Of a DNA stretch of 64,000 bases, positions 1-64,000 are shown one piece after another. Positions within the stretch are counted from its first letter, which is position 1. Every line of letters starts with the position of its first letter. This DNA is from Novosphingobium sp. (GTDB lineage Bacteria > Pseudomonadota > Alphaproteobacteria > Sphingomonadales > Sphingomonadaceae), in NCBI GenBank assembly GCA_025356575.1, contig JANXSP010000029.1:49471-113470 (forward strand), written 5' to 3'. A program made the translations under genes and the position numbers. The notes under the pieces were generated by a model. It worked only from the letters and a program-made list of their open reading frames with translations, made no database searches and was not told the origin of the DNA.

Positions 1-11
1 AAGCATCCGCG

Positions 12-566
12 ATGAGCTGGTTCGAAATCGCCGGGGCGCTGCTCGGTCTGGTCAACATCGTCCTGCTGGTTCGCCGCTCGGTGTGGAACTTTCCGGTGGC
101 GATGGTCATGGTCGTCCTGGTCGGCTGGGTCCTGATCGGCGCGCGGCTTTACAGCGAAGCCGGGCTCCAGGCGTTTTTCTTCGTCGTCAACGCCTGGGGC
201 TGGTGGCTGTGGAGCCGCGCGCGGGAGACGTCGGACGACGTCCCGGTCGGGTGGATGACCGCCCGCGCCCGCATCGTCTGGGCACTGGTCACTGCCGTGC
301 TCAGCCTCTCGCTCGGCTGGGTGATGCACGCCTTCACCAACGCCGCGCTGCCGTTCGCCGATTCGGCGGTGACCGGCGCAAGCATCGCCGCGCAATTTCT
401 CCTCTCGCTGCGCCGGGTGGAAAACTGGGCACTGTGGATCGCAATCGACGTGGTCTCCGTCGCGCTCTACCTCAACCGCGGGCTTTATGCCTTCGCTGCG
501 CTCTATGTCGCATTCGGGCTGCTATCGGTGCAGGGCTGGCGCGAATGGAAGCGGGCCGCAGGATGA
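12..566 (+). CDS. pnuC: Nicotinamide riboside transporter PnuC
   Basis: A 184-residue polytopic inner-membrane protein of the PnuC family, which imports nicotinamide riboside for NAD salvage. The N-terminus (SWFEIAGALLGLVNIVLLV) and the Trp-rich stretch NAWGWWLWSRA match the family, and there are about six or seven hydrophobic segments over its whole length, which is typical for the family. The stop codon overlaps the start of the next gene (ATGA), so the two are translationally coupled; that gene encodes the kinase that would trap the imported riboside. Only 11 bases lie upstream in the window, so any NAD-responsive regulatory site cannot be judged. Confidence 0.9.
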   Translation: MSWFEIAGALLGLVNIVLLVRRSVWNFPVAMVMVVLVGWVLIGARLYSEAGLQAFFFVVNAWGWWLWSRARETSDDVPVGWMTARARIVWALVTAVLSLSLGWVMHAFTNAALPFADSAVTGASIAAQFLLSLRRVENWALWIAIDVVSVALYLNRGLYAFAALYVAFGLLSVQGWREWKRAAG

Positions 567-1063
567 GGTGGATTTGCTTCCACGGTGCCGAAAGCACGGG
601 CAAATCGGTCCTCGCCGCCAAGCTCGCAGGCGAACTCGGCGCGCGGTGGGTGCCTGAATACGGACGCGAATACTGCGAAACGCGCGGCACCGATTTGTCG
701 ATGGCGGATCTGCTGGCGATCGCTGCAGGCCAGGACGCGGCGATGCAGGCCGTAGCCAAGGCACGTCCACCGTTGCTCCTGCTCGATACCGACCCGCTGA
801 TGACCGCGGCGTGGGCGGCGATGCCGTTCGGCCAGGTTCCGCCCGCGCTGATGGCCTACCCCAAGGCCGATCTGTATCTGCTGTTCGATCCCGACGTGCC
901 GTGGATCGCCGATGGCACGCGGTTCTTCGGTACCCCCGCAGCCCGTGCGCAGTTCGCCGCGTTGGCCGAACAGATGCTGGTCCGCGCGGGCGTGCCCTAC
1001 CGCACGATCTCGGGCGACTGGCCCGCGCGCGAAGCCGCGGTCCGCGCCGCGCTCAGCGAGTGA
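563..1063 (+). CDS. NadR-type ribosylnicotinamide kinase (kinase domain only)
   Basis: A 166-residue P-loop ATPase of the NadR/AAA_28 type, expected to phosphorylate nicotinamide riboside to NMN. The Walker A motif GAESTGKS is at residues 8-15, and LLLLDTDPL and DPDVPWIADGTR follow as in NadR kinase domains. The start was set at the ATG overlapping the pnuC stop (ATGA), because the longer frame in the ORF track would run through pnuC. Unlike enterobacterial NadR it lacks both the HTH repressor and the NMN adenylyltransferase domains, so it is purely catalytic here. Its 3' end overlaps the convergent ubiG by 11 bases. Confidence 0.85.
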   Translation: MRWICFHGAESTGKSVLAAKLAGELGARWVPEYGREYCETRGTDLSMADLLAIAAGQDAAMQAVAKARPPLLLLDTDPLMTAAWAAMPFGQVPPALMAYPKADLYLLFDPDVPWIADGTRFFGTPAARAQFAALAEQMLVRAGVPYRTISGDWPAREAAVRAALSE

Positions 1064-1817
1064 CGGCGACGATGTAGTTGAGCGCGAGGTTGTCGCTCAG
1101 GTGCAGGCCCTTGTTCGGCGAAAAGGCGATGCCGCGGGGCTCGCCCATCGTCAGCCCGGCACAGGTCAGTAGCGTCTCGAGCTCTTCGGGAATGATGAAA
1201 TCGTCCCAGTGATGCGTGCCGCGCGGGATCTGGCCGAGCCGCTCCGCCCCCTCGACCAGCAGCAGCCGCGATGGCAGCGTGCGGTTGGGGGTCGAAAGCA
1301 CCATCAGCCCGCGGGGCGCCAGCCGTGCGGCCAGCGCCGCGATGAACGCAGGCTTGTCGGCGACGTGTTCGAGCACCTCGAGCGAAGTGACCAGATCGAA
1401 TTGGCCGAGTTCCAGCGCCTCGACTTCGCCCGCGCGATATTCGATCCCGAGTCCCCCGGCAGCAGCATGCGCCTGCGCCGCCGCCACGTTCTCCGCCGCC
1501 GCATCGATCCCCGTCACCTCGGCGCCCAGTCTTGCCAGCGGCTCGCACAGCAGTCCCGCGCCGCAGCCGACGTCGAGCGCGCGCTTGCCCGCCAGCGGCT
1601 GGCGCGCATTGCGCTCCCCGCCCCAGTGCGCGTCGATCGCATCGCGCAGGAACCCCAGCCGCACCGGGTTCAGGCGGTGGAGCATCGCCGATGAGCCTCT
1701 GGGATCCCACCACTCCGCCGCCAGCTTGCCGAAATGCGCGGCCTCTTCAGGACGGATCGTTGCGGGCCCGATCGTTGCAGGCCTGATCGTTGGGGTGGTT
1801 CCGGTTGCATCGTCCAT
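1053..1817 (-). CDS. ubiG: Ubiquinone biosynthesis O-methyltransferase UbiG
   Basis: A 254-residue SAM-dependent methyltransferase catalysing both O-methylations in ubiquinone synthesis. Family signatures are HFGKLAAEWWDPRG, the LNPVRLGFLRDAI segment and the SAM-binding loop LDVGCGAGLL; ELETLLTCAGL lies near the C-terminus. It is divergent from lysC, an arrangement common in sphingomonads. The N-terminus carries an unusual triplicated pentapeptide (TIRPA/TIGPA/TIRPE) encoded by imperfect 15-bp tandem repeats just before the conserved domain; this looks like a local expansion and not a functional element. Confidence 0.92.
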   Translation of the reverse strand: MDDATGTTPTIRPATIGPATIRPEEAAHFGKLAAEWWDPRGSSAMLHRLNPVRLGFLRDAIDAHWGGERNARQPLAGKRALDVGCGAGLLCEPLARLGAEVTGIDAAAENVAAAQAHAAAGGLGIEYRAGEVEALELGQFDLVTSLEVLEHVADKPAFIAALAARLAPRGLMVLSTPNRTLPSRLLLVEGAERLGQIPRGTHHWDDFIIPEELETLLTCAGLTMGEPRGIAFSPNKGLHLSDNLALNYIVAVTR

Positions 1818-1869
1818 TCCCGAACCCTAACAGCGCGAGGCGAGCGAAACCAGCGGGGAGGCGGGCGAC

Positions 1870-3150
1870 TTGGCGCGGATCGTGATGAAATTCGGCGGCA
1901 CCTCGATGGCCGGGACCGAGCGCATCCGCCGCGTCGCGCGGATCGTCCGCCGCCAACAGGCCGCCGGGCATGAAGTCGCAGTCGTCGTATCGGCCATGGC
2001 GGGCGAGACCGACCGCCTCGTCACCTTCTGCCGCGAAGCCAATCCGCTCTACGATCCGGCCGAATACGATGTCGTCGTCGCGTCGGGAGAACAAGTCACC
2101 GCCGGGCTACTCGCGCTCACCCTCCAGGCGCTCGGCTGCCGCGCGCGCTCGTGGCTCGGCTGGCAGATGGCGCTGCACACGGTCGGCGCGCACGCCAAGG
2201 CGCGGGTCACCTCGATCGACACTGCCGCGCTGCTCGCTTCGATGGCCGCGGGCGAGATCGCGGTAATCCCCGGCTTCCAGGGCCTGTCGCAGGACGGCCG
2301 CATCACCACGCTCGGCCGCGGCGGATCGGATACCTCCGCGGTCGCGGTCGCCGCCGCAATCGGCGCGGACCGCTGCGACATCTACACCGACGTCGACGGG
2401 GTCTACACCACCGACCCGCGGATCGTGGCCAAGGCGCGCAAGCTCAAGTACGTGACCTACGAGGAGATGCTCGAACTCGCCTCGGTCGGCGCCAAGGTGC
2501 TCCAGACCCGCTCGGTCGGGCTCGCGATGAAGGCCGGGGTCCGCGTCCAGGTGCTGTCCTCGTTTATCGACGACGACGCCGCCCCCGCCGACGATATCCC
2601 CGGAACGATGATCGTCAGCGACGCCGAACTCGACCGGATCATGAAGGACCAGAATATGGAACGCCAGCTCATCACCGGCATCGCGCACGACAAGAACGAA
2701 GCCAAGATCATCCTCACCCGCGTGCCCGATCGACCCGGCGCGGTGGCGCACATCTTCTCGCCGCTCGCCGCCGCGGCGATCAACGTCGACATGATTATCC
2801 AGAACGTCGGCCGCGAAAAGGGCGAGACCGACGTGACCTTTACCGTGCCCCAGGCCGATCTCGCGCGCAGCCAGGCGCTGCTCGAGGGCCAGAAGGGCGC
2901 GATCGGCTTCAACCGCATCATCACCGACAGCAAGATCGCCAAGATCAGCGTCGTCGGGGTCGGCATGAAGAGCCACGCCGGGGTCGCCGCGACGATGTTC
3001 AAGGCGCTCGCCGATCGTGCGATCAACATCCAGGCGATCTCGACCAGCGAGATCAAGGTCAGCGTGCTGATCGACGAGGACGAAACCGAACTCGCGGTCC
3101 GTGTGCTCCACACCGCCTACGGGCTGGACACCGCCAGCGAAGCCGCCTGA
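1870..3150 (+). CDS. lysC: Aspartate kinase (TTG start)
   Basis: A 426-residue aspartokinase carrying out the first step of the lysine, threonine, methionine and diaminopimelate pathway. The N-terminal catalytic domain shows KFGGTSM, VVSAMAGETD and the GRGGSDTSAVA loop; the C-terminal third holds the paired ACT domains (VPDRPGAVAHIF, then VVGVGMKSHAGVAATMF) that bind feedback amino acids. The start is TTG, chosen because GGGGAGG sits about 8 bases upstream and the protein then begins MARIVMKFGG, as in homologues. An internal ATG five codons later would leave only MKFGG and is poorly spaced. Confidence 0.95.
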   Translation: MARIVMKFGGTSMAGTERIRRVARIVRRQQAAGHEVAVVVSAMAGETDRLVTFCREANPLYDPAEYDVVVASGEQVTAGLLALTLQALGCRARSWLGWQMALHTVGAHAKARVTSIDTAALLASMAAGEIAVIPGFQGLSQDGRITTLGRGGSDTSAVAVAAAIGADRCDIYTDVDGVYTTDPRIVAKARKLKYVTYEEMLELASVGAKVLQTRSVGLAMKAGVRVQVLSSFIDDDAAPADDIPGTMIVSDAELDRIMKDQNMERQLITGIAHDKNEAKIILTRVPDRPGAVAHIFSPLAAAAINVDMIIQNVGREKGETDVTFTVPQADLARSQALLEGQKGAIGFNRIITDSKIAKISVVGVGMKSHAGVAATMFKALADRAINIQAISTSEIKVSVLIDEDETELAVRVLHTAYGLDTASEAA

Positions 3151-3187
3151 GGGTTCGGCACCAAGGGTGCGCGGGATTTTTCCCGTG

Positions 3188-5389
3188 CTATTGCCCCGCG
3201 GCATCCTGCGCTTGGCGGGCGGCGGCTTCGGCACGGTCGCGGGCAGCGCGCAGGGCGGCGTAGGTCTGGTCCTGGACCCGCTGGCGGGCGGCGGCTGCGG
3301 CGCGGCTGCGGGCGGCCTCTGCGGGAGATAGCTGGCGCGGGTCGATGCTGACGCCGTTCTGGCCGAGGCGCACGTCGACCGGCACTCCGCCGATAGCGGT
3401 GGTGAGGACCGCGCCGTCCTTGTCCACCGTCAGGTTCCCGCCATCGCCGACGGGAAACTGCGCGCTGCCGGGCAGGCCGGGCAGCGGCACGTCCATCGGC
3501 ACGACCGGCCCGCTCGGGTTGGGGCGCGGGCGCGGCGGGGCGGCGGGCCCGCTCTCCGGGGTGGCCCCCGAAACGCCAAGCGCCTGGCGCATGAAGTCTG
3601 CCCAGATCCGCGCGGGAACCGTGCCGCCGGTTATCCCCGAGAGCGGGGTATTGTCGTCGTTGCCGACCCATACCCCGACCACCAGATCGCCCGCGAACCC
3701 GACGAACAGCGCGTCGCGCTGGTCCTGGCTGGTCCCGGTCTTGCCGTAGGCGGGCACGCCGAGCCGCGCGGCGCGACCGGTCCCGCGCTCGACCGCGCCG
3801 CGCAGCAGCGCGCGCATATCGTCCCGCTCGCCGCCCGAGAGCGCGTGGCGGCGGGCGAGAAGCCAGCCGGTCCAGCTTTCATCGGGGGCAGTGAACGCGC
3901 TGGCCTTGACCGGATTGCGCTTGCCCGCGATCCCGGCATAAGCGCTGGTCAGTTCGAGCAGGGTCATCGTGCCCGAACCCAGTGCGGTGCTCGGATCCCC
4001 CTCGACCAGCGGCGAGGTGACGCCGAGGTCGCGTGCGGTGCGCACGACCTTGTCGCCGCCGACCGCGCGGTACAGGCGGACAGCGGCGACATTGCTCGAC
4101 CGCGCGAACGCATCGGCCAGCGTGATCGTGGGCGAATACGTCCCGCTGGCGTTTTTGGGGCGATACGATCCGGCGGTGATCGCGGTGTTCTCGATCCGCT
4201 GGTCGGGGCTCCAGCCATTGCGCAACGCGGCAAGATAGACGAACGCCTTGAACGTCGATCCGGGCTGGCGCCGCGCCTGGGTGGCGCGGTTGAACGGCGA
4301 TTTGGCATAGTCGCTGCCCCCGATCATCGCGACGACCTCGCCCGTCGGGCGCATCGCGACGAGCGCGACCTGGGCATGGCCGAGCGGGGCATTGGCGATG
4401 GCCCGCCGCGCGGCAAGCTGGAGCCGCGCGTCGAGCGTGGTGGTCAGCGTCTCGCGGGTATAGCCGGCTTCGCTGCGGCGGCGCGCCTCGGGCACCGCCC
4501 AATCGGCAAAATAGGTCCCCGTCGGCAGCTCGCTCGCCCCGCTGACGTCGAGCGCGGGCGCGCGCAGCGCGGCGGCCTGCGCGGGGGTCAGGTACTTCGC
4601 CTCGACCATCGCGGCGATCACCGTGCGCATCCGCTTCTGCGCGAGCGGATAGTTGTGCGTCGGGGCATAGCGCGATGGCGCCTGCATCAGCCCGGCGAGC
4701 ATTGCGCCTTGCGCCACGGTGAGGTGCTCGGGCTGGCGGCGGAAATAGTGGAGCGAGGCGGCGCGCAGGCCATAGGCGTTGTCGCCGAAATAGGCGTTGG
4801 ACAAATACCGTTCGAGGATCTCGTCCTTGGTCAGCCAAGCCTCGAGCCAGAACGCGATCAGCATCTCGCGCGCCTTGCGGGTCATGCTGCGCTCGGGGGT
4901 GAGGAATGTGAACTTGGCAAGCTGCTGGGTGATCGTGCTGCCGCCCTGGGTGCGGCTGCTGGTGAGATCGCCCCACGCCGCCCGCGCCAGACCGCGCGGA
5001 TCGATCCCCCAATGCGTGTAGAATCGCCGGTCCTCGATCGCGAGGAAGGCGTGGATCACCTGCGGCGGCAGCGCGCGCGCCTTGACCGGCGCCTCGACCA
5101 TCGCCCCGGTCCGCGCGATCGGGGTGCCATCGGCGGCAAGCAAGGTAAGCTGCGGCGGCGCGATCGGCTGGAGTGACTTGGACAGCGGCGCGGTAAAGGC
5201 CAGCCACGCAATCGCGAGCACGAACAGCGCGAGGATGCCGAGCAACACCCGCGGCGTCCACCGCCGCCAGCGGCTGCGCTCCGGCGGCGGGGCGGGGGGT
5301 TCGAAAGTGGGCGCGATGGGGGGCGGCGCGAAGGCAGGCGCCAACGCGGATGCACGCTCACGCGGTTCGGAAGATCGCCAGGTGAACAT
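3188..5389 (-). CDS. Class A penicillin-binding protein (transglycosylase/transpeptidase)
   Basis: A 733-residue bifunctional peptidoglycan synthase. A proline-rich cytoplasmic tail precedes one membrane anchor at about residues 48-68 (VLLGILALFVLAIAWLAF). The GT51 domain carries the catalytic EDRRFYTHWGIDPRGLARA and the STITQQLAKF motif. The transpeptidase domain has the nucleophile motif STFK, then SSN and KTGTS. The C-terminus is an Ala/Gln/Arg-rich tail with possible coiled-coil character. It faces lysC convergently with 37 bases between stops. This is one of two class A PBPs in the window, the other starting at 20043. Confidence 0.92.
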   Translation of the reverse strand: MFTWRSSEPRERASALAPAFAPPPIAPTFEPPAPPPERSRWRRWTPRVLLGILALFVLAIAWLAFTAPLSKSLQPIAPPQLTLLAADGTPIARTGAMVEAPVKARALPPQVIHAFLAIEDRRFYTHWGIDPRGLARAAWGDLTSSRTQGGSTITQQLAKFTFLTPERSMTRKAREMLIAFWLEAWLTKDEILERYLSNAYFGDNAYGLRAASLHYFRRQPEHLTVAQGAMLAGLMQAPSRYAPTHNYPLAQKRMRTVIAAMVEAKYLTPAQAAALRAPALDVSGASELPTGTYFADWAVPEARRRSEAGYTRETLTTTLDARLQLAARRAIANAPLGHAQVALVAMRPTGEVVAMIGGSDYAKSPFNRATQARRQPGSTFKAFVYLAALRNGWSPDQRIENTAITAGSYRPKNASGTYSPTITLADAFARSSNVAAVRLYRAVGGDKVVRTARDLGVTSPLVEGDPSTALGSGTMTLLELTSAYAGIAGKRNPVKASAFTAPDESWTGWLLARRHALSGGERDDMRALLRGAVERGTGRAARLGVPAYGKTGTSQDQRDALFVGFAGDLVVGVWVGNDDNTPLSGITGGTVPARIWADFMRQALGVSGATPESGPAAPPRPRPNPSGPVVPMDVPLPGLPGSAQFPVGDGGNLTVDKDGAVLTTAIGGVPVDVRLGQNGVSIDPRQLSPAEAARSRAAAAARQRVQDQTYAALRAARDRAEAAARQAQDAAGQ

Positions 5390-5554
5390 CGCCGCGCTGT
5401 GTTACCGGGTTAATACAGAGGTGGGAAGGGGTTTGGGCGGAGGGCAAGTGGGACGTCTGCTCTTGCACCGCCAGCGGCCACGGGGGTTGTCCGCAATTAG
5501 GGTGGCTAGCTGCGTTCCGTTCGGGTGGAGCGTAAAGCTGGCCGTCGTCCCAAC

Positions 5555-5833
5555 TTAGGGAAGATCCAGATTATACTGGTTTGCGTATGTTAGCTTGCCC
5601 GACTTGTAGAGGTCACTTTCCATCAGTTCAGAGTGGACCGTTCTCAATGCGAGCATGAACGCCTGAATGCCGTCAAAGCCGCATGTGTAACGTTGTTGAA
5701 CTCGGTCTGGCCAAAGGATCGTCCAGCGACACTGATATTCACCGCCAGGAGCTAATTCTGGTAGAATGAAGCGAGCAGTGACGATGTTATCACCGCTTTC
5801 AAAATTGCGTTCGATAAATGGCTCGTCACTCAT
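5555..5833 (-). CDS. DUF6968-like small protein
   Basis: A 92-residue protein of unknown function. The start MSDEPFIERNF was chosen because the upstream part of the longer ORF (to 5986) is Arg/Cys-rich and has no domain character. The ERxF opening, the CRWTILWPD core and the GIQAFMLALRTV helix are the kind of sequence placed in DUF6968; this assignment is from memory of the family and only moderately sure. The gene and its flanks (about 5540-5960) are visibly less GC-rich than the neighbours, suggesting acquisition between the PBP gene and the FkbM gene. Confidence 0.6.
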   Translation of the reverse strand: MSDEPFIERNFESGDNIVTARFILPELAPGGEYQCRWTILWPDRVQQRYTCGFDGIQAFMLALRTVHSELMESDLYKSGKLTYANQYNLDLP

Positions 5834-5995
5834 GCTTATTGGTCTCACAGTAGTAGATTGACGGCAATGGGGTCGATTGCAGATTGTCCGGTTCGGGAGG
5901 TCGATGCAGCAAAGCGGGATGTCCCGGATAGGGCGCAAGGCCGACCGGTCCGCCTTGATTTCGGAGCAGGCTCGACTTGGGCGCATATGCCGGGC

Positions 5996-6835
5996 TCACG
6001 CTTTGACGCTGACCAGGTTGGCGCCAGAGATCAGCAGGTCCCGGTCGAGCGCGGCGATCGCGGCGAGGAAGCTGGCGCTGGTCCCCTCGCCGGGAAGCAT
6101 CCAGTCGTGCGGTTCCATGAAGACCGCGGCGAAGCTGGCGACGTCGGTGGGTCTGAACAGTCCCTTCTCGCCGCCCTCGATGTCGACCTTGAGGATGAAC
6201 GGGTCGCCCTCCTTCATCAGCGTGGCGACGCTGTAGGCGGGGATACCGGTATCGGCGCGCTCGGTGCGGAAGCCCCATTCGCCCTCGCCCGGATCGGTGA
6301 CCGCGGCAAAGCCGTCCTCGGGCGCAATTGCCGCCAGCATCGGGCGCACATTGGCGGGCGCATGGCGGACAAGCTCGGCGAAGTTCCCGGCTTCGGGCTC
6401 CAGCGCAAGGATCGTCGCCCGCGGGAACTGCTGCGCGAACCACAGCGACGCCATCCCGACATTGGCCCCGGCGTCGATGATCAGCGGATGTTCAAGGCGC
6501 TCGTACCGGGCCTGGATCGCGGGCCACTGGGGAAAGCGGCTGAGATCATAGGTCTTGAGATCGAACACCTCGACGAATGTCTCGAAGTCGCTCGTCCCCG
6601 CGCGCAGATCGATATCGCGGCCCGGGTAGGAGACGCGGTGGACCGGGCCGATCACGGCCTGCGTCCACCTCTCGCCCCCCCTGTCGCCAGCGCGAAGGCG
6701 GTTGAGCCGGCGGGCCACTTCGAAACGCAAGCGCTGCATAGGTGCTACCGTAAACCCGAACGCGGCACCGAGCCAGCGTTCAGCGATGCCGCTGCGCTGC
6801 GGAACCGATCCCGCGCCCGCCTGTTTCGCGTCCAT
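5996..6835 (-). CDS. FkbM-family methyltransferase
   Basis: A SAM-dependent methyltransferase of the FkbM family, usually an O-methyltransferase acting on sugars or lipid-linked glycans. The SAM-binding motif is DAGANVGMASLWFA, followed by ILALEPE and the characteristic LKVDIEGGEKG and FMEPHDW segments. The start is uncertain. ATG at 6835 (279 aa) has a loose GGAG about 12 bases upstream but overlaps the divergent VIT start by 2 bases; ATG at 6739 (247 aa, MQRLRF) would leave a normal intergenic space. The substrate cannot be inferred from the neighbours. Confidence 0.8.
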   Translation of the reverse strand: MDAKQAGAGSVPQRSGIAERWLGAAFGFTVAPMQRLRFEVARRLNRLRAGDRGGERWTQAVIGPVHRVSYPGRDIDLRAGTSDFETFVEVFDLKTYDLSRFPQWPAIQARYERLEHPLIIDAGANVGMASLWFAQQFPRATILALEPEAGNFAELVRHAPANVRPMLAAIAPEDGFAAVTDPGEGEWGFRTERADTGIPAYSVATLMKEGDPFILKVDIEGGEKGLFRPTDVASFAAVFMEPHDWMLPGEGTSASFLAAIAALDRDLLISGANLVSVKA

Positions 6836-7553
6836 GAACCCCGCTTTCTCCGCTCCCGACAAGCCCGACGAACCCGAGATCCACTTCGTCACGCGCACGG
6901 GTTGGCTGCGCGCGGCGGTCTTGGGGGCCAACGACGGCCTGCTTTCGGTGGCGAGCCTGATGGTCGGGGTGTCGGGCGCATCGTTCGAGCGTTCGCAGCT
7001 GCTGCTTACGGGGGTGGCGGGGATCGTTGCGGGGGCGATGTCGATGGCGGCGGGCGAATACGTCTCGGTGTCCAGCCAGGCGGATAGCGAGGCGGCCGAC
7101 CTGGAACGCGAGAAGCGCGCGCTGGCCGCGCATCCCGAACACGAACAGCGCGAACTTGCCGCGGTCTATATCAAGCGTGGCTTGCCCAAGGATCTCGCGC
7201 TCCAGGTGGCTACAGCGCTGTCCGCGCACGACGAGCTCGAGGCGCATTCCCGCGACGAGCTGGGGATCACCGAGCATTCGACGGCCCGCCCCGTCCAGGC
7301 CGCACTTGCCTCGGCGGCGAGCTTTGTGGCTGGCGGCCTGGCCCCACTCGCCGCGGTGCTGCTGGCGCCGCCGACGTTGACCTTGCCGATCCTGGTGCTG
7401 GTGACGATCGCCGCGCTCGCGGTACTGGGCGTCGCGGGGGCCAGGGCCGGAGGCGCTCGGCCGTTACCCGCAGCGGTGCGTGTCGTCGTCTGGGGCAGCA
7501 TTGCGATGGCCATCACCTTCGCCGCGGGCCGGTTGTTTCACGCCGCGGTGTGA
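6834..7553 (+). CDS. VIT-family (CCC1-like) iron/manganese transporter
   Basis: A 239-residue membrane protein of the VIT1/CCC1 family, which exports or sequesters Fe(II) and Mn(II). Hallmarks are HFVTRTGWLRAAVLGANDGLLSVASLMVGV (membrane helix 1 with its metal-translocating Asp), AAGEYVSVSSQADSE, and a Glu-rich cytoplasmic segment (residues about 85-150, DLEREKRAL to HSRDELG) corresponding to the metal-binding domain. Three hydrophobic helices complete the C-terminus. It is followed by a hairpin shared with the convergent katG. No metal-responsive operator is evident upstream. Confidence 0.88.
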   Translation: MNPAFSAPDKPDEPEIHFVTRTGWLRAAVLGANDGLLSVASLMVGVSGASFERSQLLLTGVAGIVAGAMSMAAGEYVSVSSQADSEAADLEREKRALAAHPEHEQRELAAVYIKRGLPKDLALQVATALSAHDELEAHSRDELGITEHSTARPVQAALASAASFVAGGLAPLAAVLLAPPTLTLPILVLVTIAALAVLGVAGARAGGARPLPAAVRVVVWGSIAMAITFAAGRLFHAAV

Positions 7554-7581
7554 CCGCGCACCGCTGGGCCCGACATGAAAA

Positions 7582-7611
7582 ATCCGCCCCCGATTTTCAC
7601 CGGGGGCGGAT
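7582..7611 (-). terminator. Intrinsic terminator between the VIT gene and katG
   Basis: A perfect 11-bp inverted repeat (ATCCGCCCCCG / CGGGGGCGGAT) encloses an 8-base loop. On the minus strand the stem is followed by TTTTT, so it is a canonical Rho-independent terminator for katG. The plus-strand side lacks a T run, so it probably helps termination of the VIT gene only weakly. Confidence 0.85.
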
Positions 7612-7641
7612 CCTGCGACCCTTATGGGCTCGTTGGAACGG

Positions 7642-9834
7642 TTATTTGAGATCGAAGCGGTCGGCGTCCATCACCTTGGTCCATGCGGCGACGAAGTCCT
7701 GCGCGAACTTGGCCTCGTTGCCGCGCTCGGCATAGACTTCGGCGGTCGCGCGCAGCTGCGAGTTCGATCCGAAGATCAGGTCGGTGCGCGAGGCGTGCCA
7801 TTTCTGCTGGTTCGTCTCGCGGTCGATACCGACGAAATCTTCGTCGCTGCTGGTGTCGACGACTTTCCAGAACACGTCCATGTCGAGCAGGTTGACGAAG
7901 AAGTCGGGGCTCAGCGTGCCGACGCGCGTGGTCAACATGCCCTTCTTGCCGTCGCTGGTGTGCACTGCGCCGAGCACGCGCAGCCCGCCGACCAGCACGG
8001 TCATCTCGGGGACCGAGAGCCCGTGCAGGCTGGCCCGGTCGAGCAGCAGTTCCTCGGTCTTCACGCTGTGCTTGGTCTTGAGATAATTGCGGAAGCCGTC
8101 GGACATCGGCTCCATCACATCGAAGCTGGCGGCATCGGTGTGTTCGGCAGTCGCGTCGCCGCGGCCCCCGGTGAACGGCACCTCGATCTGGAACCCGCCG
8201 TCGCGCGCCGCCTTCTCGACCGCCGCGGTGCCCGCCAGCACGATCGCGTCGGCAAGCGACATCGCACCGCGCAGTTCGTTGCACTTGGCCAGGATCGGGC
8301 CGAGTTCGGCGGGTTCGTTGACCGCCCATTCCTTTTGCGGGGCCAGCGCGATGCGTGCGCCGTTGGCGCCGCCGCGGTGGTCGGACTTGCGATAGGTCGA
8401 GGCCGAGGCCCACGCCGCCTTGACCAGTTGCCCGGTGGTGAACCCGGCGCCCAGGATCGCGGTCTTGAACGCGGCGACAGCGGCGGCAGACGGCGCGGTG
8501 CCGGCGGGAACCGGATCCTGCCAGATCAGGTCTTCGGCCGGAACTTCAGGGCCGAGGTAGCGGACCTTGGGCCCCATGTCGCGGTGGCACAGCTTGAACC
8601 AGGCGCGCGCGAAGGCATCCTTGAACGCCTCGTGATCGGCGCGGAAGCGGTCCGAGATTACGCGATAGGCCGGGTCCATCTTCAGCGCCATGTCGGCGGT
8701 GGTCATCATCGTGGGGACCAGTTTCGAGGCATCGTGCGCCGCGGGAGCCATATCCTCGGGCTTCTGATTGATTGGCTGCCACTGCTGCGCGCCCGCGGGG
8801 CTGTGGACGATCTCGTAATCGTAATCGAGCAACAGGCGGAAGTAGTTCTCGGACCACTGCGTCGGCGTGTTGACCCACGCGCCTTCGATCCCGCTGGTGA
8901 TCGTGTGTTCACCCATCCCGGTCTCGTAACCGTTGCTCCAGCCCAGGCCCTGCAGCGCCATGTCGGCGCCTTCGGGCGGGTGGCCCATCTGGCTGGCGTC
9001 GCCCGCGCCGTGCGCCTTGCCGAAGGTGTGACCGCCCGCGGCCAGTGCTACGGTTTCTTCGTCGTTCATCGCCATGCGGGCGAATGTCTCGCGCATGTCG
9101 CGGGCCGAGAGCAGCGGATCGGGGTTGCCGCCCGGCCCCTCGGGATTGACATAGATCAAGCCCATCTGGATCGCGGCGAGCGGGTTCTCGAGGTCCATCT
9201 TTGCATCGGGCTGGATGCGCGTGGCCGCGCCTTCGCTGACCCACAGGTCTTCGGCGCCCCAATAGATGTCCTTTTCGGCTTCGAACACGTCCTTGCGGCC
9301 GCCGCCGAACCCGAACACCGGTCCGCCCATGGCCTCGATCGCGACGTTGCCCGCCAGGATGAAGAGATCGGCCCAGCTGATCTGCTTGCCGTACTTCTGC
9401 TTGACCGGCCACAGCAGGCGCCGCGCCTTGTCGAGGTTGCCGTTGTCGGGCCACGAGTTGAGCGGGGCGAAACGCTGCTGGCCGCTGCTCGATCCGCCGC
9501 GCCCGTCGGCGGTGCGATAGGTTCCCGCGGCGTGCCACGCCATGCGGATGAAAAACGGGCCATAATTGCCGTAATCGGCGGGCCACCACGGCTTGCTATC
9601 GGTCAGCAGCGTGCTGAGATCGGCCTTGAGCGCGGCGTAATCGATGGTGTTGAACGCTGCAGCATAATCGTAGTCGGCGCCCATCGGATCGGGCGAGCCG
9701 CCGTTGACGCTGAGGATTTCGAGCGGAAGCGCATCTGGCCACCAGTCCTTGTTGGTCCGGCCAAGCAGCCCGCGAGCCTTGGTCCCGCCCATCGGGCAAC
9801 CGCCCTCGCTCATCGATCCGCTGGCTACGTTCAT
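7642..9834 (-). CDS. katG: Catalase-peroxidase KatG
   Basis: A 730-residue bifunctional haem catalase/peroxidase removing hydrogen peroxide. The distal-side motif [11 protein letters not shown] supplies Arg, Trp and His; the proximal His lies in [12 protein letters not shown]. The Met-Tyr-Trp crosslink residues are present: the Trp just named, Tyr in [10 protein letters not shown], and Met in RMAMNDEET. The second, non-catalytic half (from about residue 430) is complete, and length is normal. The start is supported by AGGAG 7 bases upstream. No OxyR-like site was recognised. The gene is monocistronic, ending at the hairpin at 7582. Confidence 0.97.
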
Positions 9835-9932
9835 AATCCTGCTCCTGGGTTTGGCGATTATGGACTCGCTCTAGCCCGCCCAACTGTTCGCGCGAAGCGA
9901 TTATGACCGGCAATGGCGTGCGGAAAAAACGA

Positions 9933-10913
9933 TCAATCGATTTTCGGCATCGCCATCGCGGGATAGCGGGTGCCGGCGATCGCGCCGGGGGGAACGGCGC
10001 GCTCGAGCTCGGCGACGACCGCAGGGTCGAGCGGCGCGGCAAGGGCGCCCAGGGCCTCGTCCAGCTGGTCGCGGCGGCGCGCGCCGATCAGCGGGACGAT
10101 GTCGCATCCTTGCGCAAGCGCCCAGCCGACCGCGAGCTGCGCCACGGTCAGCCCGTTGGCCGTGCCGATAGCGCGCAAGCGCTCGACCAGCGCGAGATTG
10201 GTCGCGACGTTGTCACCGGTGAAGCGCGGACTGTGCGCGCGCGAATCGCCTTTTCCGGTCGGCGCTTGCCAGTGCCCGCCGATGAGCCCGCGCGCGAGCA
10301 CGCCGTAAGCGGTGACCGCGATGCCGAGCTCGCGGCAGACGGGTAGCACGCGGTCCTCGATATCGCGGGTGACCAGCGCGTATTCGAACTGGAGATCGGC
10401 GATCGGATGGACCGCGGCTGCGCGCCGGATCGTTTCGGTGCCGACCTCGGACAAGCCGATGTGGCGGACCCAGCCCGCGTCGATACAGTCCTTGATCGCG
10501 CCGATCGTCTCCTCGATCGGCACCTGGGTATCGAGGCGGGCCGGGCGGTAGACGTCGATGTAGTCGGTTCCCAGCCGCTCGAGCGAATAGGCGAGAAAGT
10601 TGCGCACCGCGGCGGGCCGGCCGTCGAACCCGCCCCATCCGCCGCCGCGGTCGCGCAGCGCGCCAAACTTGACGCTCAACTGATACGATTCGCGCGGCAC
10701 CCCGCGCAGCGCCTCGGCCAGGAGCAGTTCGTTGTGGCCCATTCCGTAGAAATCGCCGGTGTCGAGCAGGGTGATCCCGGCCTCGAGCGCGGCGTGGATC
10801 GTGGCGATGCTCTCGCTCCGCTCGGACGGGCCGTACATCCCCGACATGCCCATGCAGCCGAGCCCGATGGCGCCGACGCCTGGCCCGGTCGCGCCCAGCT
10901 TGCGATGTTCCAT
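9933..10913 (-). CDS. Aldo/keto reductase
   Basis: A 326-residue NADPH-dependent oxidoreductase with a TIM-barrel fold. Visible features are the N-terminal RKLGATGPGVGAIGLGCMGMS, catalytic Asp/Tyr in LLDTGDFYGMGHNE, Lys in SVKFG, and the cofactor-binding end IGARRRDQLDEAL. The usual catalytic His position in VDVYRPARLD is altered (YRPARL where many homologues have YQLHR or YRPAR), typical of the AKR13/YakC-like subgroup. The start at 10913 is chosen from AGGAG 8 bases upstream and the MEHRKLG beginning; the ORF track's longer frame is spurious. It is divergent from the DUF3089 gene. Substrate unknown. Confidence 0.9.
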   Translation of the reverse strand: MEHRKLGATGPGVGAIGLGCMGMSGMYGPSERSESIATIHAALEAGITLLDTGDFYGMGHNELLLAEALRGVPRESYQLSVKFGALRDRGGGWGGFDGRPAAVRNFLAYSLERLGTDYIDVYRPARLDTQVPIEETIGAIKDCIDAGWVRHIGLSEVGTETIRRAAAVHPIADLQFEYALVTRDIEDRVLPVCRELGIAVTAYGVLARGLIGGHWQAPTGKGDSRAHSPRFTGDNVATNLALVERLRAIGTANGLTVAQLAVGWALAQGCDIVPLIGARRRDQLDEALGALAAPLDPAVVAELERAVPPGAIAGTRYPAMAMPKID

Positions 10914-11008
10914 GCCATGTTCTCCTGCGCCGCGTTGCACGGTTGCCTTGTGCAACGGGCTGGCGCAAGCTCCTTGCCGACAAGAAGAAACCGACGGGGG
11001 ATGAGACG

Positions 11009-12160
11009 ATGCTGACCATACTTGCGGCGCTGGCACTTGCCGCGGATGCGCTGCCCGTGGCAGCTCCGGCACCCACCCCCGACTATACCCAGGACGATGC
11101 CTGGCTGTGCCGTCCGGGCCGGGTCGACGCCTGCGCCAGCGACCAGACGGTCACCGTGATCGAGGCCAGCGGACGGATGCACGCCGAACCGTTCGTGGCC
11201 GCCGCGGACAAGCCGTTCGACTGCTTCTACGTCTATCCCACGGTCTCGACCGAGAGCACGCCCAACAGCGACATGACGGTGGGCGAGGACGAGCGCCGGG
11301 TCGCGTTCGCGCAGGCCGCGCGGTTCGGGCAGAATTGCCGCGTGTTTGCTCCGATGTACCGTCAAGTCACGCTCACCAGCTTGCGCGATGCGATGCTCGG
11401 CAAGCCGGTCACCCCCGACCGGGCGATGGCGCTGGCCGATGTCACCGCGGCGTGGCGCAGCTACCTGGCGCACGACAACGGCGGTCGCCCGGTCGTTCTG
11501 ATCGGGCACAGCCAGGGTTCGGGCGTGCTCAAGGCGATGATCGCCGCCTCGGTGGAGAACGACCCGGCGATGGACCGCGTGGTCTCGGCGATGCTGCTCG
11601 GCACCAACCTGGCGGTGCCCGCGGGCAAGACCGTCGGCGGGGATTTCAAGCGGATGCCCGTCTGCACCCGCGGCGGCGAATATGGCTGCGTCGTCACCTA
11701 TGTCAGCTTCCGCGCGGACAAAGTTCCGCCTGTACACAGCCGCTTCGGCCGGGTCGCCGATCCGGCGATGCGCGCGGCCTGCGTCAATCCCGCCGCGCTG
11801 CTCGGCCACCCCGGCGCGAGCGACGCGATCTTTACCACCGCCGGCGCTGGGCTCAGCGCCACGCCGATGCGCGAATGGGTGACCGGCAAGCCGCTGCCGA
11901 CCACGCCGTTCGTGAAGCTTCCCGGGTTCGTCACCACCACTTGCGTGGAAAGCGGCGGAGCGAACTATCTCGCGGTCAAGTTCAACGCCAATCCGCGCGA
12001 TCCGCGGCTCGACGATATTCCGGGCGACGTCCGCGTGGGCAACATGGTGCTCGCCGACTGGGGGCTGCACCTGCTCGATATGCCGGTGGCGATGGGCGAT
12101 CTGGTCGCGTTGTCGCGGGCGCAATACCTGGCGTGGAAGGCCGGGCATCCGGCAGGGTAG
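11009..12160 (+). CDS. DUF3089 alpha/beta-hydrolase-fold secreted protein
   Basis: A 383-residue protein with a short signal peptide (MLTILAALALAADALPVAAPA). It contains the DUF3089 signatures DKPFDCFYVYPTVS, the nucleophile elbow VVLIGHSQGSGVL and PHLLDMPVAMGDL-like end, so it is probably a periplasmic serine hydrolase; the substrate is not known for the family. Several cysteines (CRPGRVDAC, FGQNC, CTRGGEYGC) suggest disulfides in the periplasm. The start was moved to 11009 because it has GGGGGATGAG just upstream and yields a clean signal peptide. It runs in the same direction as the next gene with 40 bases between. Confidence 0.82.
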   Translation: MLTILAALALAADALPVAAPAPTPDYTQDDAWLCRPGRVDACASDQTVTVIEASGRMHAEPFVAAADKPFDCFYVYPTVSTESTPNSDMTVGEDERRVAFAQAARFGQNCRVFAPMYRQVTLTSLRDAMLGKPVTPDRAMALADVTAAWRSYLAHDNGGRPVVLIGHSQGSGVLKAMIAASVENDPAMDRVVSAMLLGTNLAVPAGKTVGGDFKRMPVCTRGGEYGCVVTYVSFRADKVPPVHSRFGRVADPAMRAACVNPAALLGHPGASDAIFTTAGAGLSATPMREWVTGKPLPTTPFVKLPGFVTTTCVESGGANYLAVKFNANPRDPRLDDIPGDVRVGNMVLADWGLHLLDMPVAMGDLVALSRAQYLAWKAGHPAG

Positions 12161-12200
12161 CCGGGTTGCGATCAGCGCAGCGGCGGCCTAACCCGCCGCG

Positions 12201-13229
12201 ATGAACACAGATTACTCCAAAACCTCTTTTCCCAAAACCAGTGCTCTTATGGCGCGCGGACGCGACTTCCTCGGCAGCGAGACCGCGATCCTGTGCGGGG
12301 CGATGTCGTGGGTCAGCGAGCGCCACCTCGTCAGCGCGATCAGCAATGCCGGCGCGTTCGGGGTGATCGCCTGCGGGGCGATGACCCCAGACCTGCTCGA
12401 TGCCGAGATTGCCGCCACCCGCGCGCTCACGAGCAAGCCGTTCGGGGTCAACCTGATCACGATGCACCCGCTGCTGACCGAACTGATTGCGATCTGCGCG
12501 GCACACGGCGTAAGCCACGTGGTGCTCGCGGGGGGAATCCCGCCAAAGGGTAGCATCGAGGCGCTCAAGGAAGCGGGCGCCAAAGTCATCTGCATCCCGC
12601 CGACACTGGCGCTGGCCAAGAAGTACCTCCGCTCGGGCGCCGACGCGCTGGTCATCGAGGGAATGGAGGCGGGCGGGCACATCGGCCCGGTCTCGACCAG
12701 CGTGCTCGCGCAGGAAATCCTCCCCGTGCTGGGCGACGAGCACCTGATCTTCGTCGCGGGCGGGATCGGACGGGGCGAGGCGATCGCCGGGTATCTCGAG
12801 ATGGGCGCGTGCGGGGTCCAGCTGGGCACGCGCTTCGCCTGCGCGACCGAGAGCATCGCCCATCCCAACTTCAAGAAAGCGTTCTTCCGCGCCTCGGCGC
12901 GCGAGGCGGTGGCGAGCGTCCAGGTTGACCCGCGGCTGCCCGTGATCCCGGTCCGCGCGCTCAAGAACAAGGGGACCGAGGCGTTCACCGCCAAGCAATT
13001 GGAAGTCGCCCGCGCGCTCGACGAGGACGGCATCGCGATGAGCGAGGCGCAGCTCCAGATCGAACACTACTGGGCCGGCGCGCTGCGCCGCGCGGTGATC
13101 GACGGAGATGTCGAGAACGGCAGCCTGATGGCCGGGCAATCGGTCGGGATGGTCACGATGGAAGAGCCTGCGGCGGAGATCGTCGCGGCGCTGATGGGGG
13201 AAAGCGAGGCCGCGCTCGGGCGGCGCTGA
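12201..13229 (+). CDS. Nitronate monooxygenase-like flavoprotein
   Basis: A 342-residue FMN-dependent TIM-barrel protein of the nitronate monooxygenase / 2-nitropropane dioxygenase family. FMN-binding hallmarks are AILCGAMSWVSERHLVSAISNAGAFG, FGVNLI, GADALVIEGMEAGGHIG, FVAGGIGRGEA and GVQLGTRFAC. The start at 12201 has no clear ribosome-binding site, and the ATG at 12249 (MARGRDF) could equally be used. The family oxidises alkyl nitronates or acts as an NAD(P)H:quinone reductase, so the exact activity is open. Confidence 0.87.
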   Translation: MNTDYSKTSFPKTSALMARGRDFLGSETAILCGAMSWVSERHLVSAISNAGAFGVIACGAMTPDLLDAEIAATRALTSKPFGVNLITMHPLLTELIAICAAHGVSHVVLAGGIPPKGSIEALKEAGAKVICIPPTLALAKKYLRSGADALVIEGMEAGGHIGPVSTSVLAQEILPVLGDEHLIFVAGGIGRGEAIAGYLEMGACGVQLGTRFACATESIAHPNFKKAFFRASAREAVASVQVDPRLPVIPVRALKNKGTEAFTAKQLEVARALDEDGIAMSEAQLQIEHYWAGALRRAVIDGDVENGSLMAGQSVGMVTMEEPAAEIVAALMGESEAALGRR

Positions 13230-13278
13230 GCATTGAGCCTTCGGCTTGAGGTCCCGCCTACGCGGAGACGCGGCAATT

Positions 13279-13728
13279 TCAGCGAGCGATAAACTCCGCC
13301 CAAACCCTCGTCTCGGGCCGGTCGTTCGCAATCGGATCCCACTGCGCCGCCATGATCCGCCGCGCCTCCTCCTCCGCCATGCCCTGCTCCCGGTTGCGGC
13401 GGTAGAAGAATGCCGAGACGCGGTAGTTCATGATGCAATGGACGTGGACCGGGCCGACGCTGCGATCCAGCGCCGCGCAGAATGCCGCGTAGTGGGTCTT
13501 GTCCGGAGCATCGAACGGCACCGGGATATGGGTGTAGCCGATGCCGTGCGCGCCGAGCAACGCGCCTTCCCCGGCCAGCGCCTCGGGATGATCGCCGAGC
13601 GCGAGGTTGATGACCTGGCATACCCCGATCGCAGCAAGCCGGGCGGGGTCGCCGGGTTCGAGCTTGCCCGAGGTGGTGACCTGCGCGCCCAGCCGCTGCC
13701 AGCCGCGGATGTCGGCAGGATCGCTCAT
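13279..13728 (-). CDS. Protein tyrosine phosphatase-like protein
   Basis: A 149-residue dual-specificity-phosphatase-like protein. It is recognised by VINLALGDHPEAL, HIPVPFDAPDKTHY and the active-site region VHVHCIMNYRVSAFFYRR. The catalytic loop reads C-x4-R, not the standard C-x5-R; a group of proteobacterial PTP-like proteins with HC-x-x-N-x-RVSAF is like this, so it may be native to the family. The start ATG overlaps the stop of the PQQ dehydrogenase gene (ATGA), implying translational coupling. A role in modifying or sensing the dehydrogenase cannot be inferred from sequence. Confidence 0.75.
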   Translation of the reverse strand: MSDPADIRGWQRLGAQVTTSGKLEPGDPARLAAIGVCQVINLALGDHPEALAGEGALLGAHGIGYTHIPVPFDAPDKTHYAAFCAALDRSVGPVHVHCIMNYRVSAFFYRRNREQGMAEEEARRIMAAQWDPIANDRPETRVWAEFIAR

Positions 13729-15929
13729 CCCGTGCGGCGCGCAGTGCCCGCCGCGGCCGCGGCATGCGCCGGTGTTCCGCCTTCCAGCGCCTTGTCCTGA
13801 TTGGCGCGCTGGATCACGTATTGGCGGATCGCCTCGATCTGCTCGGCGCTGAACTGCGTTCCCCAGGCGACCATCCCCTGCTCCTTGAGCATTCCGTCGT
13901 GGACGATCTGCTGCCACAGCTTGGGGTTCGAGAGCGCGGCCGAATGGCGCACATCGGGGTTGAGCGCGCCTGCGACCGCGGAGACTCCGTGGCACACGCT
14001 GCAGCTGTTGGCATAGAACCGCCCGCCCAGCGCGGCGATTTCGGTCGTGCCGGTGAACGGCGGCGGATCGAGGACTTGCGCCACGCTGGCCGGGGCCGCG
14101 GGGAGTGTGCCCCTGGCACCGAGCTTGAACACCAGCAGCCGGCTGATGTTGGGGGTCATCGTCCCCGCCAGCGCGCCGCCCGAAACGTCCCATACTCCGC
14201 CCCAGCCGACCAGGATCGCGACGTATTGTTCGCCCTTGACCGAATAGGTCATCGGCGCGGCGATGATCCCGCTTTGCGCGGGGAAGGTCCATAGCTGCTT
14301 GCCGGCATCGGCCGAATAGGCGCGGAATTCGCCGCCCGCTGTGCCCTGGAACACCAGGTTGCCCGCGGTGGCGAGCGTGCCGCCATTGGTCGGACCGGGG
14401 TAGGGGATCGTCCACCGCGCCTTGCCCGCGACCGGGTCCCACGCCACCAGCGCGCCGGTAAGCGCGGCCTTGGTCGCGGCGCGCACCGCCTTGTCGGCAG
14501 GGATTGCGCCTTTCGATACGTCAAGCCCGAGCTGGAACCCGGTGGTGCCCGCTTTCCACGCAGGGTCGGCCTCGTAATACTGCGGGGTGTAGTTGACCGG
14601 CAGATAGACCAATCCGGTTTTCGGGCTGAAGCTCATCGGGGTCCAGCTATGCGCGCCGACCGCGCCCGGAAAGCCGACGAAGCCCTGCTTGGTTTGCTCG
14701 TACTTGGCGGCTTGGAGCACGTTGGGCTTGCCACTGACCGGGTCGAGCCCGCTGGCCCAGTTGATCCCCTGGACGAACGGCTTGCCCGAGAGGAACTTGC
14801 CCGTCGCGGAGTCGAGCGTGTAGAAAAACCCGTTCTTGGGCGCGTGCATGACCACATGCTGCGGTGCGGCGCCCGCGCTCGCTGGAAGATCGGCGACCAT
14901 GATTTGCTGGTTGGAATCGAAGTCCCAGCGGTCTTCCGGCGTCTCCTGGAAATGCCAGGCATAGGCCCCGGTATCGGCGTGCACCGCCACGATCGAGGCG
15001 GTGTAGAGGCTGTCGCCGCCCTGGCCGTCCTTGGTGGTCGCGGCGCGGGCATTGGGGTTCCACGGCTCGGCGTTGCCGGTGCCGAAATAGATCAATTCGG
15101 TCTTGGGATCGTATGTGATCGAATCCCATACCGTCCCGCCGCCGCCCTGCTTCCACGCATCGGGCGCCCAGGTTTTCGCCGCCGCATCGAGATGCGCGCC
15201 GTCCTGGGGCTTCGACGGATCGCCGGGGACGGTGTAGAACCGCCATGCCTCGGCGCCCGTTTCGGCATCGTATGCAGCAAGATAGCCGCGGGTGTTGTAT
15301 TCCGCGCCCGCCGACCCGATGAGCACGCGCCCCTTGGCGATCCGCGGCGCGCCGGTGATCGTCATGTGGCTGCCCGCGGGGGTGGACTGCTTGTCCCACA
15401 GCACTGCACCGGTATCGGCGTTGAGCGCGACCAGGTGGCCCGCGATCGTGCCGACATAGACCTTGCCCTTGTACACCGCGACCCCGCGGTTGACCGCGTC
15501 GCAGCAGACGTCGACCAGCCGTTCGCGCGGCACCTTGGGATCGTAGGACCACAGCGCCTTGCCGGTGGCGGCGTCGTATGCCTTGACCATCGACCACGCG
15601 GTGGAGACGTACATTACCCCATCGACCACGATCGGGGTGGCTTCCTGCCCGCGCGCGGTATCGAGGTTGGACGACCACGCCAGGCCGAGCTGGCCGACGT
15701 TGGCGTCGCTCACCTGGGTCAGCGGGGAAAAGCGCTGTTCATCGCTGGTGCGCCCATAGCTGAGCCAGTTGGCCCCGCTGGGATCGCCCGCGACCAGCCG
15801 CGCATCGTCGACCACGGCGGTCTTTCCGCCGCCGCCGCTACCGGCACCGGGGACCATGTTGCATGCTGCCAGCAGCGCCGCTGCCGCCATCGCGGCGGTC
15901 AACGGTGCCAGGTTGCGACCAGGTATCAT
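13725..15929 (-). CDS. PQQ-dependent quinohaemoprotein alcohol dehydrogenase (lipoprotein)
   Basis: A 734-residue periplasmic alcohol dehydrogenase of the methanol/ethanol family. The signal sequence ends in the lipobox LLAAC, so the protein should be membrane-anchored by lipid. The eight-bladed propeller shows the adjacent-cysteine pair (DVCCDAVNRG) that contacts PQQ, several tryptophan-docking repeats (YDAATGKALWSYDP) and the WDFDSNQ region. The C-terminal 120 residues form a cytochrome c domain with CSVCH. GGGAG lies 8-9 bases before the start. No PQQ biosynthesis gene or separate cytochrome is in the window. The small phosphatase gene follows, overlapping by 4 bases. Confidence 0.9.
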   Translation of the reverse strand: MIPGRNLAPLTAAMAAAALLAACNMVPGAGSGGGGKTAVVDDARLVAGDPSGANWLSYGRTSDEQRFSPLTQVSDANVGQLGLAWSSNLDTARGQEATPIVVDGVMYVSTAWSMVKAYDAATGKALWSYDPKVPRERLVDVCCDAVNRGVAVYKGKVYVGTIAGHLVALNADTGAVLWDKQSTPAGSHMTITGAPRIAKGRVLIGSAGAEYNTRGYLAAYDAETGAEAWRFYTVPGDPSKPQDGAHLDAAAKTWAPDAWKQGGGGTVWDSITYDPKTELIYFGTGNAEPWNPNARAATTKDGQGGDSLYTASIVAVHADTGAYAWHFQETPEDRWDFDSNQQIMVADLPASAGAAPQHVVMHAPKNGFFYTLDSATGKFLSGKPFVQGINWASGLDPVSGKPNVLQAAKYEQTKQGFVGFPGAVGAHSWTPMSFSPKTGLVYLPVNYTPQYYEADPAWKAGTTGFQLGLDVSKGAIPADKAVRAATKAALTGALVAWDPVAGKARWTIPYPGPTNGGTLATAGNLVFQGTAGGEFRAYSADAGKQLWTFPAQSGIIAAPMTYSVKGEQYVAILVGWGGVWDVSGGALAGTMTPNISRLLVFKLGARGTLPAAPASVAQVLDPPPFTGTTEIAALGGRFYANSCSVCHGVSAVAGALNPDVRHSAALSNPKLWQQIVHDGMLKEQGMVAWGTQFSAEQIEAIRQYVIQRANQDKALEGGTPAHAAAAAGTARRTG

Positions 15930-16039
15930 CGATTTCTCTCCCTGCGCGGATTGTCGCTCGCGCTTTGCGGCGTATCATGGCGGGAGCCGCGCCGCTGTCG
16001 AGTCCCTAAATGCGCTCGGCCACGCAGGAGAGCCTGGCA

Positions 16040-16915
16040 ATGTGCGATGATCTGACCCGAATCGAAGAAGGAGCCGCGACAGCCGTAGCGGCCGGCGTGA
16101 GCCGCCGCGATTTTGCCGCGATGGCCGGTGCGCTGACGCTGGCGGGATGTGCGGGCATGCCCGACAGCGCCGGGCCGGGGGCCTTGTCGGAAAGCATGGT
16201 CGATGTCCGCACCCCCGATGGCACCGCCGATGCGTTCTTCGTCCACCCGGCCAAGGGCAAGCATCCCGGGGTGATCATCTGGCCCGATATCGCCGGGCTG
16301 CGCGATGCCTACAAGGCGATGGCGCGGCGGATGGCGCAGGCCGGCTATGCCGTGCTCGTGGTCAACCATTATTACCGCAGCGCCGTGGCGCCGATCCTCA
16401 ACAGCCTGGCCGAATTCCGCACCCCCGAAGGGATGGCGCGGATCAATCCGATGATCGCCGCGATCACGCCGGCCGGGGTGACCAGCGATGCCCGTGCGCT
16501 GGCCACCTGGCTCGATACGCAAGCCCCGGTCGATGCCCGGCGCAAGATCGGCACCGCGGGCTATTGCATGACCGGGGGCTACACCCTGCGCACGGCGGCG
16601 GCGCTGCCCGCGCGCGTCGGCGCGGCGTGTTCATTCCACGGCGCCGGGTTGGTGACGACCAAGCCCGACAGTCCGCACCTGTTGCTGCCCGCGATCCGGG
16701 CCGCGCTGCTCATCGCCATCGCCCGCAACGACGATGCGCGCGCGCCGGGCGACAAGGACGCACTCCGCGCCGCCGCGACCGCGGCCGGACGCGACGCCGA
16801 GATCGAGGTCTATCCCGCCGATCACGGCTGGTGCACGCTGGACGCGCCGACCTACGACGCGGTCCAGGCCGACCGCGCGTGGGGGCGGATGCTGACGAAG
16901 TTCGCGGGGCTTTAA
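16040..16915 (+). CDS. Dienelactone hydrolase family protein, Tat-type signal
   Basis: A 291-residue alpha/beta hydrolase of the dienelactone hydrolase family. The nucleophile is Cys in GYCMTGG, the Asp/His pair is probably in ARNDDARAPGD and YPADHGWC. The N-terminus carries SRRDFAAMAGALTLAGCAG, a twin-arginine-like motif followed by a hydrophobic stretch and a possible lipobox Cys, so export is likely. The start at 16040 is supported by AGGAG 8 bases upstream. It is divergent from the PQQ dehydrogenase gene and convergent with the following reductase (4-base overlap). Confidence 0.85.
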   Translation: MCDDLTRIEEGAATAVAAGVSRRDFAAMAGALTLAGCAGMPDSAGPGALSESMVDVRTPDGTADAFFVHPAKGKHPGVIIWPDIAGLRDAYKAMARRMAQAGYAVLVVNHYYRSAVAPILNSLAEFRTPEGMARINPMIAAITPAGVTSDARALATWLDTQAPVDARRKIGTAGYCMTGGYTLRTAAALPARVGAACSFHGAGLVTTKPDSPHLLLPAIRAALLIAIARNDDARAPGDKDALRAAATAAGRDAEIEVYPADHGWCTLDAPTYDAVQADRAWGRMLTKFAGL

Positions 16916-17910
16916 TCCGCCGCGTAGTCTTCGGTATCGATCGTGCGCTGCATCGCGGCGGGATAGCGCGGGCCGGCAACCGTATCGTTGGTGATCAGCG
17001 CATCGACCTTGGCCATCGTGGCGGCATCGGGGCGCCAGTCATACCGCGCCATGTTCTCCTCGACATGGGCGATGTTGGCGCTGCCGGGAATGACGTGGAC
17101 GTGGTCGCCCTGCGCCAGGACCCAGCCGAGCGAGAGCTGTGCGGGGGTCACGCCGGCGGCGGCGGCGAGCGCGTTGTAGCGATCGATCAACGCGGCGTTG
17201 TGCGGCCAGTTCTCGGGCGAGAACCGCGGCATGTTGCGGCGCAGGTCTGTCTCCTCGAGCGCGGCGATATCGTGGACACCGTTCGCCAGCGCCCCGCGCC
17301 CGACGGGCGAGAACGCGACCAGCGCGGTGCCGAGTTCGGCGGTGGCGGCGAGCACCGCGATCTCGACCTGGCGGGTCCACGGCGAATACTCGGTCTGCAT
17401 CGCCGCGATCGGGTGGACCGCGCTGGCCTTGTGTAAGGTGTCCGCGCTCATTTCGCTGAGCCCGATCGCGCCGATCTTGCCCGCCGCCACCAGCTCGGCC
17501 AGCGCACCGATGGAGTCTTCGATCGGCACGGTGAAATCGCGGCGGTGGAGGTAATACAGATCGATGTGGTCGGTCTGGAGCAGGCGCAGCGATTCTTCGC
17601 AGGCGGCGCGGATCGTATCGGGGTGGCAGTCGATCCGGCGCTTGTCGCCATCGACGATGATCCCGGTCTTCGACGCCAGGAAGAATTCGCCGCGGCGGCC
17701 TTTGAGGGTTTCGCCGATCAGCGTCTCGTTCTTGCCGAGGCCGTAAATCCGCGCGGTATCGAGGTGATCGTAGCCCAGGTCGAGCGCGCGGTGGAGCAGC
17801 TTGGCGCCGTCCTCCACGCTCGGCGGACGGCCGTAAGCCCACGACAGGTTCATGCAGCCGAGGCCGACGGGGTTGACGGGCTTGGCGGCGATCGTGCGGG
17901 TCATGGTCAT
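16912..17910 (-). CDS. Aldo/keto reductase
   Basis: A 332-residue NADPH-dependent aldo/keto reductase. Catalytic tetrad residues are visible: Asp/Tyr in LDTARIYGLGKNE, Lys in LASKTG, His in YYLHRRD; the cofactor site is VIPGSANIAHVEENM. It is distinct from the reductase at 9933 and closer to the general AKR12/13-type enzymes. Start could be either of two in-frame ATGs six bases apart (MTMT). Its stop overlaps that of the dienelactone hydrolase gene on the other strand. Substrate unknown. Confidence 0.9.
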   Translation of the reverse strand: MTMTRTIAAKPVNPVGLGCMNLSWAYGRPPSVEDGAKLLHRALDLGYDHLDTARIYGLGKNETLIGETLKGRRGEFFLASKTGIIVDGDKRRIDCHPDTIRAACEESLRLLQTDHIDLYYLHRRDFTVPIEDSIGALAELVAAGKIGAIGLSEMSADTLHKASAVHPIAAMQTEYSPWTRQVEIAVLAATAELGTALVAFSPVGRGALANGVHDIAALEETDLRRNMPRFSPENWPHNAALIDRYNALAAAAGVTPAQLSLGWVLAQGDHVHVIPGSANIAHVEENMARYDWRPDAATMAKVDALITNDTVAGPRYPAAMQRTIDTEDYAAD

Positions 17911-17995
17911 CCTATCCGACTAGGCGTGTCGGGTTCGGCTTGGAAGGGGGCGCGTTGCGGCCTATCGTCGAGCGAGATGTTCTGGGGGAGTTGAA

Positions 17996-18976
17996 ATGGG
18001 CGGGTTTCTGATCGCACTGGTGGTACTGGTGTTCCTGTTCCTGCTGATGGGCGTACGCGTCGTGCGCCAGGGCTATGTCTATACGGTCGAGCGGCTGGGC
18101 AAGTTCACGCTCGCCGCACAGCCGGGGCTCCACCTGATCGTCCCGTTCGTCGACCGGGTGGGCAACAAGATCAACATGATGGAACAGGTCCTCGATATCC
18201 CGGGACAGGAGATCATCACCCGCGACAACGCGATGGTCGGGGTCGATGCGATCGTATTCTTCCAGGTGCTCGACGCGGGCAAGGCGGCATACGAGGTTTC
18301 CAACCTCTACGTCGCGATCATGCAGCTCACGACCACCAACTTGCGCACGGTGATGGGCTCGATGGACCTGGATGAGACGCTGTCCAAGCGGGACGAGATC
18401 AACGCGCGGCTGCTCAACGTGATCGACGCGGCGACCGAGCCGTGGGGGGTCAAGATCACCCGGGTCGAGATCAAGGACATTCGCCCGCCCGCCGACATCG
18501 TCAACGCAATGGGCCGGCAAATGAAGGCCGAGCGCGAAAAGCGCGCCAACATCCTCGACGCCGAAGGGCTGCGCGCATCCGAAATCCTGCGCGCCGAGGG
18601 CGAGAAGCAGGCGCAGATTCTCCAGGCCGAGGGGCGCCGCGAGGCTGCGTTCCGCGATGCCGAGGCGCGCGAACGCGCGGCGCAGGCCGAAGCCAAGGCG
18701 ACCGAGATGGTCTCTGCGGCGATTGCGGTCTCGGGCACCCAGGCGATCAACTATTTCATCGCGCAGAAATACACCGAGGCAGTGGCCGGGTTCGCGACAT
18801 CGCCCAACGCCAAGACGATCCTGTTCCCGGTCGAGGCGACGCAGCTCATCGGTTCGCTCGGCGGGATCGGCGCATTGGTGCGCGAGGCAGTAGGGAACGA
18901 TAGTCCATCCGCGCCTGCGCCGATCCGTCCGGCACCGCGGCCCACGCCCTCGGTCCCGCCGAGCGGGCCGCGCTGA
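17996..18976 (+). CDS. qmcA: SPFH/band-7 membrane protein, QmcA/paraslipin type
   Basis: A 326-residue stomatin-like protein anchored by an N-terminal helix (FLIALVVLVFLFLLMGVRVV). The band-7 domain (VRQGYVYTVERLGKF to VEIKDIRPP) is followed by the long AEGEKQAQILQAEGRRE coiled coil typical of paraslipins. It forms large oligomeric rings that scaffold membrane proteins and proteases. GGGGGAG precedes the start. Its stop overlaps the start of the next gene (TGATG), the classical stomatin-NfeD pairing. Confidence 0.93.
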   Translation: MGGFLIALVVLVFLFLLMGVRVVRQGYVYTVERLGKFTLAAQPGLHLIVPFVDRVGNKINMMEQVLDIPGQEIITRDNAMVGVDAIVFFQVLDAGKAAYEVSNLYVAIMQLTTTNLRTVMGSMDLDETLSKRDEINARLLNVIDAATEPWGVKITRVEIKDIRPPADIVNAMGRQMKAEREKRANILDAEGLRASEILRAEGEKQAQILQAEGRREAAFRDAEARERAAQAEAKATEMVSAAIAVSGTQAINYFIAQKYTEAVAGFATSPNAKTILFPVEATQLIGSLGGIGALVREAVGNDSPSAPAPIRPAPRPTPSVPPSGPR

Positions 18977-19422
18977 TGGACCTGTTCGGCGGCATCGATC
19001 CGCGCTGGGGCTGGCTCGCCCTGGGCATGGTCCTGGCGATTGCCGAGATCGCGATCCCCGGGGTATTCCTCATCTGGCTGGCGGGCGCGGCGCTCGTCAC
19101 CGGGCTGCTGACCTTCGTATTTCCGTTCGAGCTGCCCTTGCAAATCGGGATCTTCGCGGTGCTGGCGATCGGATCGGTCTTTGCCGGGAAGCGCTGGCTT
19201 GCAGCGCATCCCGTGATTGGCGCCGATCCGCTGATGAACGATCGCACCGGGCGGCTGGTCGGGCAGACGGTGGTGGTGACCAATGCGATCCTCGGCGGCA
19301 GCGGCAAGGTCCGCCAGGGCGACGGCGAGTGGCTCGCCCGCGGTCCCGATGCCGAACCCGGCACGCGGATGCGCGTCAGCGGGGCCGATGGCACCGTGCT
19401 GCTTGTCGAGCACATGCACTGA
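18976..19422 (+). CDS. NfeD-family membrane protein
   Basis: A 148-residue partner of the preceding SPFH protein. It has three or four hydrophobic segments (WLALGMVLAIAEIAIPGVFLIWLAG and GLLTFVFPFELPLQIGIFAVLAIGSVF) followed by a C-terminal OB-fold domain (LVGQTVVVTNAILGGSGKVRQGDGEW). It lacks the protease domain of long NfeD proteins, as expected for NfeD1b. It is translationally coupled to qmcA by a TGATG overlap. Confidence 0.92.
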   Translation: MDLFGGIDPRWGWLALGMVLAIAEIAIPGVFLIWLAGAALVTGLLTFVFPFELPLQIGIFAVLAIGSVFAGKRWLAAHPVIGADPLMNDRTGRLVGQTVVVTNAILGGSGKVRQGDGEWLARGPDAEPGTRMRVSGADGTVLLVEHMH

Positions 19423-19466
19423 CCCCATATCGCGCAGCGACGCAGGTTTACGCAGGAACTCCCCCG

Positions 19467-19865
19467 ATGTCCGACAAGACCGAAATGACCGATGCCCAGT
19501 GGCGTGAGAAGCTTAGCCCCGAGCAGTACGCGGTGCTGCGCGGCGCAGGGACCGAGCGCGCCTTCACCGGCAAGTACGACAAGAACAAGGCTCCGGGCGA
19601 ATACGTGTGCGCGGGCTGCGGAACTGCGCTGTTTTCGTCCGAGACCAAGTATGAAAGCGGCTCGGGCTGGCCCAGCTTTACCGAACCTGCCGCGCCCGAG
19701 GCCGTCGCCGAACATCGCGACGTCTCGCACGGGATGGTCCGCACCGAAGCGCGCTGCGCCAAGTGCGACGGGCACCTCGGCCATATTTTCCCCGATGGGC
19801 CGGGTCCGGGCGGCCAGCGTTATTGCATGAACAGCGCCGCGCTCGAGTTCAAACCGACCGACTGA
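19467..19865 (+). CDS. msrB: Peptide-methionine (R)-S-oxide reductase MsrB
   Basis: A 132-residue methionine-R-sulfoxide reductase. The zinc-binding cysteine pairs (CAGCG and CAKCDG), SGSGWPSF, the HRDVSHGMVRTEARC segment and the catalytic Cys in RYCMNSAAL are all present. The start MSDKTEMTD was chosen with AGGA 9 bases upstream; the longer ORF runs back into nfeD. The stereochemical partner msrA lies at 35490. It has no signal peptide, so it acts in the cytoplasm. Confidence 0.95.
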   Translation: MSDKTEMTDAQWREKLSPEQYAVLRGAGTERAFTGKYDKNKAPGEYVCAGCGTALFSSETKYESGSGWPSFTEPAAPEAVAEHRDVSHGMVRTEARCAKCDGHLGHIFPDGPGPGGQRYCMNSAALEFKPTD

Positions 19866-20042
19866 GGCTGGCAAGCCGCGAACGCAGCGCGGAAATCCAC
19901 AGCGTCTGCGCGCCCGCAGCGGCGTAGCGGTCCAACGCATCCCGCGGTGATTTTGCGCAGATGGCGATTCACGCCGGGCAATTAATCGCCTAGACCTCAG
20001 CAGCGGCAAAGGTTCGCTGCGTGGAAGGGATGGCACTAACCG

Positions 20043-22208
20043 ATGGCACGCACGCCTGACCGGCGCCGCACGCGCGGCCGCGGCACCGCTGCCCGTCCCG
20101 TGCGCAGCGGCTGGCGCTTGTGGCTGCGCCGGATGCTGATCGGCGGCAGCGGGCTTGCGCTCCTGGGTCTGTTCGCGCTCGGCGTGTCGGTGGCCTTCGC
20201 GGCGCGTTCGCTGCCCAGCTACGACGAGATGAAATCGAGCCAGAACGGCCAGATGATCGTCGTGCGCGCGCGCGACGGGACCCAGCTGGTTGCGGTTGGG
20301 CCAAGCTACGGCAAATGGCTGCCTTCGGCCGACATTCCCCAGGTGATGAAGGATGCGATGGTTTCGGTCGAGGACCGGCGGTTCAACCGGCACTTCGGGA
20401 TCGATCCGTACGGCCTGGCGCGGGCGTTGTTCGTCTCGATCCGCGATCGGCGCGGGGCCCGGGCAACCTCGACGATCACCCAGCAGCTCGCGCGCAACGT
20501 CTTCCTCAACAACAACCGCACTGTCGGGCGCAAACTACGCGAGGGCGTGCTGGCAATGGCGCTCGAAGCCAAGTTTTCCAAGGCCCAGATCCTCGAGCTC
20601 TATCTCAACAAGGTCTATTTCGGCGGGGGCGCCTATGGCATCGATTCGGCCAGTCGCAAGTTCTTCGGCCATCCCGCCACCACGCTGAGCCTGCCCGAGG
20701 CGGCGATCATCGCCGGGCTGGTCAAGGCCCCGTCGCGCTATTCGCCCACCGCCGATGCCGGCGCGGGGATCGCGCGGGCGCGGGTGGTGCTCCAGACGAT
20801 GCAGGAAACCGGGGCGATCAGCGCCGGCGAAGCGGCTTCGGCGGATCTTCACACGGTTCGTATCGCGGATGAGGGAGGCCAGAATTCGGTCCGCTATTTT
20901 ACCGATTGGGCGCTGCCGCAGCTCGATATCCTGCTGGGCGGGGCGAGCACCGAACCGATCGAGGTCTGGACCACGCTCGATGTTGGCATGCAGCGCGCAG
21001 CGACCGCGTCGATCGCCGCCAATGTTCCGTCCGGGGCGCAAGGCGCGCTCGTCAGCCTCGACCGCGACGGCGCGGTGATGGCGATGGTCGGAGGCACCGA
21101 TTATGCCCGGTCGAACTACAACCGCGCGACCGACGCGGTGCGTCAGCCGGGATCGGCGTGGAAGCTGTTCGTCTATCTCGCCGCGCTCGAATCGGGCTAC
21201 ACCCCCAACGACACGGTGACCGATGCGCCGGTGACGATCGACGGGTGGAGCCCGCGCAATTCGGGCGGAACCTATGCGGGCAAGATCGATGTCCGCACCG
21301 CGTTCGCCTATTCGAAGAATACCGTCGCGGCGCAGCTCGGCAACGAGGTCGGCTATAGCGCGGTGGCCGGAATGGCGCGGCGGTTCGGGATCACCACCCC
21401 GATCAATACCCACCCCTCGATGGTGCTGGGCACCTCGGAAGTCCGCGTGATCGACATGACCCGCGCGTTCGCCGCGGTCTCGGCCCACGGCGTTGCGGTC
21501 GAGCCGTTCGGGATCCTCAAGGTCACCAACACCGAAGGGCGCGTGCTGTACCAACATGCCAGTGTCGCCGGCACGCAGCTCGTCCCCGCCTACGTCGCGG
21601 CGGGGATCACCGATCTGCTCCAGACCGCGGTCAACATCGGCACCGGCCGCGCCGCGCAGATCGGCCGCCCGGTCGCGGGCAAGACCGGGACCACGACCTC
21701 CAACAAGGACGGCTGGTTCCTCGGCTTCTCGAGCGGGATCACGACCGGGGTGTGGATGGGCCGCGACGATGCCAAGCCGATCCCGGGCTTGCAGGGCGGC
21801 ACCGCCCCGGCGCGCGCGTTCGCGGCCTATATGCGCGTGGCCGTGGCGCAGCGCCCGGTCGAACAGTTCGATACCAAGCTGCAGTTGCCCGAATGGCAGC
21901 TCGAGCCCGACGACGAGGCGAGCTTTGCCGGATCGAACGACTATTACTACATCGACGATCAGGGCAACCTGGTCGATCCGCACCGGGTGGTCGAGCCGCC
22001 GCAGCCGCCGCCCGCCGATCCCCAGGGGGGCGAGCCTGGGCTGGTCCCGGCCGGACCGCCGGCGGCAGCGGGGGACGAGTTCCTCAACCAGGCCACCGGG
22101 GGCAACCGCCCGAACGAGCCGCCGCCCGACCGCCCGCGCATTGCGCCGCAAAAGCCTGCGCCGGCCCCGCGCACCGGGTCTTCGCCAATGGTCCAGGAAG
22201 TCAACTGA
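20043..22208 (+). CDS. Class A penicillin-binding protein (PBP1A family)
   Basis: A 721-residue bifunctional peptidoglycan synthase. The basic N-terminus is followed by one anchor (GSGLALLGLFALGVSVAFAA, about residues 38-57). GT51 motifs are SVEDRRFNRHFGIDPYGLARA, STITQQLARNVFL and the KVYFGGGAYGID segment. Transpeptidase motifs are SAWK, SKN and KTGTTTSN. The tail from about residue 640 is Pro/Gly-rich and probably disordered. Upstream, 177 bases separate it from msrB with no obvious promoter. It duplicates the function of the PBP at 3188 but is clearly a different subgroup. Confidence 0.93.
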   Translation: MARTPDRRRTRGRGTAARPVRSGWRLWLRRMLIGGSGLALLGLFALGVSVAFAARSLPSYDEMKSSQNGQMIVVRARDGTQLVAVGPSYGKWLPSADIPQVMKDAMVSVEDRRFNRHFGIDPYGLARALFVSIRDRRGARATSTITQQLARNVFLNNNRTVGRKLREGVLAMALEAKFSKAQILELYLNKVYFGGGAYGIDSASRKFFGHPATTLSLPEAAIIAGLVKAPSRYSPTADAGAGIARARVVLQTMQETGAISAGEAASADLHTVRIADEGGQNSVRYFTDWALPQLDILLGGASTEPIEVWTTLDVGMQRAATASIAANVPSGAQGALVSLDRDGAVMAMVGGTDYARSNYNRATDAVRQPGSAWKLFVYLAALESGYTPNDTVTDAPVTIDGWSPRNSGGTYAGKIDVRTAFAYSKNTVAAQLGNEVGYSAVAGMARRFGITTPINTHPSMVLGTSEVRVIDMTRAFAAVSAHGVAVEPFGILKVTNTEGRVLYQHASVAGTQLVPAYVAAGITDLLQTAVNIGTGRAAQIGRPVAGKTGTTTSNKDGWFLGFSSGITTGVWMGRDDAKPIPGLQGGTAPARAFAAYMRVAVAQRPVEQFDTKLQLPEWQLEPDDEASFAGSNDYYYIDDQGNLVDPHRVVEPPQPPPADPQGGEPGLVPAGPPAAAGDEFLNQATGGNRPNEPPPDRPRIAPQKPAPAPRTGSSPMVQEVN

Positions 22209-22292
22209 GCGTCAACCGCGCAGGCTTGTAGGCGGGCGATTTTGCGATAGGTTTCGCACCGTGCCCGAATGAGCGGGCGGGAGGAGCCGACC

Positions 22293-24248
22293 TTGACCCG
22301 ATCACGCCTGTGCGCCGCGCTGCTGCTTGCTGCCGTTCCGGTAACCGCGGGGGCGCAAACCCCGCCGGCGGCGGCTCCCGTTGCCGCGGCGATCGTGCCC
22401 AAGCCCGCCGCGCTGACCGCCGAGCAGGTGCCGCCGATCCCGCTGGTGCTCGCTGCGCAAGTTCGTCCCTATCTCGAATCGCGCGGTGCGGCGTTTTCGG
22501 GATGGGACCCCAAGGCGCGCGCGGTGCTGATCACGACGCGCTTCGGAAATGCTGCGCAGCTTCACCGCGTGGCGATGCCGCTGGGCGCGCGCACGCAGAT
22601 CTCGTTCGAGGCCGAGCCGGTCGGGGGAAGCTACGCCCCGCAGCGCGGCGACGTGATCGTGGTCCAGAAGGACAGCGGCGGCGATGAATATTTCCAGCTC
22701 AGCACCCTGCGCGACGGGCGCCTGACGCTGTTGACCGATGGGACCAGCCGCAACGAATTCAACGCGTGGAGCGATGATGGAACGCTGGTCGGCTACAGTT
22801 CGACCCGCCGCAACGGTGCCGACAGCGACCTCTACGTGATGGACCCGCGCGATCCGGCATCGAGCCGGATGGTCGCGCAGGTCAGCGGCGGCGGATGGGG
22901 GATCGGCGCGTTTTCGGCCGACAAGCGCACCGCCTATGTCGCCAACTACAAGTCGGTCCAGAACGTCGACCTGTTCCGCCTCGACCTCGCCTCGGGCGCG
23001 CTCACCGCGCTCGGCGACAACACCCGTGACGTCGCCCAGAGCGCGCCGCGCGCGGCACCCGACGGCACGCTGTGGAGCGTTTCGGATGAAGGATCGGACT
23101 TTGCCCGGCTCGGTACGATCGACCCGGTCAGCGGTGCATTCACCGCGCGCACCACCGAGCAGTGGGACGTCGACGGGTTCGATTTGAGCGCGGACGGCAA
23201 GACCATCGCCTATCTCGTCAACGCTGCCGGATCGAGCCGTCTGCGGATCATGGACGTGGCCAGCGATACGGTCCGCGATGTGGCGGGGTTGCCCGCGGGG
23301 GTGATCTCCGGGCTGCAGATCGCGCCGTGGGGGGAGATCGGTTTCTCGATATCCTCGGCCCGCAGCGCCAGCGACGTGTGGTCGGTCGATCCGGCCACGC
23401 TCGCGCTGACCCGCTGGACGCAGAGCGAAACCGGCGGGCTCGACGCGGGCAAAAATGCCGAGCCCGAACTGGTGACGATCAAGAGCTTCGACCGGCTCCC
23501 CGTCTCGGGTTTCCTTTACCTGCCCGATCCGGGGCGGTTTCCGGGCAAGCGTCCGGTGCTGGTGAACGTCCACGGGGGGCCGGAGGGCCAGTCGCAGCCG
23601 GGCTTCCTGGGGCGTGCCAACTACTTCGTCAACGAATTGGGGATCGGGCTGTTCTACCCCAACGTCCGCGGCTCGACGGGGTACGGAAAGCGCTTCGTCA
23701 GCCTCGACAACGGGCCGTTCAAGCGCGAGGATTCGGTTCGCGACATGGCCGCGTTCGTCGCCGCGCTGGCCGCCGATCCGCGCGTCGATGCCGGGCGGAT
23801 CGGGCTCACCGGGGGATCGTACGGCGGGTACATGTGCTATGCCGCCGCGGTCCAGTTGCGCACGCAATTGCGCGCGACGCAGTGCACCGTGGCGATCAGC
23901 AACTTCGTCAGCTTCCTGGAAAATACCAATGCCTATCGCCGCGATCTGCGCCGCGTCGAATACGGCGACGAGCGCGATCCGCGCCAGCGCGCGCAACTGA
24001 TGAAAATCTCGCCGCTCACCCGGGTCAACGAGATCACCCAGCCGATGTTCGTGATCACCGGGCACAACGATCCGCGCGTGCCCCAGTCCGAGGCAGACCA
24101 GATGGTCGCCGCGATCCGCGCGCATGGCGGGGTTGCCTGGCACATGATCGCGGCCAACGAGGGCCACGGTTACGCCAAGAAGGAAAACGTCGACTACGCC
24201 TTTCTGGCGCAACTGGTATTCTGGCAAAAGTATCTGCTGGGGCAGTAG
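22293..24248 (+). CDS. S9-family prolyl-oligopeptidase-like peptidase, exported
   Basis: A secreted serine peptidase of about 651 residues. An N-terminal signal peptide (ending AGAQTPPAAA) leads into a beta-propeller (residues about 100-400, with repeated D-P-x-S and YSSTRRNGADSDLYVMD elements) and a C-terminal alpha/beta-hydrolase domain. The catalytic Ser is in GGSYGGYM, Asp in GHNDPRVPQ, and His in ANEGHGYAKKEN. The start was placed at TTG 22293 because GGGAGGAG sits 6-7 bases upstream and it yields a clean signal peptide; ATG at 22269 is in frame but has no ribosome-binding site. The family cleaves short peptides after proline or related residues. Confidence 0.85.
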   Translation: MTRSRLCAALLLAAVPVTAGAQTPPAAAPVAAAIVPKPAALTAEQVPPIPLVLAAQVRPYLESRGAAFSGWDPKARAVLITTRFGNAAQLHRVAMPLGARTQISFEAEPVGGSYAPQRGDVIVVQKDSGGDEYFQLSTLRDGRLTLLTDGTSRNEFNAWSDDGTLVGYSSTRRNGADSDLYVMDPRDPASSRMVAQVSGGGWGIGAFSADKRTAYVANYKSVQNVDLFRLDLASGALTALGDNTRDVAQSAPRAAPDGTLWSVSDEGSDFARLGTIDPVSGAFTARTTEQWDVDGFDLSADGKTIAYLVNAAGSSRLRIMDVASDTVRDVAGLPAGVISGLQIAPWGEIGFSISSARSASDVWSVDPATLALTRWTQSETGGLDAGKNAEPELVTIKSFDRLPVSGFLYLPDPGRFPGKRPVLVNVHGGPEGQSQPGFLGRANYFVNELGIGLFYPNVRGSTGYGKRFVSLDNGPFKREDSVRDMAAFVAALAADPRVDAGRIGLTGGSYGGYMCYAAAVQLRTQLRATQCTVAISNFVSFLENTNAYRRDLRRVEYGDERDPRQRAQLMKISPLTRVNEITQPMFVITGHNDPRVPQSEADQMVAAIRAHGGVAWHMIAANEGHGYAKKENVDYAFLAQLVFWQKYLLGQ

Positions 24249-24317
24249 CCGGGTCAGCTATACGCAGGAAAGGCGGACGCCGCGCTGGCGCCCGCCGTCC
24301 CGCATTCCTGGCGCCGG

Positions 24318-25913
24318 TTAGCGCAGCCGGATCGGAACGTATTGCGCCGGCTGGCCGCGCCGCAGGACGCGCAGCAATACCGCCTCGCGTCCTCCGCCAC
24401 GCGCCGCGGCGACCGCGGCTTCGAGATCGGCAGGGCGGGTGACCGCACGATAATTGGCCGAAAGCACAACATCGCCGCGCTGGATCCCCTTGGCCCCGGC
24501 ATCCGACGAATCGTCGACCACGGTCACGACGACGCCCTGGGTCCCCTCGGGGATCCCGAGTTGGGTTACGATCCGCGGGGTGAGCGGAATCGCCGAAAGA
24601 CCGAGCGCGCGCTCGACCACCCCGGTGCCCTGCTCGGTGGGGTTCTTGGGCGGACGCGCGAAATTGTCGTTTTGATCGTTCTGGGCGTTGTCGGGGTCGA
24701 AGCTCTGCTGCGCGAGTTCGTCCTCGGTCGGACGCTTGGCGACCACCGCGGTCAGCGTCATGCGCTTGGTATCGCGGATCAGATCGACCGGGATATGCTT
24801 GCCCGGCGCGGTATTGGCGACAATGAAAGACAGCGTCTGATCGGGGGTGACGTCCTTGCCATCGACCTTGAGCACCACGTCGCCTGCCTGCAGCCCGGCC
24901 AGTGCCGCGGGTTTGCCCGGCTCTACCGCCTGGACGAACTCGCCGCGGTTGTGCGGGATGCCGAGCGAATCCGCGATGTCCTCGCCCAGCGGCTGGATGC
25001 GGATGCCGAGATAGCCGCGCTCTATCGCCTCGCCGCGCTTGAGCTTGTCGACGATCGGGGCGGCGATGTCGGCGGGGATGGCAAAGCCGATCCCGACGCT
25101 GCCGCCAGTCGGTGAGAAGATCGCATTGTTGATGCCGATGACGTTGCCGCGCATGTCGAACATCGGTCCGCCCGAATTGCCGCGGTTGATCGAGGCGTCG
25201 GTCTGGAGATAGCGATCGTAGGCACTGCCCGACCCGGTGTTGCGATAGACCGCCGAGACGATCCCCGATGTGACCGTGCCGCCGAGCCCGAACGGGTTGC
25301 CGATCGCGATGACCCAGTCGCCCACCCGCGCCGCGCGCGAATCGCCGAATTTGACGAACGGCAAGGTCCGCGGCGCGTCGATCTTGAGCACCGCGAGATC
25401 CGATGCCGCATCGCGGCCAACGACCTTGGCAGGATATTCGGTCCGATCGGGCATGGTCACGGTGATCGATTCGACCTGTCCCTGGCCGTCGGCGGTGATG
25501 ACGTGGTTGTTGGTGACGACGAACCCGTCGGCCGAAATCACGAAGCCCGAACCCAGCGACTGCGCCTCGCGCGTCTGGGTTCCGCCCTGGCTCTGGCCGC
25601 CCTGCGTACCGCCGCCCTGGCCGTTCTGGCCGCCGCCGAACAAGTCGGCGAACGGGGTCCCGGCGAAAGGATTGGCGTTCTGCGCGACGCGAACCCGCTG
25701 GCGGGTCGAGATATTGACGACCGCAGGAGCGAGCTGTTCGGTCAGATCGGCGAAGCTGGCGGGCGCGCCCGCGCGCGGGACCACCGTATCCATGTGCTGG
25801 GCATCGTTCTGTGCGACCTGGGCACCGGCGGGGTAGCCGGTAAGCAGGGAAAGCGTGGCGCCGCCGAGCAGCAGCGCCGAAGTGACCGAATAGGCATATC
25901 GCACTGGCTTCAC
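24318..25913 (-). CDS. degP: Do-type periplasmic serine protease DegP/HtrA
   Basis: A 531-residue HtrA protease/chaperone with an N-terminal signal peptide. Catalytic residues are His in VTNNHVI, Asp in SDLAVLKI and Ser in NRGNSGGPMF. Two PDZ domains follow (RGYLGIRIQPLG onward, and from LSAIPLTPRIVTQLG). A Gly/Gln-rich insert (residues about 90-110) forms the LA loop. The start is GTG; the next in-frame GTG three codons later is better spaced from AAGGA and may be the true start. It lies downstream of hflK-hflC on the same strand after 114 bases, an arrangement common in alphaproteobacteria that links membrane and periplasmic quality control. Confidence 0.93.
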   Translation of the reverse strand: MKPVRYAYSVTSALLLGGATLSLLTGYPAGAQVAQNDAQHMDTVVPRAGAPASFADLTEQLAPAVVNISTRQRVRVAQNANPFAGTPFADLFGGGQNGQGGGTQGGQSQGGTQTREAQSLGSGFVISADGFVVTNNHVITADGQGQVESITVTMPDRTEYPAKVVGRDAASDLAVLKIDAPRTLPFVKFGDSRAARVGDWVIAIGNPFGLGGTVTSGIVSAVYRNTGSGSAYDRYLQTDASINRGNSGGPMFDMRGNVIGINNAIFSPTGGSVGIGFAIPADIAAPIVDKLKRGEAIERGYLGIRIQPLGEDIADSLGIPHNRGEFVQAVEPGKPAALAGLQAGDVVLKVDGKDVTPDQTLSFIVANTAPGKHIPVDLIRDTKRMTLTAVVAKRPTEDELAQQSFDPDNAQNDQNDNFARPPKNPTEQGTGVVERALGLSAIPLTPRIVTQLGIPEGTQGVVVTVVDDSSDAGAKGIQRGDVVLSANYRAVTRPADLEAAVAAARGGGREAVLLRVLRRGQPAQYVPIRLR

Positions 25914-26027
25914 GTCCTTTTTTACCGTTCGGGCCGCGGGCGGGGGAAGTGCCCGTATTCCGTAATTTCTGGCGCTTTTCGGGCTTTTGCACCTGAACCG
26001 CGATTGAATGGGCCGGCCCGGTTACAA

Positions 26028-26870
26028 TCAATTACCGCGGAACTGCTTGAGATAGCTGTTGTCGGGCGAAAGAATGATGCTGCTCGACCCGGTCTTGCTC
26101 GAAAACACCGCGTCGTAAGACTGCATCGCCCGATAGAAATCGTAGAACCCGGCGTCCTTGCCGAAGCTTACCGCATAGGTCTTGGCGGCGTCGGCCTCGG
26201 CCTGGGCACGGATAATCTGCGCGGCTTTCTGGCCCTGCGCGGCAATCGTCGCGGCTTCCTGCTGGCGCGCGGTCTGCATCCGCGCAAACGCGCTTTCGAG
26301 CGGGGTACCATCGGGCAGATCGGCGCGCTTGATCCGCACGTCGATAACCTGCGCTCCGTATTCACGCGCCTCGCGGTCGAGCGCGGTACGGATGTTGTTC
26401 ATCGCCTGGCCGCGCTCGGCGGTCAGCAACGACTGGAAGGTGCGCTTGCCCAGTTCCTGGCGCAATACCGAGTTGAGAATCGGCTGGAGCTGCTCGGCAA
26501 CGCGTTCGGTGGTCCCCGCCGTACGCACCATCTTGACCGGATCGATGATCCGGAAGCGGGCAAAGGCATCGACCTCGAGCCGGAGCTGGTCGATCGAGAG
26601 CACTTGCTGGCGCTCCATATCGACTGCCATCACGCGCTTGTCGATCCGCACCACGCGTTCGAAAAACGGGACGCGGAATACCAGCCCGGCGCCGGTCTGG
26701 CCGAAGTCCCGGTTGGGGCGGAAGCGGTTGATCACGCGCACCGGCTCGCCGACCCGGACGATGACGGCCTGCTCGGTTTCGGGGACGACCACCGTACACA
26801 GCATGATCCCGACGATCAGCGCGGCGATCGCGCCGATCGTCAGCTTCTGGTTCTGCCAGAGCGTGTCCAT
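26028..26870 (-). CDS. hflC: FtsH regulator HflC
   Basis: A 280-residue SPFH protein that with HflK forms the cage around the FtsH protease in the inner membrane. One N-terminal membrane helix (LTIGAIAALIVGIMLCTVVVPETEQAVIVR) is followed by the band-7 domain (PFFERVVRIDKRVMAVD, EYGAQVIDVRIKRADLP) and a coiled coil (RQQEAATIAAQGQKAAQIIRAQAEADAAK). The start MDTLWQN lies one base after the hflK stop (TGAgATG). The longer frame in the ORF track reads through hflK and is spurious. Confidence 0.95.
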   Translation of the reverse strand: MDTLWQNQKLTIGAIAALIVGIMLCTVVVPETEQAVIVRVGEPVRVINRFRPNRDFGQTGAGLVFRVPFFERVVRIDKRVMAVDMERQQVLSIDQLRLEVDAFARFRIIDPVKMVRTAGTTERVAEQLQPILNSVLRQELGKRTFQSLLTAERGQAMNNIRTALDREAREYGAQVIDVRIKRADLPDGTPLESAFARMQTARQQEAATIAAQGQKAAQIIRAQAEADAAKTYAVSFGKDAGFYDFYRAMQSYDAVFSSKTGSSSIILSPDNSYLKQFRGN

Positions 26871-26871
26871 C

Positions 26872-28098
26872 TCAGTTGCCCCCCGTCGGAGCGACCGGAA
26901 CGGCGGCAGGATCGCGGCGCTTGATCTCGGGCAACGGGAGGTACGAATTGACCCCGGGCGCCTCGACGATGACCTTGTCGTTGTTGGACAACACGCGCTC
27001 CATCGTCTCGTAATACATTCGCCGGCGCGTGACGTCGGGCGCCAGGCGGTACTGTTCGTAAACCTTGTCGAACGCCGCGGCATCGCCCTGCGCGCGCGCG
27101 GTGAGCTGCTGTGCCCAGGCCTGCGCGTTGTTGATATCGCGCTGCGCGTTCTGCTGCGCGGCGGTCACCGCCTGGAACGCGTCGATGACCTTGGCCGGCG
27201 GATCGGCCTTCTTGATCTCGACCCCCTGGACCAGCACCCCCGAGCGATAGGCATCGAGGATCGCCTGCATCCGAATGCGCACGCGCTGTTCGACCTGGGC
27301 CCGGCCCGAGCCGCCCATGGCATCGACCAGCGGCACTTCGGCGATCGACGCACGCATCGCCGCCTCTGCAACTTCCTTGACGCTACCCGCCGGGTCCTGG
27401 AGCTGGAAGGTATAGAGCTTCAGATCCTTGATGCTCCACCGCACCAGGTACGACAGGTCGACCAGGTTCTGGTCGCTCGTCAGCATCAACTTTTCGCCGT
27501 CGGTATCGGGGATGGTGTCGCGCTTGATCGAGGTCACATCGGCGACGCTGACATCCTGGAACGGCCACGGCAAGGTGAACGAAATGCCCGGATAGATCGT
27601 GTGCGAATACGCGCCGAACGTGCTGACGATGCCCTGTTCCTTGGGCCCGATCTGGTGCGTGGTGGTTACCCCGAGCCACAGCACTACGGCCCCTGCCGCG
27701 ATCAACGGCCCCCAGCTCTTGCCGTTGGCACGGCGCGGTATCTGCGGGAATTTGCCGCCACCGCCGCCGGTCTTGCTCGGGCCGCCGGCACGCGCGCGGA
27801 AAATATCCTCGATGTTCGCGGCGCGCCGCGGCGGGGTGTCCTGGGCGGGGAGCCACGGGCTGCGCGGCGGCGGGACCGGGTCCTTGATCGGGCCTTTGCG
27901 CGCCGGTGCTTTCGGCGGCGTTTCGGAAGTGGGTTCGTCAGGTGCCCCCTCGGCCTTCCCGGGTTCACCGCCTGGGCCCGCGCCCGCGCCGTCCCCCGAG
28001 CCGTCCCCCGAGCCATCGCCCGGACCGCTGCCCCATGGACTGCGCCGCCCGGCCATTGCCAGGATTGCGCGCTCGAAGACCCCGCTGAAACTCGTCAT
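26872..28098 (-). CDS. hflK: FtsH regulator HflK
   Basis: A 408-residue SPFH partner of HflC. A long cytoplasmic tail rich in Gly, Pro and Asp precedes one helix (GPLIAAGAVVLWLGVTTTHQIGPKEQGIV) and the band-7 domain (TLPWPFQDVSVADVTSIKR, VLVQGVEIKKADPPAKVIDAFQAV). The tail contains short tandem GDGS repeats encoded by 12-bp DNA repeats, probably length-variable among strains. The start was placed at ATG 28098; the ORF-track start is a TTG two codons upstream. It is first in the hflK-hflC-degP cluster. Confidence 0.94.
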   Translation of the reverse strand: MTSFSGVFERAILAMAGRRSPWGSGPGDGSGDGSGDGAGAGPGGEPGKAEGAPDEPTSETPPKAPARKGPIKDPVPPPRSPWLPAQDTPPRRAANIEDIFRARAGGPSKTGGGGGKFPQIPRRANGKSWGPLIAAGAVVLWLGVTTTHQIGPKEQGIVSTFGAYSHTIYPGISFTLPWPFQDVSVADVTSIKRDTIPDTDGEKLMLTSDQNLVDLSYLVRWSIKDLKLYTFQLQDPAGSVKEVAEAAMRASIAEVPLVDAMGGSGRAQVEQRVRIRMQAILDAYRSGVLVQGVEIKKADPPAKVIDAFQAVTAAQQNAQRDINNAQAWAQQLTARAQGDAAAFDKVYEQYRLAPDVTRRRMYYETMERVLSNNDKVIVEAPGVNSYLPLPEIKRRDPAAVPVAPTGGN

Positions 28099-28201
28099 GA
28101 TCAAGGTTATAGGGTCGCGGACCCGACAAAAACAGTGCCCCCGCGGGGTTTTTCCTTGCTAGGGCGGCGCGGTCCCGCGGTGGGGCGATGGCGGAACGCG
28201 A

Positions 28202-29194
28202 ATGGCTAGCGACGAATCTCCCGAAACTGCCCGCCTTGCGGCGTTGCTCCCCGCCGCAGCCGCGGAGCGAATGGCCTCGTTGGCGCTGGCCGACGGCGTC
28301 ATCACGATCGTGATCGAGGTCGCCGGAATGGAGCGGATGGAGCGCGACCGGCTCGAGGTTTCGGTCAAGGCCGCGCTGCGCGGTGCCGACGGCGTGCGCG
28401 AAGTGCGCGTGGCGATGACGGCCGAAAAGAAGATCGCGCCAGCGGGCCCGCGCATCGTCGCGGTCGGTTCGGGCAAGGGCGGCGTGGGCAAGTCGACGCT
28501 TTCGGCCAACCTGGCGGTTGCCCTGGCGCGCATGGGCCGGCGCGTGGGGCTGGTCGATGCCGACATCTATGGCCCCTCGCAGCCGCGGCTCCTCGCCAAC
28601 GAGGGGATGAAGCCCGAGGGCCGCGATTCCAAGATGATCCCGGTGCCGAGCCCGTGGGGCGTTCCGGTACTGTCGATGGGCCACCTGGTCGAGCCGGGAC
28701 AGGCGATCGCATGGCGCGGGCCGATGGCAGGCAATGCACTGGGCCAGTTGATCGATGCGCACTGGGACGGGATCGACCTGCTGATCGTCGATCTTCCCCC
28801 CGGCACCGGCGATGTCCAGCTGACCATGCTCAATCGCCACAAGCCGGTCGGCGCGGTGATCGTCTCGACCCCGCAGGATCTTGCGCTGATGGACGCCATG
28901 CGCGCGCTCCAGTTGTTCGAACAGGCCGGAGTCCCGGTGATCGGGATGGTCGAGAACATGGCCGGATACGTCTGCCCGCATTGCGGCGAGGACAGCGACC
29001 CGTTCGGCAATGGCGGCGCGGAGGCTGCGGCACGGACGATGGGCGCGGATTTCCTCGGGCGCATCCCGCTCGCCGCCTCGATCCGTGCCGACAGCGATGC
29101 CGGGCGCCCCCCCGCGGCGGGCGATACCCCGGCGGGTGAAGCGTTTGCGGCGATCGCGCGCAAGATCGCGGCGTGGCTGGATACGGAAGCCTAG
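28202..29194 (+). CDS. mrp: Mrp/NBP35 family iron-sulfur carrier ATPase
   Basis: A 330-residue P-loop scaffold/carrier for Fe-S clusters. An N-terminal MIP18-like region (residues 1-75) precedes the deviant Walker A GKGGVGKST, then VDADIYGPSQPRLL and the DLPPGTGDVQLT switch. The cluster-binding cysteines are in VCPHCGE. It is divergent from hflK. The next gene, a molybdopterin enzyme, follows after three bases and may be co-transcribed; the pairing of an Fe-S carrier with a lone molybdenum hydroxylase subunit is suggestive but unproven. Confidence 0.94.
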   Translation: MASDESPETARLAALLPAAAAERMASLALADGVITIVIEVAGMERMERDRLEVSVKAALRGADGVREVRVAMTAEKKIAPAGPRIVAVGSGKGGVGKSTLSANLAVALARMGRRVGLVDADIYGPSQPRLLANEGMKPEGRDSKMIPVPSPWGVPVLSMGHLVEPGQAIAWRGPMAGNALGQLIDAHWDGIDLLIVDLPPGTGDVQLTMLNRHKPVGAVIVSTPQDLALMDAMRALQLFEQAGVPVIGMVENMAGYVCPHCGEDSDPFGNGGAEAAARTMGADFLGRIPLAASIRADSDAGRPPAAGDTPAGEAFAAIARKIAAWLDTEA

Positions 29195-29197
29195 GCG

Positions 29198-31480
29198 GTG
29201 GAGGTTACCCGGCGCGGGCTGCTGATCGGGACCGGGGCGGGCGGGGCGCTTCTCCTCGGCTATGTTCTAAGCCCGCGCGATTACGGCTTGCCGCTGGCCG
29301 CCGGGCGCGGCGAAACGGCTTTCAACGCCTGGATCAAGATCGCGCGCGACGGGGTGGTGACCGTCGCGGTGCCGCAGTGCGAGATGGGCCAGGGCGTGAC
29401 CACGTTGCTCCCGCAAATCGTCGCGCACGAACTGGGCGCGGACTGGCGCCAGATCGCGGTCGAGCCCGCCGCGGCGAGCGGAGCCTATGCCAATACCGCG
29501 CTGGCGGCGAAGTGGTCGGCGCTGTGGATGCCGGCATTCTCCGCGCTCGCCGCCGCGCCCGATGCGCTGCTGGCCCGGCGCTGGGCGCAAAGCGAAGCGT
29601 TCGATGCCACCGCCGACGGGACCACGCTGGCGGCGTACGAAGCCCCGGCCCGCGCTGCTGCTGCCGGCGCCCGCGCGCTGCTGGCGATGGCCGCCGCGGA
29701 CCGTTGGGGGATCGCCTGGGAAGAATGCGAGGCGAAAGAAGGGTTCATCGTCCACGGTGCGCAGCGCCTGCGCTTCGGCGAACTCGCCGCGCGGGCTGCG
29801 CGCTTTACCCCGCCGTCGCCCCCCGTGCTGCTGCCCGCGCCACTTTCCGAAAGCGCGCGCGATGTTGTGGTCGAGGCGCCGCTGCGCTTTCCGCGGCTCG
29901 ATCTCCCCGCCAAGGCCGATGGCAGCGCGCAGTTCGCGGGCGATGTCCGCTTGCCCGGGATGGTTTTCGCCGCGATCCGCCACGCCCCGCTGGGCCGCGC
30001 GCGCCTGACGCATCACGATGCCGCCGCGGCCAAAGCCGTGCCCGGGTTCCTGCAGGCGGTGACCGGCGCGGACTGGCTCGCCGCGACCGCCACCGACGGC
30101 TGGGCCGCCGAGCGGGCGCTGGCGGCGATGGCGCCGCGCTTTCACGCCGAGAACGTCCCCGATAGCGCGCGCATCGCCGCCGCGCTCGACAGCGCGCTCC
30201 ACCGCGGCAGCGCGGTGCGGGTGGCCGCGATCGGCGACCCCGACCCGGTGATCGCGGACAAGCCCGACCTGGCCGTGCGCTACGCGGTTGCCCCCGCGCT
30301 CCATGCCGCGATCGAGACCGCAAGCGCTGCGGCGCGGTTCGCGAACGGCCGGCTCGAACTGTGGCTGGCGAGCCAGGCGCCCGAGGCGGCGCGGCGCGCG
30401 GTGGCCGCCGCGCTCGGGCTCGGGCTGCGCGATGTCGTGCTCTATCCGTGTCTCGCCGGGGGCAGCTTCGACTTGCGCCTCGAGCACCGCCACGCGGTCG
30501 AGGCGGCGCTGATCGCCCGCGCGTTACGCCGCCCGGTGAGCCTGGTCTATTCGCGCTGGCAGGAGCAGTTGACCGCGCTGCCGCGGACCCCGGTGCAGGC
30601 CGTGCTTGCCGCCGCCACGGCAAGGTCGGGCGAGATCGCGGCGTGGCGCGCGCGGCTCGCGCTGCCCGCGACCGCGCGCGAGTTCGGCAAGCGTCTGTTC
30701 GGCGGTGAGGACGCGCAAGCCGCGCTTGGCGCCACCGATCAGGCCGATGCGCTGGCGGTCGAGGGCGCGCTGCCGCCCTACGCCATTGCCCACCGGGCGG
30801 TCGACTATGTCGCTACCGGAATTGCGCTTCCGACCGGGCGCCTGCGCGGAAACGCCCACGGCTACACCGCGTTCTTCACCGAGAGTTTCGTCGACGAACT
30901 GGCCCACCGCGCCAAGCGTGAGCCGCTGTCGTACCGCATGGAAATGCTCGGCTCCGACTTGCGCCTGGCCCAGTGCCTCCAGCGCGCCGCCGCGCTCGGC
31001 GAATGGGACGGCGGCGGCGGGGGGAGCGGGCAGGGGATCGCCTGCCACGCGATGGGCGGCATAGACGCGGGTCAGTCTAGCGGCGGCGGGCGCATCGCCT
31101 GCGTCGCGGTGGCGCGGCGCGACGCCGGCGGCGTCCGGGTCGACCGGCTGAGCGCGGCGGTCGACATCGGGCGCATCGTCAACCTCGATATCGCGCGCCA
31201 GCAGATCGAGGGCGGGCTGGTGTTCGGGCTCGGGCTCGCGCTCGGCGCGGCGACGCGCTATCGCCGGGGCGAGCCGGTGACCGCGCGGCTCGGCGCGATG
31301 AGCCTGCCGCGGCTCGCCGATTGCCCGCGGATCGAGGTCGAGTTCATCGAGAGCGGGGGCGATCCGTTCGATCCGGGCGAACTTGGGGTGGCGGTGGTCG
31401 CTCCGGCAGTGGCCAACGCGCTGTTTTCGGCAACGGGCTTGCGCTTTCGCAGCCTGCCCTTCAACGCGCTGGCGACATGA
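29198..31480 (+). CDS. Xanthine dehydrogenase-family molybdopterin subunit, Tat-exported (GTG start)
   Basis: A 760-residue molybdopterin-binding large subunit of the isoquinoline 1-oxidoreductase beta / aldehyde dehydrogenase type. The N-terminus VTRRGLLIGTGAGGALLLGY is a twin-arginine signal. Cofactor-loop motifs include VPQCEMGQGVTTLLPQ, ANTALAAKW, RGNAHGYTAFFTESFVDELAH and the C-terminal VDIGRIVNLDIARQQIEGGLVFGLG with the catalytic Glu (ELGVAVVAPAVANALF region). The start is GTG three bases after mrp. Normally such enzymes have an adjacent small 2Fe-2S subunit and often a c-type cytochrome; neither is here. Substrate unknown. Confidence 0.85.
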   Translation: MEVTRRGLLIGTGAGGALLLGYVLSPRDYGLPLAAGRGETAFNAWIKIARDGVVTVAVPQCEMGQGVTTLLPQIVAHELGADWRQIAVEPAAASGAYANTALAAKWSALWMPAFSALAAAPDALLARRWAQSEAFDATADGTTLAAYEAPARAAAAGARALLAMAAADRWGIAWEECEAKEGFIVHGAQRLRFGELAARAARFTPPSPPVLLPAPLSESARDVVVEAPLRFPRLDLPAKADGSAQFAGDVRLPGMVFAAIRHAPLGRARLTHHDAAAAKAVPGFLQAVTGADWLAATATDGWAAERALAAMAPRFHAENVPDSARIAAALDSALHRGSAVRVAAIGDPDPVIADKPDLAVRYAVAPALHAAIETASAAARFANGRLELWLASQAPEAARRAVAAALGLGLRDVVLYPCLAGGSFDLRLEHRHAVEAALIARALRRPVSLVYSRWQEQLTALPRTPVQAVLAAATARSGEIAAWRARLALPATAREFGKRLFGGEDAQAALGATDQADALAVEGALPPYAIAHRAVDYVATGIALPTGRLRGNAHGYTAFFTESFVDELAHRAKREPLSYRMEMLGSDLRLAQCLQRAAALGEWDGGGGGSGQGIACHAMGGIDAGQSSGGGRIACVAVARRDAGGVRVDRLSAAVDIGRIVNLDIARQQIEGGLVFGLGLALGAATRYRRGEPVTARLGAMSLPRLADCPRIEVEFIESGGDPFDPGELGVAVVAPAVANALFSATGLRFRSLPFNALAT

Positions 31481-32496
31481 CCCCGCCCCCCGATCACCCG
31501 AAGATTCCCGCGCCGAAAATCGGCGTGCTCCTGGTCAATCTCGGAACTCCCGATGCGCCGACGCCGCGCGCGGTGCGGCGCTACCTGGCCGAGTTCCTCT
31601 CTGACAAGCGCGTCGTCGAGCTGCCCGCGATCCTGTGGCAGCCGATCCTGCGCGGCGCGGTGCTGACAACGCGGCCGAAAAAATCGGCGCATGCCTATGC
31701 CCAGGTGTGGGACGCCGAGCACGGCTCGCCGCTCGCCGCCATCACCGCGCGCCAGGCGCGCGACCTGCAGGAGCGGCTGGGGCAGGGCGTCAGGGTGGCG
31801 TACGCGATGCGCTATGGTTCGCCCGCGCTCGGCGCCGAGTTCGCGGCGCTCAAGGATGCTGGGTGCGAGCGGATCCTGTTCGCCCCGCTCTATCCGCAGT
31901 ATTCGGGCGCGACGACTGCGACCGCGATCGATGCTTTGGGCGTCGCGCTGGCGAAAATGCGCTGGCAGCCCGCGGTGCGGACGCTGCCGCCATATTACGA
32001 CGACCCGCTCCACATCGCCGCGCTCCACGCCGATCTGGCGGCGCAGATCGCCGCGCTTGCATTCGTCCCCGAGGCGCTGCTGCTCAGCTTCCACGGGATG
32101 CCCCAGCGCACCCTGACGCTGGGCGATCCGTACCATTGCCATTGCCGCAAGACCGCGCGGCTGCTCGGCGAGGCGCTTGCGGCAAGTCACCCGGCGCTGC
32201 GGGTCGAGACCAGCTTTCAGTCTCGCTTCGGGCGGGCCAAATGGCTCGAGCCTTCGACCGAGGACACGCTGCGCGCCGAGGCCGCGCGCGGCACCCGGCG
32301 CCTGGCGATCGCCGCGCCGGGGTTTTCCGCCGATTGCCTCGAAACGCGCGAGGAACTGGCGATCCGCGGGCGTGAATTGTTCATCGCCGGCGGCGGGACC
32401 GACTTCGCCACGCTCGATTGCCTCAACGATGGCCCTGCGGGAATGGCGATGCTCGAGGCACTGGTCCGCCGCGAACTGGCGGGCTGGATTTCGTAG
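31477..32496 (+). CDS. hemH: Ferrochelatase
   Basis: A 339-residue ferrochelatase inserting Fe(II) into protoporphyrin IX, the last step of haem synthesis. Recognised by GVLLVNLGTPDAPTPRAVRRYLAEFLSD, FAPLYPQYSGATTAT, the catalytic His in LLSFHGMPQRT, and ETSFQSRFGRAKWLEPSTEDTL. Cysteines at YHCHCRKTA and DCLNDG may relate to the [2Fe-2S] cluster known in some alphaproteobacterial ferrochelatases; this is inference. The start overlaps the stop of the preceding gene (ATGA), so the haem enzyme is coupled to the molybdenum enzyme. The haem-dependent cytochrome P450 follows 43 bases later. Confidence 0.95.
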   Translation: MTPPPDHPKIPAPKIGVLLVNLGTPDAPTPRAVRRYLAEFLSDKRVVELPAILWQPILRGAVLTTRPKKSAHAYAQVWDAEHGSPLAAITARQARDLQERLGQGVRVAYAMRYGSPALGAEFAALKDAGCERILFAPLYPQYSGATTATAIDALGVALAKMRWQPAVRTLPPYYDDPLHIAALHADLAAQIAALAFVPEALLLSFHGMPQRTLTLGDPYHCHCRKTARLLGEALAASHPALRVETSFQSRFGRAKWLEPSTEDTLRAEAARGTRRLAIAAPGFSADCLETREELAIRGRELFIAGGGTDFATLDCLNDGPAGMAMLEALVRRELAGWIS

Positions 32497-32539
32497 GCGT
32501 AGCTGCTTACATCAGGGTAAGTAACGAGGAATCGACAGC

Positions 32540-33940
32540 ATGGCTACGCTTGCTCCCACCCCGCCCGCCGCCAAGGACGCGGCGCCGTCTGCCTTCACCC
32601 ACTGGTCGCAGCCCGCTCCCAAGGGCGCGATCGATCATATCCCGGGTGAGGACGGCTGGCCCGTGGTCGGAACCACGCTCAAGGTCCTCGCCGACCCGGT
32701 CGGCTACGGCAACCGGATGCGCGCCAAGTACGGCAAGGTCTTCCGCACCAACAGCTTCGGCGGGCGCGGGGTCCAGCTGGTCGGAGCCGACGCCAACGAG
32801 CTCGTGTTGTTCGACCGGCAGAAGATCTTCAGCTCCGAACAAGGGTGGATGCCAGTGCTTCACCGCCTGTTCCCGCGTGGGCTGATGCTTCTCGATTTCG
32901 AACATCACCGCGCCGATCGCCGCGCGCTGTCGATCGCGTTCAAGCCCGAGCCGATGCGTCACTACGCCGACGCGCTCAACCGCGGGATCGCCGATCAGGT
33001 GGCGACGTGGTCGGGCAAGTCGATGACCTTCTACCCCGCGATCAAGGCACTCACGCTCGACCTGGCGGCCGACAGTTTCCTCGGCATCCCGTGGGGGCCC
33101 GAGGCGGACAAGATCAACACCGCGTTCGTCGATACCGTCCAGGCGTCGGTCGGCGTCGTCCGCGTGCCGCTCCCCGGCACCGCGATGGGCCGCGGCGTGG
33201 CCGGACGCAAATACCTGGTCGATCTGTTCACGCGTGAGACTATCCGCCGGCGCAAGGAAGGCGGCGGGCAGGACATGTTCAGCCAGTTCGCCACCGCGAC
33301 AAGGGAGGACGGCAGCCTGCTCCCGGTCGACGAGGTGGTCGATCACATGATCTTCCTGATGATGGCGGCGCACGATACCATTACCAGCTCGGCCAGTTCG
33401 CTGGTCTGGCTGCTCGCCAAGAACCCCGAATGGCAGGAGAAGCTCCGCGCCGAGGCACTGGCGGTCACGGGCGGTGCCGGACGCGCCGTGGCGTACGAGG
33501 ATCTCGGTAAACTCGAGTTGACCGAGATGGCGTTCAAGGAAGCACTGCGGCTGATCCCGCCGGTGCCCTCGACCCCGCGCCGTGCGCTCAAGGATTTCGA
33601 GTTCGGGGGCTATACGATTCCCGCGGGCACGCAGGTCGGGATCAGCGCCTCTGCGGTCCACAAGATGGCCGAGCACTGGCCCGATCCCGAGCGGTTCGAT
33701 CCGTTGCGCTTTACCGCCGAAGAGACCGCCAAGCGCCACAAATATGCCTGGGTCCCGTTCGGCGGCGGCGCGCACATGTGCCTTGGGCTGCACTTCGCCT
33801 ATATGCAGATCAAGATCCTGATGGTGCAGATCCTGACGCGTTATCAGATCGAGATCGAGCCAGGCTACAGCCCCAAATGGCAGGCGTTTCCGATTCCCAA
33901 GCCGGCGGACGGGCTAAAGGTGACGTTCCGCCCGGTTTAG
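32540..33940 (+). CDS. Cytochrome P450
   Basis: A 466-residue soluble P450. The I-helix oxygen-binding region is MMAAHDTITSS, the K-helix ExxR is in KEALRLIPPVP, and the haem-ligand Cys is in FGGGAHMCLGLHFA. Overall similarity is to the CYP51/CYP26-like bacterial groups that act on sterols, terpenoids or fatty acids. GAGGA precedes the start by 9 bases. No ferredoxin or ferredoxin reductase gene is adjacent, so its redox partner must be elsewhere. Substrate cannot be deduced. Confidence 0.92.
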   Translation: MATLAPTPPAAKDAAPSAFTHWSQPAPKGAIDHIPGEDGWPVVGTTLKVLADPVGYGNRMRAKYGKVFRTNSFGGRGVQLVGADANELVLFDRQKIFSSEQGWMPVLHRLFPRGLMLLDFEHHRADRRALSIAFKPEPMRHYADALNRGIADQVATWSGKSMTFYPAIKALTLDLAADSFLGIPWGPEADKINTAFVDTVQASVGVVRVPLPGTAMGRGVAGRKYLVDLFTRETIRRRKEGGGQDMFSQFATATREDGSLLPVDEVVDHMIFLMMAAHDTITSSASSLVWLLAKNPEWQEKLRAEALAVTGGAGRAVAYEDLGKLELTEMAFKEALRLIPPVPSTPRRALKDFEFGGYTIPAGTQVGISASAVHKMAEHWPDPERFDPLRFTAEETAKRHKYAWVPFGGGAHMCLGLHFAYMQIKILMVQILTRYQIEIEPGYSPKWQAFPIPKPADGLKVTFRPV

Positions 33941-33961
33941 GGTTGCGCGCCGACGCCTGAT

Positions 33962-33981
33962 GCCCCCGCCTTCGCGGGGGC
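33962..33981. terminator. GC-rich hairpin downstream of the P450 gene
   Basis: A perfect 8-bp stem (GCCCCCGC / GCGGGGGC) with the tetraloop CTTC starts 22 bases after the P450 stop. An A-run (AAAAAAA) follows about 17 bases later, not a T-run, so it is not a textbook intrinsic terminator on the plus strand. Hairpins of this exact style recur between genes in sphingomonads, so it may be a REP-like unit, a terminator, or both. Confidence 0.5.
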
Positions 33982-34046
33982 GCCTGCTCTGTCGAAAAAA
34001 ATATGCGTCCCCGCGCAGGGCGGGACTCGTGCCGCCATCCGCAACA

Positions 34047-34208
34047 CTAGAAATCCACCGCCACGCCCTTTCGCTCCCAGTCGCCGAAACGCGTCGGGTC
34101 GAGCGGATCGGCGGGCGGCGCCACGGGTTCGGGCCTGGGTGCGGGCGCGTTCGACCAGTGCGCGGGCTTGACGAACGTCTCGGGCCGGGTGGTCGCGCGC
34201 TGGGTCAT
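34047..34208 (-). CDS. DUF1674 (SDHAF4-like) small protein
   Basis: A 53-residue protein ending in the conserved DUF1674 signature PLDPTRFGDWERKGVAVDF. The mitochondrial relative SDHAF4 assists succinate dehydrogenase flavoprotein assembly, so a similar role is plausible. The N-terminus is Pro-rich (HWSNAPAPRPEP). Start uncertain: ATG at 34208 (MTQRATTRP) is used; ATG at 34220 or TTG at 34244 are alternatives and none has a good ribosome-binding site. It is divergent from rsmB, its usual neighbour in alphaproteobacteria. Confidence 0.85.
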   Translation of the reverse strand: MTQRATTRPETFVKPAHWSNAPAPRPEPVAPPADPLDPTRFGDWERKGVAVDF

Positions 34209-34263
34209 GCTGGCGAACATGGGGCGGGTGGCGGCGCGATGCAATCCGGCCTAGGGCGCCGCG

Positions 34264-35493
34264 ATGGATATTCCCGGCCTCCCCGCGCGCCGTGCCGCGC
34301 TGCGCCTCATCGATGCCGTGCTCCACCGCGGCGAGACGCTCGACCAGGCGGGACCCGGCGCGCTCCAGGGCATCCGCGGCGATGCCGACCGCGCGCTGGC
34401 GCGGGCGATCGCGGGCGAAGCGCTGCGCTGGCTGATCGATCTCGACGCATTGATCGACAGCGCGACCAATCAGATCCTCCCCCCCGATGCCAAGCCGCGC
34501 AGCGTGTTGCGGCTGATGCTGGCCCAGTGGCTGCGGCTCGGCACCCCGCCGCACGCGGTGGTCGCGACCGCGCTGCCGCTGCTGATCGGCGGCCCGCGGC
34601 GGCTCGCCCACGGGGTGTTCGGCGCGCTTGTCCGCCGCGATGTCAAGCTGCTCCCCGCGCCGACCTTGCCCGCTGCGGTGGCGGAGCGGTGGGGCGAGCG
34701 TGCCCCCGCGATCGCCGCGGCGCTGGCCTCGCCGCCGCCGCTCGACCTCACGCTCAAGGATCCCGCGGCGACCGAGGAATGGGCGCAGCGGCTCGGCGGA
34801 ACCTCGCTGATGCCCGGGCATGTCCGGCTGGCGCGCGGGCTGGCGGTGGACAAGCTCGAGGGCTTCAGCGACGGCGCGTGGTGGGTCCAGGACCTCGCCG
34901 CGAGCCTGCCCGCGCGGTTGTTAGGTCAGGGTGAGGGCCGCCGCGCACTCGACCTGTGCGCGGCGCCCGGCGGCAAGACGATGCAGCTTGCTGCGGCGGG
35001 GTGGGCGGTGACCGCGCTCGACACCAGCACCAAGCGGCTCCAGCGGATGCGCAAGAATCTGCACCGCACCGGGCTCGCCGCCGAGATCGTCCAGGAGGAC
35101 GTGCGCCGGTTCGAGCCGCCCGCGCTTTACGACGCGGTCCTCCTCGATGCGCCGTGCAGCGCCACGGGCACCTGCCGCCGCCACCCCGACGTGCTCCACC
35201 GCACCGGTCCGCGGCTGATCGCCGAAATGGCCGAAATCCAGGCGATGTTGCTGGCGCAAGCCGCGACCTGGCTCGCCCCGGGCGGGCGGCTGGTCTACGC
35301 GGTCTGCTCGCTCGAACGCGCGGAAGGCGAGGCCCAAGCCGAGGCGCTGACATTGGCGCGCGACCCGGTGCTGGCGAGCGAACTCCCCGCCGGGATCGTG
35401 CCCACGACCGAAGGCTGGCTGCGCACCGATCCGGCGATGCTGGCGGAAGCGGGCGGGCTCGACGGGTTTTTCGTCGCGCGGTGGAAAGCCTAG
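34264..35493 (+). CDS. rsmB: 16S rRNA cytosine methyltransferase RsmB-like
   Basis: A 409-residue RNA m5C methyltransferase of the Sun/RsmB family. An N-terminal NusB-like helical domain (residues about 1-140, AVLHRGETLDQA to FGALVRRDVKLL) is fused to a Rossmann catalytic domain with SAM motif LDLCAAPGGKTMQL. Catalytic cysteines are in DAPCSATGTCRRHPD and YAVCSLERAEGE. No ribosome-binding site is obvious at the chosen ATG. Its stop overlaps that of the convergent msrA in a CTAG palindrome. Confidence 0.93.
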   Translation: MDIPGLPARRAALRLIDAVLHRGETLDQAGPGALQGIRGDADRALARAIAGEALRWLIDLDALIDSATNQILPPDAKPRSVLRLMLAQWLRLGTPPHAVVATALPLLIGGPRRLAHGVFGALVRRDVKLLPAPTLPAAVAERWGERAPAIAAALASPPPLDLTLKDPAATEEWAQRLGGTSLMPGHVRLARGLAVDKLEGFSDGAWWVQDLAASLPARLLGQGEGRRALDLCAAPGGKTMQLAAAGWAVTALDTSTKRLQRMRKNLHRTGLAAEIVQEDVRRFEPPALYDAVLLDAPCSATGTCRRHPDVLHRTGPRLIAEMAEIQAMLLAQAATWLAPGGRLVYAVCSLERAEGEAQAEALTLARDPVLASELPAGIVPTTEGWLRTDPAMLAEAGGLDGFFVARWKA

Positions 35494-36020
35494 GCCTTGA
35501 CCCGCGCCGCGAAGCTCTTGCGCAGCTTGGCCAGCTTGGGCGGGATCACCGCCTGGCAATAGGGGCTGCGCTGGCCGTCGTTTTCCCAGTATTCCTGGTG
35601 GTAATCTTCGGCCGGGTACCATTCCGCCGGGCCTTCGATCGTGGTCACGGCGCGCTGGCCGGGGTGCTCGTCGTTCCACCGCGCGATTGCGCCCTCCGCC
35701 TCGCTGCGCTGGGCATCGTCGAGCGGAAAGATCGCCGAGCGGTACTGCGTCCCGACATCGCCGCCCTGGCGGTTGAGCGTGGTCGGATCGTGCGTCCCCA
35801 TGAATACGTCGAGCAGGTCGCCGTAGCTGAGCGCATCGGCATCGAAGGTCACCCGGATCGCTTCGGCATGGCCCGTGCTACCCGAGCATACCGCCTTGTA
35901 GGTCGGGTTCGCGCCCGCGCCGCCGATATAGCCGCTTTCCACGCCGCTCACCCCGATCACGTCGCGGAACACCGCTTCGGTGCACCAGAAACATCCGCCC
36001 GCGACTATTGCCTGTGCCAT
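35490..36020 (-). CDS. msrA: Peptide-methionine (S)-S-oxide reductase MsrA
   Basis: A 176-residue methionine-S-sulfoxide reductase. The catalytic motif GGCFWCTEAVF lies at the N-terminus, followed by GVSGVESGYIGG, NPTYKAVCSGSTGHAEA, and DPTTLNRQGGDVGTQYRSAIF. The start is one of two adjacent ATGs; the second (36020) is better spaced from GGAG. It complements msrB at 19467. It lies divergent from the N-carbamoylputrescine amidase gene. Confidence 0.95.
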   Translation of the reverse strand: MAQAIVAGGCFWCTEAVFRDVIGVSGVESGYIGGAGANPTYKAVCSGSTGHAEAIRVTFDADALSYGDLLDVFMGTHDPTTLNRQGGDVGTQYRSAIFPLDDAQRSEAEGAIARWNDEHPGQRAVTTIEGPAEWYPAEDYHQEYWENDGQRSPYCQAVIPPKLAKLRKSFAARVKA

Positions 36021-36114
36021 CATTGCTCCTTCGGATCGCGTTTGAGCCGCCAAGATAGGGAGCATGTCCGCAGCGGCAATGGACTTAACACCGCAGGCGA
36101 AATAGATCGCGCGC

Positions 36115-36949
<835 letters not shown>

Positions 36950-36966
<17 letters not shown>

Positions 36967-37477
36967 TCGCGCAGCGAAAGGCGCGCCGCCGCGCTATCTG
37001 ATCGCGCTCGGCTCGAACCGGCGGCACCACCGGTTCGGCGCGCCCGCGCGGGTTCTACGTGCCGCGCTAACGGCGCTGCCGGCTCGCGGGATCGCGGTCG
37101 AGCACGCCAGCCCGATCATCGCCAGCGCCCCGCTCGGCCCCTCGCGCCGCTGCTATGCCAACGCGGCCGCGGTTGTCGCCAGCGACCTTGCACCCGGCGC
37201 GCTCCTCGCTGCGCTCAAGGACGTCGAACGGCAGTTCGGGCGGCGGCGCGGCGGCGCGCGGTGGCGCGCGCGCGTGCTCGATCTCGATATCGTATTGTGG
37301 AGCGGCGGCGCATGGTCCTCGCCGGGCCTCACGATCCCGCATGCTGCGTTTCGCACGCGCGGATTCGTCCTGAACCCCGCGCGCGCCATCGCCCCGCGCT
37401 GGCGCGACCCCGCAACCGGGCTCACTGTGCGCCAGCTTGCGGTCCGCTTGACCCGCCCCCGCCCGCTCCCTAGGTGA
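36950..37477 (+). CDS. folK: Hydroxymethyldihydropterin pyrophosphokinase FolK (likely TTG start)
   Basis: A pterin pyrophosphokinase of about 175 residues for folate synthesis. Signatures are YLIALGSNRRHH, the RWRARVLDLDIVLW catalytic segment with its two Asp, and IPHAAFRTRGFVLNPARAIAP. There is no ATG near the conserved start. The most sensible initiation is TTG at 36950, giving MSRTFDRAAKGAPPRYLIALGSN and overlapping aguB by 17 bases; the ORF track's ATG at 36854 would add an unrelated out-of-frame aguB segment. Arg-rich relative to most FolK proteins. Confidence 0.82.
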
Positions 37478-37520
37478 ACCCCACCCCGCGCCCTGCCTCC
37501 GGCAGGCGCGCACTGCACGG

Positions 37521-37596
37521 GGGCCCTTAGCTCAGTCGGTAGAGCAACTGACTTTTAATCAGTAGGTCGCTGGTTCGAACCCAGCAGGGCTCACCA
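37521..37596 (+). tRNA. tRNA-Lys (anticodon TTT)
   Basis: A complete 76-base cloverleaf. The acceptor arms GGGCCCT / AGGGCTC pair with one G-U; the D arm is AGCTCAGTCGGTAGAGC; the anticodon loop is CTTTTAA with anticodon TTT; the T arm is GCTGGTTCGAACCCAGC; the 3' CCA is encoded. It stands alone 43 bases after folK and before the TonB receptor region. Confidence 0.97.
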
Positions 37597-37902
37597 CGCA
37601 GTAGCGCCGGCCGGTGTTTGCGAACCTGGCGGTTGGCTTGCGGTGAGGGATCAAGGGACACCGCGCGCTCCGTAAAAGTTAGCGATAGCAATAGCCTGGC
37701 CATTTAATCCAACGGCCAAGACTCCATCGAAATACGGGGAATGACAATCTAAAAACACCGTAATGTCGTGCCCGGCGCGGTCGGGCCGCGGACTTGGCAC
37801 GCGCGCCAAACGCTCGTGCCGATCGCCTCGGAAAAATTTGTCTGGACAACTTTTTTACCTAAACGTAGTCTTCCCGCGATTTCTTTTTCCTGGGGGGGAA
37901 CC
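37597..37902 (+). promoter_or_regulatory. Intergenic region upstream of the TonB receptor
   Basis: About 306 bases between tRNA-Lys and the TonB receptor start. It is less GC-rich than the flanking genes, with A/T runs near 37680-37760 and 37830-37890, as expected for a promoter and leader. It contains the inverted repeat at 37838-37849 and ends in a GGGGGGG ribosome-binding site. No sigma-70 boxes could be assigned with confidence, and no small gene is evident. Confidence 0.5.
37838..37849. promoter_or_regulatory. Inverted repeat TTGTC-TG-GACAA, possible operator
   Basis: Two perfect 5-bp arms around a 2-base centre, flanked by A-rich and T-rich runs, 54 bases before the TonB receptor start codon. 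Size and placement suit a dimeric repressor (for example GntR or LacI type). No regulator gene is adjacent, so the protein is unknown and the site is a prediction. Confidence 0.35.
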
Positions 37903-40329
37903 ATGACAATCCGCACAAAGACCTTTTTGCTCGTTGCTTCGGCGGCCTCGGCAATCCCGGGCGTGGCCGCGGCACAGACCGCGCCGGTCACGCAGACTTC
38001 GGCAACGCCGGGCGCAGCCGCGCTTGACCAGGCAACCGGAGGCGACATCATCGTCACCGCGCGCAAGAAGGAAGAGCGGCTGGTCGATGTACCGCTGACC
38101 ATCGCGGTGGTCGGCGCCGAAGCGATCGACCGTGCGAACCTCGACAATATTTCGGGCATCGCCAACCAGACCCCCGGGTTCTCGTTCAAGCAGGGCTTTG
38201 GACGGACCGGCGGCGGCGGCGGAGCCGGGGTGCGGCCCTCGGTCCGCGGGATGTCATCGGTGGTCGGCGCCCCCAACGCGGCGTTTTTCATCGACGGCGT
38301 GTTCGTCTCGGACAACATCTCGAGCTACCAGCTCGATAACATCGAGCGGGTCGAGGTCATCAAGGGCCCGCAGTCCGCGCTGTTCGGACGCGGCACCTTC
38401 GCCGGCGCGATCAACTTCGTCACGCGCAAGCCGACCAACGATCTCACCGGCCGGATCAAGCTGACCATCGGAGAATTCGATAACCAGGAAGTATCGGGGT
38501 ACATTTCGGGCCCGATCGTCAAGGACGTGCTGCTGTTCGAAGTCAACGCGCGCAGCTACAATTTCGGCGGCGACTATGTGAACGCGGCCACGGGCGTGCG
38601 CGACATCGGCGGGCAGAACAGCATCAATCTCGGCGGACGCCTGCTGTTTCGGCCGAGCCACAACTTCGAGGCCATCGCCTCGTTCGGGTTCAGCCAGGAC
38701 CGGGACACCGCCTATGCCTATAACCCGCAAGGATCGCTGCAGAACAACTGCTATGCGCCGCCGATCATTGCGACGGTGCCGTTCCCCAAGACCAACACCA
38801 GCCGGCGCGGGTTCTACTGCGGCGAGGTCAAGACGCTGGCGTCGTACTTTGCCAACAACACCGCGCTGGCGACGCTCGGTTACCACGGGCTCGACCGCAA
38901 ATTCTACCGCGCCAATCTGGCGATGGCCTATACCACCGATGGCGGGACGACGCTTTCTTCGAACACCGCGTTCAACCACAACTACAGCATCACCGGGCAG
39001 GATAACGCCACGCTGGTGACCGCCGCGCCCTCGTTCGCGATCGACGGTTCCACGGTCGAGGATTTCAGCCAGGAAATCCGCCTCGCTAGCCCGCAGAACA
39101 AGCCGATCCGCGCCACCGTGGGCGCGTACCTGTACATCGAGGATGTCCTGCCGGGGTTCGAGGTCAACGCCGCGACGAACACCCGCCGGCCTTACGACAG
39201 CCCCAACGGGGTGCGTAGCAAGTCGGTCTTCGGGATGATCGAGGCGGATATTTCCTCGCGCTTCACGGTCAGCGGCGAAGCACGCGCGCAATCCGACCGG
39301 ATCATCGGATCGACCCGGGTGCTGGGGCCGGTTGGCGGCCCGCCCGCGCCGGCGATCAACGTCAAGGAGGTCAAGTTCAACGCGTTTTTGCCGCGGTTCA
39401 CCGCGCGGTACAAGCTGGCCGACGATCTCAACATCTATGCGACCGCGGCCAAGGGCAACAAGCCGGGCGGGTTCAACAACTTCCCGACCGACGCCAGCGC
39501 TGCGGATATCGCCACGTTCACCGCATCGGGTTTCGCGACGTTCCAGGAAGAAAGCGCGTGGAGCTATGAACTCGGCTTCAAGGGCCGGAGCCGCGGCATC
39601 AACTTCGCTTTCGCGGCATTCTATACCGACTGGAAGCATCAACAGCTCAGCCGAGGCGAGGCTTACACTCGCCTGACCGGGACCCCCAACAGCGTGGTGT
39701 TCATCCAGAACGCCGGCCAATCGCGGATCAAGGGATTTGAATTCGACATTTCGGGCAAGCCGGCAAACTGGCTGTATCTGCGCCTAGCCTACACCTATGT
39801 CGACGCCCGGTTTACGCGCTTTTTCGACGATACAACCGAGGAAATCTTCGACACCGACGGTCGCTCGGCCTTCCTCAGCAACGATCAGCCCAACCCGCTC
39901 GATGTCGACGGGCCCGGCGGGGGCGACGTCAGCGGCAACCGCCTGCCCCAAACCCCCGAGCATCAGGCGATCTTCACCGCCGAGATCAACCAGCCGCTTT
40001 CGGGCAATCTGGAATTCCTCGCGCGCGGCGATCTGGCATACGAATCCCGGCGGTATAGCCAGGTGGACAATCTCAATTGGGCGGGCGCGAGTTACAACCT
40101 CAACGCCAGCGTCGGGGTCCACGACGATCACTGGTCGATCAGCGTCTTCGCGCGCAACCTGCTGCAAGACCGGACGCCGCTGGTCGTGACCCGGATCCTC
40201 GATTTCAACCGGCTGCTGACGCGGGTCAATCCGCTGACCGGTCTCAACCAGACGACGTTCTTCCGCGATTTCTTCGTTTCGGCCCCGCGTCGACGTCAGT
40301 TCGGCGTCAATCTCGCATACAAGTACTAG
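37903..40329 (+). CDS. TonB-dependent outer-membrane receptor
   Basis: An 808-residue TonB-dependent receptor. The signal peptide (MTIRTKTFLLVASAASAIPGVAAAQ) precedes a TonB box region (DIIVTARKKEE), the plug domain (VPLTIAVVGAEAIDRANLDNI, then IERVEVIKGPQSALFGRGTFAGAINFVTRKP) and a 22-strand barrel ending FGVNLAYKY with terminal aromatic residue. The plug has an unusual Gly-rich loop (GGGGGAGVRP). The start is after GGGGGGG and 45 residues inside the ORF. Followed by two PepSY-type membrane proteins, which suggests ferric-siderophore or other metal-complex uptake with periplasmic reduction. Confidence 0.94.
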   Translation: MTIRTKTFLLVASAASAIPGVAAAQTAPVTQTSATPGAAALDQATGGDIIVTARKKEERLVDVPLTIAVVGAEAIDRANLDNISGIANQTPGFSFKQGFGRTGGGGGAGVRPSVRGMSSVVGAPNAAFFIDGVFVSDNISSYQLDNIERVEVIKGPQSALFGRGTFAGAINFVTRKPTNDLTGRIKLTIGEFDNQEVSGYISGPIVKDVLLFEVNARSYNFGGDYVNAATGVRDIGGQNSINLGGRLLFRPSHNFEAIASFGFSQDRDTAYAYNPQGSLQNNCYAPPIIATVPFPKTNTSRRGFYCGEVKTLASYFANNTALATLGYHGLDRKFYRANLAMAYTTDGGTTLSSNTAFNHNYSITGQDNATLVTAAPSFAIDGSTVEDFSQEIRLASPQNKPIRATVGAYLYIEDVLPGFEVNAATNTRRPYDSPNGVRSKSVFGMIEADISSRFTVSGEARAQSDRIIGSTRVLGPVGGPPAPAINVKEVKFNAFLPRFTARYKLADDLNIYATAAKGNKPGGFNNFPTDASAADIATFTASGFATFQEESAWSYELGFKGRSRGINFAFAAFYTDWKHQQLSRGEAYTRLTGTPNSVVFIQNAGQSRIKGFEFDISGKPANWLYLRLAYTYVDARFTRFFDDTTEEIFDTDGRSAFLSNDQPNPLDVDGPGGGDVSGNRLPQTPEHQAIFTAEINQPLSGNLEFLARGDLAYESRRYSQVDNLNWAGASYNLNASVGVHDDHWSISVFARNLLQDRTPLVVTRILDFNRLLTRVNPLTGLNQTTFFRDFFVSAPRRRQFGVNLAYKY

Positions 40330-40374
40330 GCGGGTGGCGGCCGGATTTCGGAACCGAACGAACGGGAGCGGAGC

Positions 40375-41463
40375 ATGACTGTATCGACCTTGACGCTGCG
40401 CCGCTGGCACCGCCGCTTTGCGCTGGTGCTGGGGCTGTTCTTCATCCTCCAGGGGGTGACCGGCGCTATTGCCCAGCAGCGTTTCTGGTTGATGCAGGCG
40501 ACCAATCCCGGGCTCTACCGCGCCGATGGAGCGGGCCAAGCGGCGCCCCCGGGCGATATCCTCGCCGATATCGCGCGTGAGCGGCCCGGCTTCCAGGTCG
40601 CGCACATGATGTATCCCGCGGCCGTGTCTCCGCGCACCGCGATCGTGGTGATGGGCGGGCGCAATGCGGGCACGCTCGACATGTCGCGGATAGTGATGGT
40701 CAATCAGTTCCAGAACAAGGTCATTACCGAACAGTCGGCTTCGGCGGGTTGGATCGGTCTGGCCTCGGTCCTCCACCGCTGGCTGATCTTCGGCACGCCG
40801 GGCAAGATCATCCTCACCATCCTGGGCGCCGGGGTCGTGATCTTTTCGGCACTCGGCATCGTGATCTGGTTCCGGACGCGCGGCACCAGCCGCAACGCCA
40901 AGGGCGTGGTCAAGTTTCATCGTACCGCCGGGATCGTGGCGGGACTGTTCATCATCTCGGTCGCCGGCACGGGCACCGCGCTCAACCTTTATACCTGGGC
41001 GGAGAAATCCTCCGGCCGCTCGGTGTTCAAGAGCAACATGCAGATGGCGCCGGCGCATGCCGGGATGGCGATGAAGCCCGCGGTCGGTGCCAACGCCGCT
41101 TATGCCACCGCCCAGAAGGCGGTCGGCAATCTCCACATGGTCGCGTTCGGACCAGCCGGGCCACACGCGGTGAACTATTGGTTCGCATTCATGAGCCCGC
41201 AACTGAAGCGCACCGACGTGCTGGTCGATCCACAGACGGGCAAGCTGGTCGGGATTTATCCAACGGGATTGACCAGCGGGGGCGATGGGGTCCGGGCGTG
41301 GCTCTTTCCGGTTCACAGCGGATTTATCATCGGGCCGATCGGCGGGGTGATCTATTCGATCATCGGCATTTCCGTCAGCCTGTGGGTCGCGACCGGCTTC
41401 GTCATGTGGCGGCGCGGACGCCGGCCCAAGCGCAAGACGGCGCCGGTGCTGGCCGCCGCCTAG
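40375..41463 (+). CDS. PepSY-associated transmembrane protein
   Basis: A 362-residue inner-membrane protein with four helices (about residues 14-34, 141-163, 180-203 and 318-345) of the PepSY_TM family. The first helix is preceded by RRWHRRFAL, the second by VLHRW and the third by VKFHRTAG; such His residues can bind haem in related ferric-siderophore reductases. The periplasmic loop contains a PepSY-like segment (VLVDPQTGKLVGIYP). It lies 45 bases after the TonB receptor and overlaps the next start (TAGTG). A role in reductive iron release is inferred from family and context. Confidence 0.85.
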   Translation: MTVSTLTLRRWHRRFALVLGLFFILQGVTGAIAQQRFWLMQATNPGLYRADGAGQAAPPGDILADIARERPGFQVAHMMYPAAVSPRTAIVVMGGRNAGTLDMSRIVMVNQFQNKVITEQSASAGWIGLASVLHRWLIFGTPGKIILTILGAGVVIFSALGIVIWFRTRGTSRNAKGVVKFHRTAGIVAGLFIISVAGTGTALNLYTWAEKSSGRSVFKSNMQMAPAHAGMAMKPAVGANAAYATAQKAVGNLHMVAFGPAGPHAVNYWFAFMSPQLKRTDVLVDPQTGKLVGIYPTGLTSGGDGVRAWLFPVHSGFIIGPIGGVIYSIIGISVSLWVATGFVMWRRGRRPKRKTAPVLAAA

Positions 41464-42959
41464 TGCCGCCGCGCGTCCACCGGTTCCTGCGCGCGGTCCA
41501 CAAGTATGCGGGCCTGACCGCGTGCGCGTGGCTGCTCGTACTGGCGCTGACGGGGATTGCGCTCGATCACCACGAATGGCGCTGGCTGAACCAGAACAGC
41601 GTGCCCGCGGCGTGGACCTCGCCGCAGATCGGACGGCTGGTTCCGGGCACGATCATGCGCCACATCGCGGTGGCGGGCGGAACTGTCGTCGGCGCGTCGG
41701 AACGCGGCACCTGGCGTTCGGCCGATGCGGGCAAGACCTGGACCCCCGTGGCGTTCACCGCGCGATCGGGCCAGCCGCAGGTCTATGGGTTTGCCGAACT
41801 GGACCGCCACGGCTTTGCCGGGTTGTATCTTGCGACCGACGACGGATTGTGGGCAACCGACGCGGGCGGGGGATCGGCCCGGCGCGTGGCGCTGGCGGGC
41901 GTGCGGTTGACCGCGATCAGCCCGGCGGCGGATGCCGCATCGCTGGTCGCGGTTCGCGATTCCAGTGCGCTGGTCCGGATCCTGCCGGCAGCCGGACAAG
42001 CCAACGCGATCGCGCTTGGTTCGGGTGCCGGCCCGGGTGTCACCGGACTTGCCAAGACCCTCCCGTTCGCGCGCTCGCTGATGGACATCCATTTCGGTCA
42101 CGGCATGCTGCCGGGCCGGTGGGCGATCCGGCTCAACGATCTGGGCGGGGTGGGCATGGCGGTGTTGGCGCTGACCGGGGTGGGATACTGGTGGGTGACC
42201 CGGCGCGGGCGCCGCAAGCTGCTCTCGATGCGGGCGCAACGCGGGACGATGCGCTGGCTCCACCGGTTCCACGGGCCGCTGGTCGGGCTGGCGGCGGCAG
42301 TGCCCATTCTCTATCTTTCGCTCACCGCAATCCCGCTCGATCATATCTACGGTTTTCTCGGCTGGGCCGAAGGGCGCACGGTCGCGCGGTCAAGCTTGCC
42401 CCCGGGGTTTCAGGCGTGGTCGCTCGATCACGAGATCGAAGGGGTGGCCGCATGGCCGAACGATCCTGCAGGCCTGATTATCGCAACCCGCTTCGGCCTG
42501 CTCGAAAGCCATGACGGCGGGCGCAACTGGCGCCCCGACGCCAGCCTGCCGGTGCCCGACGGCGACGCGGGGGGCAACGTGTTCCGGGTCGAAGACCAGG
42601 TCTTCGCCGGGTTCGGCCGCGGCGGCAATTTCGTCCGCGGCCCAGGCAACGCAGTGTGGCGCAAGCTGACCGGCCCCAAGACTGCGATCACGGGCGCATC
42701 GCGCGATGGCGGCACCTGGTACGTCAAGAACAGCAAGGCGATCTATCGCACCGGCGCGGCTCCGGATGTCCTGAGCGATACCAGAATCGCGGTGCGCAAT
42801 GCCGCATCGGGAACGCCGCTGTTCCTGATGATGGCCGATCTGCACGCCGGCGTGATGATCCACGACCAATTCAAATGGCTCAACGACGTGTTCGCGGTCC
42901 TGGCTGTGTTGCTGGCGCTGAGCGGACCTTTGATCTGGCTCAAGCGCAAGTGGATCTGA
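41463..42959 (+). CDS. PepSY-type membrane protein with BNR/Ycf48-like periplasmic loops (GTG start)
   Basis: A 498-residue protein starting at GTG overlapping the previous stop (TAGTG). A helix near the N-terminus (TACAWLLVLALTGIALDHH) is followed by a periplasmic loop of about 190 residues with propeller-blade signatures (GTWRSADAGKTWTPV, GLWATDAGGG). Two central helices (MAVLALTGVGYWW and LVGLAAAVPILYLSLTAIPLDH) precede a second such loop (GLLESHDGGRNWRPD, GGTWYVKNSKAIYRT) and a last helix (VFAVLAVLLALSGPLIW). His-rich sites (HRFLRAVHKYAG, RWLHRFHGPL) are placed like haem ligands. This combination is not a family known to me. Confidence 0.8.
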   Translation: MPPRVHRFLRAVHKYAGLTACAWLLVLALTGIALDHHEWRWLNQNSVPAAWTSPQIGRLVPGTIMRHIAVAGGTVVGASERGTWRSADAGKTWTPVAFTARSGQPQVYGFAELDRHGFAGLYLATDDGLWATDAGGGSARRVALAGVRLTAISPAADAASLVAVRDSSALVRILPAAGQANAIALGSGAGPGVTGLAKTLPFARSLMDIHFGHGMLPGRWAIRLNDLGGVGMAVLALTGVGYWWVTRRGRRKLLSMRAQRGTMRWLHRFHGPLVGLAAAVPILYLSLTAIPLDHIYGFLGWAEGRTVARSSLPPGFQAWSLDHEIEGVAAWPNDPAGLIIATRFGLLESHDGGRNWRPDASLPVPDGDAGGNVFRVEDQVFAGFGRGGNFVRGPGNAVWRKLTGPKTAITGASRDGGTWYVKNSKAIYRTGAAPDVLSDTRIAVRNAASGTPLFLMMADLHAGVMIHDQFKWLNDVFAVLAVLLALSGPLIWLKRKWI

Positions 42960-43169
42960 GATCGAGCCCGCTTCCGCGCACCCGCGCTTGACCCTTATCG
43001 CGGGGTAGGGGTGAGCGGCAGCGCGGCGCCTGGGTCCGGTCACTGCATTCTGCGAAAACGAATCGGTTGAGCGAGGCCGCGCTCTTTTGAGTGGCACTCT
43101 TTCGAAAACCCGGCGTAAGGGCGGCGGCAGATTGGCCGCCGGTGCGGATTTCGAAACTGGGGATTTTCG
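42960..43169. other. Intergenic region before the asnB leader frame
   Basis: About 210 bases with no convincing gene. It holds a 7-bp hairpin (CGGCGGC / GCCGCCG at 43122-43141) without a T-run and two copies of TTCGAAA near 43101 and 43150. It presumably contains the asnB promoter; no clear -35/-10 or sigma-54 site could be assigned. Confidence 0.4.
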
Positions 43170-43301
43170 GTGAGCGACGGCGGTTATACCAACTCGCTGC
43201 GGGCGCGGGAGCGATCCGTTGCCGGCCAGCCGGGCGGCGAGGCTGAAAGCGGCGAGACGGGAAGCGGCAACAGCGGGAGCGCCGCGCGATGTGCGGACTA
43301 G
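43170..43301 (+). CDS. Possible 43-residue peptide overlapping asnB (GTG start)
   Basis: A short frame from GTG 43170 to TAG 43301 that overlaps the asnB start by 13 bases in another frame. The product begins VSDGGYTNSLRARE and becomes Gly/Ser/Glu-rich (GGEAESGETGSGNSGS). GGGG lies upstream of the GTG at acceptable distance. It is too short for the ORF track. It could be a leader that couples translation to asnB, or chance in GC-rich DNA; no family is recognised. Confidence 0.25.
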   Translation: MSDGGYTNSLRARERSVAGQPGGEAESGETGSGNSGSAARCAD

Positions 43302-45271
43302 CCGGGTTCCTCGATCCGCGTCAGCCCGCGGGGGATGCGGCCTTGCGGTTGGTGGGGACGATGGCCGGCCGCCTCGTTCACCGCGGCCCCGATAGTGCCG
43401 GGGCCTGGGCCGAAGGCGCGATTGCGCTGGGGCACCAGCGGCTCTCGATCCTCGACCTGAGCGCCGCGGGCAACCAGCCGATGCATTCGGCGTGCGGGCG
43501 CTTCGTGATCGCCTTCAACGGCGAGATCTACAATCACCTCGAACTGCGGCGCGACCTTGCGCAAGCCGGCGCGGCGCCGTCGTGGCAGGGCCATTCGGAT
43601 ACCGAGACGCTCCTCGCCGCGGTCGCTGCCTGGGGGATCGAAAACGCGCTCCAGCGCTGCAACGGGATGTTCGCGCTGGCGCTGTGGGATCGCCGCGCGG
43701 CAACGCTCCACCTCGCCCGCGACCGGATGGGCGAAAAGCCGCTGTACTGGGGCTGGGCCGGGCGCGCACTGGTGTTCGGGTCGGAGCTCAAGGCGCTGCG
43801 GGCGCATCCCGATTTCGACCCCGCGATCTGCCGCGGCGCCCTGACCCAATATATGCGCTTCGGCTATGTCCCGGCGCCCCGCAGCATCTACGCGGCGATC
43901 TTCAAGCTCGAACCCGGCACGATCCTGACGGTTCTCGGCGCCCCCCCGGCAACCCCGCCGAACGTGCCGCTGGAGGCGGAAGATTCCTACGGGTCGATCA
44001 CTGTCGCCCGGTTCTGGTCACTCAGCGCCGCGCTGGAGGCCGGGGTCGACGCGCCGATCCTCGATGACAGCGAAGCCGTCGCGCTGCTCGAGACGACGCT
44101 GGCGCGCGCGGTCAAGCGCCAGATGCTCGCCGATGTGCCGCTTGGCGCGTTCCTTTCGGGGGGGATCGACAGTTCGGCGATCGTGGCACTGATGCAGGCG
44201 CAAAGCAGCCAGCCGATCCGCACCTTCACGGTCGGGTTCGACGATGCCGCGTTCGACGAATCGGTTCACGCCGCGGCAGTCGCGCGGCACCTCGGCACCG
44301 ATCACAGCGTCGTGCGGGTTACTGCGCAGGATGCACGCGCGATCATCCCCGATCTGCCGGCGATGTACGACGAACCGTTTGCCGATTCCTCGCAAATCCC
44401 GACGCACCTGGTCTGCCGCGCCGCACACGGCCAGGTCGCGGTCGCGCTCTCGGGCGATGGCGGGGACGAACTGTTCGGCGGCTACAACCGCTATCTGTTC
44501 GGACCCAGGTTGTGGGAGCGCCTCTCCGGGTTGCCGTTCGGGGTGCGCCGCGCGATCGGAGGTGGGATCGGCCGCTTGCCGCAGACGGTGTGGCGCGGTC
44601 TCGATGCGTCGAGCCGGATGATGGGCGGACCGCGCCTCGCCCAGATCGGCGATGCGTTATCGACCAGCCTGCGCGAAACCCGCAATTCATACGATCTCTA
44701 CCGCAACCTGATCAGCTACTGGCCCGATCCCGAAGCGATCGTCGCGGGGGGCTGGTCCGAACCGCGTTCGGGGATCGATGCCGCGATGCCGCGTGGTTTC
44801 ACCATCGGCTCGGTCGGATCGGAGATGATGGTGCGCGACATGCGCGGCTATCTGCCCGACGATATCCTGTGCAAGCTCGACCGCGCGGCGATGTTCGTCG
44901 GACTCGAGACCCGCGCGCCGTTCCTCGATCTGGAGATCCTGGGCCTGGCCGCGCGGCTCCCCCCAGCGATGCGGTTTCGCGGCGGCAAGGGCAAATGGGC
45001 GCTGCGCGAGGTATTGGCCAAATACGTTCCGCTCGAACTCACCGACCGGCCGAAAATGGGCTTCAGCGTTCCGGTCGGCGAGTGGCTGCGCGGGCCGCTG
45101 CGCGGCTGGGCCGATGACTTGCTGTCGCCCGCCAGCCTTAGGGCGAGCGGGTTGGTCGAGCCGGCTCCGATCACGCGAGCGTGGGAACAGCACCGCTCGG
45201 GCCGGTTCGATTGGTCCAACCGGCTCTGGAGCGCGTTGATGCTGGAGGCCTGGCACCGTCAATATCACTGA
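43289..45271 (+). CDS. asnB: Asparagine synthetase (glutamine-hydrolysing)
   Basis: A 660-residue class B asparagine synthetase. The mature N-terminal nucleophile is Cys2 (MCGLAGFLD) followed by the Ntn glutaminase domain (LVHRGPDSAGAW, FNGEIYNHLELR). The synthetase domain has the ATP loop FLSGGIDSSA, then LSGDGGDELFGGYNRY and DRPKMGFSVPVGEWL. Its length and C-terminus suit the AsnB/WbpS type often found with polysaccharide genes, but no such cluster surrounds it here. The intact glutaminase Cys argues against a lasso-peptide cyclase. GGGAG is 9 bases before the start. Confidence 0.93.
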   Translation: MCGLAGFLDPRQPAGDAALRLVGTMAGRLVHRGPDSAGAWAEGAIALGHQRLSILDLSAAGNQPMHSACGRFVIAFNGEIYNHLELRRDLAQAGAAPSWQGHSDTETLLAAVAAWGIENALQRCNGMFALALWDRRAATLHLARDRMGEKPLYWGWAGRALVFGSELKALRAHPDFDPAICRGALTQYMRFGYVPAPRSIYAAIFKLEPGTILTVLGAPPATPPNVPLEAEDSYGSITVARFWSLSAALEAGVDAPILDDSEAVALLETTLARAVKRQMLADVPLGAFLSGGIDSSAIVALMQAQSSQPIRTFTVGFDDAAFDESVHAAAVARHLGTDHSVVRVTAQDARAIIPDLPAMYDEPFADSSQIPTHLVCRAAHGQVAVALSGDGGDELFGGYNRYLFGPRLWERLSGLPFGVRRAIGGGIGRLPQTVWRGLDASSRMMGGPRLAQIGDALSTSLRETRNSYDLYRNLISYWPDPEAIVAGGWSEPRSGIDAAMPRGFTIGSVGSEMMVRDMRGYLPDDILCKLDRAAMFVGLETRAPFLDLEILGLAARLPPAMRFRGGKGKWALREVLAKYVPLELTDRPKMGFSVPVGEWLRGPLRGWADDLLSPASLRASGLVEPAPITRAWEQHRSGRFDWSNRLWSALMLEAWHRQYH

Positions 45272-45372
45272 GCCAGCGATAGCGCGGGTCAAGCTGACGT
45301 GTGCATGGAAAGTCGGCCAGGAAATTCGCGCTCGAATCATCGTTACAAATTCCCGCTCAGGCTGAACCGCGC

Positions 45373-45560
45373 GGTGAGCGGGTGCGGCTGCGCGTAATCA
45401 ACGCCTCGTCGATGACTGCTTTCAACGTGCGCAACCCCGGGCTCAAGCTGACCATCGTCCTGGCCGATGCCCGCGCCCGGCATGTCCGCCATGCTCGGAC
45501 TGGACATGATCATGCGCGCGCCGATCGCACCAGACCCGCCGCGGCCAGCCTGGTCTCGGG
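45373..45560 (+). pseudogene. Remnant of a CopA-type multicopper oxidase gene
   Basis: Between asnB and the Ala-rich protein the plus strand encodes GERVRLRVINASSMTAFNV and then NPGLKLTIVLADA, which closely match the second cupredoxin domain of copper-resistance oxidase CopA (family pattern GERVRLRFIN-S-AMT-F-VRIPGLKMTVVAADG). Immediately after, in a different frame from 45467, comes a Met-rich stretch (MPAPGMSAMLGLDMIMRAP) like CopA's methionine-rich segment. The two pieces are joined out of frame with no flanking gene body, so this is an internally deleted, non-functional relic. No CopB or other copper genes are nearby. Confidence 0.7.
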
Positions 45561-45744
45561 CGTGCGGCCTGGTTCTAGGAGGCTCTCCGCGCTGCCGGTT
45601 CGCACCGGTCGGATGACCAATTTGTAATCGTTCCGCCACCCCGCGGCTGGGTTGGCGCTCGTACAGCGGCGAGATCGGGCAGTCGCAAAAGTCTGCGCCG
45701 ATCCAACCGTGGGCTTATGCCCATCGAATCACGGGAACGAACAC

Positions 45745-46257
45745 ATGACCAATTTTGGAAAAATCCTCGGACTGAGCGCGGCGACACTGGTCGCAATCGG
45801 CGCGCCTGCGTTTGCCGCCACGACTCCGGCAACGACGACCGCCCACGCCGCAGCGCGCCCGCACGCCGCCAAGGCGCAGGCCAAGGCCCCCGCAGTCGCC
45901 GCGCGCACCACGGTGGCCCATCCGGCCGCACGCCCGGCCGTCGCTGCACGCCCGGTCGTCGCAGCGCACGTTGCTCCCGCCCGTTCCGTACCCGTCCGAG
46001 CAGTACCCGTCCGGGCCGTACCCGTCCGTGCGCCGGCTGTGGCCGCCCACGCCATCCCTGCGCGACCCATGACCGCTCACGTTATGCCGGCCGCCGGTAA
46101 TGCGGTGATGGCCCGCGCCGCCGCACCTCGTCCCGCGCGCCCCCCGGCGCGGGTGGTGACCGGCCGGATGGTCCAGGCCCGCCTGTCCAACGGCAAGGTC
46201 GTGACCTACAACTGCAGCCTGGCCGGCAATGCGACCAAGACCGCCTGTCGCGCCTGA
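45745..46257 (+). CDS. Ala/Pro/Arg-rich secreted protein with repeats
   Basis: A 170-residue protein of unknown function. A signal peptide (MTNFGKILGLSAATLVAIGAPAFA) precedes a low-complexity basic region of Ala, Pro, Val, Arg and His with tandem VPVRA units encoded by imperfect 15-bp DNA repeats near 45990-46035. The C-terminal 40 residues (VVTGRMVQARLSNGKVVTYNCSLAGNATKTACRA) look folded and contain two Cys that could form a disulfide. The start has CGGGAA upstream. It ends before a strong hairpin shared with the convergent kinase gene. Confidence 0.75.
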   Translation: MTNFGKILGLSAATLVAIGAPAFAATTPATTTAHAAARPHAAKAQAKAPAVAARTTVAHPAARPAVAARPVVAAHVAPARSVPVRAVPVRAVPVRAPAVAAHAIPARPMTAHVMPAAGNAVMARAAAPRPARPPARVVTGRMVQARLSNGKVVTYNCSLAGNATKTACRA

Positions 46258-46262
46258 AGCCT

Positions 46263-46305
46263 TGAACGGCCGCCGGTCGGAGTTGCTCCGGCGGGCGGCC
46301 GTTCA
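46263..46305. terminator. Bidirectional hairpin between the Ala-rich protein gene and the kinase gene
   Basis: A perfect 12-bp inverted repeat (TGAACGGCCGCC / GGCGGCCGTTCA) encloses a 19-base loop that itself pairs (CGGAG-TTG-CTCCG), giving a long composite hairpin. It lies 6 bases after one stop and 2 bases from the other, so it can terminate transcription from both sides although T-runs are short. Confidence 0.7.
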
Positions 46306-46306
46306 C

Positions 46307-47707
46307 CTATTGCGGTAAGGCCAGCACCGGCGGGGTCTGCGGCGTCACCGACGGCAGGCGCATTACCGCGCGCAACCCGGGTGCGTTGTCCTCCAGCGCG
46401 AATGTCCCGCCGTGAAGATGGGCGACCGTCGCCACCAGCGAGAGGCCGAGCCCGGCACCGCCCTGGGGCCGCGCTGCTTCGAGCCGCCCGAACCGGCGCA
46501 GCGCCAGTGCCCGATCGTCTTCGGCAATTCCCGGACCATCGTCGGCTACGGCCAGTTCCAGCGCGCCCTCGCGCTGCACCAGGCTCAGCGCAATCGTCGA
46601 TCCGCCGACCGCGTATTTCAGCGCGTTATCGATGAGGTTGGCGAGTGATTGCCCGAGCAGCTCGCGGTGGGCGTCGATCGTGGCGTGGGCGGGAACGGCA
46701 ACCTCCAGCGCGAAGCCCTGATCTTCCGCCAACGGGCCGTAAACCTCGGCAAGATCGCGGAGCATCTCGGCGCCGTCGAACCGGGTGAACTGTTCGCGGC
46801 CGATGCCCGCTTCGTTGCGGCTGATCTGCAGCGCGGTGGTCAACATCCGCAACAGCCGGTCCGCCTCATCCGACACCGAGCCCAGCGCGGCGATCGCGGT
46901 TCCGTCGCGCGTGGTCATCGAGGCGCGGTCGATCGTCGCCTTCAGCCGCGCGATGGGCGAGCGCAAATCGTGCGCCAGCGCGTCGGTCACCAGCCGCAGT
47001 TCGGTCAGCAGTACCTGCACCCGTTCGAGCATCGCGTTGATCGCGTGACCGAGCCGGTCGAACGCGTCGCCCGAACCATCGGGCGAAACCCGCGCCGCCA
47101 GTTCGCCAGCGCTGAATTCGGAGGCGACGTTGGCGATATGGTTCACCCGTCGGCCGATGAACCACGCGAACAGCCAGGCGCTGAACCCGGCTACGACCAG
47201 CCCCGCCAGCGATGCGGTGATCAGCGAGGATTCGATGATCGTCCCCAGGCGCTCCTCGCTTTCGAGGATCTGGCCGCTCAGGAGGACATAGCCGCCACCC
47301 AGCTTGGCGGTGTGGAGACCCGACATCGCGGCTTGGGCGCTGCCGGTGGTGCGGATCACGCGCTCCTGCCAGCCAACCGAATCGCCCAGCCCGGTCGGCC
47401 ATGCGTCGAGATTGCCGACCGCGAGCGATCCGTTGGGCGCGCGCAGGATGATCACCGCATTGCGCGGGCCATCGTTGGCAAGGCGATCCTCGATCGCGAC
47501 CGTGGCTGCGGCCAGCCCGCCGCGCTCGAATTCGTCGGACACATCCGAATCGAGCTCGGAAACGAAGTTCTGCGCGTCTGCGGTGATCGTCCGTTCGGTG
47601 AAGCCGTACATCAGCATCAGCGCCACCCCGACCGCTACGATCTGGGCGACCAGGAACGCCATCGCAATCTTCGCGGTGGTCGAGCCAAGAGGCCTGAGCA
47701 GGTTCAA
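46307..47707 (-). CDS. Two-component sensor histidine kinase (likely TTG start)
   Basis: A 466-residue membrane histidine kinase. Two helices (about residues 14-34, AMAFLVAQIVAVGVALMLMYG, and 165-190, LITASLAGLVVAGFSAWLFAWFIG) flank a periplasmic sensor of about 130 residues; a HAMP segment follows. The phospho-acceptor His is in TDALAHDLRSPIARLK, and the ATPase has NLIDNALKYA, ADDGPGIAEDD and GGAGLGLSLV. The start is TTG overlapping the regulator stop (TTGA); an ATG 15 codons later would cut into the first helix. The signal sensed is unknown. Confidence 0.9.
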   Translation of the reverse strand: MNLLRPLGSTTAKIAMAFLVAQIVAVGVALMLMYGFTERTITADAQNFVSELDSDVSDEFERGGLAAATVAIEDRLANDGPRNAVIILRAPNGSLAVGNLDAWPTGLGDSVGWQERVIRTTGSAQAAMSGLHTAKLGGGYVLLSGQILESEERLGTIIESSLITASLAGLVVAGFSAWLFAWFIGRRVNHIANVASEFSAGELAARVSPDGSGDAFDRLGHAINAMLERVQVLLTELRLVTDALAHDLRSPIARLKATIDRASMTTRDGTAIAALGSVSDEADRLLRMLTTALQISRNEAGIGREQFTRFDGAEMLRDLAEVYGPLAEDQGFALEVAVPAHATIDAHRELLGQSLANLIDNALKYAVGGSTIALSLVQREGALELAVADDGPGIAEDDRALALRRFGRLEAARPQGGAGLGLSLVATVAHLHGGTFALEDNAPGLRAVMRLPSVTPQTPPVLALPQ

Positions 47708-48390
47708 TCGGCGGTCCCGAGCATATAGCCCGCGCCGCGCACGGTCTTGAGCAAGGGCACGCCGAACCCGTCGTCGATCTTCTTGCGCAAACGGCTGACG
47801 TGCACGTCGATGACATTCGTGCCGGGATCGAAGTGATATTCCCACACCCCTTCGAGCAGCATCGTGCGCGTGACCACCTGATCCTTGTGGCGCATGAGAA
47901 ATTCGAGGAGCCGGAACTCGCGCGGCTGCAGCTCGACCGCGGGGCCCGCGCGGCGCACCCGCCGTGACAGCAGGTCCATCTCGAGATCGCCGCAGACCAG
48001 TTTGGTCTGCGGCGCAGGCTCGTTCTTGCCGCGGCGGATCAGCAGGCGGATGCGGGCGAGCAGCTCGGCAAAGCCGAAGGGCTTGGTCAGGTAGTCGTCG
48101 GCCCCGGCGTCGAGCCCCTCGACCCGGGCATCGACCGCGCCGAGCGCGGACAGGATGATTACCGGGGTTTCGATCTTCGCCGCCCGGATCGCGCCGAGCA
48201 CGGCCATCCCGTCCATCCCCGGAAGCATCCGGTCGAGCACGATGGCGTCGTAACTTCCGTCGGTTGCAAGATACAGCCCGTCGCGGCCGTTGGCGGCGTG
48301 ATCGACTTGCAGCCCCGCTTCGGCGAGCCCCTTGGCGATGAAATCGGCGACGGTCTTGTCGTCTTCCACAAGCAGGATCTTGAGCGTCAT
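47704..48390 (-). CDS. OmpR-family response regulator
   Basis: A 228-residue DNA-binding response regulator. The receiver domain has the acidic pair VEDD, phospho-acceptor Asp in AIVLDRMLPGMDG, Ser/Thr in IILSALG and Lys in DYLTKPF. The winged-helix domain ends in VIDVHVSRLRKKIDDGFGVPLLKTVRGAGYMLG. It is translated ahead of its cognate kinase with a 4-base overlap. The closest style is CopR/IrlR/QseB-like regulators; a link to copper is tempting because of the nearby CopA relic but not shown. Confidence 0.93.
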   Translation of the reverse strand: MTLKILLVEDDKTVADFIAKGLAEAGLQVDHAANGRDGLYLATDGSYDAIVLDRMLPGMDGMAVLGAIRAAKIETPVIILSALGAVDARVEGLDAGADDYLTKPFGFAELLARIRLLIRRGKNEPAPQTKLVCGDLEMDLLSRRVRRAGPAVELQPREFRLLEFLMRHKDQVVTRTMLLEGVWEYHFDPGTNVIDVHVSRLRKKIDDGFGVPLLKTVRGAGYMLGTAD

Positions 48391-48559
48391 CGTCCGGTGG
48401 GATCCCCAGCAACGCCGCAGACCGCCTGCGCTGCGCCGGGCCAGGCGCTATCAGCAAATGCCGGGATTGTAATCGCCTGCGTGGCGCAGGCGGGGTCCGT
48501 GTTGCCCGGGCGTGCGTTATGGACCAGCATGGCACGCCGCCGCAGCCGCAGGAGCCGAC

Positions 48560-49984
48560 ATGGACGACTACACTTCTCACGACGCCCTCGGACTGGCCGG
48601 GCTCGTGCGCAGCGGCCAGGTATCGGCGGGTGAACTGGTCGAAGCGGCGATTGCGCGCATCGAGCAGCTCGACCCCGCGATCAACGCGGTGGTGACGCGC
48701 GATTTCGAAGGCGCCCGCGCGCTCGCCAAGGCGCCGCTGCCCGCTGGCCCGTTCACCGGGGTGCCGTTCCTGGTCAAGGATTTCGGGATCGGGGTTGCCG
48801 GCTGGCGCTGCACCAGCGGCAGCCGGTTCTGCGCCGATGTGGTCGATACCGCGGATACCGGGCTGACCACGCGCTTCCGCGAAGCCGGGGTGGTCCTGCT
48901 CGGGCGCGGGGCATCATCCGAATACGGCATCGTCGGCAATGTCGAAACATCGCAGTTCGGCCCGACCCGCAACCCGTGGAACCCCCGGCATATCGCGGGC
49001 GGATCGTCGGGCGGATCGGCAGCGGCGGTGGCGGCGGGGATCGTGCCGATGGCGCACGCCTCGGACGGGCTCGGCTCGATCCGCATCCCCGCGGCGTGCT
49101 GCGGGCTGGTGGGTATGAAGCCGACGCGCAACCGCGTGCCCAACCTGCCCGACGGGTTCGACTATGCGATGGGCTTCTGCGTCGATCACGTCGTCACCCG
49201 CAGCGTCCGCGATAGCGCCGCGATGCTCGATGCCATCGGCTTGCCCGAGCCGGGATCGCCTTACGCGGTCCCCGCCAAGGCCGGCGCCTACCTCGATGAG
49301 GTCGCCCGCGGCCCGGGCAAGCTGCGTATCCGCTGGTCGGCCGAAACCCCCTCGGGCGCGCCGATCGACCCCGAGGTGCAGGCCGCGCTGGCGCATACCG
49401 CGGCGGCGCTGGCGGCGCTCGGCCACGATGTCCGCGAGGATACGCTCGGCGCCGATCACCGCGCCATCGCCCGCGCCCGCGCGCCGGTGTCGGCCGCGAA
49501 CTTTGCCGCGGGGATGCGCCGGGTGATCGAGCGGGTGGGCCGCGAACCGCGCGAGGACGAGCTCGAGCCGATGACCTGGGCGGCGCTCCAGGGCTCGCGC
49601 GCGGTAACCGGCGAACAGGCGTTCTACGGCTATCAGGAACTGCGCGTGCTGACTCGCCAGGTGGTCGAGAAGTTCGATCATTTCGACGTTTATCTGTGCC
49701 CGGTGATGAGCACGCCGCCGCCCGAAATCGGGTTCTCCGATCCCGCCAGCGTGACCCCGCGCGATCTCGGCAAGAAGCAGATGGCGCTGTTCCCGTTCTG
49801 CGCGCTGTTCAATTTCACCGGCCAGCCATCCTTGTCGCTGCCGCTGGGGATGAGCGCGTCGGGGCTCCCGATCGGGCTGATGTTCACCGGGCGCTATGCC
49901 GACGAGGCGACGCTCTACCGTCTGGCGGGGCAGCTCGAGACCGAGCTGCCGTGGGCGCAGCGCCGCCCGCAGGTCTGGGCATGA
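48560..49984 (+). CDS. Amidase signature family enzyme
   Basis: A 474-residue amidase-signature hydrolase. The Ser-cisSer-Lys triad is represented by Lys in GVPFLVKDFG, and the serines in HIAGGSSGGSAAAVAAG and the DGLGSIRIPAACCGLVGMKPT segment. Length and C-terminal FNFTGQPSLSLPLGM are standard. The start has AGGAG 5 bases upstream. It is the first of three genes joined by 4-base overlaps (amidase, lactone oxidase, PLP enzyme), so they are one operon. Substrate unknown; 6-aminohexanoate-cyclic-dimer and other amides are hydrolysed by relatives. Confidence 0.88.
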   Translation: MDDYTSHDALGLAGLVRSGQVSAGELVEAAIARIEQLDPAINAVVTRDFEGARALAKAPLPAGPFTGVPFLVKDFGIGVAGWRCTSGSRFCADVVDTADTGLTTRFREAGVVLLGRGASSEYGIVGNVETSQFGPTRNPWNPRHIAGGSSGGSAAAVAAGIVPMAHASDGLGSIRIPAACCGLVGMKPTRNRVPNLPDGFDYAMGFCVDHVVTRSVRDSAAMLDAIGLPEPGSPYAVPAKAGAYLDEVARGPGKLRIRWSAETPSGAPIDPEVQAALAHTAAALAALGHDVREDTLGADHRAIARARAPVSAANFAAGMRRVIERVGREPREDELEPMTWAALQGSRAVTGEQAFYGYQELRVLTRQVVEKFDHFDVYLCPVMSTPPPEIGFSDPASVTPRDLGKKQMALFPFCALFNFTGQPSLSLPLGMSASGLPIGLMFTGRYADEATLYRLAGQLETELPWAQRRPQVWA

Positions 49985-51243
49985 GCGCATGGCGCAACTG
50001 GTCGGGCAGCGTGGTCGCGCATCCCGCGCAGATCGTCCGCCCGCGCGACGAGGACGCGTTGGCGCAGATCGTCCGCGGCGCCGCGCAGGTCCGCGTCACC
50101 GGGGCCGGGCATTCATTCATGCCGCTGTGCGCAACCGCAGGCACGCTGGTGTCGCTCGACGACATGGCGGGCACACTGGTCGTCGCGGCGGACCGCGCGA
50201 GCGTCGATGCCCCCGCCGGATGGAGCCTCAAGCGGCTGACCGAGGCGCTGTGGGCGCAAGGCCTGTCGCTGGCCAACCAGGGCGACGTCAATCCGCAGAC
50301 GCTGGGCGGCGCGCTGGCGACGGGCACGCACGGCACCGGGCGCGAGCTCGGTTCGCTCGCGGCGATGGCGCGCGGCTACCGGCTGGTGCTGGCCGATGGC
50401 AGCGTGGTCGATTGCGACAAGGATCACGAGCCCGAACTGTTCGAGGCGCAGCGCCTGTCACTCGGGCTGCTCGGCGTCGCCACGCGCGTGCGGATCGCGG
50501 TGATCCCCGCGCTCCACCTCGAAGAACGGATCGCACGGCGCGCGCTGGCCGAGGTGCTCGATACGCTGCCCGCGCTCGCCGCGGCGACACGCCACATGGA
50601 GTTCTTCTTGTTCCCTTATGCCGAAACGGTAACGCTCAAGACGCTGCATCCGGCGGCGCCCGGCCCGCTTACCGCGCAGGAAGACGGCGACGCGGTGTTC
50701 CAGGCGTGCTGCGATCTGGCCGCCGCCGCCCCGCGCAGCGCGGCGATGATCCAGCGCGTGCTGGCGCGCTTGACGCGGGCCTCGCGGCGCAGCGGACCGG
50801 CGTGGCAGATCTTTCCGTCCGAACGCACCGTGCGGTTCGAGGAGATGGAGTACGAGATTCCGCTCGCGGGCGCAGTCCCGGCGCTGCGCGAAGCGCTCGC
50901 GCTGGTGCGGGCCAAGCGGATGCCGCTGATCTTTCCGTTCGAGTTCCGGATGGTGGCCGCCGACGACATCTGGCTGTCGCCGTTCCACGCCGGGGCCTGC
51001 GCCTCGATCTCGGTCCACCAATACGCCGCGATGCCGTTCGCCGAACACTTCGCCGCGCTCGAGGCGGTGTTCCGGGCGCACGGCGGGCGCCCGCACTGGG
51101 CCAAACGCCACACCCTGACCAGCGCGGATGTCGTCGCGCTCTATCCCCAGGCACAGGCCTTCGGCCAAGTCCGCAAGCGCGTCGACCCAGGAGCCAAATT
51201 CATGAACGACCATCTCCGCCAGCTGTTCGCGTTTTCGCTGTGA
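49981..51243 (+). CDS. D-arabinono-1,4-lactone oxidase-like FAD oxidoreductase
   Basis: A 420-residue FAD-binding (PCMH/VAO) oxidase of the aldono-lactone oxidase family. The FAD-domain motifs are VRVTGAGHSFMPLC, where His is the likely covalent flavin site, and NQGDVNPQTLGGALATGTHGTG. The C-terminal ALO domain shows EFFLFPYAE, RMVAADDIWLSPF and GGRPHWAKRHTL. Relatives oxidise L-gulono-, L-galactono- or D-arabinono-lactones. It overlaps the amidase stop (ATGA) and the next start (GTGA), so all three are coupled. Confidence 0.87.
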   Translation: MSAWRNWSGSVVAHPAQIVRPRDEDALAQIVRGAAQVRVTGAGHSFMPLCATAGTLVSLDDMAGTLVVAADRASVDAPAGWSLKRLTEALWAQGLSLANQGDVNPQTLGGALATGTHGTGRELGSLAAMARGYRLVLADGSVVDCDKDHEPELFEAQRLSLGLLGVATRVRIAVIPALHLEERIARRALAEVLDTLPALAAATRHMEFFLFPYAETVTLKTLHPAAPGPLTAQEDGDAVFQACCDLAAAAPRSAAMIQRVLARLTRASRRSGPAWQIFPSERTVRFEEMEYEIPLAGAVPALREALALVRAKRMPLIFPFEFRMVAADDIWLSPFHAGACASISVHQYAAMPFAEHFAALEAVFRAHGGRPHWAKRHTLTSADVVALYPQAQAFGQVRKRVDPGAKFMNDHLRQLFAFSL

Positions 51244-52367
51244 GTGCGAGCCGCGATCTTCATGCGCACCTGATCGGTCAGCCTGGATCCCGTGCGCGGA
51301 TCAACACCCCCGCGCTGATCCTCGATCGCGCAGCGTTCGGGCGCAACGTGGCGCGGATGGCGGAGTTCGCGCGCGGCCACGGCCTGGCGCTGCGCCCCCA
51401 CGCCAAGTCGCACAAGAGCGCGGACATCGCCCGCGCCCAGCTCGCCGCTGGGGCAATAGGGCTCTGCTGCGCCAAGCTGGGCGAGGCCGAGGCACTGGCC
51501 GCCGAGGGGATCACCGGGCTCCACCTGACCTCGCCCGTGGTGACCGCACCGGGGATCGCCCGGCTGGCGGCGCTGGCGCGGCGCACCGGGCCGCTCAGCG
51601 TAGTCGCCGATCATCCCGTTGTCGTCGATGCACTGGCCGCGGCGATGCAGGGCGGGCCGCCGCTGACCGTGATCGTCGATATCGATCCTGGGATCCGCCG
51701 CACCGGGGTCGCCTCGGCGGCGGAGGCCGTTGCCTTGGCCCGCCGCATCGCCGGGCACACTTCGCTGCGCTATGGCGGCGTGCAGTTCTATTGCGGCGCC
51801 CAGCAGCACATCGCCAATCTGGCCGAGCGCCGCGCCGCGCTTGCCGAGCGCACCGGGTATCTCAGCGAATGCATCGCCGCGCTCGCCGCCGCCGGGCTGG
51901 CGCCCGCGGTGGTGACCGGCGGCGGCACCGGAAGCCACGTCGTCGACGCCGAGCTTGGCGTGCTGACCGAGCTCCAGGTGGGCAGCTACGTGTTCATGGA
52001 CCGCGAGTACGGCGAATGCGACCTGGGTGCGGCAGACGCTTTCGAGACCGCGCTGATGGTCGATTCCAGCGTGATCAGCGCCAACGCCGCCGGGCTGGTG
52101 ACGATCGACGCCGGGCTCAAGGCGTTCGCGACCGATGCCGGTGCGCCCGTGGTGCTGAGCGGCGCGGGCCCAGACGTGCGCTACCGCTTCATGGGCGACG
52201 AACACGGTGCGCTGATCGGCGATGACCTCCCCGGGCTCGGCGAAAGGGTTTCGCTGGGCGCGCCGCACTGCGATCCGACGGTCAATCTGTATGATGCATA
52301 TCATGTGGTCGAAGGGGGCGAATTGGCCGCGATCTGGCCGGTCACAGCGCGCGGCCGATCCACCTAG
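51240..52367 (+). CDS. DSD1-family PLP-dependent enzyme (D-threonine aldolase / D-serine dehydratase-like), GTG start
   Basis: A 375-residue fold-type III PLP enzyme. The PLP lysine is in LRPHAKSHKSADIA, followed by the alanine-racemase-like barrel (VIVDIDPGIRRTGV, VTGGGTGSH) and the C-terminal metal site HCDPTVNLYDAYHVV. These fit D-threonine aldolase or D-serine dehydratase of the DSD1 family, acting on beta-hydroxy-D-amino acids. The start GTG overlaps the lactone oxidase stop (GTGA). Pairing with an amidase and a sugar-lactone oxidase suggests catabolism of an amide-linked hydroxy-amino compound, which is speculation. Confidence 0.87.
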   Translation: MSASRDLHAHLIGQPGSRARINTPALILDRAAFGRNVARMAEFARGHGLALRPHAKSHKSADIARAQLAAGAIGLCCAKLGEAEALAAEGITGLHLTSPVVTAPGIARLAALARRTGPLSVVADHPVVVDALAAAMQGGPPLTVIVDIDPGIRRTGVASAAEAVALARRIAGHTSLRYGGVQFYCGAQQHIANLAERRAALAERTGYLSECIAALAAAGLAPAVVTGGGTGSHVVDAELGVLTELQVGSYVFMDREYGECDLGAADAFETALMVDSSVISANAAGLVTIDAGLKAFATDAGAPVVLSGAGPDVRYRFMGDEHGALIGDDLPGLGERVSLGAPHCDPTVNLYDAYHVVEGGELAAIWPVTARGRST

Positions 52368-52489
52368 AATCGCCGTGCGGGCAATCGCCGCGTGATAGAA
52401 TAAAACTGACAGTTGTTATTTTGGGAATGGCGGATTTCCGCGCCGTTGCCGCATGCCGATCCGAAACGGTCGCGTTTCTGCATTCAAAA

Positions 52490-52506
52490 CAATACGCTAC
52501 GTATTG
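52490..52506. promoter_or_regulatory. Inverted repeat CAATACG-CTA-CGTATTG upstream of the autotransporter
   Basis: Two perfect 7-bp arms around a 3-base centre in an A/T-richer stretch 98 bases before the autotransporter start. Its form is typical of a TetR/AcrR-like operator. No regulator gene is adjacent. The 237-base intergenic region also has an A/T-rich patch near 52395-52430 but no sure promoter boxes. Confidence 0.4.
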
Positions 52507-52604
52507 ACGCGTGATTGCTCGGGAGGCTACGAGCCTGCCAACAACGCCGACAGCTGGCCGGGGTGCGCCCTGGTAACGAATCCTCGGCGGCAACAGGAGA
52601 GACC

Positions 52605-55600
52605 ATGACCACTCTGACAACTCGCGCCGCGCTGCTCGGCAGCGTTTCGACCGCCGCCGCGATGTTCCTCCTGCCCGCAACGGCACAGGCCCAGTCGACC
52701 ACCTGTTCGCAAGCCACCACCACGATCACCTGCATCGATGGCGCCGCCACCGTGCTGACCGCGACCACCACCGCCGGAACCACTGTCGTTCCCGGGCCGG
52801 GGCTGGTCACGACCTCGGCGGTCGGACCCTCGACGACGAGCTACGTCGCGACCGGGCCGATCGCGACCACGGGTGCCGGCGCGGTATCCCTGACCTCGAC
52901 CGGCGGGGCGCTCAGCTTCACCCCGGCCAGCGGCGCGCCGGTCAACATCAGCACCACCGGCGCCGGGGCCACGGGGCTCAACCTCAGCACGCCCGGCCAG
53001 GCAGCGACGGTCACAGTCGGCAACGTCAGCACCAACGGAACAGGCGCAACTGCCGTCGCATCGGGCAGCGGTACCGACCTGACGCTGCGTACGGGCAACA
53101 TCAGCGCCGCCGGCACGAGCAGCATCGGTCTCTCGGCGGTCAACCAGACGGGCAATATCGCGGTAACCACGGGCAATATCTCCGCGACCAGTCGCGGGTT
53201 CCAGACGATTGCGCAGCCAGGATTTTCGAATACCGTCGTTACGGGCAACGTCGATGCCGGCAACGGCGGCGTCCTGGCGAACGGCGGCACGGTTTCGATC
53301 ACCACGGGCAACGTCACGACTTCGACCAACGGCGGGACCACGCCCGCAGGTTTCGGCGTATCGGGCACTGCCTCGACCGGTAACATCGCCGTGCGCACCG
53401 GCAATGTCACCACCGCTGCTTTGGCCAACGGCACTGCGGTGACCGCCCGGGCGAACAGCGCGACGGGCTCGGTCGCCATCGATGCGGGCGCGCTCACCAC
53501 GGTCGGCAGCAACAGCAACGGCGTGTTCGCCACGGCCAACGGTGGCAACATCGGGGTCAACATCGTTTCTGCCACGACTTCGGGCGCGGGCGCGTTCGGC
53601 GTATTCGCCCAGACCGTCGGGACCGGGACGGTGACCACCAACGCCGGGGTCATCAGCACCACTGGAGCGGGATCGACGGGACTGGCCCTCCGCACCGGGA
53701 CCGGAGCGATCGATGCCGGGTACGGTAACATCACCACCGCTGGCGTGGCCGGCGCGGGCACCGCCAACGCGCTCGACATCGCCTCGACCGGGACGATCAA
53801 CTTGCGCGGTGCAGGGGCGACGCTGACCACCAGCGGCGCGAACGTCACCGCGGCATCGATCACTGGCGCGGGCGTTACCGGCAACCTCGGCAATGTTGTC
53901 ACCACCGGCGCGGGCGCACGCGGCGCGGTGATCACCTCGACCGCTCCGGTCAACCTGACCACCGGCAATCTCACCACCACCGCCACCGCGCTGACGCTGA
54001 GCAACGCCGGGCAACCGGCAACGGTCACCACGGGCAACATCGTCACCAGCGGACCGGCGGCGTTCGGCGTGTTTTCGGGCGCGGGCAGCGACCTGACGCT
54101 GACGACGGGGAGCATTACCACCACCGGCGCGAACAGCACCGCGATCGACGCGGGCAACCAGACCGGCAACATCGCGATCACCACGGGCGACGTCACCGCC
54201 ACCGGGCGCGGACTGCGCACCAATGCGACGACCAACGGCACCAACACGATCGTCACTGGCAATGTCGTCACCGGCGACCGCGGGATTCTCGCCAACGGCG
54301 GGACGGTGTCGATCACCGCGGGCAACATCACCACCTCGACCAACGGCGGAACCACCCCGGGCGGGTATGGCGCAATCGCCCAGGCGTTCACCGGCAATGC
54401 AACGATCCGTACCGGTACTGTCGTCACCGCTAACGGCGCTGGCATCGGCGCCAACGCGTTCAACGCGGTCGGTTCGGCCGATGTCGGCGGCTGCCCGAGC
54501 GTGACGACGACGGGGGCCAATTCGACTGCGGTCATAGCCCAGGCCGGGGGCACCGGATCGGTTACGATCAACTGCGGCGTGCTCAGCACCACGGGTGTCA
54601 ACAGCAACGGCGTCTATGCCGAATCGACTGGCGGCAACGTGCTGGTCAACATCACCTCGGCCACGACCACGGGTGACGGCGCGTACGGCGTCACCGGGCG
54701 CACCACCGGGACCGGCACGGTCACCACCAACGCCGGGGTCATCAGCACGACCGGGCTGGGTTCGACCGGACTGTTCATCCGCACCGACACCGGCGCGGTC
54801 AATGCCGGCTACGGTAACATCACCACCGCTGGCCTGGCCAACGGCGGCAACTCGGCAATCGCGCTCGACATCACCACGACCGGGCCGATCGCTCTGCGCG
54901 GCGCGGGCGCAACGCTGACGACCGGGGGCGCGGGGGTTACCGCCGCACAGATCAGTGGCGCGGGCGTCACCGGCAACCTCGGCAACGTCGTCACCACGGG
55001 CGCGGGATCGCAGGGCGCGGTCATCACCTCGACCGCGCCGGTCAACCTGATAGTCGGCAACGTCACCACCACGGGCAACGCACTCACCGTCAACGCCGGG
55101 GCCAACGCGGTTACGCTGACCACTGGCGCGGTGACCGCAAGCGAAGTCGGCGCTACCGGAACGCTCGTCAATTCGACAGGCGCGGTAACGTTCAACGGCG
55201 GCAAGCAGACCGCCAACGGCGCCACCGCGCTGCGCATCGCCGGCGGTGCGGGCGCGATCAATGCCACCGTCGCGGGTGCGGCGACCACGGGCGTCGCTTC
55301 GGCGGTCGTGGTCAGCGGGACCGGACCGGTATCGTTGACCAACACCGGCTTGATCACCACAACGGGTGCCGGGATCAACGGCATCAACCTGGCCGGCGGC
55401 GCGACCACGCTCAACTGCGGCAACGTCTCGACCACCGGCGCGAACAGCCCGGCGGTCGTCGTCGCGGGCGCCCAGACTACCAACGTCTCGTGCGGCACGG
55501 TCACCACCACCGGCGCGGCGAGCGACGGGATCGTCGTCAGCAATACACTGGCGGCGACCACCGTCAGCGGCGGCACCACCACGGTCAGCGGCGCGGGTTC

Positions 55601-57407
55601 GCGCGGGATTGTGGTAACCTCATCGGCTCCGGCGGTAACCGGGCTCGTCGGGGTCAACACCGGTACGGTAACCGCCAACGGCAATGCCGTCGTCGCCACC
55701 GCCACCAACGGCGCCAACATCTTTGTCAGCGCGAATGGCAACGTGGCTTCGGCAACGGGCACGGGCATAACCGCCACCACCGCGGGGACGACCACGGTCC
55801 AGATTAACGCCGGCACCACCACCGGGGTCCAGGGGGTCAGCCTCCAGGGGACCGCGGGCAATACGCTCGTCGTCGCCGGAACGCTCCGCAACATCGCCGG
55901 GACCACGCCGTACACCGTGCTCGCGGGCGGACCGTTCACGCTGACGCTGGTGCGTACCGGGACGATCGTCGGACCGATCACCTTCACCACGGGCGCCGAT
56001 ACCTTCAATAACCAAACGTTGCTCGCTTTGCCGGCGACTCTCGACTTCCTCGCCGGGAACGATGTGCTCAACAATACCGGCACGCTGACCTCGTTCGGCG
56101 CGGGCGCCTCGCTGCTGGGTCTCGAGACGCTCAACAACGCCGGGCTGATCGACATGCGCAACGGCGCCACGGGCAATTCCGTGAGCACCTCGGGTAACTA
56201 TGTCGGCAGTGCGGGCGCCACGCTCGGGGTCGATGTCGGCGCGGGTTCGGCGTCGGACAAGCTGGTGATCGGCGGATCGGCCACCGGATCGACCGCTGTG
56301 CTGGTGAACGGGCTCAATGGCCAGTTCGTCAACAACGCGGTGGTCGTGGATGCCGGGGCGGGCAGCAGCGCCGGCGCGTTCACGCTGGCCTCGAACACCG
56401 CGGGGCTGGTCCAGTACGACCTGGCCTTCCTGGCGGCGAGCAACGACTATGTCGTCAACGGCACCCCCACCGCTTCGGCGCTGGCTCCGCTGACGCTGGT
56501 CGGCGGCGCACGCGAGCTGTTCTACAAGGGCAACGACCTGGTCGGCTCGCACCTTTCGCAGTTCGGCGGGTTCGCGGAAGAAACGGCGCGTCCGGGCGCT
56601 GCGCTGTGGCTCAACATGCAGGGATCGCGGCGTCAGGCTGGCGGGATCTACAACACCGCCGCGTTCGGGCAGCCGCGCAGCTACGATCTCACCACCAACC
56701 AGGACTTCTTCAACGCCCAGGCCGGCGTCGATTTTGCTGCGGGTTCGGCGGCGGTGTTCGGGTTGACCGCGGGTGCGGGAACCAGCGAGCTCCACGTTCC
56801 GGGCGGTGCCGGGCGGTTCAACTACCGCGCATTCAATGCGGGAGCCTATGGCAAGCTCAACGCCGGGGTGATCTTCGCCAGCGCGCTCGTGCGGTATGAG
56901 CATTACGACATCACCGCACGCTCGTTCGCGGCGGGCTATACCGCGCCGACCAAGGGCCATGCCTGGGGCGGCAACGCCGAGCTTGGGCTCCACTTCGGAT
57001 CGCCCAGCTACTTCGTCGAGCCGCTGGTTTCGGTCGATTACGCCAAGGTCACGCTCGATGGCTACAACGTGCTGGGAACCCAGTTCGGGTTCGCCGATCG
57101 TGACGGGCTGCGCGGCAAGGCCGGGGCGCGGATCGGTGCGGTGATCAGCGATACGCCGGCCCGGGTCACGCTCTACGGTCGCGGCATGGCGGTCCACGAA
57201 TTCCGGGCGAACGACAACCTGGCACTGATCAATGGCGGGCTGACACTGAACTACGCCGGCATCCGCCAGCGCACCTATGGCGAAGCCGCGCTCGGTCTCG
57301 ACATCGCCAGCGTCCGCGGGATCCACGGGTTCATGGAAGGCACCGGCGAATTCTCGGGCGGGGTCAAGGGTTACGGCGCCCGCGCGGGTCTCTCGATCCG
57401 CTTCTAA
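52605..57407 (+). CDS. Large type V autotransporter with repetitive passenger
   Basis: A 1600-residue autotransporter. The signal peptide ends ATAQAQ; the passenger (to about residue 1290) is almost entirely Thr/Gly/Asn/Ala/Val repeats of the TTGAGS-x-G-x-x and GNVTTTG kind, predicting a long right-handed beta-helix. Few cysteines are present. The C-terminal barrel (about residues 1310-1600) has AALWLNMQGSR, FNAQAGVDFAAGSAAVFGLTAGAG and ends GLSIRF with the terminal Phe. AGGAGA precedes the start. It is probably an adhesin or surface fibre; no catalytic domain was recognised. Passenger residues about 125-840 consist of two related modules. Confidence 0.9.
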   Translation: MTTLTTRAALLGSVSTAAAMFLLPATAQAQSTTCSQATTTITCIDGAATVLTATTTAGTTVVPGPGLVTTSAVGPSTTSYVATGPIATTGAGAVSLTSTGGALSFTPASGAPVNISTTGAGATGLNLSTPGQAATVTVGNVSTNGTGATAVASGSGTDLTLRTGNISAAGTSSIGLSAVNQTGNIAVTTGNISATSRGFQTIAQPGFSNTVVTGNVDAGNGGVLANGGTVSITTGNVTTSTNGGTTPAGFGVSGTASTGNIAVRTGNVTTAALANGTAVTARANSATGSVAIDAGALTTVGSNSNGVFATANGGNIGVNIVSATTSGAGAFGVFAQTVGTGTVTTNAGVISTTGAGSTGLALRTGTGAIDAGYGNITTAGVAGAGTANALDIASTGTINLRGAGATLTTSGANVTAASITGAGVTGNLGNVVTTGAGARGAVITSTAPVNLTTGNLTTTATALTLSNAGQPATVTTGNIVTSGPAAFGVFSGAGSDLTLTTGSITTTGANSTAIDAGNQTGNIAITTGDVTATGRGLRTNATTNGTNTIVTGNVVTGDRGILANGGTVSITAGNITTSTNGGTTPGGYGAIAQAFTGNATIRTGTVVTANGAGIGANAFNAVGSADVGGCPSVTTTGANSTAVIAQAGGTGSVTINCGVLSTTGVNSNGVYAESTGGNVLVNITSATTTGDGAYGVTGRTTGTGTVTTNAGVISTTGLGSTGLFIRTDTGAVNAGYGNITTAGLANGGNSAIALDITTTGPIALRGAGATLTTGGAGVTAAQISGAGVTGNLGNVVTTGAGSQGAVITSTAPVNLIVGNVTTTGNALTVNAGANAVTLTTGAVTASEVGATGTLVNSTGAVTFNGGKQTANGATALRIAGGAGAINATVAGAATTGVASAVVVSGTGPVSLTNTGLITTTGAGINGINLAGGATTLNCGNVSTTGANSPAVVVAGAQTTNVSCGTVTTTGAASDGIVVSNTLAATTVSGGTTTVSGAGSRGIVVTSSAPAVTGLVGVNTGTVTANGNAVVATATNGANIFVSANGNVASATGTGITATTAGTTTVQINAGTTTGVQGVSLQGTAGNTLVVAGTLRNIAGTTPYTVLAGGPFTLTLVRTGTIVGPITFTTGADTFNNQTLLALPATLDFLAGNDVLNNTGTLTSFGAGASLLGLETLNNAGLIDMRNGATGNSVSTSGNYVGSAGATLGVDVGAGSASDKLVIGGSATGSTAVLVNGLNGQFVNNAVVVDAGAGSSAGAFTLASNTAGLVQYDLAFLAASNDYVVNGTPTASALAPLTLVGGARELFYKGNDLVGSHLSQFGGFAEETARPGAALWLNMQGSRRQAGGIYNTAAFGQPRSYDLTTNQDFFNAQAGVDFAAGSAAVFGLTAGAGTSELHVPGGAGRFNYRAFNAGAYGKLNAGVIFASALVRYEHYDITARSFAAGYTAPTKGHAWGGNAELGLHFGSPSYFVEPLVSVDYAKVTLDGYNVLGTQFGFADRDGLRGKAGARIGAVISDTPARVTLYGRGMAVHEFRANDNLALINGGLTLNYAGIRQRTYGEAALGLDIASVRGIHGFMEGTGEFSGGVKGYGARAGLSIRF
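52977..55112 (+). repeat. Tandem internal duplication in the autotransporter passenger
   Basis: Two related modules of about 1.0 kb (52977-53991) and 1.1 kb (53992-55112). Equivalent segments recur 1014-1092 bases apart: TNGGTTP, TNAGVISTTG, YGNITTAG, LRGAGATLTT, GVTGNLGNVVTTGAG and VITSTAPVNL occur in the same order in both, some nearly identical in DNA. The second module has an extra piece around GGCPSVTTTGANSTAV. Confidence 0.8.
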
Positions 57408-57431
57408 GCCCGCGACGATGCGCCTATGAAT

Positions 57432-57465
57432 AGCCCGCCCGGAAACACCCCCGGGCGGGCTTTTT
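57432..57465 (+). terminator. Intrinsic terminator of the autotransporter gene
   Basis: A perfect 11-bp stem (AGCCCGCCCGG / CCGGGCGGGCT) with an 8-base loop followed by TTTTT, 25 bases after the autotransporter stop. Canonical Rho-independent terminator. Confidence 0.9.
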
Positions 57466-57513
57466 CGTGCCGGTCTACTGGTCTCGCGCCGAACCAGCGA
57501 CTAAGCCGCGGCG

Positions 57514-58665
57514 ATGGAGCCTACCCCCTTCGATGCCGCGGCGTTCCTGCGCGATACCTGGCAGCAAAAGCCGTTGCTAATCCGCAATCCCTGGCCCGCC
57601 TGGGGCGCGGCGTGGACGAACCCGCTCACGCCCGACGAACTGGCCGGGTTGGCGTGCGAGCGCGGCGTCGAAGCGCGGCTGGTGATGAACCCCGGACCGG
57701 GCGAGTGGGCGCTCGAGCATGGTCCGTTCAAGCCCAGGCGCTTCGCCGGTCTCGGCACCGCACCGTGGACGCTGCTGGTCCAGTCCGTCGATCACCACAT
57801 CCCCCCGGTCGCCGACCTGCTCGCGCCATTCGGGTTCATCCCCAACTGGCGGGTCGACGATGTCATGGTCAGCTATGCTGCGGATGGCGGCGGGGTCGGG
57901 CCGCATTTCGATCAGTATGACGTGTTCCTGATCCAGGGGCTGGGGCAGCGCCGCTGGCAGATCGGCGGGCGCTGCGACGCGGAGACGCCGCTGATCGCGC
58001 ACGACGATTTACGCTTGCTCGCCGCGTTCGAGCCGGCCGAGGAATGGCTGCTCGGCCCTGGCGACATGCTCTACCTGCCGCCGGGCATCGCGCACAACGG
58101 TACGGCGGTCGGTGATGACTGCATGACCTATTCGGTGGGCTTTCGCGCGCCATCGCGCTGCGAACTGATCGCCGGGTGGAGCGACCGTGCGCTCGCCGAC
58201 CTCAGCGATGACGATCGCTACGGCGACGCGGGGCTGGCGCGCCAGGACAATCCGGGCGAGATCGGGGCGGATGCGCTGGACCGGTTGCAGGCGATGGTCG
58301 CCGCTGCCTTGGGAAACCGCGCCGCCTTTGCGCGGTGGTTCGGCGAACACAGCACCGCGCCCAAGGATGCCGAAATCGACTGGAGACCGGCGCGGCTCCT
58401 GACCGCCGCAACGGTCCGCCGCCGCTTGGGCAAGGGCGCGGTGATCCAGCGCAATCCCGCCAGCCGGTTCGCATTCGTGCGCACCGGCTCGGGCAGGCTG
58501 ACGCTCTTCGTCGATGGTGGAAGCTACGATTGCAGCGGTGCGGAAGCCGCCTTTGCCGAGCGGCTCTGCGCCAGCCGGGACGACGCTGCGGGCGCCGAAG
58601 ATGGGACCGCCGATCTGGTGACGCTGCTGATCAACCGCGGCAGCCTGGCGTTCGGCGGGGGCTGA
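57514..58665 (+). CDS. roxA: Ribosomal protein L16 3-hydroxylase-like (RoxA/YcfD) cupin protein
   Basis: A 383-residue Fe(II)/2-oxoglutarate JmjC-type oxygenase that hydroxylates an arginine of ribosomal protein L16. The N-terminus WQQKPLLIRNPWP, the metal-binding HFDQYD in GPHFDQYDVFLIQGLGQRRWQI and second His in PPGIAHNGTAVGDDCMTYSVGFRAPS are diagnostic. The C-terminal winged-helix-like domain is complete. It begins about 50 bases after the terminator, so it is a separate transcription unit. Confidence 0.9.
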   Translation: MEPTPFDAAAFLRDTWQQKPLLIRNPWPAWGAAWTNPLTPDELAGLACERGVEARLVMNPGPGEWALEHGPFKPRRFAGLGTAPWTLLVQSVDHHIPPVADLLAPFGFIPNWRVDDVMVSYAADGGGVGPHFDQYDVFLIQGLGQRRWQIGGRCDAETPLIAHDDLRLLAAFEPAEEWLLGPGDMLYLPPGIAHNGTAVGDDCMTYSVGFRAPSRCELIAGWSDRALADLSDDDRYGDAGLARQDNPGEIGADALDRLQAMVAAALGNRAAFARWFGEHSTAPKDAEIDWRPARLLTAATVRRRLGKGAVIQRNPASRFAFVRTGSGRLTLFVDGGSYDCSGAEAAFAERLCASRDDAAGAEDGTADLVTLLINRGSLAFGGG

Positions 58666-58718
58666 AGGGAAGGGTTGGCGAAATCCTTCGCAGGGAGCGT
58701 GCGCAAGGAACCTGCCCG

Positions 58719-59267
58719 CTAAACCTCAACCTCGCGCCAGGTGGCCGGGGCGATATCCGCCAGCGTCCACGCGCCGATCGCCCAGCGCACCAGACGCAAA
58801 GTCGGATGCCCCGCAGCGGCGGTCATCCGGCGGACCTGGCGGTTGCGGCCTTCGCGCAAGGTCACGCTGAGCCAGGCATCGGGGATGCTTTGGCGCACGC
58901 GGATCGGCGGGTCGCGCGGCCACAGCGCGGGCGGCGGGATGCGCGCGACCTCGGCCGGACGGGTCACGCCGTCGTTGAGGCGGATACCGCGGCGCAAGGC
59001 TTCGAGGCTCTCGTCGGCGGGCTCGCCCTCGATCTGGACGAGGTAGGTCTTGGCCAGCTTGAACCTGGGATCGGCGATCCGCGCCTGCAGCGCGCCGTCG
59101 TCGGTCAGCAGCAGCAGCCCCTCGCTATCGCGGTCGAGCCGCCCGGCGGGATAGACCCCGGGCGCGGCGATGAAGTCCGAAAGCGTCGCGCGCACGGTCG
59201 GCGATCCGCGATCGGTGAACTGCGAGAGTACGCCCCACGGTTTGTTGAACAGGATCAGCCGGGGCAT
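58719..59267 (-). CDS. rluE: rRNA pseudouridine synthase (RluE-type)
   Basis: A 182-residue RsuA/RluE family pseudouridine synthase without an S4 domain, as in RluE (23S U2457). Motifs: [16 protein letters not shown], catalytic Asp in [28 protein letters not shown] and the [23 protein letters not shown] end. The start MPRLILF has GAGG 8 bases upstream; the longer frame in the ORF track begins inside mlaA. It lies 10 bases downstream of mlaA in one transcription unit. Confidence 0.9.
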
Positions 59268-59277
59268 CGCCGCCGCC

Positions 59278-60333
59278 TCAACGCTTCGGGGCGGCTTTGC
59301 GGTGCGCGACACCGTCGACCGGCGGGTTCTTTAGGTCGGTCTCGGCATCGGCCTGCGACGAGGGATGATGCAGCGCCTCGATCTCGGCAGCTCGGCGATT
59401 GAGATAGTATTCGCGCGCGGCGACATAGGGATCGGACTTGTCGTTGATCGTCTTGATCCGTTCGTCGAATTCGATCCGGAAATCGAGCCCGCGGACGATC
59501 CCGGTGGGAAGGGCAACCTTCGGATTGGTCAGGACCGAACCGATCGTGGCGCGTGCGAGCACGCCGACATAGGCCGAATCCACGGCGCCGCCGATCAGGT
59601 CGCGGACCGTGGTCGGGCCCACCAGCGGCAGGAAGAAAAACGCGCCGGGGCCGACCCCGTAATAGCCCAAAGTGTTGGCGAAATCGTTCGAACGCCGGGG
59701 CAGGTTGAACGGACGCACCCTTGCAACATCGATCACGCCGCCCAGCCCGATCGTCGAATTGAGGGCAAACCGGGCGACGGTTTCGGCCGCCTTGCCCGGA
59801 TGAAGCTGGAGGAGGTAGTTGAGCGCGACGATCGGCTCTTGCAGATTGCGGAAGAAATGGCGGATCCCGGTGCGGACCTGGCGCGGCACGATGCCTTTGT
59901 AGACGTGCGCCGCGGGGGCGACGATCGCGCGGTCGGCCGCCTGGCTCACTTCATACGACTTGGCGTTGAGCGCCTGGAGCGGATCGCCCGGGGGCGGTTT
60001 GGAACGTCCCGTAACGACAATGGCATCGCCTGTATCCGCGGCGCGAGCATCCTGCGCTGCGACCAGCGGCTTGGGCCCGGTGTAGCCGACGATCGTGGTG
60101 CTCGCGGGACCGGCGAAGACCGGCAGAACCAATACCGCGGGGGAAGTTGGCGCGGTTTGCAAAACGGGCGCCGGAGTAGTTTCCGGTGCTGGCGTAGCCA
60201 CCGGGCTCGGTGCTGGCGTAGCGACGGGGGTCGGCGCTGGCGCAGCAGCCGGCGCGTCGATCGGCGGCAGGGCGACCTGATCGCCGGGCGAGACGCTGCC
60301 AAGTGCCAGCGCCAGGATATGAGCCGCGACCAT
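59278..60333 (-). CDS. mlaA: MlaA/VacJ-family outer-membrane lipid-asymmetry protein, no lipobox
   Basis: A 351-residue MlaA homologue, part of the system that removes mislocalised phospholipids from the outer leaflet. The family core runs from about residue 115 ([23 protein letters not shown] to [19 protein letters not shown], then [14 protein letters not shown] and [18 protein letters not shown]). Unlike classic VacJ lipoproteins there is no Cys anywhere in the protein. The N-terminal 100 residues are a Pro/Ala/Thr-rich linker with tandem PVATPAP units and an IVVTGRSK motif resembling a TonB box. The MlaFEDBC genes are not in the window. Confidence 0.85.
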
Positions 60334-60506
60334 AGATGTGCTCCCGATCGGACGCGCGCGGCGCCCGGCACTTGGGCCGCCCCTACCAAACCCGCAGAGC
60401 GCGGCCTAGTCATTTGGCGGGTTGCGCCGGACATTTGCCGCCCCGCACGCCCGCCGCGACGTTCCGCTTGCCCTTGGCCCCCGCTTCCCCCCATCTAGGG
60501 GCAGCG

Positions 60507-62600
60507 ATGTTGCGCCAGTATGAACTTGTCGAGCGGGTGAAAGCCTACGACCCCAATGCCGACGAGGCGCTGCTGAACCGCGCCTATGTTTATTCGGTGC
60601 AGAAGCACGGCACCCAGAAGCGCGCTTCTGGCGATCCCTATTTCAGCCATCCGATCGAAGTGGCCGGGTTGATGACCGACTTGAAGCTCGACGAGCAGAC
60701 CATCGTCACCGCGCTGCTCCACGATACGGTCGAGGATACCCTGGCGACGATCGAGGAGGTCGAGAAGCTGTTCGGCCCCGACATCGCCCGTCTGGTCGAC
60801 GGGGTGACCAAGCTATCCAAGATCGAGACGCTGACCGAGAACGAGCGCGCCGCGGAAAACTTGCGCAAGTTCCTTCTGGCGATGAGCGAAGACCTGCGTG
60901 TGCTCCTCGTCAAGCTCGCCGACCGGCTGCACAACATGCGCACGCTCCACTTCATCAAGAGCGAGGACAAGCGCCGCCGCATCGCCAAGGAGACGATGGA
61001 TATCTATGCGCCCCTGGCCGAGCGCGTGGGGATGTACGAATACATGCGCGAGATGCAGCTCCTCGCGTTCGAGCAACTCGAACCCGAGGCTTACGCCACG
61101 ATCACCGGGCGGCTCGCGCAGATCCGCAGCCAGGAAGGCGGGCAGGTCGATGCCATCGCGCTGGCGATCAAGCAGGCGCTGGCCGAAGCCGGGTTCAAGG
61201 TCGAGGTTTCGGGGCGCGAGAAGCACCCGTTCTCGATCTGGCAGAAGATGGCTGAACGCCACGTCAGTTTCGAACAGATCACCGATATCATGGCGTTCCG
61301 CGTGCTGACCGAGACCGCGGATGACTGCTACTGCGCGCTCGGCGTGCTCCACCAGACCTGGCAGATGATCCCCGGGCGGTTCAAGGACTACCTCTCGACA
61401 CCGAAGTCGAACGGCTACCGCTCGCTCCACACCTCGCTAATTTACGAAAACTCGATGCGGATGGAAGTGCAGATCCGAACCAAGGAAATGCACCGTCTCA
61501 ACGAATTCGGGCTGGCCGCGCACTGGGCTTACAAGCAAGGCGAAACCCGGCCCGATGGGCAGGTCGGCTGGCTGCGCGACCTGATCGAGATCGTCGACGC
61601 CAGCCACGATGCCGAGGAACTGCTCGAGCATACCCGGCTGGCGATCTATCAGGACCGGATCTTTGCGTTCACCCCCAAGGGCGCGCTGCACCAATTGCCC
61701 AAGGGCGCGACCTCGATCGATTTCGCCTACGACGTCCACACCGATCTCGGCAGCCTGGCGGTGGGCGCCAAAATCAACGGGCGGCACATGCCGCTGCGTA
61801 CCCCGCTGAACAACGGCGACGTGGTCGAGATCATCAAGAGCCGCAACGCCTCGCCCCAGCTCTCGTGGCTCGGGTTCGTGGTCACCGGCAAGGCCCGAGC
61901 CGCGATCCGCCGCGCGGTGCGGATGAACGAGCGCAAGGAAGTTGCCGCGATCGGGCGCAAGCTGTTCGACGAGATTGCCGAGCGGCTCCCTGGCAAGATC
62001 GGCAAGAAAGCCGTGGCCGATGCGGTCAAGCGGCTCGGCTTCACGCGCGAGGACGATCTGATGCACGCCATCGGCTCGGCCAAGCTCGGCGATCACCAGG
62101 TGATGGAAGCGCTTGTCCCCGGCAGCGCCGCCGAACTTCCCGATGCGGCAAGCTGGCCGCGCCAGGAACGCGCGATCTCGATCCGCGGGCTGACCCCGGG
62201 GATGGGCTTCCAGCTCGCCAATTGCTGCCACCCGGTGCCGGGCGACCGCATCGTCGGGCTGCGCGAGGCGGGCAAGGGGGTCGAAGTCCACGCGATCGAT
62301 TGCCTCGACCTCGCCAACGGCATCGATGCCGATTGGCTCGACCTGTCATGGGGCGAACGCAGCAACGGCGCGATCGGGCGGGTGCGTGCGGTGCTATACA
62401 ACCGCCCGGGAACGCTGGCGGAAATGGCCGGGATATTCGCGGGTAGCCGCGCCAACGTCGTCAACCTGCAGATGACCCAGCAGGACGATCCGTTCCACAC
62501 CTATGAGATCGATCTCGAGGTCAAGGACCTTGCCCACCTCACCCGCATCGTCAGCGCGCTGCGCGCCAGCGATGCGGTCGCGCAGGCGGAGCGGATGTAG
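60507..62600 (+). CDS. rsh: Bifunctional (p)ppGpp synthetase/hydrolase (Rsh/SpoT)
   Basis: A 697-residue stringent-response enzyme. The hydrolase HD domain is intact (SHPIEVA, ALLHDTVEDT), the synthetase has the bifunctional-type RFKDYLSTPKSNGYRSLHT, and TGS (FAFTPKGALHQLPKGATSIDFAY) and C-terminal ACT (VLYNRPGTLAEMAGIF) domains follow. RxKD charge at the synthetase loop fits dual enzymes and not monofunctional RelA. The start MLRQYELVERV has AGGGG 5 bases upstream; the longer ORF is spurious. Alphaproteobacteria usually have just this one long RSH. Confidence 0.96.
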   Translation: MLRQYELVERVKAYDPNADEALLNRAYVYSVQKHGTQKRASGDPYFSHPIEVAGLMTDLKLDEQTIVTALLHDTVEDTLATIEEVEKLFGPDIARLVDGVTKLSKIETLTENERAAENLRKFLLAMSEDLRVLLVKLADRLHNMRTLHFIKSEDKRRRIAKETMDIYAPLAERVGMYEYMREMQLLAFEQLEPEAYATITGRLAQIRSQEGGQVDAIALAIKQALAEAGFKVEVSGREKHPFSIWQKMAERHVSFEQITDIMAFRVLTETADDCYCALGVLHQTWQMIPGRFKDYLSTPKSNGYRSLHTSLIYENSMRMEVQIRTKEMHRLNEFGLAAHWAYKQGETRPDGQVGWLRDLIEIVDASHDAEELLEHTRLAIYQDRIFAFTPKGALHQLPKGATSIDFAYDVHTDLGSLAVGAKINGRHMPLRTPLNNGDVVEIIKSRNASPQLSWLGFVVTGKARAAIRRAVRMNERKEVAAIGRKLFDEIAERLPGKIGKKAVADAVKRLGFTREDDLMHAIGSAKLGDHQVMEALVPGSAAELPDAASWPRQERAISIRGLTPGMGFQLANCCHPVPGDRIVGLREAGKGVEVHAIDCLDLANGIDADWLDLSWGERSNGAIGRVRAVLYNRPGTLAEMAGIFAGSRANVVNLQMTQQDDPFHTYEIDLEVKDLAHLTRIVSALRASDAVAQAERM

Positions 62601-62606
62601 GGCGCG

Positions 62607-63629
62607 CTATCCGGCCGGCGGGACCCGCCGCACCGGGACCGGGATGTTGCACACGTCGGCGCCGCCTGCGGGATGGATGAAGAACGGATCACGGCGGTTG
62701 GCGCGGGCATCGGCATAGCGCGCGAATGTCTCGCTTTCGGTCGAGAGGTACTGATACGCCGGCAGCCCCGTCACTTCGTTGCCGAGCCGCACCGACACGA
62801 TCGGCACCCGCTCGCCCGTCGTCTCGTAGAACCCCAGCGCCCCGGTCCCGCGCGGGAGGCTCGAGAGCAAATCGATTCCCTCGATCACCCGCCCGACCAG
62901 CGCGATATTGCGGTCCAGATGCCGCGGCGGGGTGCCGATCACGGTATAAAGTTCGGCGCCCGAGCCGGTATCGGGCGAGAGGTTCCGGCCGACGCCGACC
63001 ATGCCGTAGCAGTGGACGGGCCACATCGCGCCGCGCAAATCGCTCGCAACCGGCCATCCAGCGGACAGGCTGGTCCAGATCGCGTAAGCATCGCGCGGGA
63101 CTGCGGAGACGGCGGTCTGCGATGTCTGATCCGTGGCCATGGCGCGCCGCAGATTGGACATGGCATTATTTTCCCAGCGGTTCTTGAGATCGGCGGGAAG
63201 CCGGGTGTCGTAGGCACTCTGGGGTACCGTAGCCAACCCAGGCGGCAACGCCTTCGCCCTGGCCTTGTCCTCGCCGTTCGCATCGCCCCACTGGACGACA
63301 TAATTATCCTGCACCCGGTTGATGCTCGTCCCGTCCCACCAATGCGCCGCGGCGAGGCGGCGAATGTTGGCGACCCAGCCTTGCGAAAACGGCGCGGGAA
63401 TGAGCTGGATCACCACGCGCCGCGCTTTCCCCTTTGCGTCGGGAGCCAGGTCCATGACCAGCAGATCGCCCGCCGGGATCGCGCGCCACTCGCCCGCCGG
63501 CGCCGCGGCGACGATTTCACCCAGGCTGGGCGCGGGCGCAGCAGAGGCAGCCGGCGGGGTCGGGCCTCCCTGTGCAAGCGCACTCCACGTGAGCGAGAGC
63601 GCGGCAGCGATGACAGAATTGCGGTTCAT
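62607..63629 (-). CDS. Exported cyclophilin-type peptidylprolyl isomerase
   Basis: A 340-residue protein with a signal peptide (MNRNSVIAAALSLTWSALAQG) and a divergent cyclophilin domain. The RVVIQLIPAPFSQGWVANIRRLA opening and SINRVQDNYVVQWGD correspond to the cyclophilin FHRV-x-QGGD region with Arg kept; RNIALVGRVIEGIDLLSSL is the typical late helix. Some catalytic aromatic residues differ, so activity may be weak or chaperone-like. The start at 63629 was chosen over the ORF track's frame, which runs backwards through the tRNA-Ser gene. It converges with rsh, 6 bases apart. Confidence 0.85.
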   Translation of the reverse strand: MNRNSVIAAALSLTWSALAQGGPTPPAASAAPAPSLGEIVAAAPAGEWRAIPAGDLLVMDLAPDAKGKARRVVIQLIPAPFSQGWVANIRRLAAAHWWDGTSINRVQDNYVVQWGDANGEDKARAKALPPGLATVPQSAYDTRLPADLKNRWENNAMSNLRRAMATDQTSQTAVSAVPRDAYAIWTSLSAGWPVASDLRGAMWPVHCYGMVGVGRNLSPDTGSGAELYTVIGTPPRHLDRNIALVGRVIEGIDLLSSLPRGTGALGFYETTGERVPIVSVRLGNEVTGLPAYQYLSTESETFARYADARANRRDPFFIHPAGGADVCNIPVPVRRVPPAG

Positions 63630-63738
63630 TCCCCAACCTGCCACGCGCGTCGTCGATCCGAAAGCCCCCAGCCTTGCGAAAGCCCCCGCCTTGCGAAAGC
63701 CCGGTGGTGTCGCTAGGCGCACCCGTTCCAGAGCATGC

Positions 63739-63829
63739 GGAGCGGTGGCCGAGTGGTCGAAGGCGCTCGCCTGGAAAGTGAGTATACGCCAAAAGCGTAT
63801 CGTGGGTTCGAATCCCACCCGCTCCGCCA
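63739..63829 (+). tRNA. tRNA-Ser (anticodon GGA)
   Basis: A 91-base class II tRNA. Acceptor arms GGAGCGG / CCGCTCC, anticodon loop CTGGAAA with anticodon GGA, a long variable arm (TATACGC / GCGTAT pairing), T arm GTGGGTTCGAATCCCAC, discriminator G and encoded CCA. The DNA right after it is less GC-rich, and tRNA-Ser genes often serve as attachment sites for integrating elements. Confidence 0.97.
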
Positions 63830-63898
63830 CACAGTCTTAAGTATCTGATCTAATAGAGAAAACTTCTCCAGAATGGCGGCAATTCGCGCCTGTTCTGT

Positions 63899-64000
63899 TT
63901 ACTTCGGGACTGCCGAGAGCCCCCTGATAACCAACGATTCGACCAACTGGCGGAGCTTTCTCTGGCCCATAGGCCGGTGGTACCGTTCTGTTATCGTCTG
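63899..64000 (-). CDS. Partial reading frame entering from the right edge (C-terminus)
   Basis: An open frame of 33 codons plus a TAA stop on the minus strand, continuing past the window end. The visible tail QTITERYHRPMGQRKLRQLV is basic and plausible as protein, but no family can be assigned from it. It sits in lower-GC sequence 70 bases beyond tRNA-Ser, so it could be the first gene of an integrated element or simply chance. Confidence 0.3.
   Translation of the reverse strand, partial: QTITERYHRPMGQRKLRQLVESLVIRGLSAVPK

Follow-up and report, generated by a model that had tools for sequence, protein, structure and literature searches.

A PepSY_TM membrane protein with an apparent split beta-propeller, encoded beside a TonB-dependent receptor at a catabolic-looking locus

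The window, a 64,000-nucleotide stretch of Novosphingobium sp. DNA, encodes a 498-residue PepSY_TM protein that appears to carry, on a four-helix transmembrane core, a beta-propeller assembled from two halves, one internal duplication being common to fold and core. The argument is built on gene order, domain identity, duplication, invariant histidines, linkage to a TonB-dependent receptor, and a shared palindrome, all of which were read directly from sequence. We consider it an even call that the protein is a transmembrane reductase with two haems and a split propeller as its cap, and that it serves the uptake of an organic compound or of its metal chelate. If this is true, the PepSY_TM superfamily, whose characterised members deal with iron or copper, would reach a catabolic-looking locus, and DUF1838, so far a family without a known function, would become accessible through a common palindrome and gene linkage.

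Results

Gene layout of the locus

The following features were assigned to the locus and its promoter region:

37836-37851, no strand: palindromic operator-like site ATTTGTCTGGACAACT, 51-66 bases upstream of the receptor start codon
37903-40329, + strand: TonB-dependent receptor, 808 aa (Pfam TonB_dep_Rec_b-barrel 2e-32, Plug 4e-19)
40375-41463, + strand: FoxB-like PepSY_TM protein, 362 aa, optional partner (PF03929, E 5e-30)
41463-42959, + strand: PepSY_TM protein with predicted split beta-propeller, 498 aa, GTG start (PF03929, E 5e-18; AlphaFold2, Foldseek, and family alignment)

Gene calls bore out all the coordinates that a preliminary description had given for 37903-42959, including gene order and spacing: 45 bases separate the receptor stop codon from the 362-residue gene, whose own stop shares one base with the GTG start of the 498-residue gene (TAGTG). 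Its assignment of both downstream proteins to the PepSY type likewise held, as Pfam PepSY_TM matched each of them at the E values listed above. The closest solved structure to the receptor was the FyuA/pesticin receptor (4epa, E 3e-22), while siderophore-receptor models gave weak matches below cut-off. The 362-residue protein was matched to FoxB (7abw) by phmmer (E 1.7e-8); it carries His12, His134, His182, and His314 at helix starts and has a Met/His-rich stretch in its periplasmic loop 2.

The 498-residue protein is a PepSY_TM member with a blade signature in each loop

The 498-residue protein scored 66 bits against PF03929 (curated cut-off 28.8), and a PepSY_TM match was obtained for all seven aligned family members; no PepSY domain was found in it with Pfam. 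Two blade signatures had been quoted in the preliminary description, and both are present in the periplasmic loops, namely TWRSADAGKTW in loop 1 (W84-W93, 41712-41741) and ESHDGGRNW in loop 2 (residues 348-356, 42504-42530), so that each loop holds one canonical Asp-box motif (S/T-x-D-x-G-x-T/x-W), kept across the family. The BNR model alone stayed sub-threshold on the 498-residue sequence (E 5e-4), and a single-sequence search of the PDB returned no match. The signatures stand above chance, since the NCBIfam propeller family NF045728 matched the sequence in two separate stretches (E 5e-10), a profile of seven homologues matched solved BNR propellers with both loops (3b7f, E 2.4e-8; GH74 6p2k, E 7e-7), and the motif residues are invariant: R81, G82, W84, G90, W93, T125, D126, G128, and W130 of loop 1 in 15 of 15 homologues, and R343, G345, G353, and W356 of loop 2 in all 14 homologues that extend that far. 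The same profile matched FoxB weakly (E 0.008) and in the transmembrane part only. Membership of the F510_1955 glycosylhydrolase family (NF045728) was rejected, with 39 bits against an equivalog cut-off of 175.

No named family with such a layout was found in Pfam, NCBIfam, or the literature searched, in agreement with what had been supposed, nor did literature outside subscription journals yield any paper that links PepSY to BNR repeats or PepSY_TM to a propeller. Judged by model and residues, the protein is a PepSY_TM protein, but one that lacks the PepSY domains of FoxB-type members, and it does not form a BNR propeller of the contiguous sort.

Two AlphaFold2 models predict one propeller split by a membrane hairpin

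The membrane and loop segments of the 498-residue protein were placed as follows:

41502-41570, + strand: TM1 (residues 14-36), bounded by the invariant His13 and by the motif D-H36-x-E-W-(R)-W (AlphaFold2, alignment, hydropathy)
41643-42011, + strand: periplasmic loop 1 (residues 61-183), predicted to form about three blades (AlphaFold2 strands, profile, alignment)
42120-42329, + strand: TM2-TM3 hairpin (residues 220-289), predicted to interrupt the propeller (AlphaFold2, alignment)
42441-42782, + strand: periplasmic loop 2 (residues 327-440), predicted to form about three blades (AlphaFold2, alignment)
42873-42938, + strand: TM4 (residues 471-492), with the invariant His461 (D-H-x-G) ahead of it (AlphaFold2, alignment)

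Structure prediction of the 498-residue protein had been set beforehand as a test of the split propeller, and it placed blades in both loops. The AlphaFold2 model had a mean pLDDT of 67, with loop 1 mostly at 75-93. A second model was made of the homologue m31f958b1b571, which comes from a Rhodobacteraceae MAG and shows 43% identity; its mean pLDDT was 68.5, with both loops mostly at about 79-93 and the counterpart of loop 2 mostly at 79-90, and, as it uses mostly the same alignment as the first, it is a replicate and not a fully independent test. Both models are of moderate confidence and come from shallow alignments of 6-7 sequences, the membrane part being weaker.

When compared with the PDB using Foldseek, both models matched solved beta-propellers, and the second matched 561 chains with E up to 0.001 (best, 6p2k, 4.5e-9). 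Propeller targets included a designed seven-blade protein (7bie, TMt 0.56) and Ycf48 (5ojr, TMt 0.41). The alignments ran over about 350-450 columns, many of them against targets of about 290-340 residues; alignments this long are enough to cross both loops, which fits a match of the two loops as a single propeller. The DSSP strands point to about three blades in each loop, and the resulting figure of six blades is a count of such strands, several good Foldseek targets being seven-bladed. These results back the earlier proposal, and the two periplasmic loops likely form one propeller with the TM2-TM3 hairpin between them.

The two halves of the protein share an internal duplication

Profile comparison with hhalign indicated that the two halves of the 498-residue protein are homologous: residues 8-247 and 262-498 aligned over 210 columns with E 1.8e-13 and a probability of 98%, against E 0.31 for the reversed control. 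When only the loops were compared, E was 1.4e-5, and controls with permuted and reversed columns gave 0.25-0.49. In the half-versus-half alignment, His13 is paired with His270 (at the starts of TM1 and TM3), His36 with His294 (each in a DH motif), His210 with His461, and one BNR signature with the other; because helices, histidines, and signatures all pair in this way, the unit that was duplicated seems to consist of a helix, three blades, and a second helix.

Invariant histidines point to a plausible haem-based membrane reductase

Three of the four helices passed the hydropathy cut-off, TM2 being seen in the AlphaFold2 model only. His210 lies just N-terminal of TM2 and His270 in the start of TM3, and both, together with His13, His36, His294, and His461, are invariant in all 14-15 homologues, including those with 31% identity; the His36/His294 pair sits at the boundary between membrane and propeller. 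FoxB binds two haems through such histidines (PMC13038864), HiuB has been modelled likewise with histidine-held haems (PMC13001220), and CrpH requires its periplasm-side histidine pair (PMC13038864). By analogy with these three proteins, His13/His270 and His210/His461 are predicted to hold two haems. None of the four histidines expected to ligate haem varies in the family, which makes a membrane reductase working through haem plausible; haem-based electron transfer by the 498-residue protein is probable. Of the earlier proposal that both PepSY proteins together form a membrane haem reductase, the reductase is thus plausible, whereas the two proteins as a conserved unit find no support (cf. below). 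One could also imagine that electron transfer has been lost and that the protein serves as a substrate sensor or tether, propellers often being mere binders, but a tether would not need three helix-end histidine pairs kept invariant down to 31% identity, and we regard this as very improbable.

In the two-haem reductase that we propose, the 498-residue protein would be a PepSY_TM-type conduit that takes electrons across the membrane, and its four helices would carry two b-type haems, one held by His13/His270 near the cytoplasm and the other by His210/His461 near the periplasm, with the third invariant pair, His36/His294, between membrane and propeller. A single beta-propeller of about six blades, half of it contributed by each loop, would cap the periplasmic face in place of PepSY domains, and, the whole protein being duplicated, a single pseudo-twofold axis would run through both the propeller and the bundle of helices. 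The propeller would bind cargo brought into the periplasm by the neighbouring TonB receptor and hold it over the outer haem, where it would be reduced.

Comparison with known systems

Two PepSY_TM ferri-siderophore reductases, FoxB from Pseudomonas aeruginosa (7abw) and HiuB from Caulobacter, share with the 498-residue protein the four-helix PepSY_TM core, the helix-end histidines, and a neighbouring TonB receptor, whereas their periplasmic parts are PepSY-type domains and its loops are predicted half-propellers; the resemblance to FoxB is clear for the 362-residue neighbour and weak for the 498-residue family. CrtA/CrpH of Bordetella pertussis, compared here by description, similarly comprise a TonB receptor and, after it, a PepSY_TM protein whose histidines on the periplasmic side are essential, but their operon is copper-regulated and CrpH is not described with a propeller. 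The nearest functional parallel is XusABC of Bacteroides, which unites a TonB transporter, a beta-propeller, and a PepSY inner-membrane protein in one system, the ferric-siderophore-binding propeller being encoded beside the other two (PMC13142918); XusB, however, is a separate seven-bladed surface lipoprotein, while the propeller considered here would be built into the membrane protein. Asp-box motifs and the predicted propeller fold are shared with Ycf48, the GH74 xyloglucanases, and the F510_1955 family, yet BNR/Ycf48 propellers are contiguous, soluble, and usually seven-bladed, in contrast to the predicted propeller of about six blades split by the TM2-TM3 hairpin.

The TonB receptor, and not the FoxB-like protein, is the regular neighbour

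The 498-residue family is rare: homologues turned up in 8 of 401 genomes at the level of the order, in 3 of 385 at that of the class (full-length matches), and in 2 of 399 at that of the phylum. It is also patchy even inside one genus, as genome G634 has no homologue. None was found in plasmids and viral contigs. The propeller gene usually has the same type of receptor for a neighbour, and a TonB receptor adjoins it in 12 loci (the window, L001 in divergent orientation, L002, L004, L006, L030, L031-L035, and, weakly, L067), and the divergences of receptor and propeller protein were correlated over ten of these loci (r 0.87, with 4 of 2000 label permutations as high), a correlation that comes partly from shared species history. 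The FoxB-like 362-residue partner was adjacent in only three of the 12 receptor-linked loci, namely the window, L002 (86%), and L030 (48%), so the pair is not the conserved unit. The preliminary description had taken the two PepSY proteins as a unit, and this neighbourhood search spoke against it; receptor plus PepSY pair as a conserved unit was rejected as well, the partner being missing beside most homologues.

Three homologues (L003, L005, and L007) are instead preceded by a gene for a CobW-type GTPase, and three others have no recognisable partner. CobW-type GTPases are a metallochaperone family. Given these CobW-linked and partnerless homologues, function may differ among family members. 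The GTPases would suit copper-chelate handling in the manner of CrtA/CrpH, with chelated copper taken in through the receptor and then reduced by the PepSY_TM proteins to supply respiratory oxidases, as would the Met/His-rich loop of the 362-residue partner and the similar operon layout, receptor then PepSY_TM (PMC12914433, PMC13038864). Nevertheless, no copper genes were seen at the locus, the Met/His stretch sits in a partner that is absent from most loci, and most of the reported CrtA orthologues come from beta- and gamma-proteobacteria (PMC12914433), which makes the copper explanation decidedly unlikely in our view.

A shared palindrome places the locus in a probable catabolic setting

The site ATTTGTCTGGACAACT in the receptor promoter is two mismatches away from ATTTGTCCGGACAAAT, and L001 carries two near-perfect copies of the latter between the divergently oriented genes for its receptor and propeller protein, with a third one nearby. 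The window genome contains 15 such sites (up to three mismatches), against none for the reversed control, and seven of them lie on contig C148 between 10290 and 48171. In genome G882, all eight sites (up to two mismatches) fall in C1:2008323-2059110, starting 5 kb from the propeller gene (2001895) and all within 57 kb of it, while three genomes of the window's genus that lack the propeller gene have none or one. Near their sites, C148 and the G882 island hold homologous genes for DUF1838, two TonB receptors, an MFS transporter, and a FAD-linked oxidase; also common to both islands are HpcH/HpaI lyase, acyl-CoA dehydrogenase, family III CoA transferases, and MmgE/PrpD, as well as aconitase-like, HMGL-like, and polysaccharide-deacetylase-like proteins and a GntR-domain protein. 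The palindrome would function as an operator, and its presence elsewhere falls short of proving co-regulation.

By contrast, no Fur-like site stood clearly above shuffles in the promoter of the window receptor or in those of eight homologous receptors, in a scan that took the best of four consensus forms and could miss divergent Fur sites. The iron/siderophore setting implied in the preliminary description was left without regulatory backing, no clear Fur-like site having emerged and the promoter palindrome being common with catabolic genes. Under that alternative, the receptor would import a siderophore, the two PepSY proteins would reduce its iron and set it free under Fur control, and the propeller would be no more than a siderophore-binding cap. 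FoxB, HiuB, and FsrB are described as working in this way (PMC13001220, PMC13038864, PMC10760861), the 362-residue partner is FoxB-like, and FyuA is the closest solved receptor, with siderophore-receptor models matching weakly and below cut-off; set against the outcome for all nine receptor promoters with four consensus forms, and against the palindrome, a ferric-siderophore reductase appears rather unlikely. Instead of the customary response to iron starvation, the locus looks tied into a programme for breaking down food, and a catabolic setting is probable from the palindrome and island. We infer that receptor and reductase serve to take up an organic compound, which might be bound up in a metal chelate; as the locus bears the operator-like site of a catabolic gene set, the substrate of the proposed two-haem reductase would most likely be such a compound or its ferric or cupric chelate.

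DUF1838 genes are linked to the propeller gene

Three DUF1838 genes each are present in G882 and in five g373 genomes, and in G882 and four of these five, two of the three lie only a few kb away from the propeller gene; in G689, only one was seen beside the propeller gene, where the contig breaks. A perfect palindrome in the window genome precedes a DUF1838 gene. Such linkage (two of three genes beside a homologue in G882 and at least four of the five g373 genomes, and one gene downstream of a perfect palindrome) would also be expected if the propeller were a protein-docking platform and the haem core exchanged electrons with a periplasmic pathway enzyme, possibly DUF1838. Ycf48 propellers do bind protein, and complexes with D1 peptide are among the Foldseek matches. 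On the other hand, DUF1838 is without known activity and none was found in the sequence around loci such as L002, L004, and L006, and docking seems to us improbable. Returning to the two-haem reductase with its cargo-binding propeller, we would put forward, tentatively and with somewhat more doubt than belief, that it represents a distinct transmembrane haem reductase family, derived from a duplicated helix/three-blade/helix unit, with the propeller in place of PepSY domains, and placed alongside TonB receptors and DUF1838 proteins in a catabolic regulon dedicated to an organic compound. PepSY_TM electron transfer would then extend beyond metal acquisition.

As to the protein that binds the palindrome, an FCD-type GntR regulator was rejected, no FCD protein being present in the window genome. 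The non-FCD GntR-domain protein conserved in both islands (L049:3-584 and L057:17051-17806) is the remaining candidate.

Palindrome-marked gene set

Genes for TonB receptors, DUF1838 proteins, transporters and CoA enzymes make up a regulon-like set that is marked by the operator-like palindrome ATTTGTCCGGACAAAT. A conserved GntR-domain protein is a candidate regulator of this set.

Palindrome ATTTGTCCGGACAAAT
window 37836-37851, before the receptor gene
G000:C148:10290-48171, same genome
L001:7855-7946, receptor-linked locus
G882:C1:2008323-2059110, relative's genome

In three genera, DUF1838 genes, whose products have signal-peptide-like N-termini, are clustered with either the gene of the predicted propeller reductase (the 498-residue PepSY_TM protein and its homologues) or the palindrome.

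DUF1838 genes
L048:13808-14716
L030:10837-12707
L031:6941-8757

Upstream of the receptor genes of genus g373, a conserved palindrome-like element distinct from ATTTGTCCGGACAAAT was found, namely TATTGATATATCATA and its near variants, which suggests a different regulator in that genus.

TATTGATATATCATA element
L031-L035, roughly 140-160 bases ahead of the receptor start

Gene neighbourhoods

Molybdopterin-binding oxidase-like genes lie close to two of the loci.

Molybdopterin-binding oxidase-like genes
window 29198-31474, about 6 kb upstream of the locus
L032:14167-16443 (genus g373), adjoining the homologous locus

A second conserved context of the propeller-protein homologues is a CobW GTPase neighbourhood (L003, L005 and L007), in which the GTPase gene lies directly upstream, with an aldo/keto reductase gene intervening in two of the three loci. 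At L002:3380-5301, a truncated propeller-protein start is fused to the apparent end of a different PepSY_TM protein and is followed on that contig by a second, full propeller gene; the arrangement is due either to chimeric assembly or to recombination in a tandem locus. A third PepSY_TM match of the Novosphingobium genome (G000:C119:13-666) is located near a contig end and covers only half of the model.
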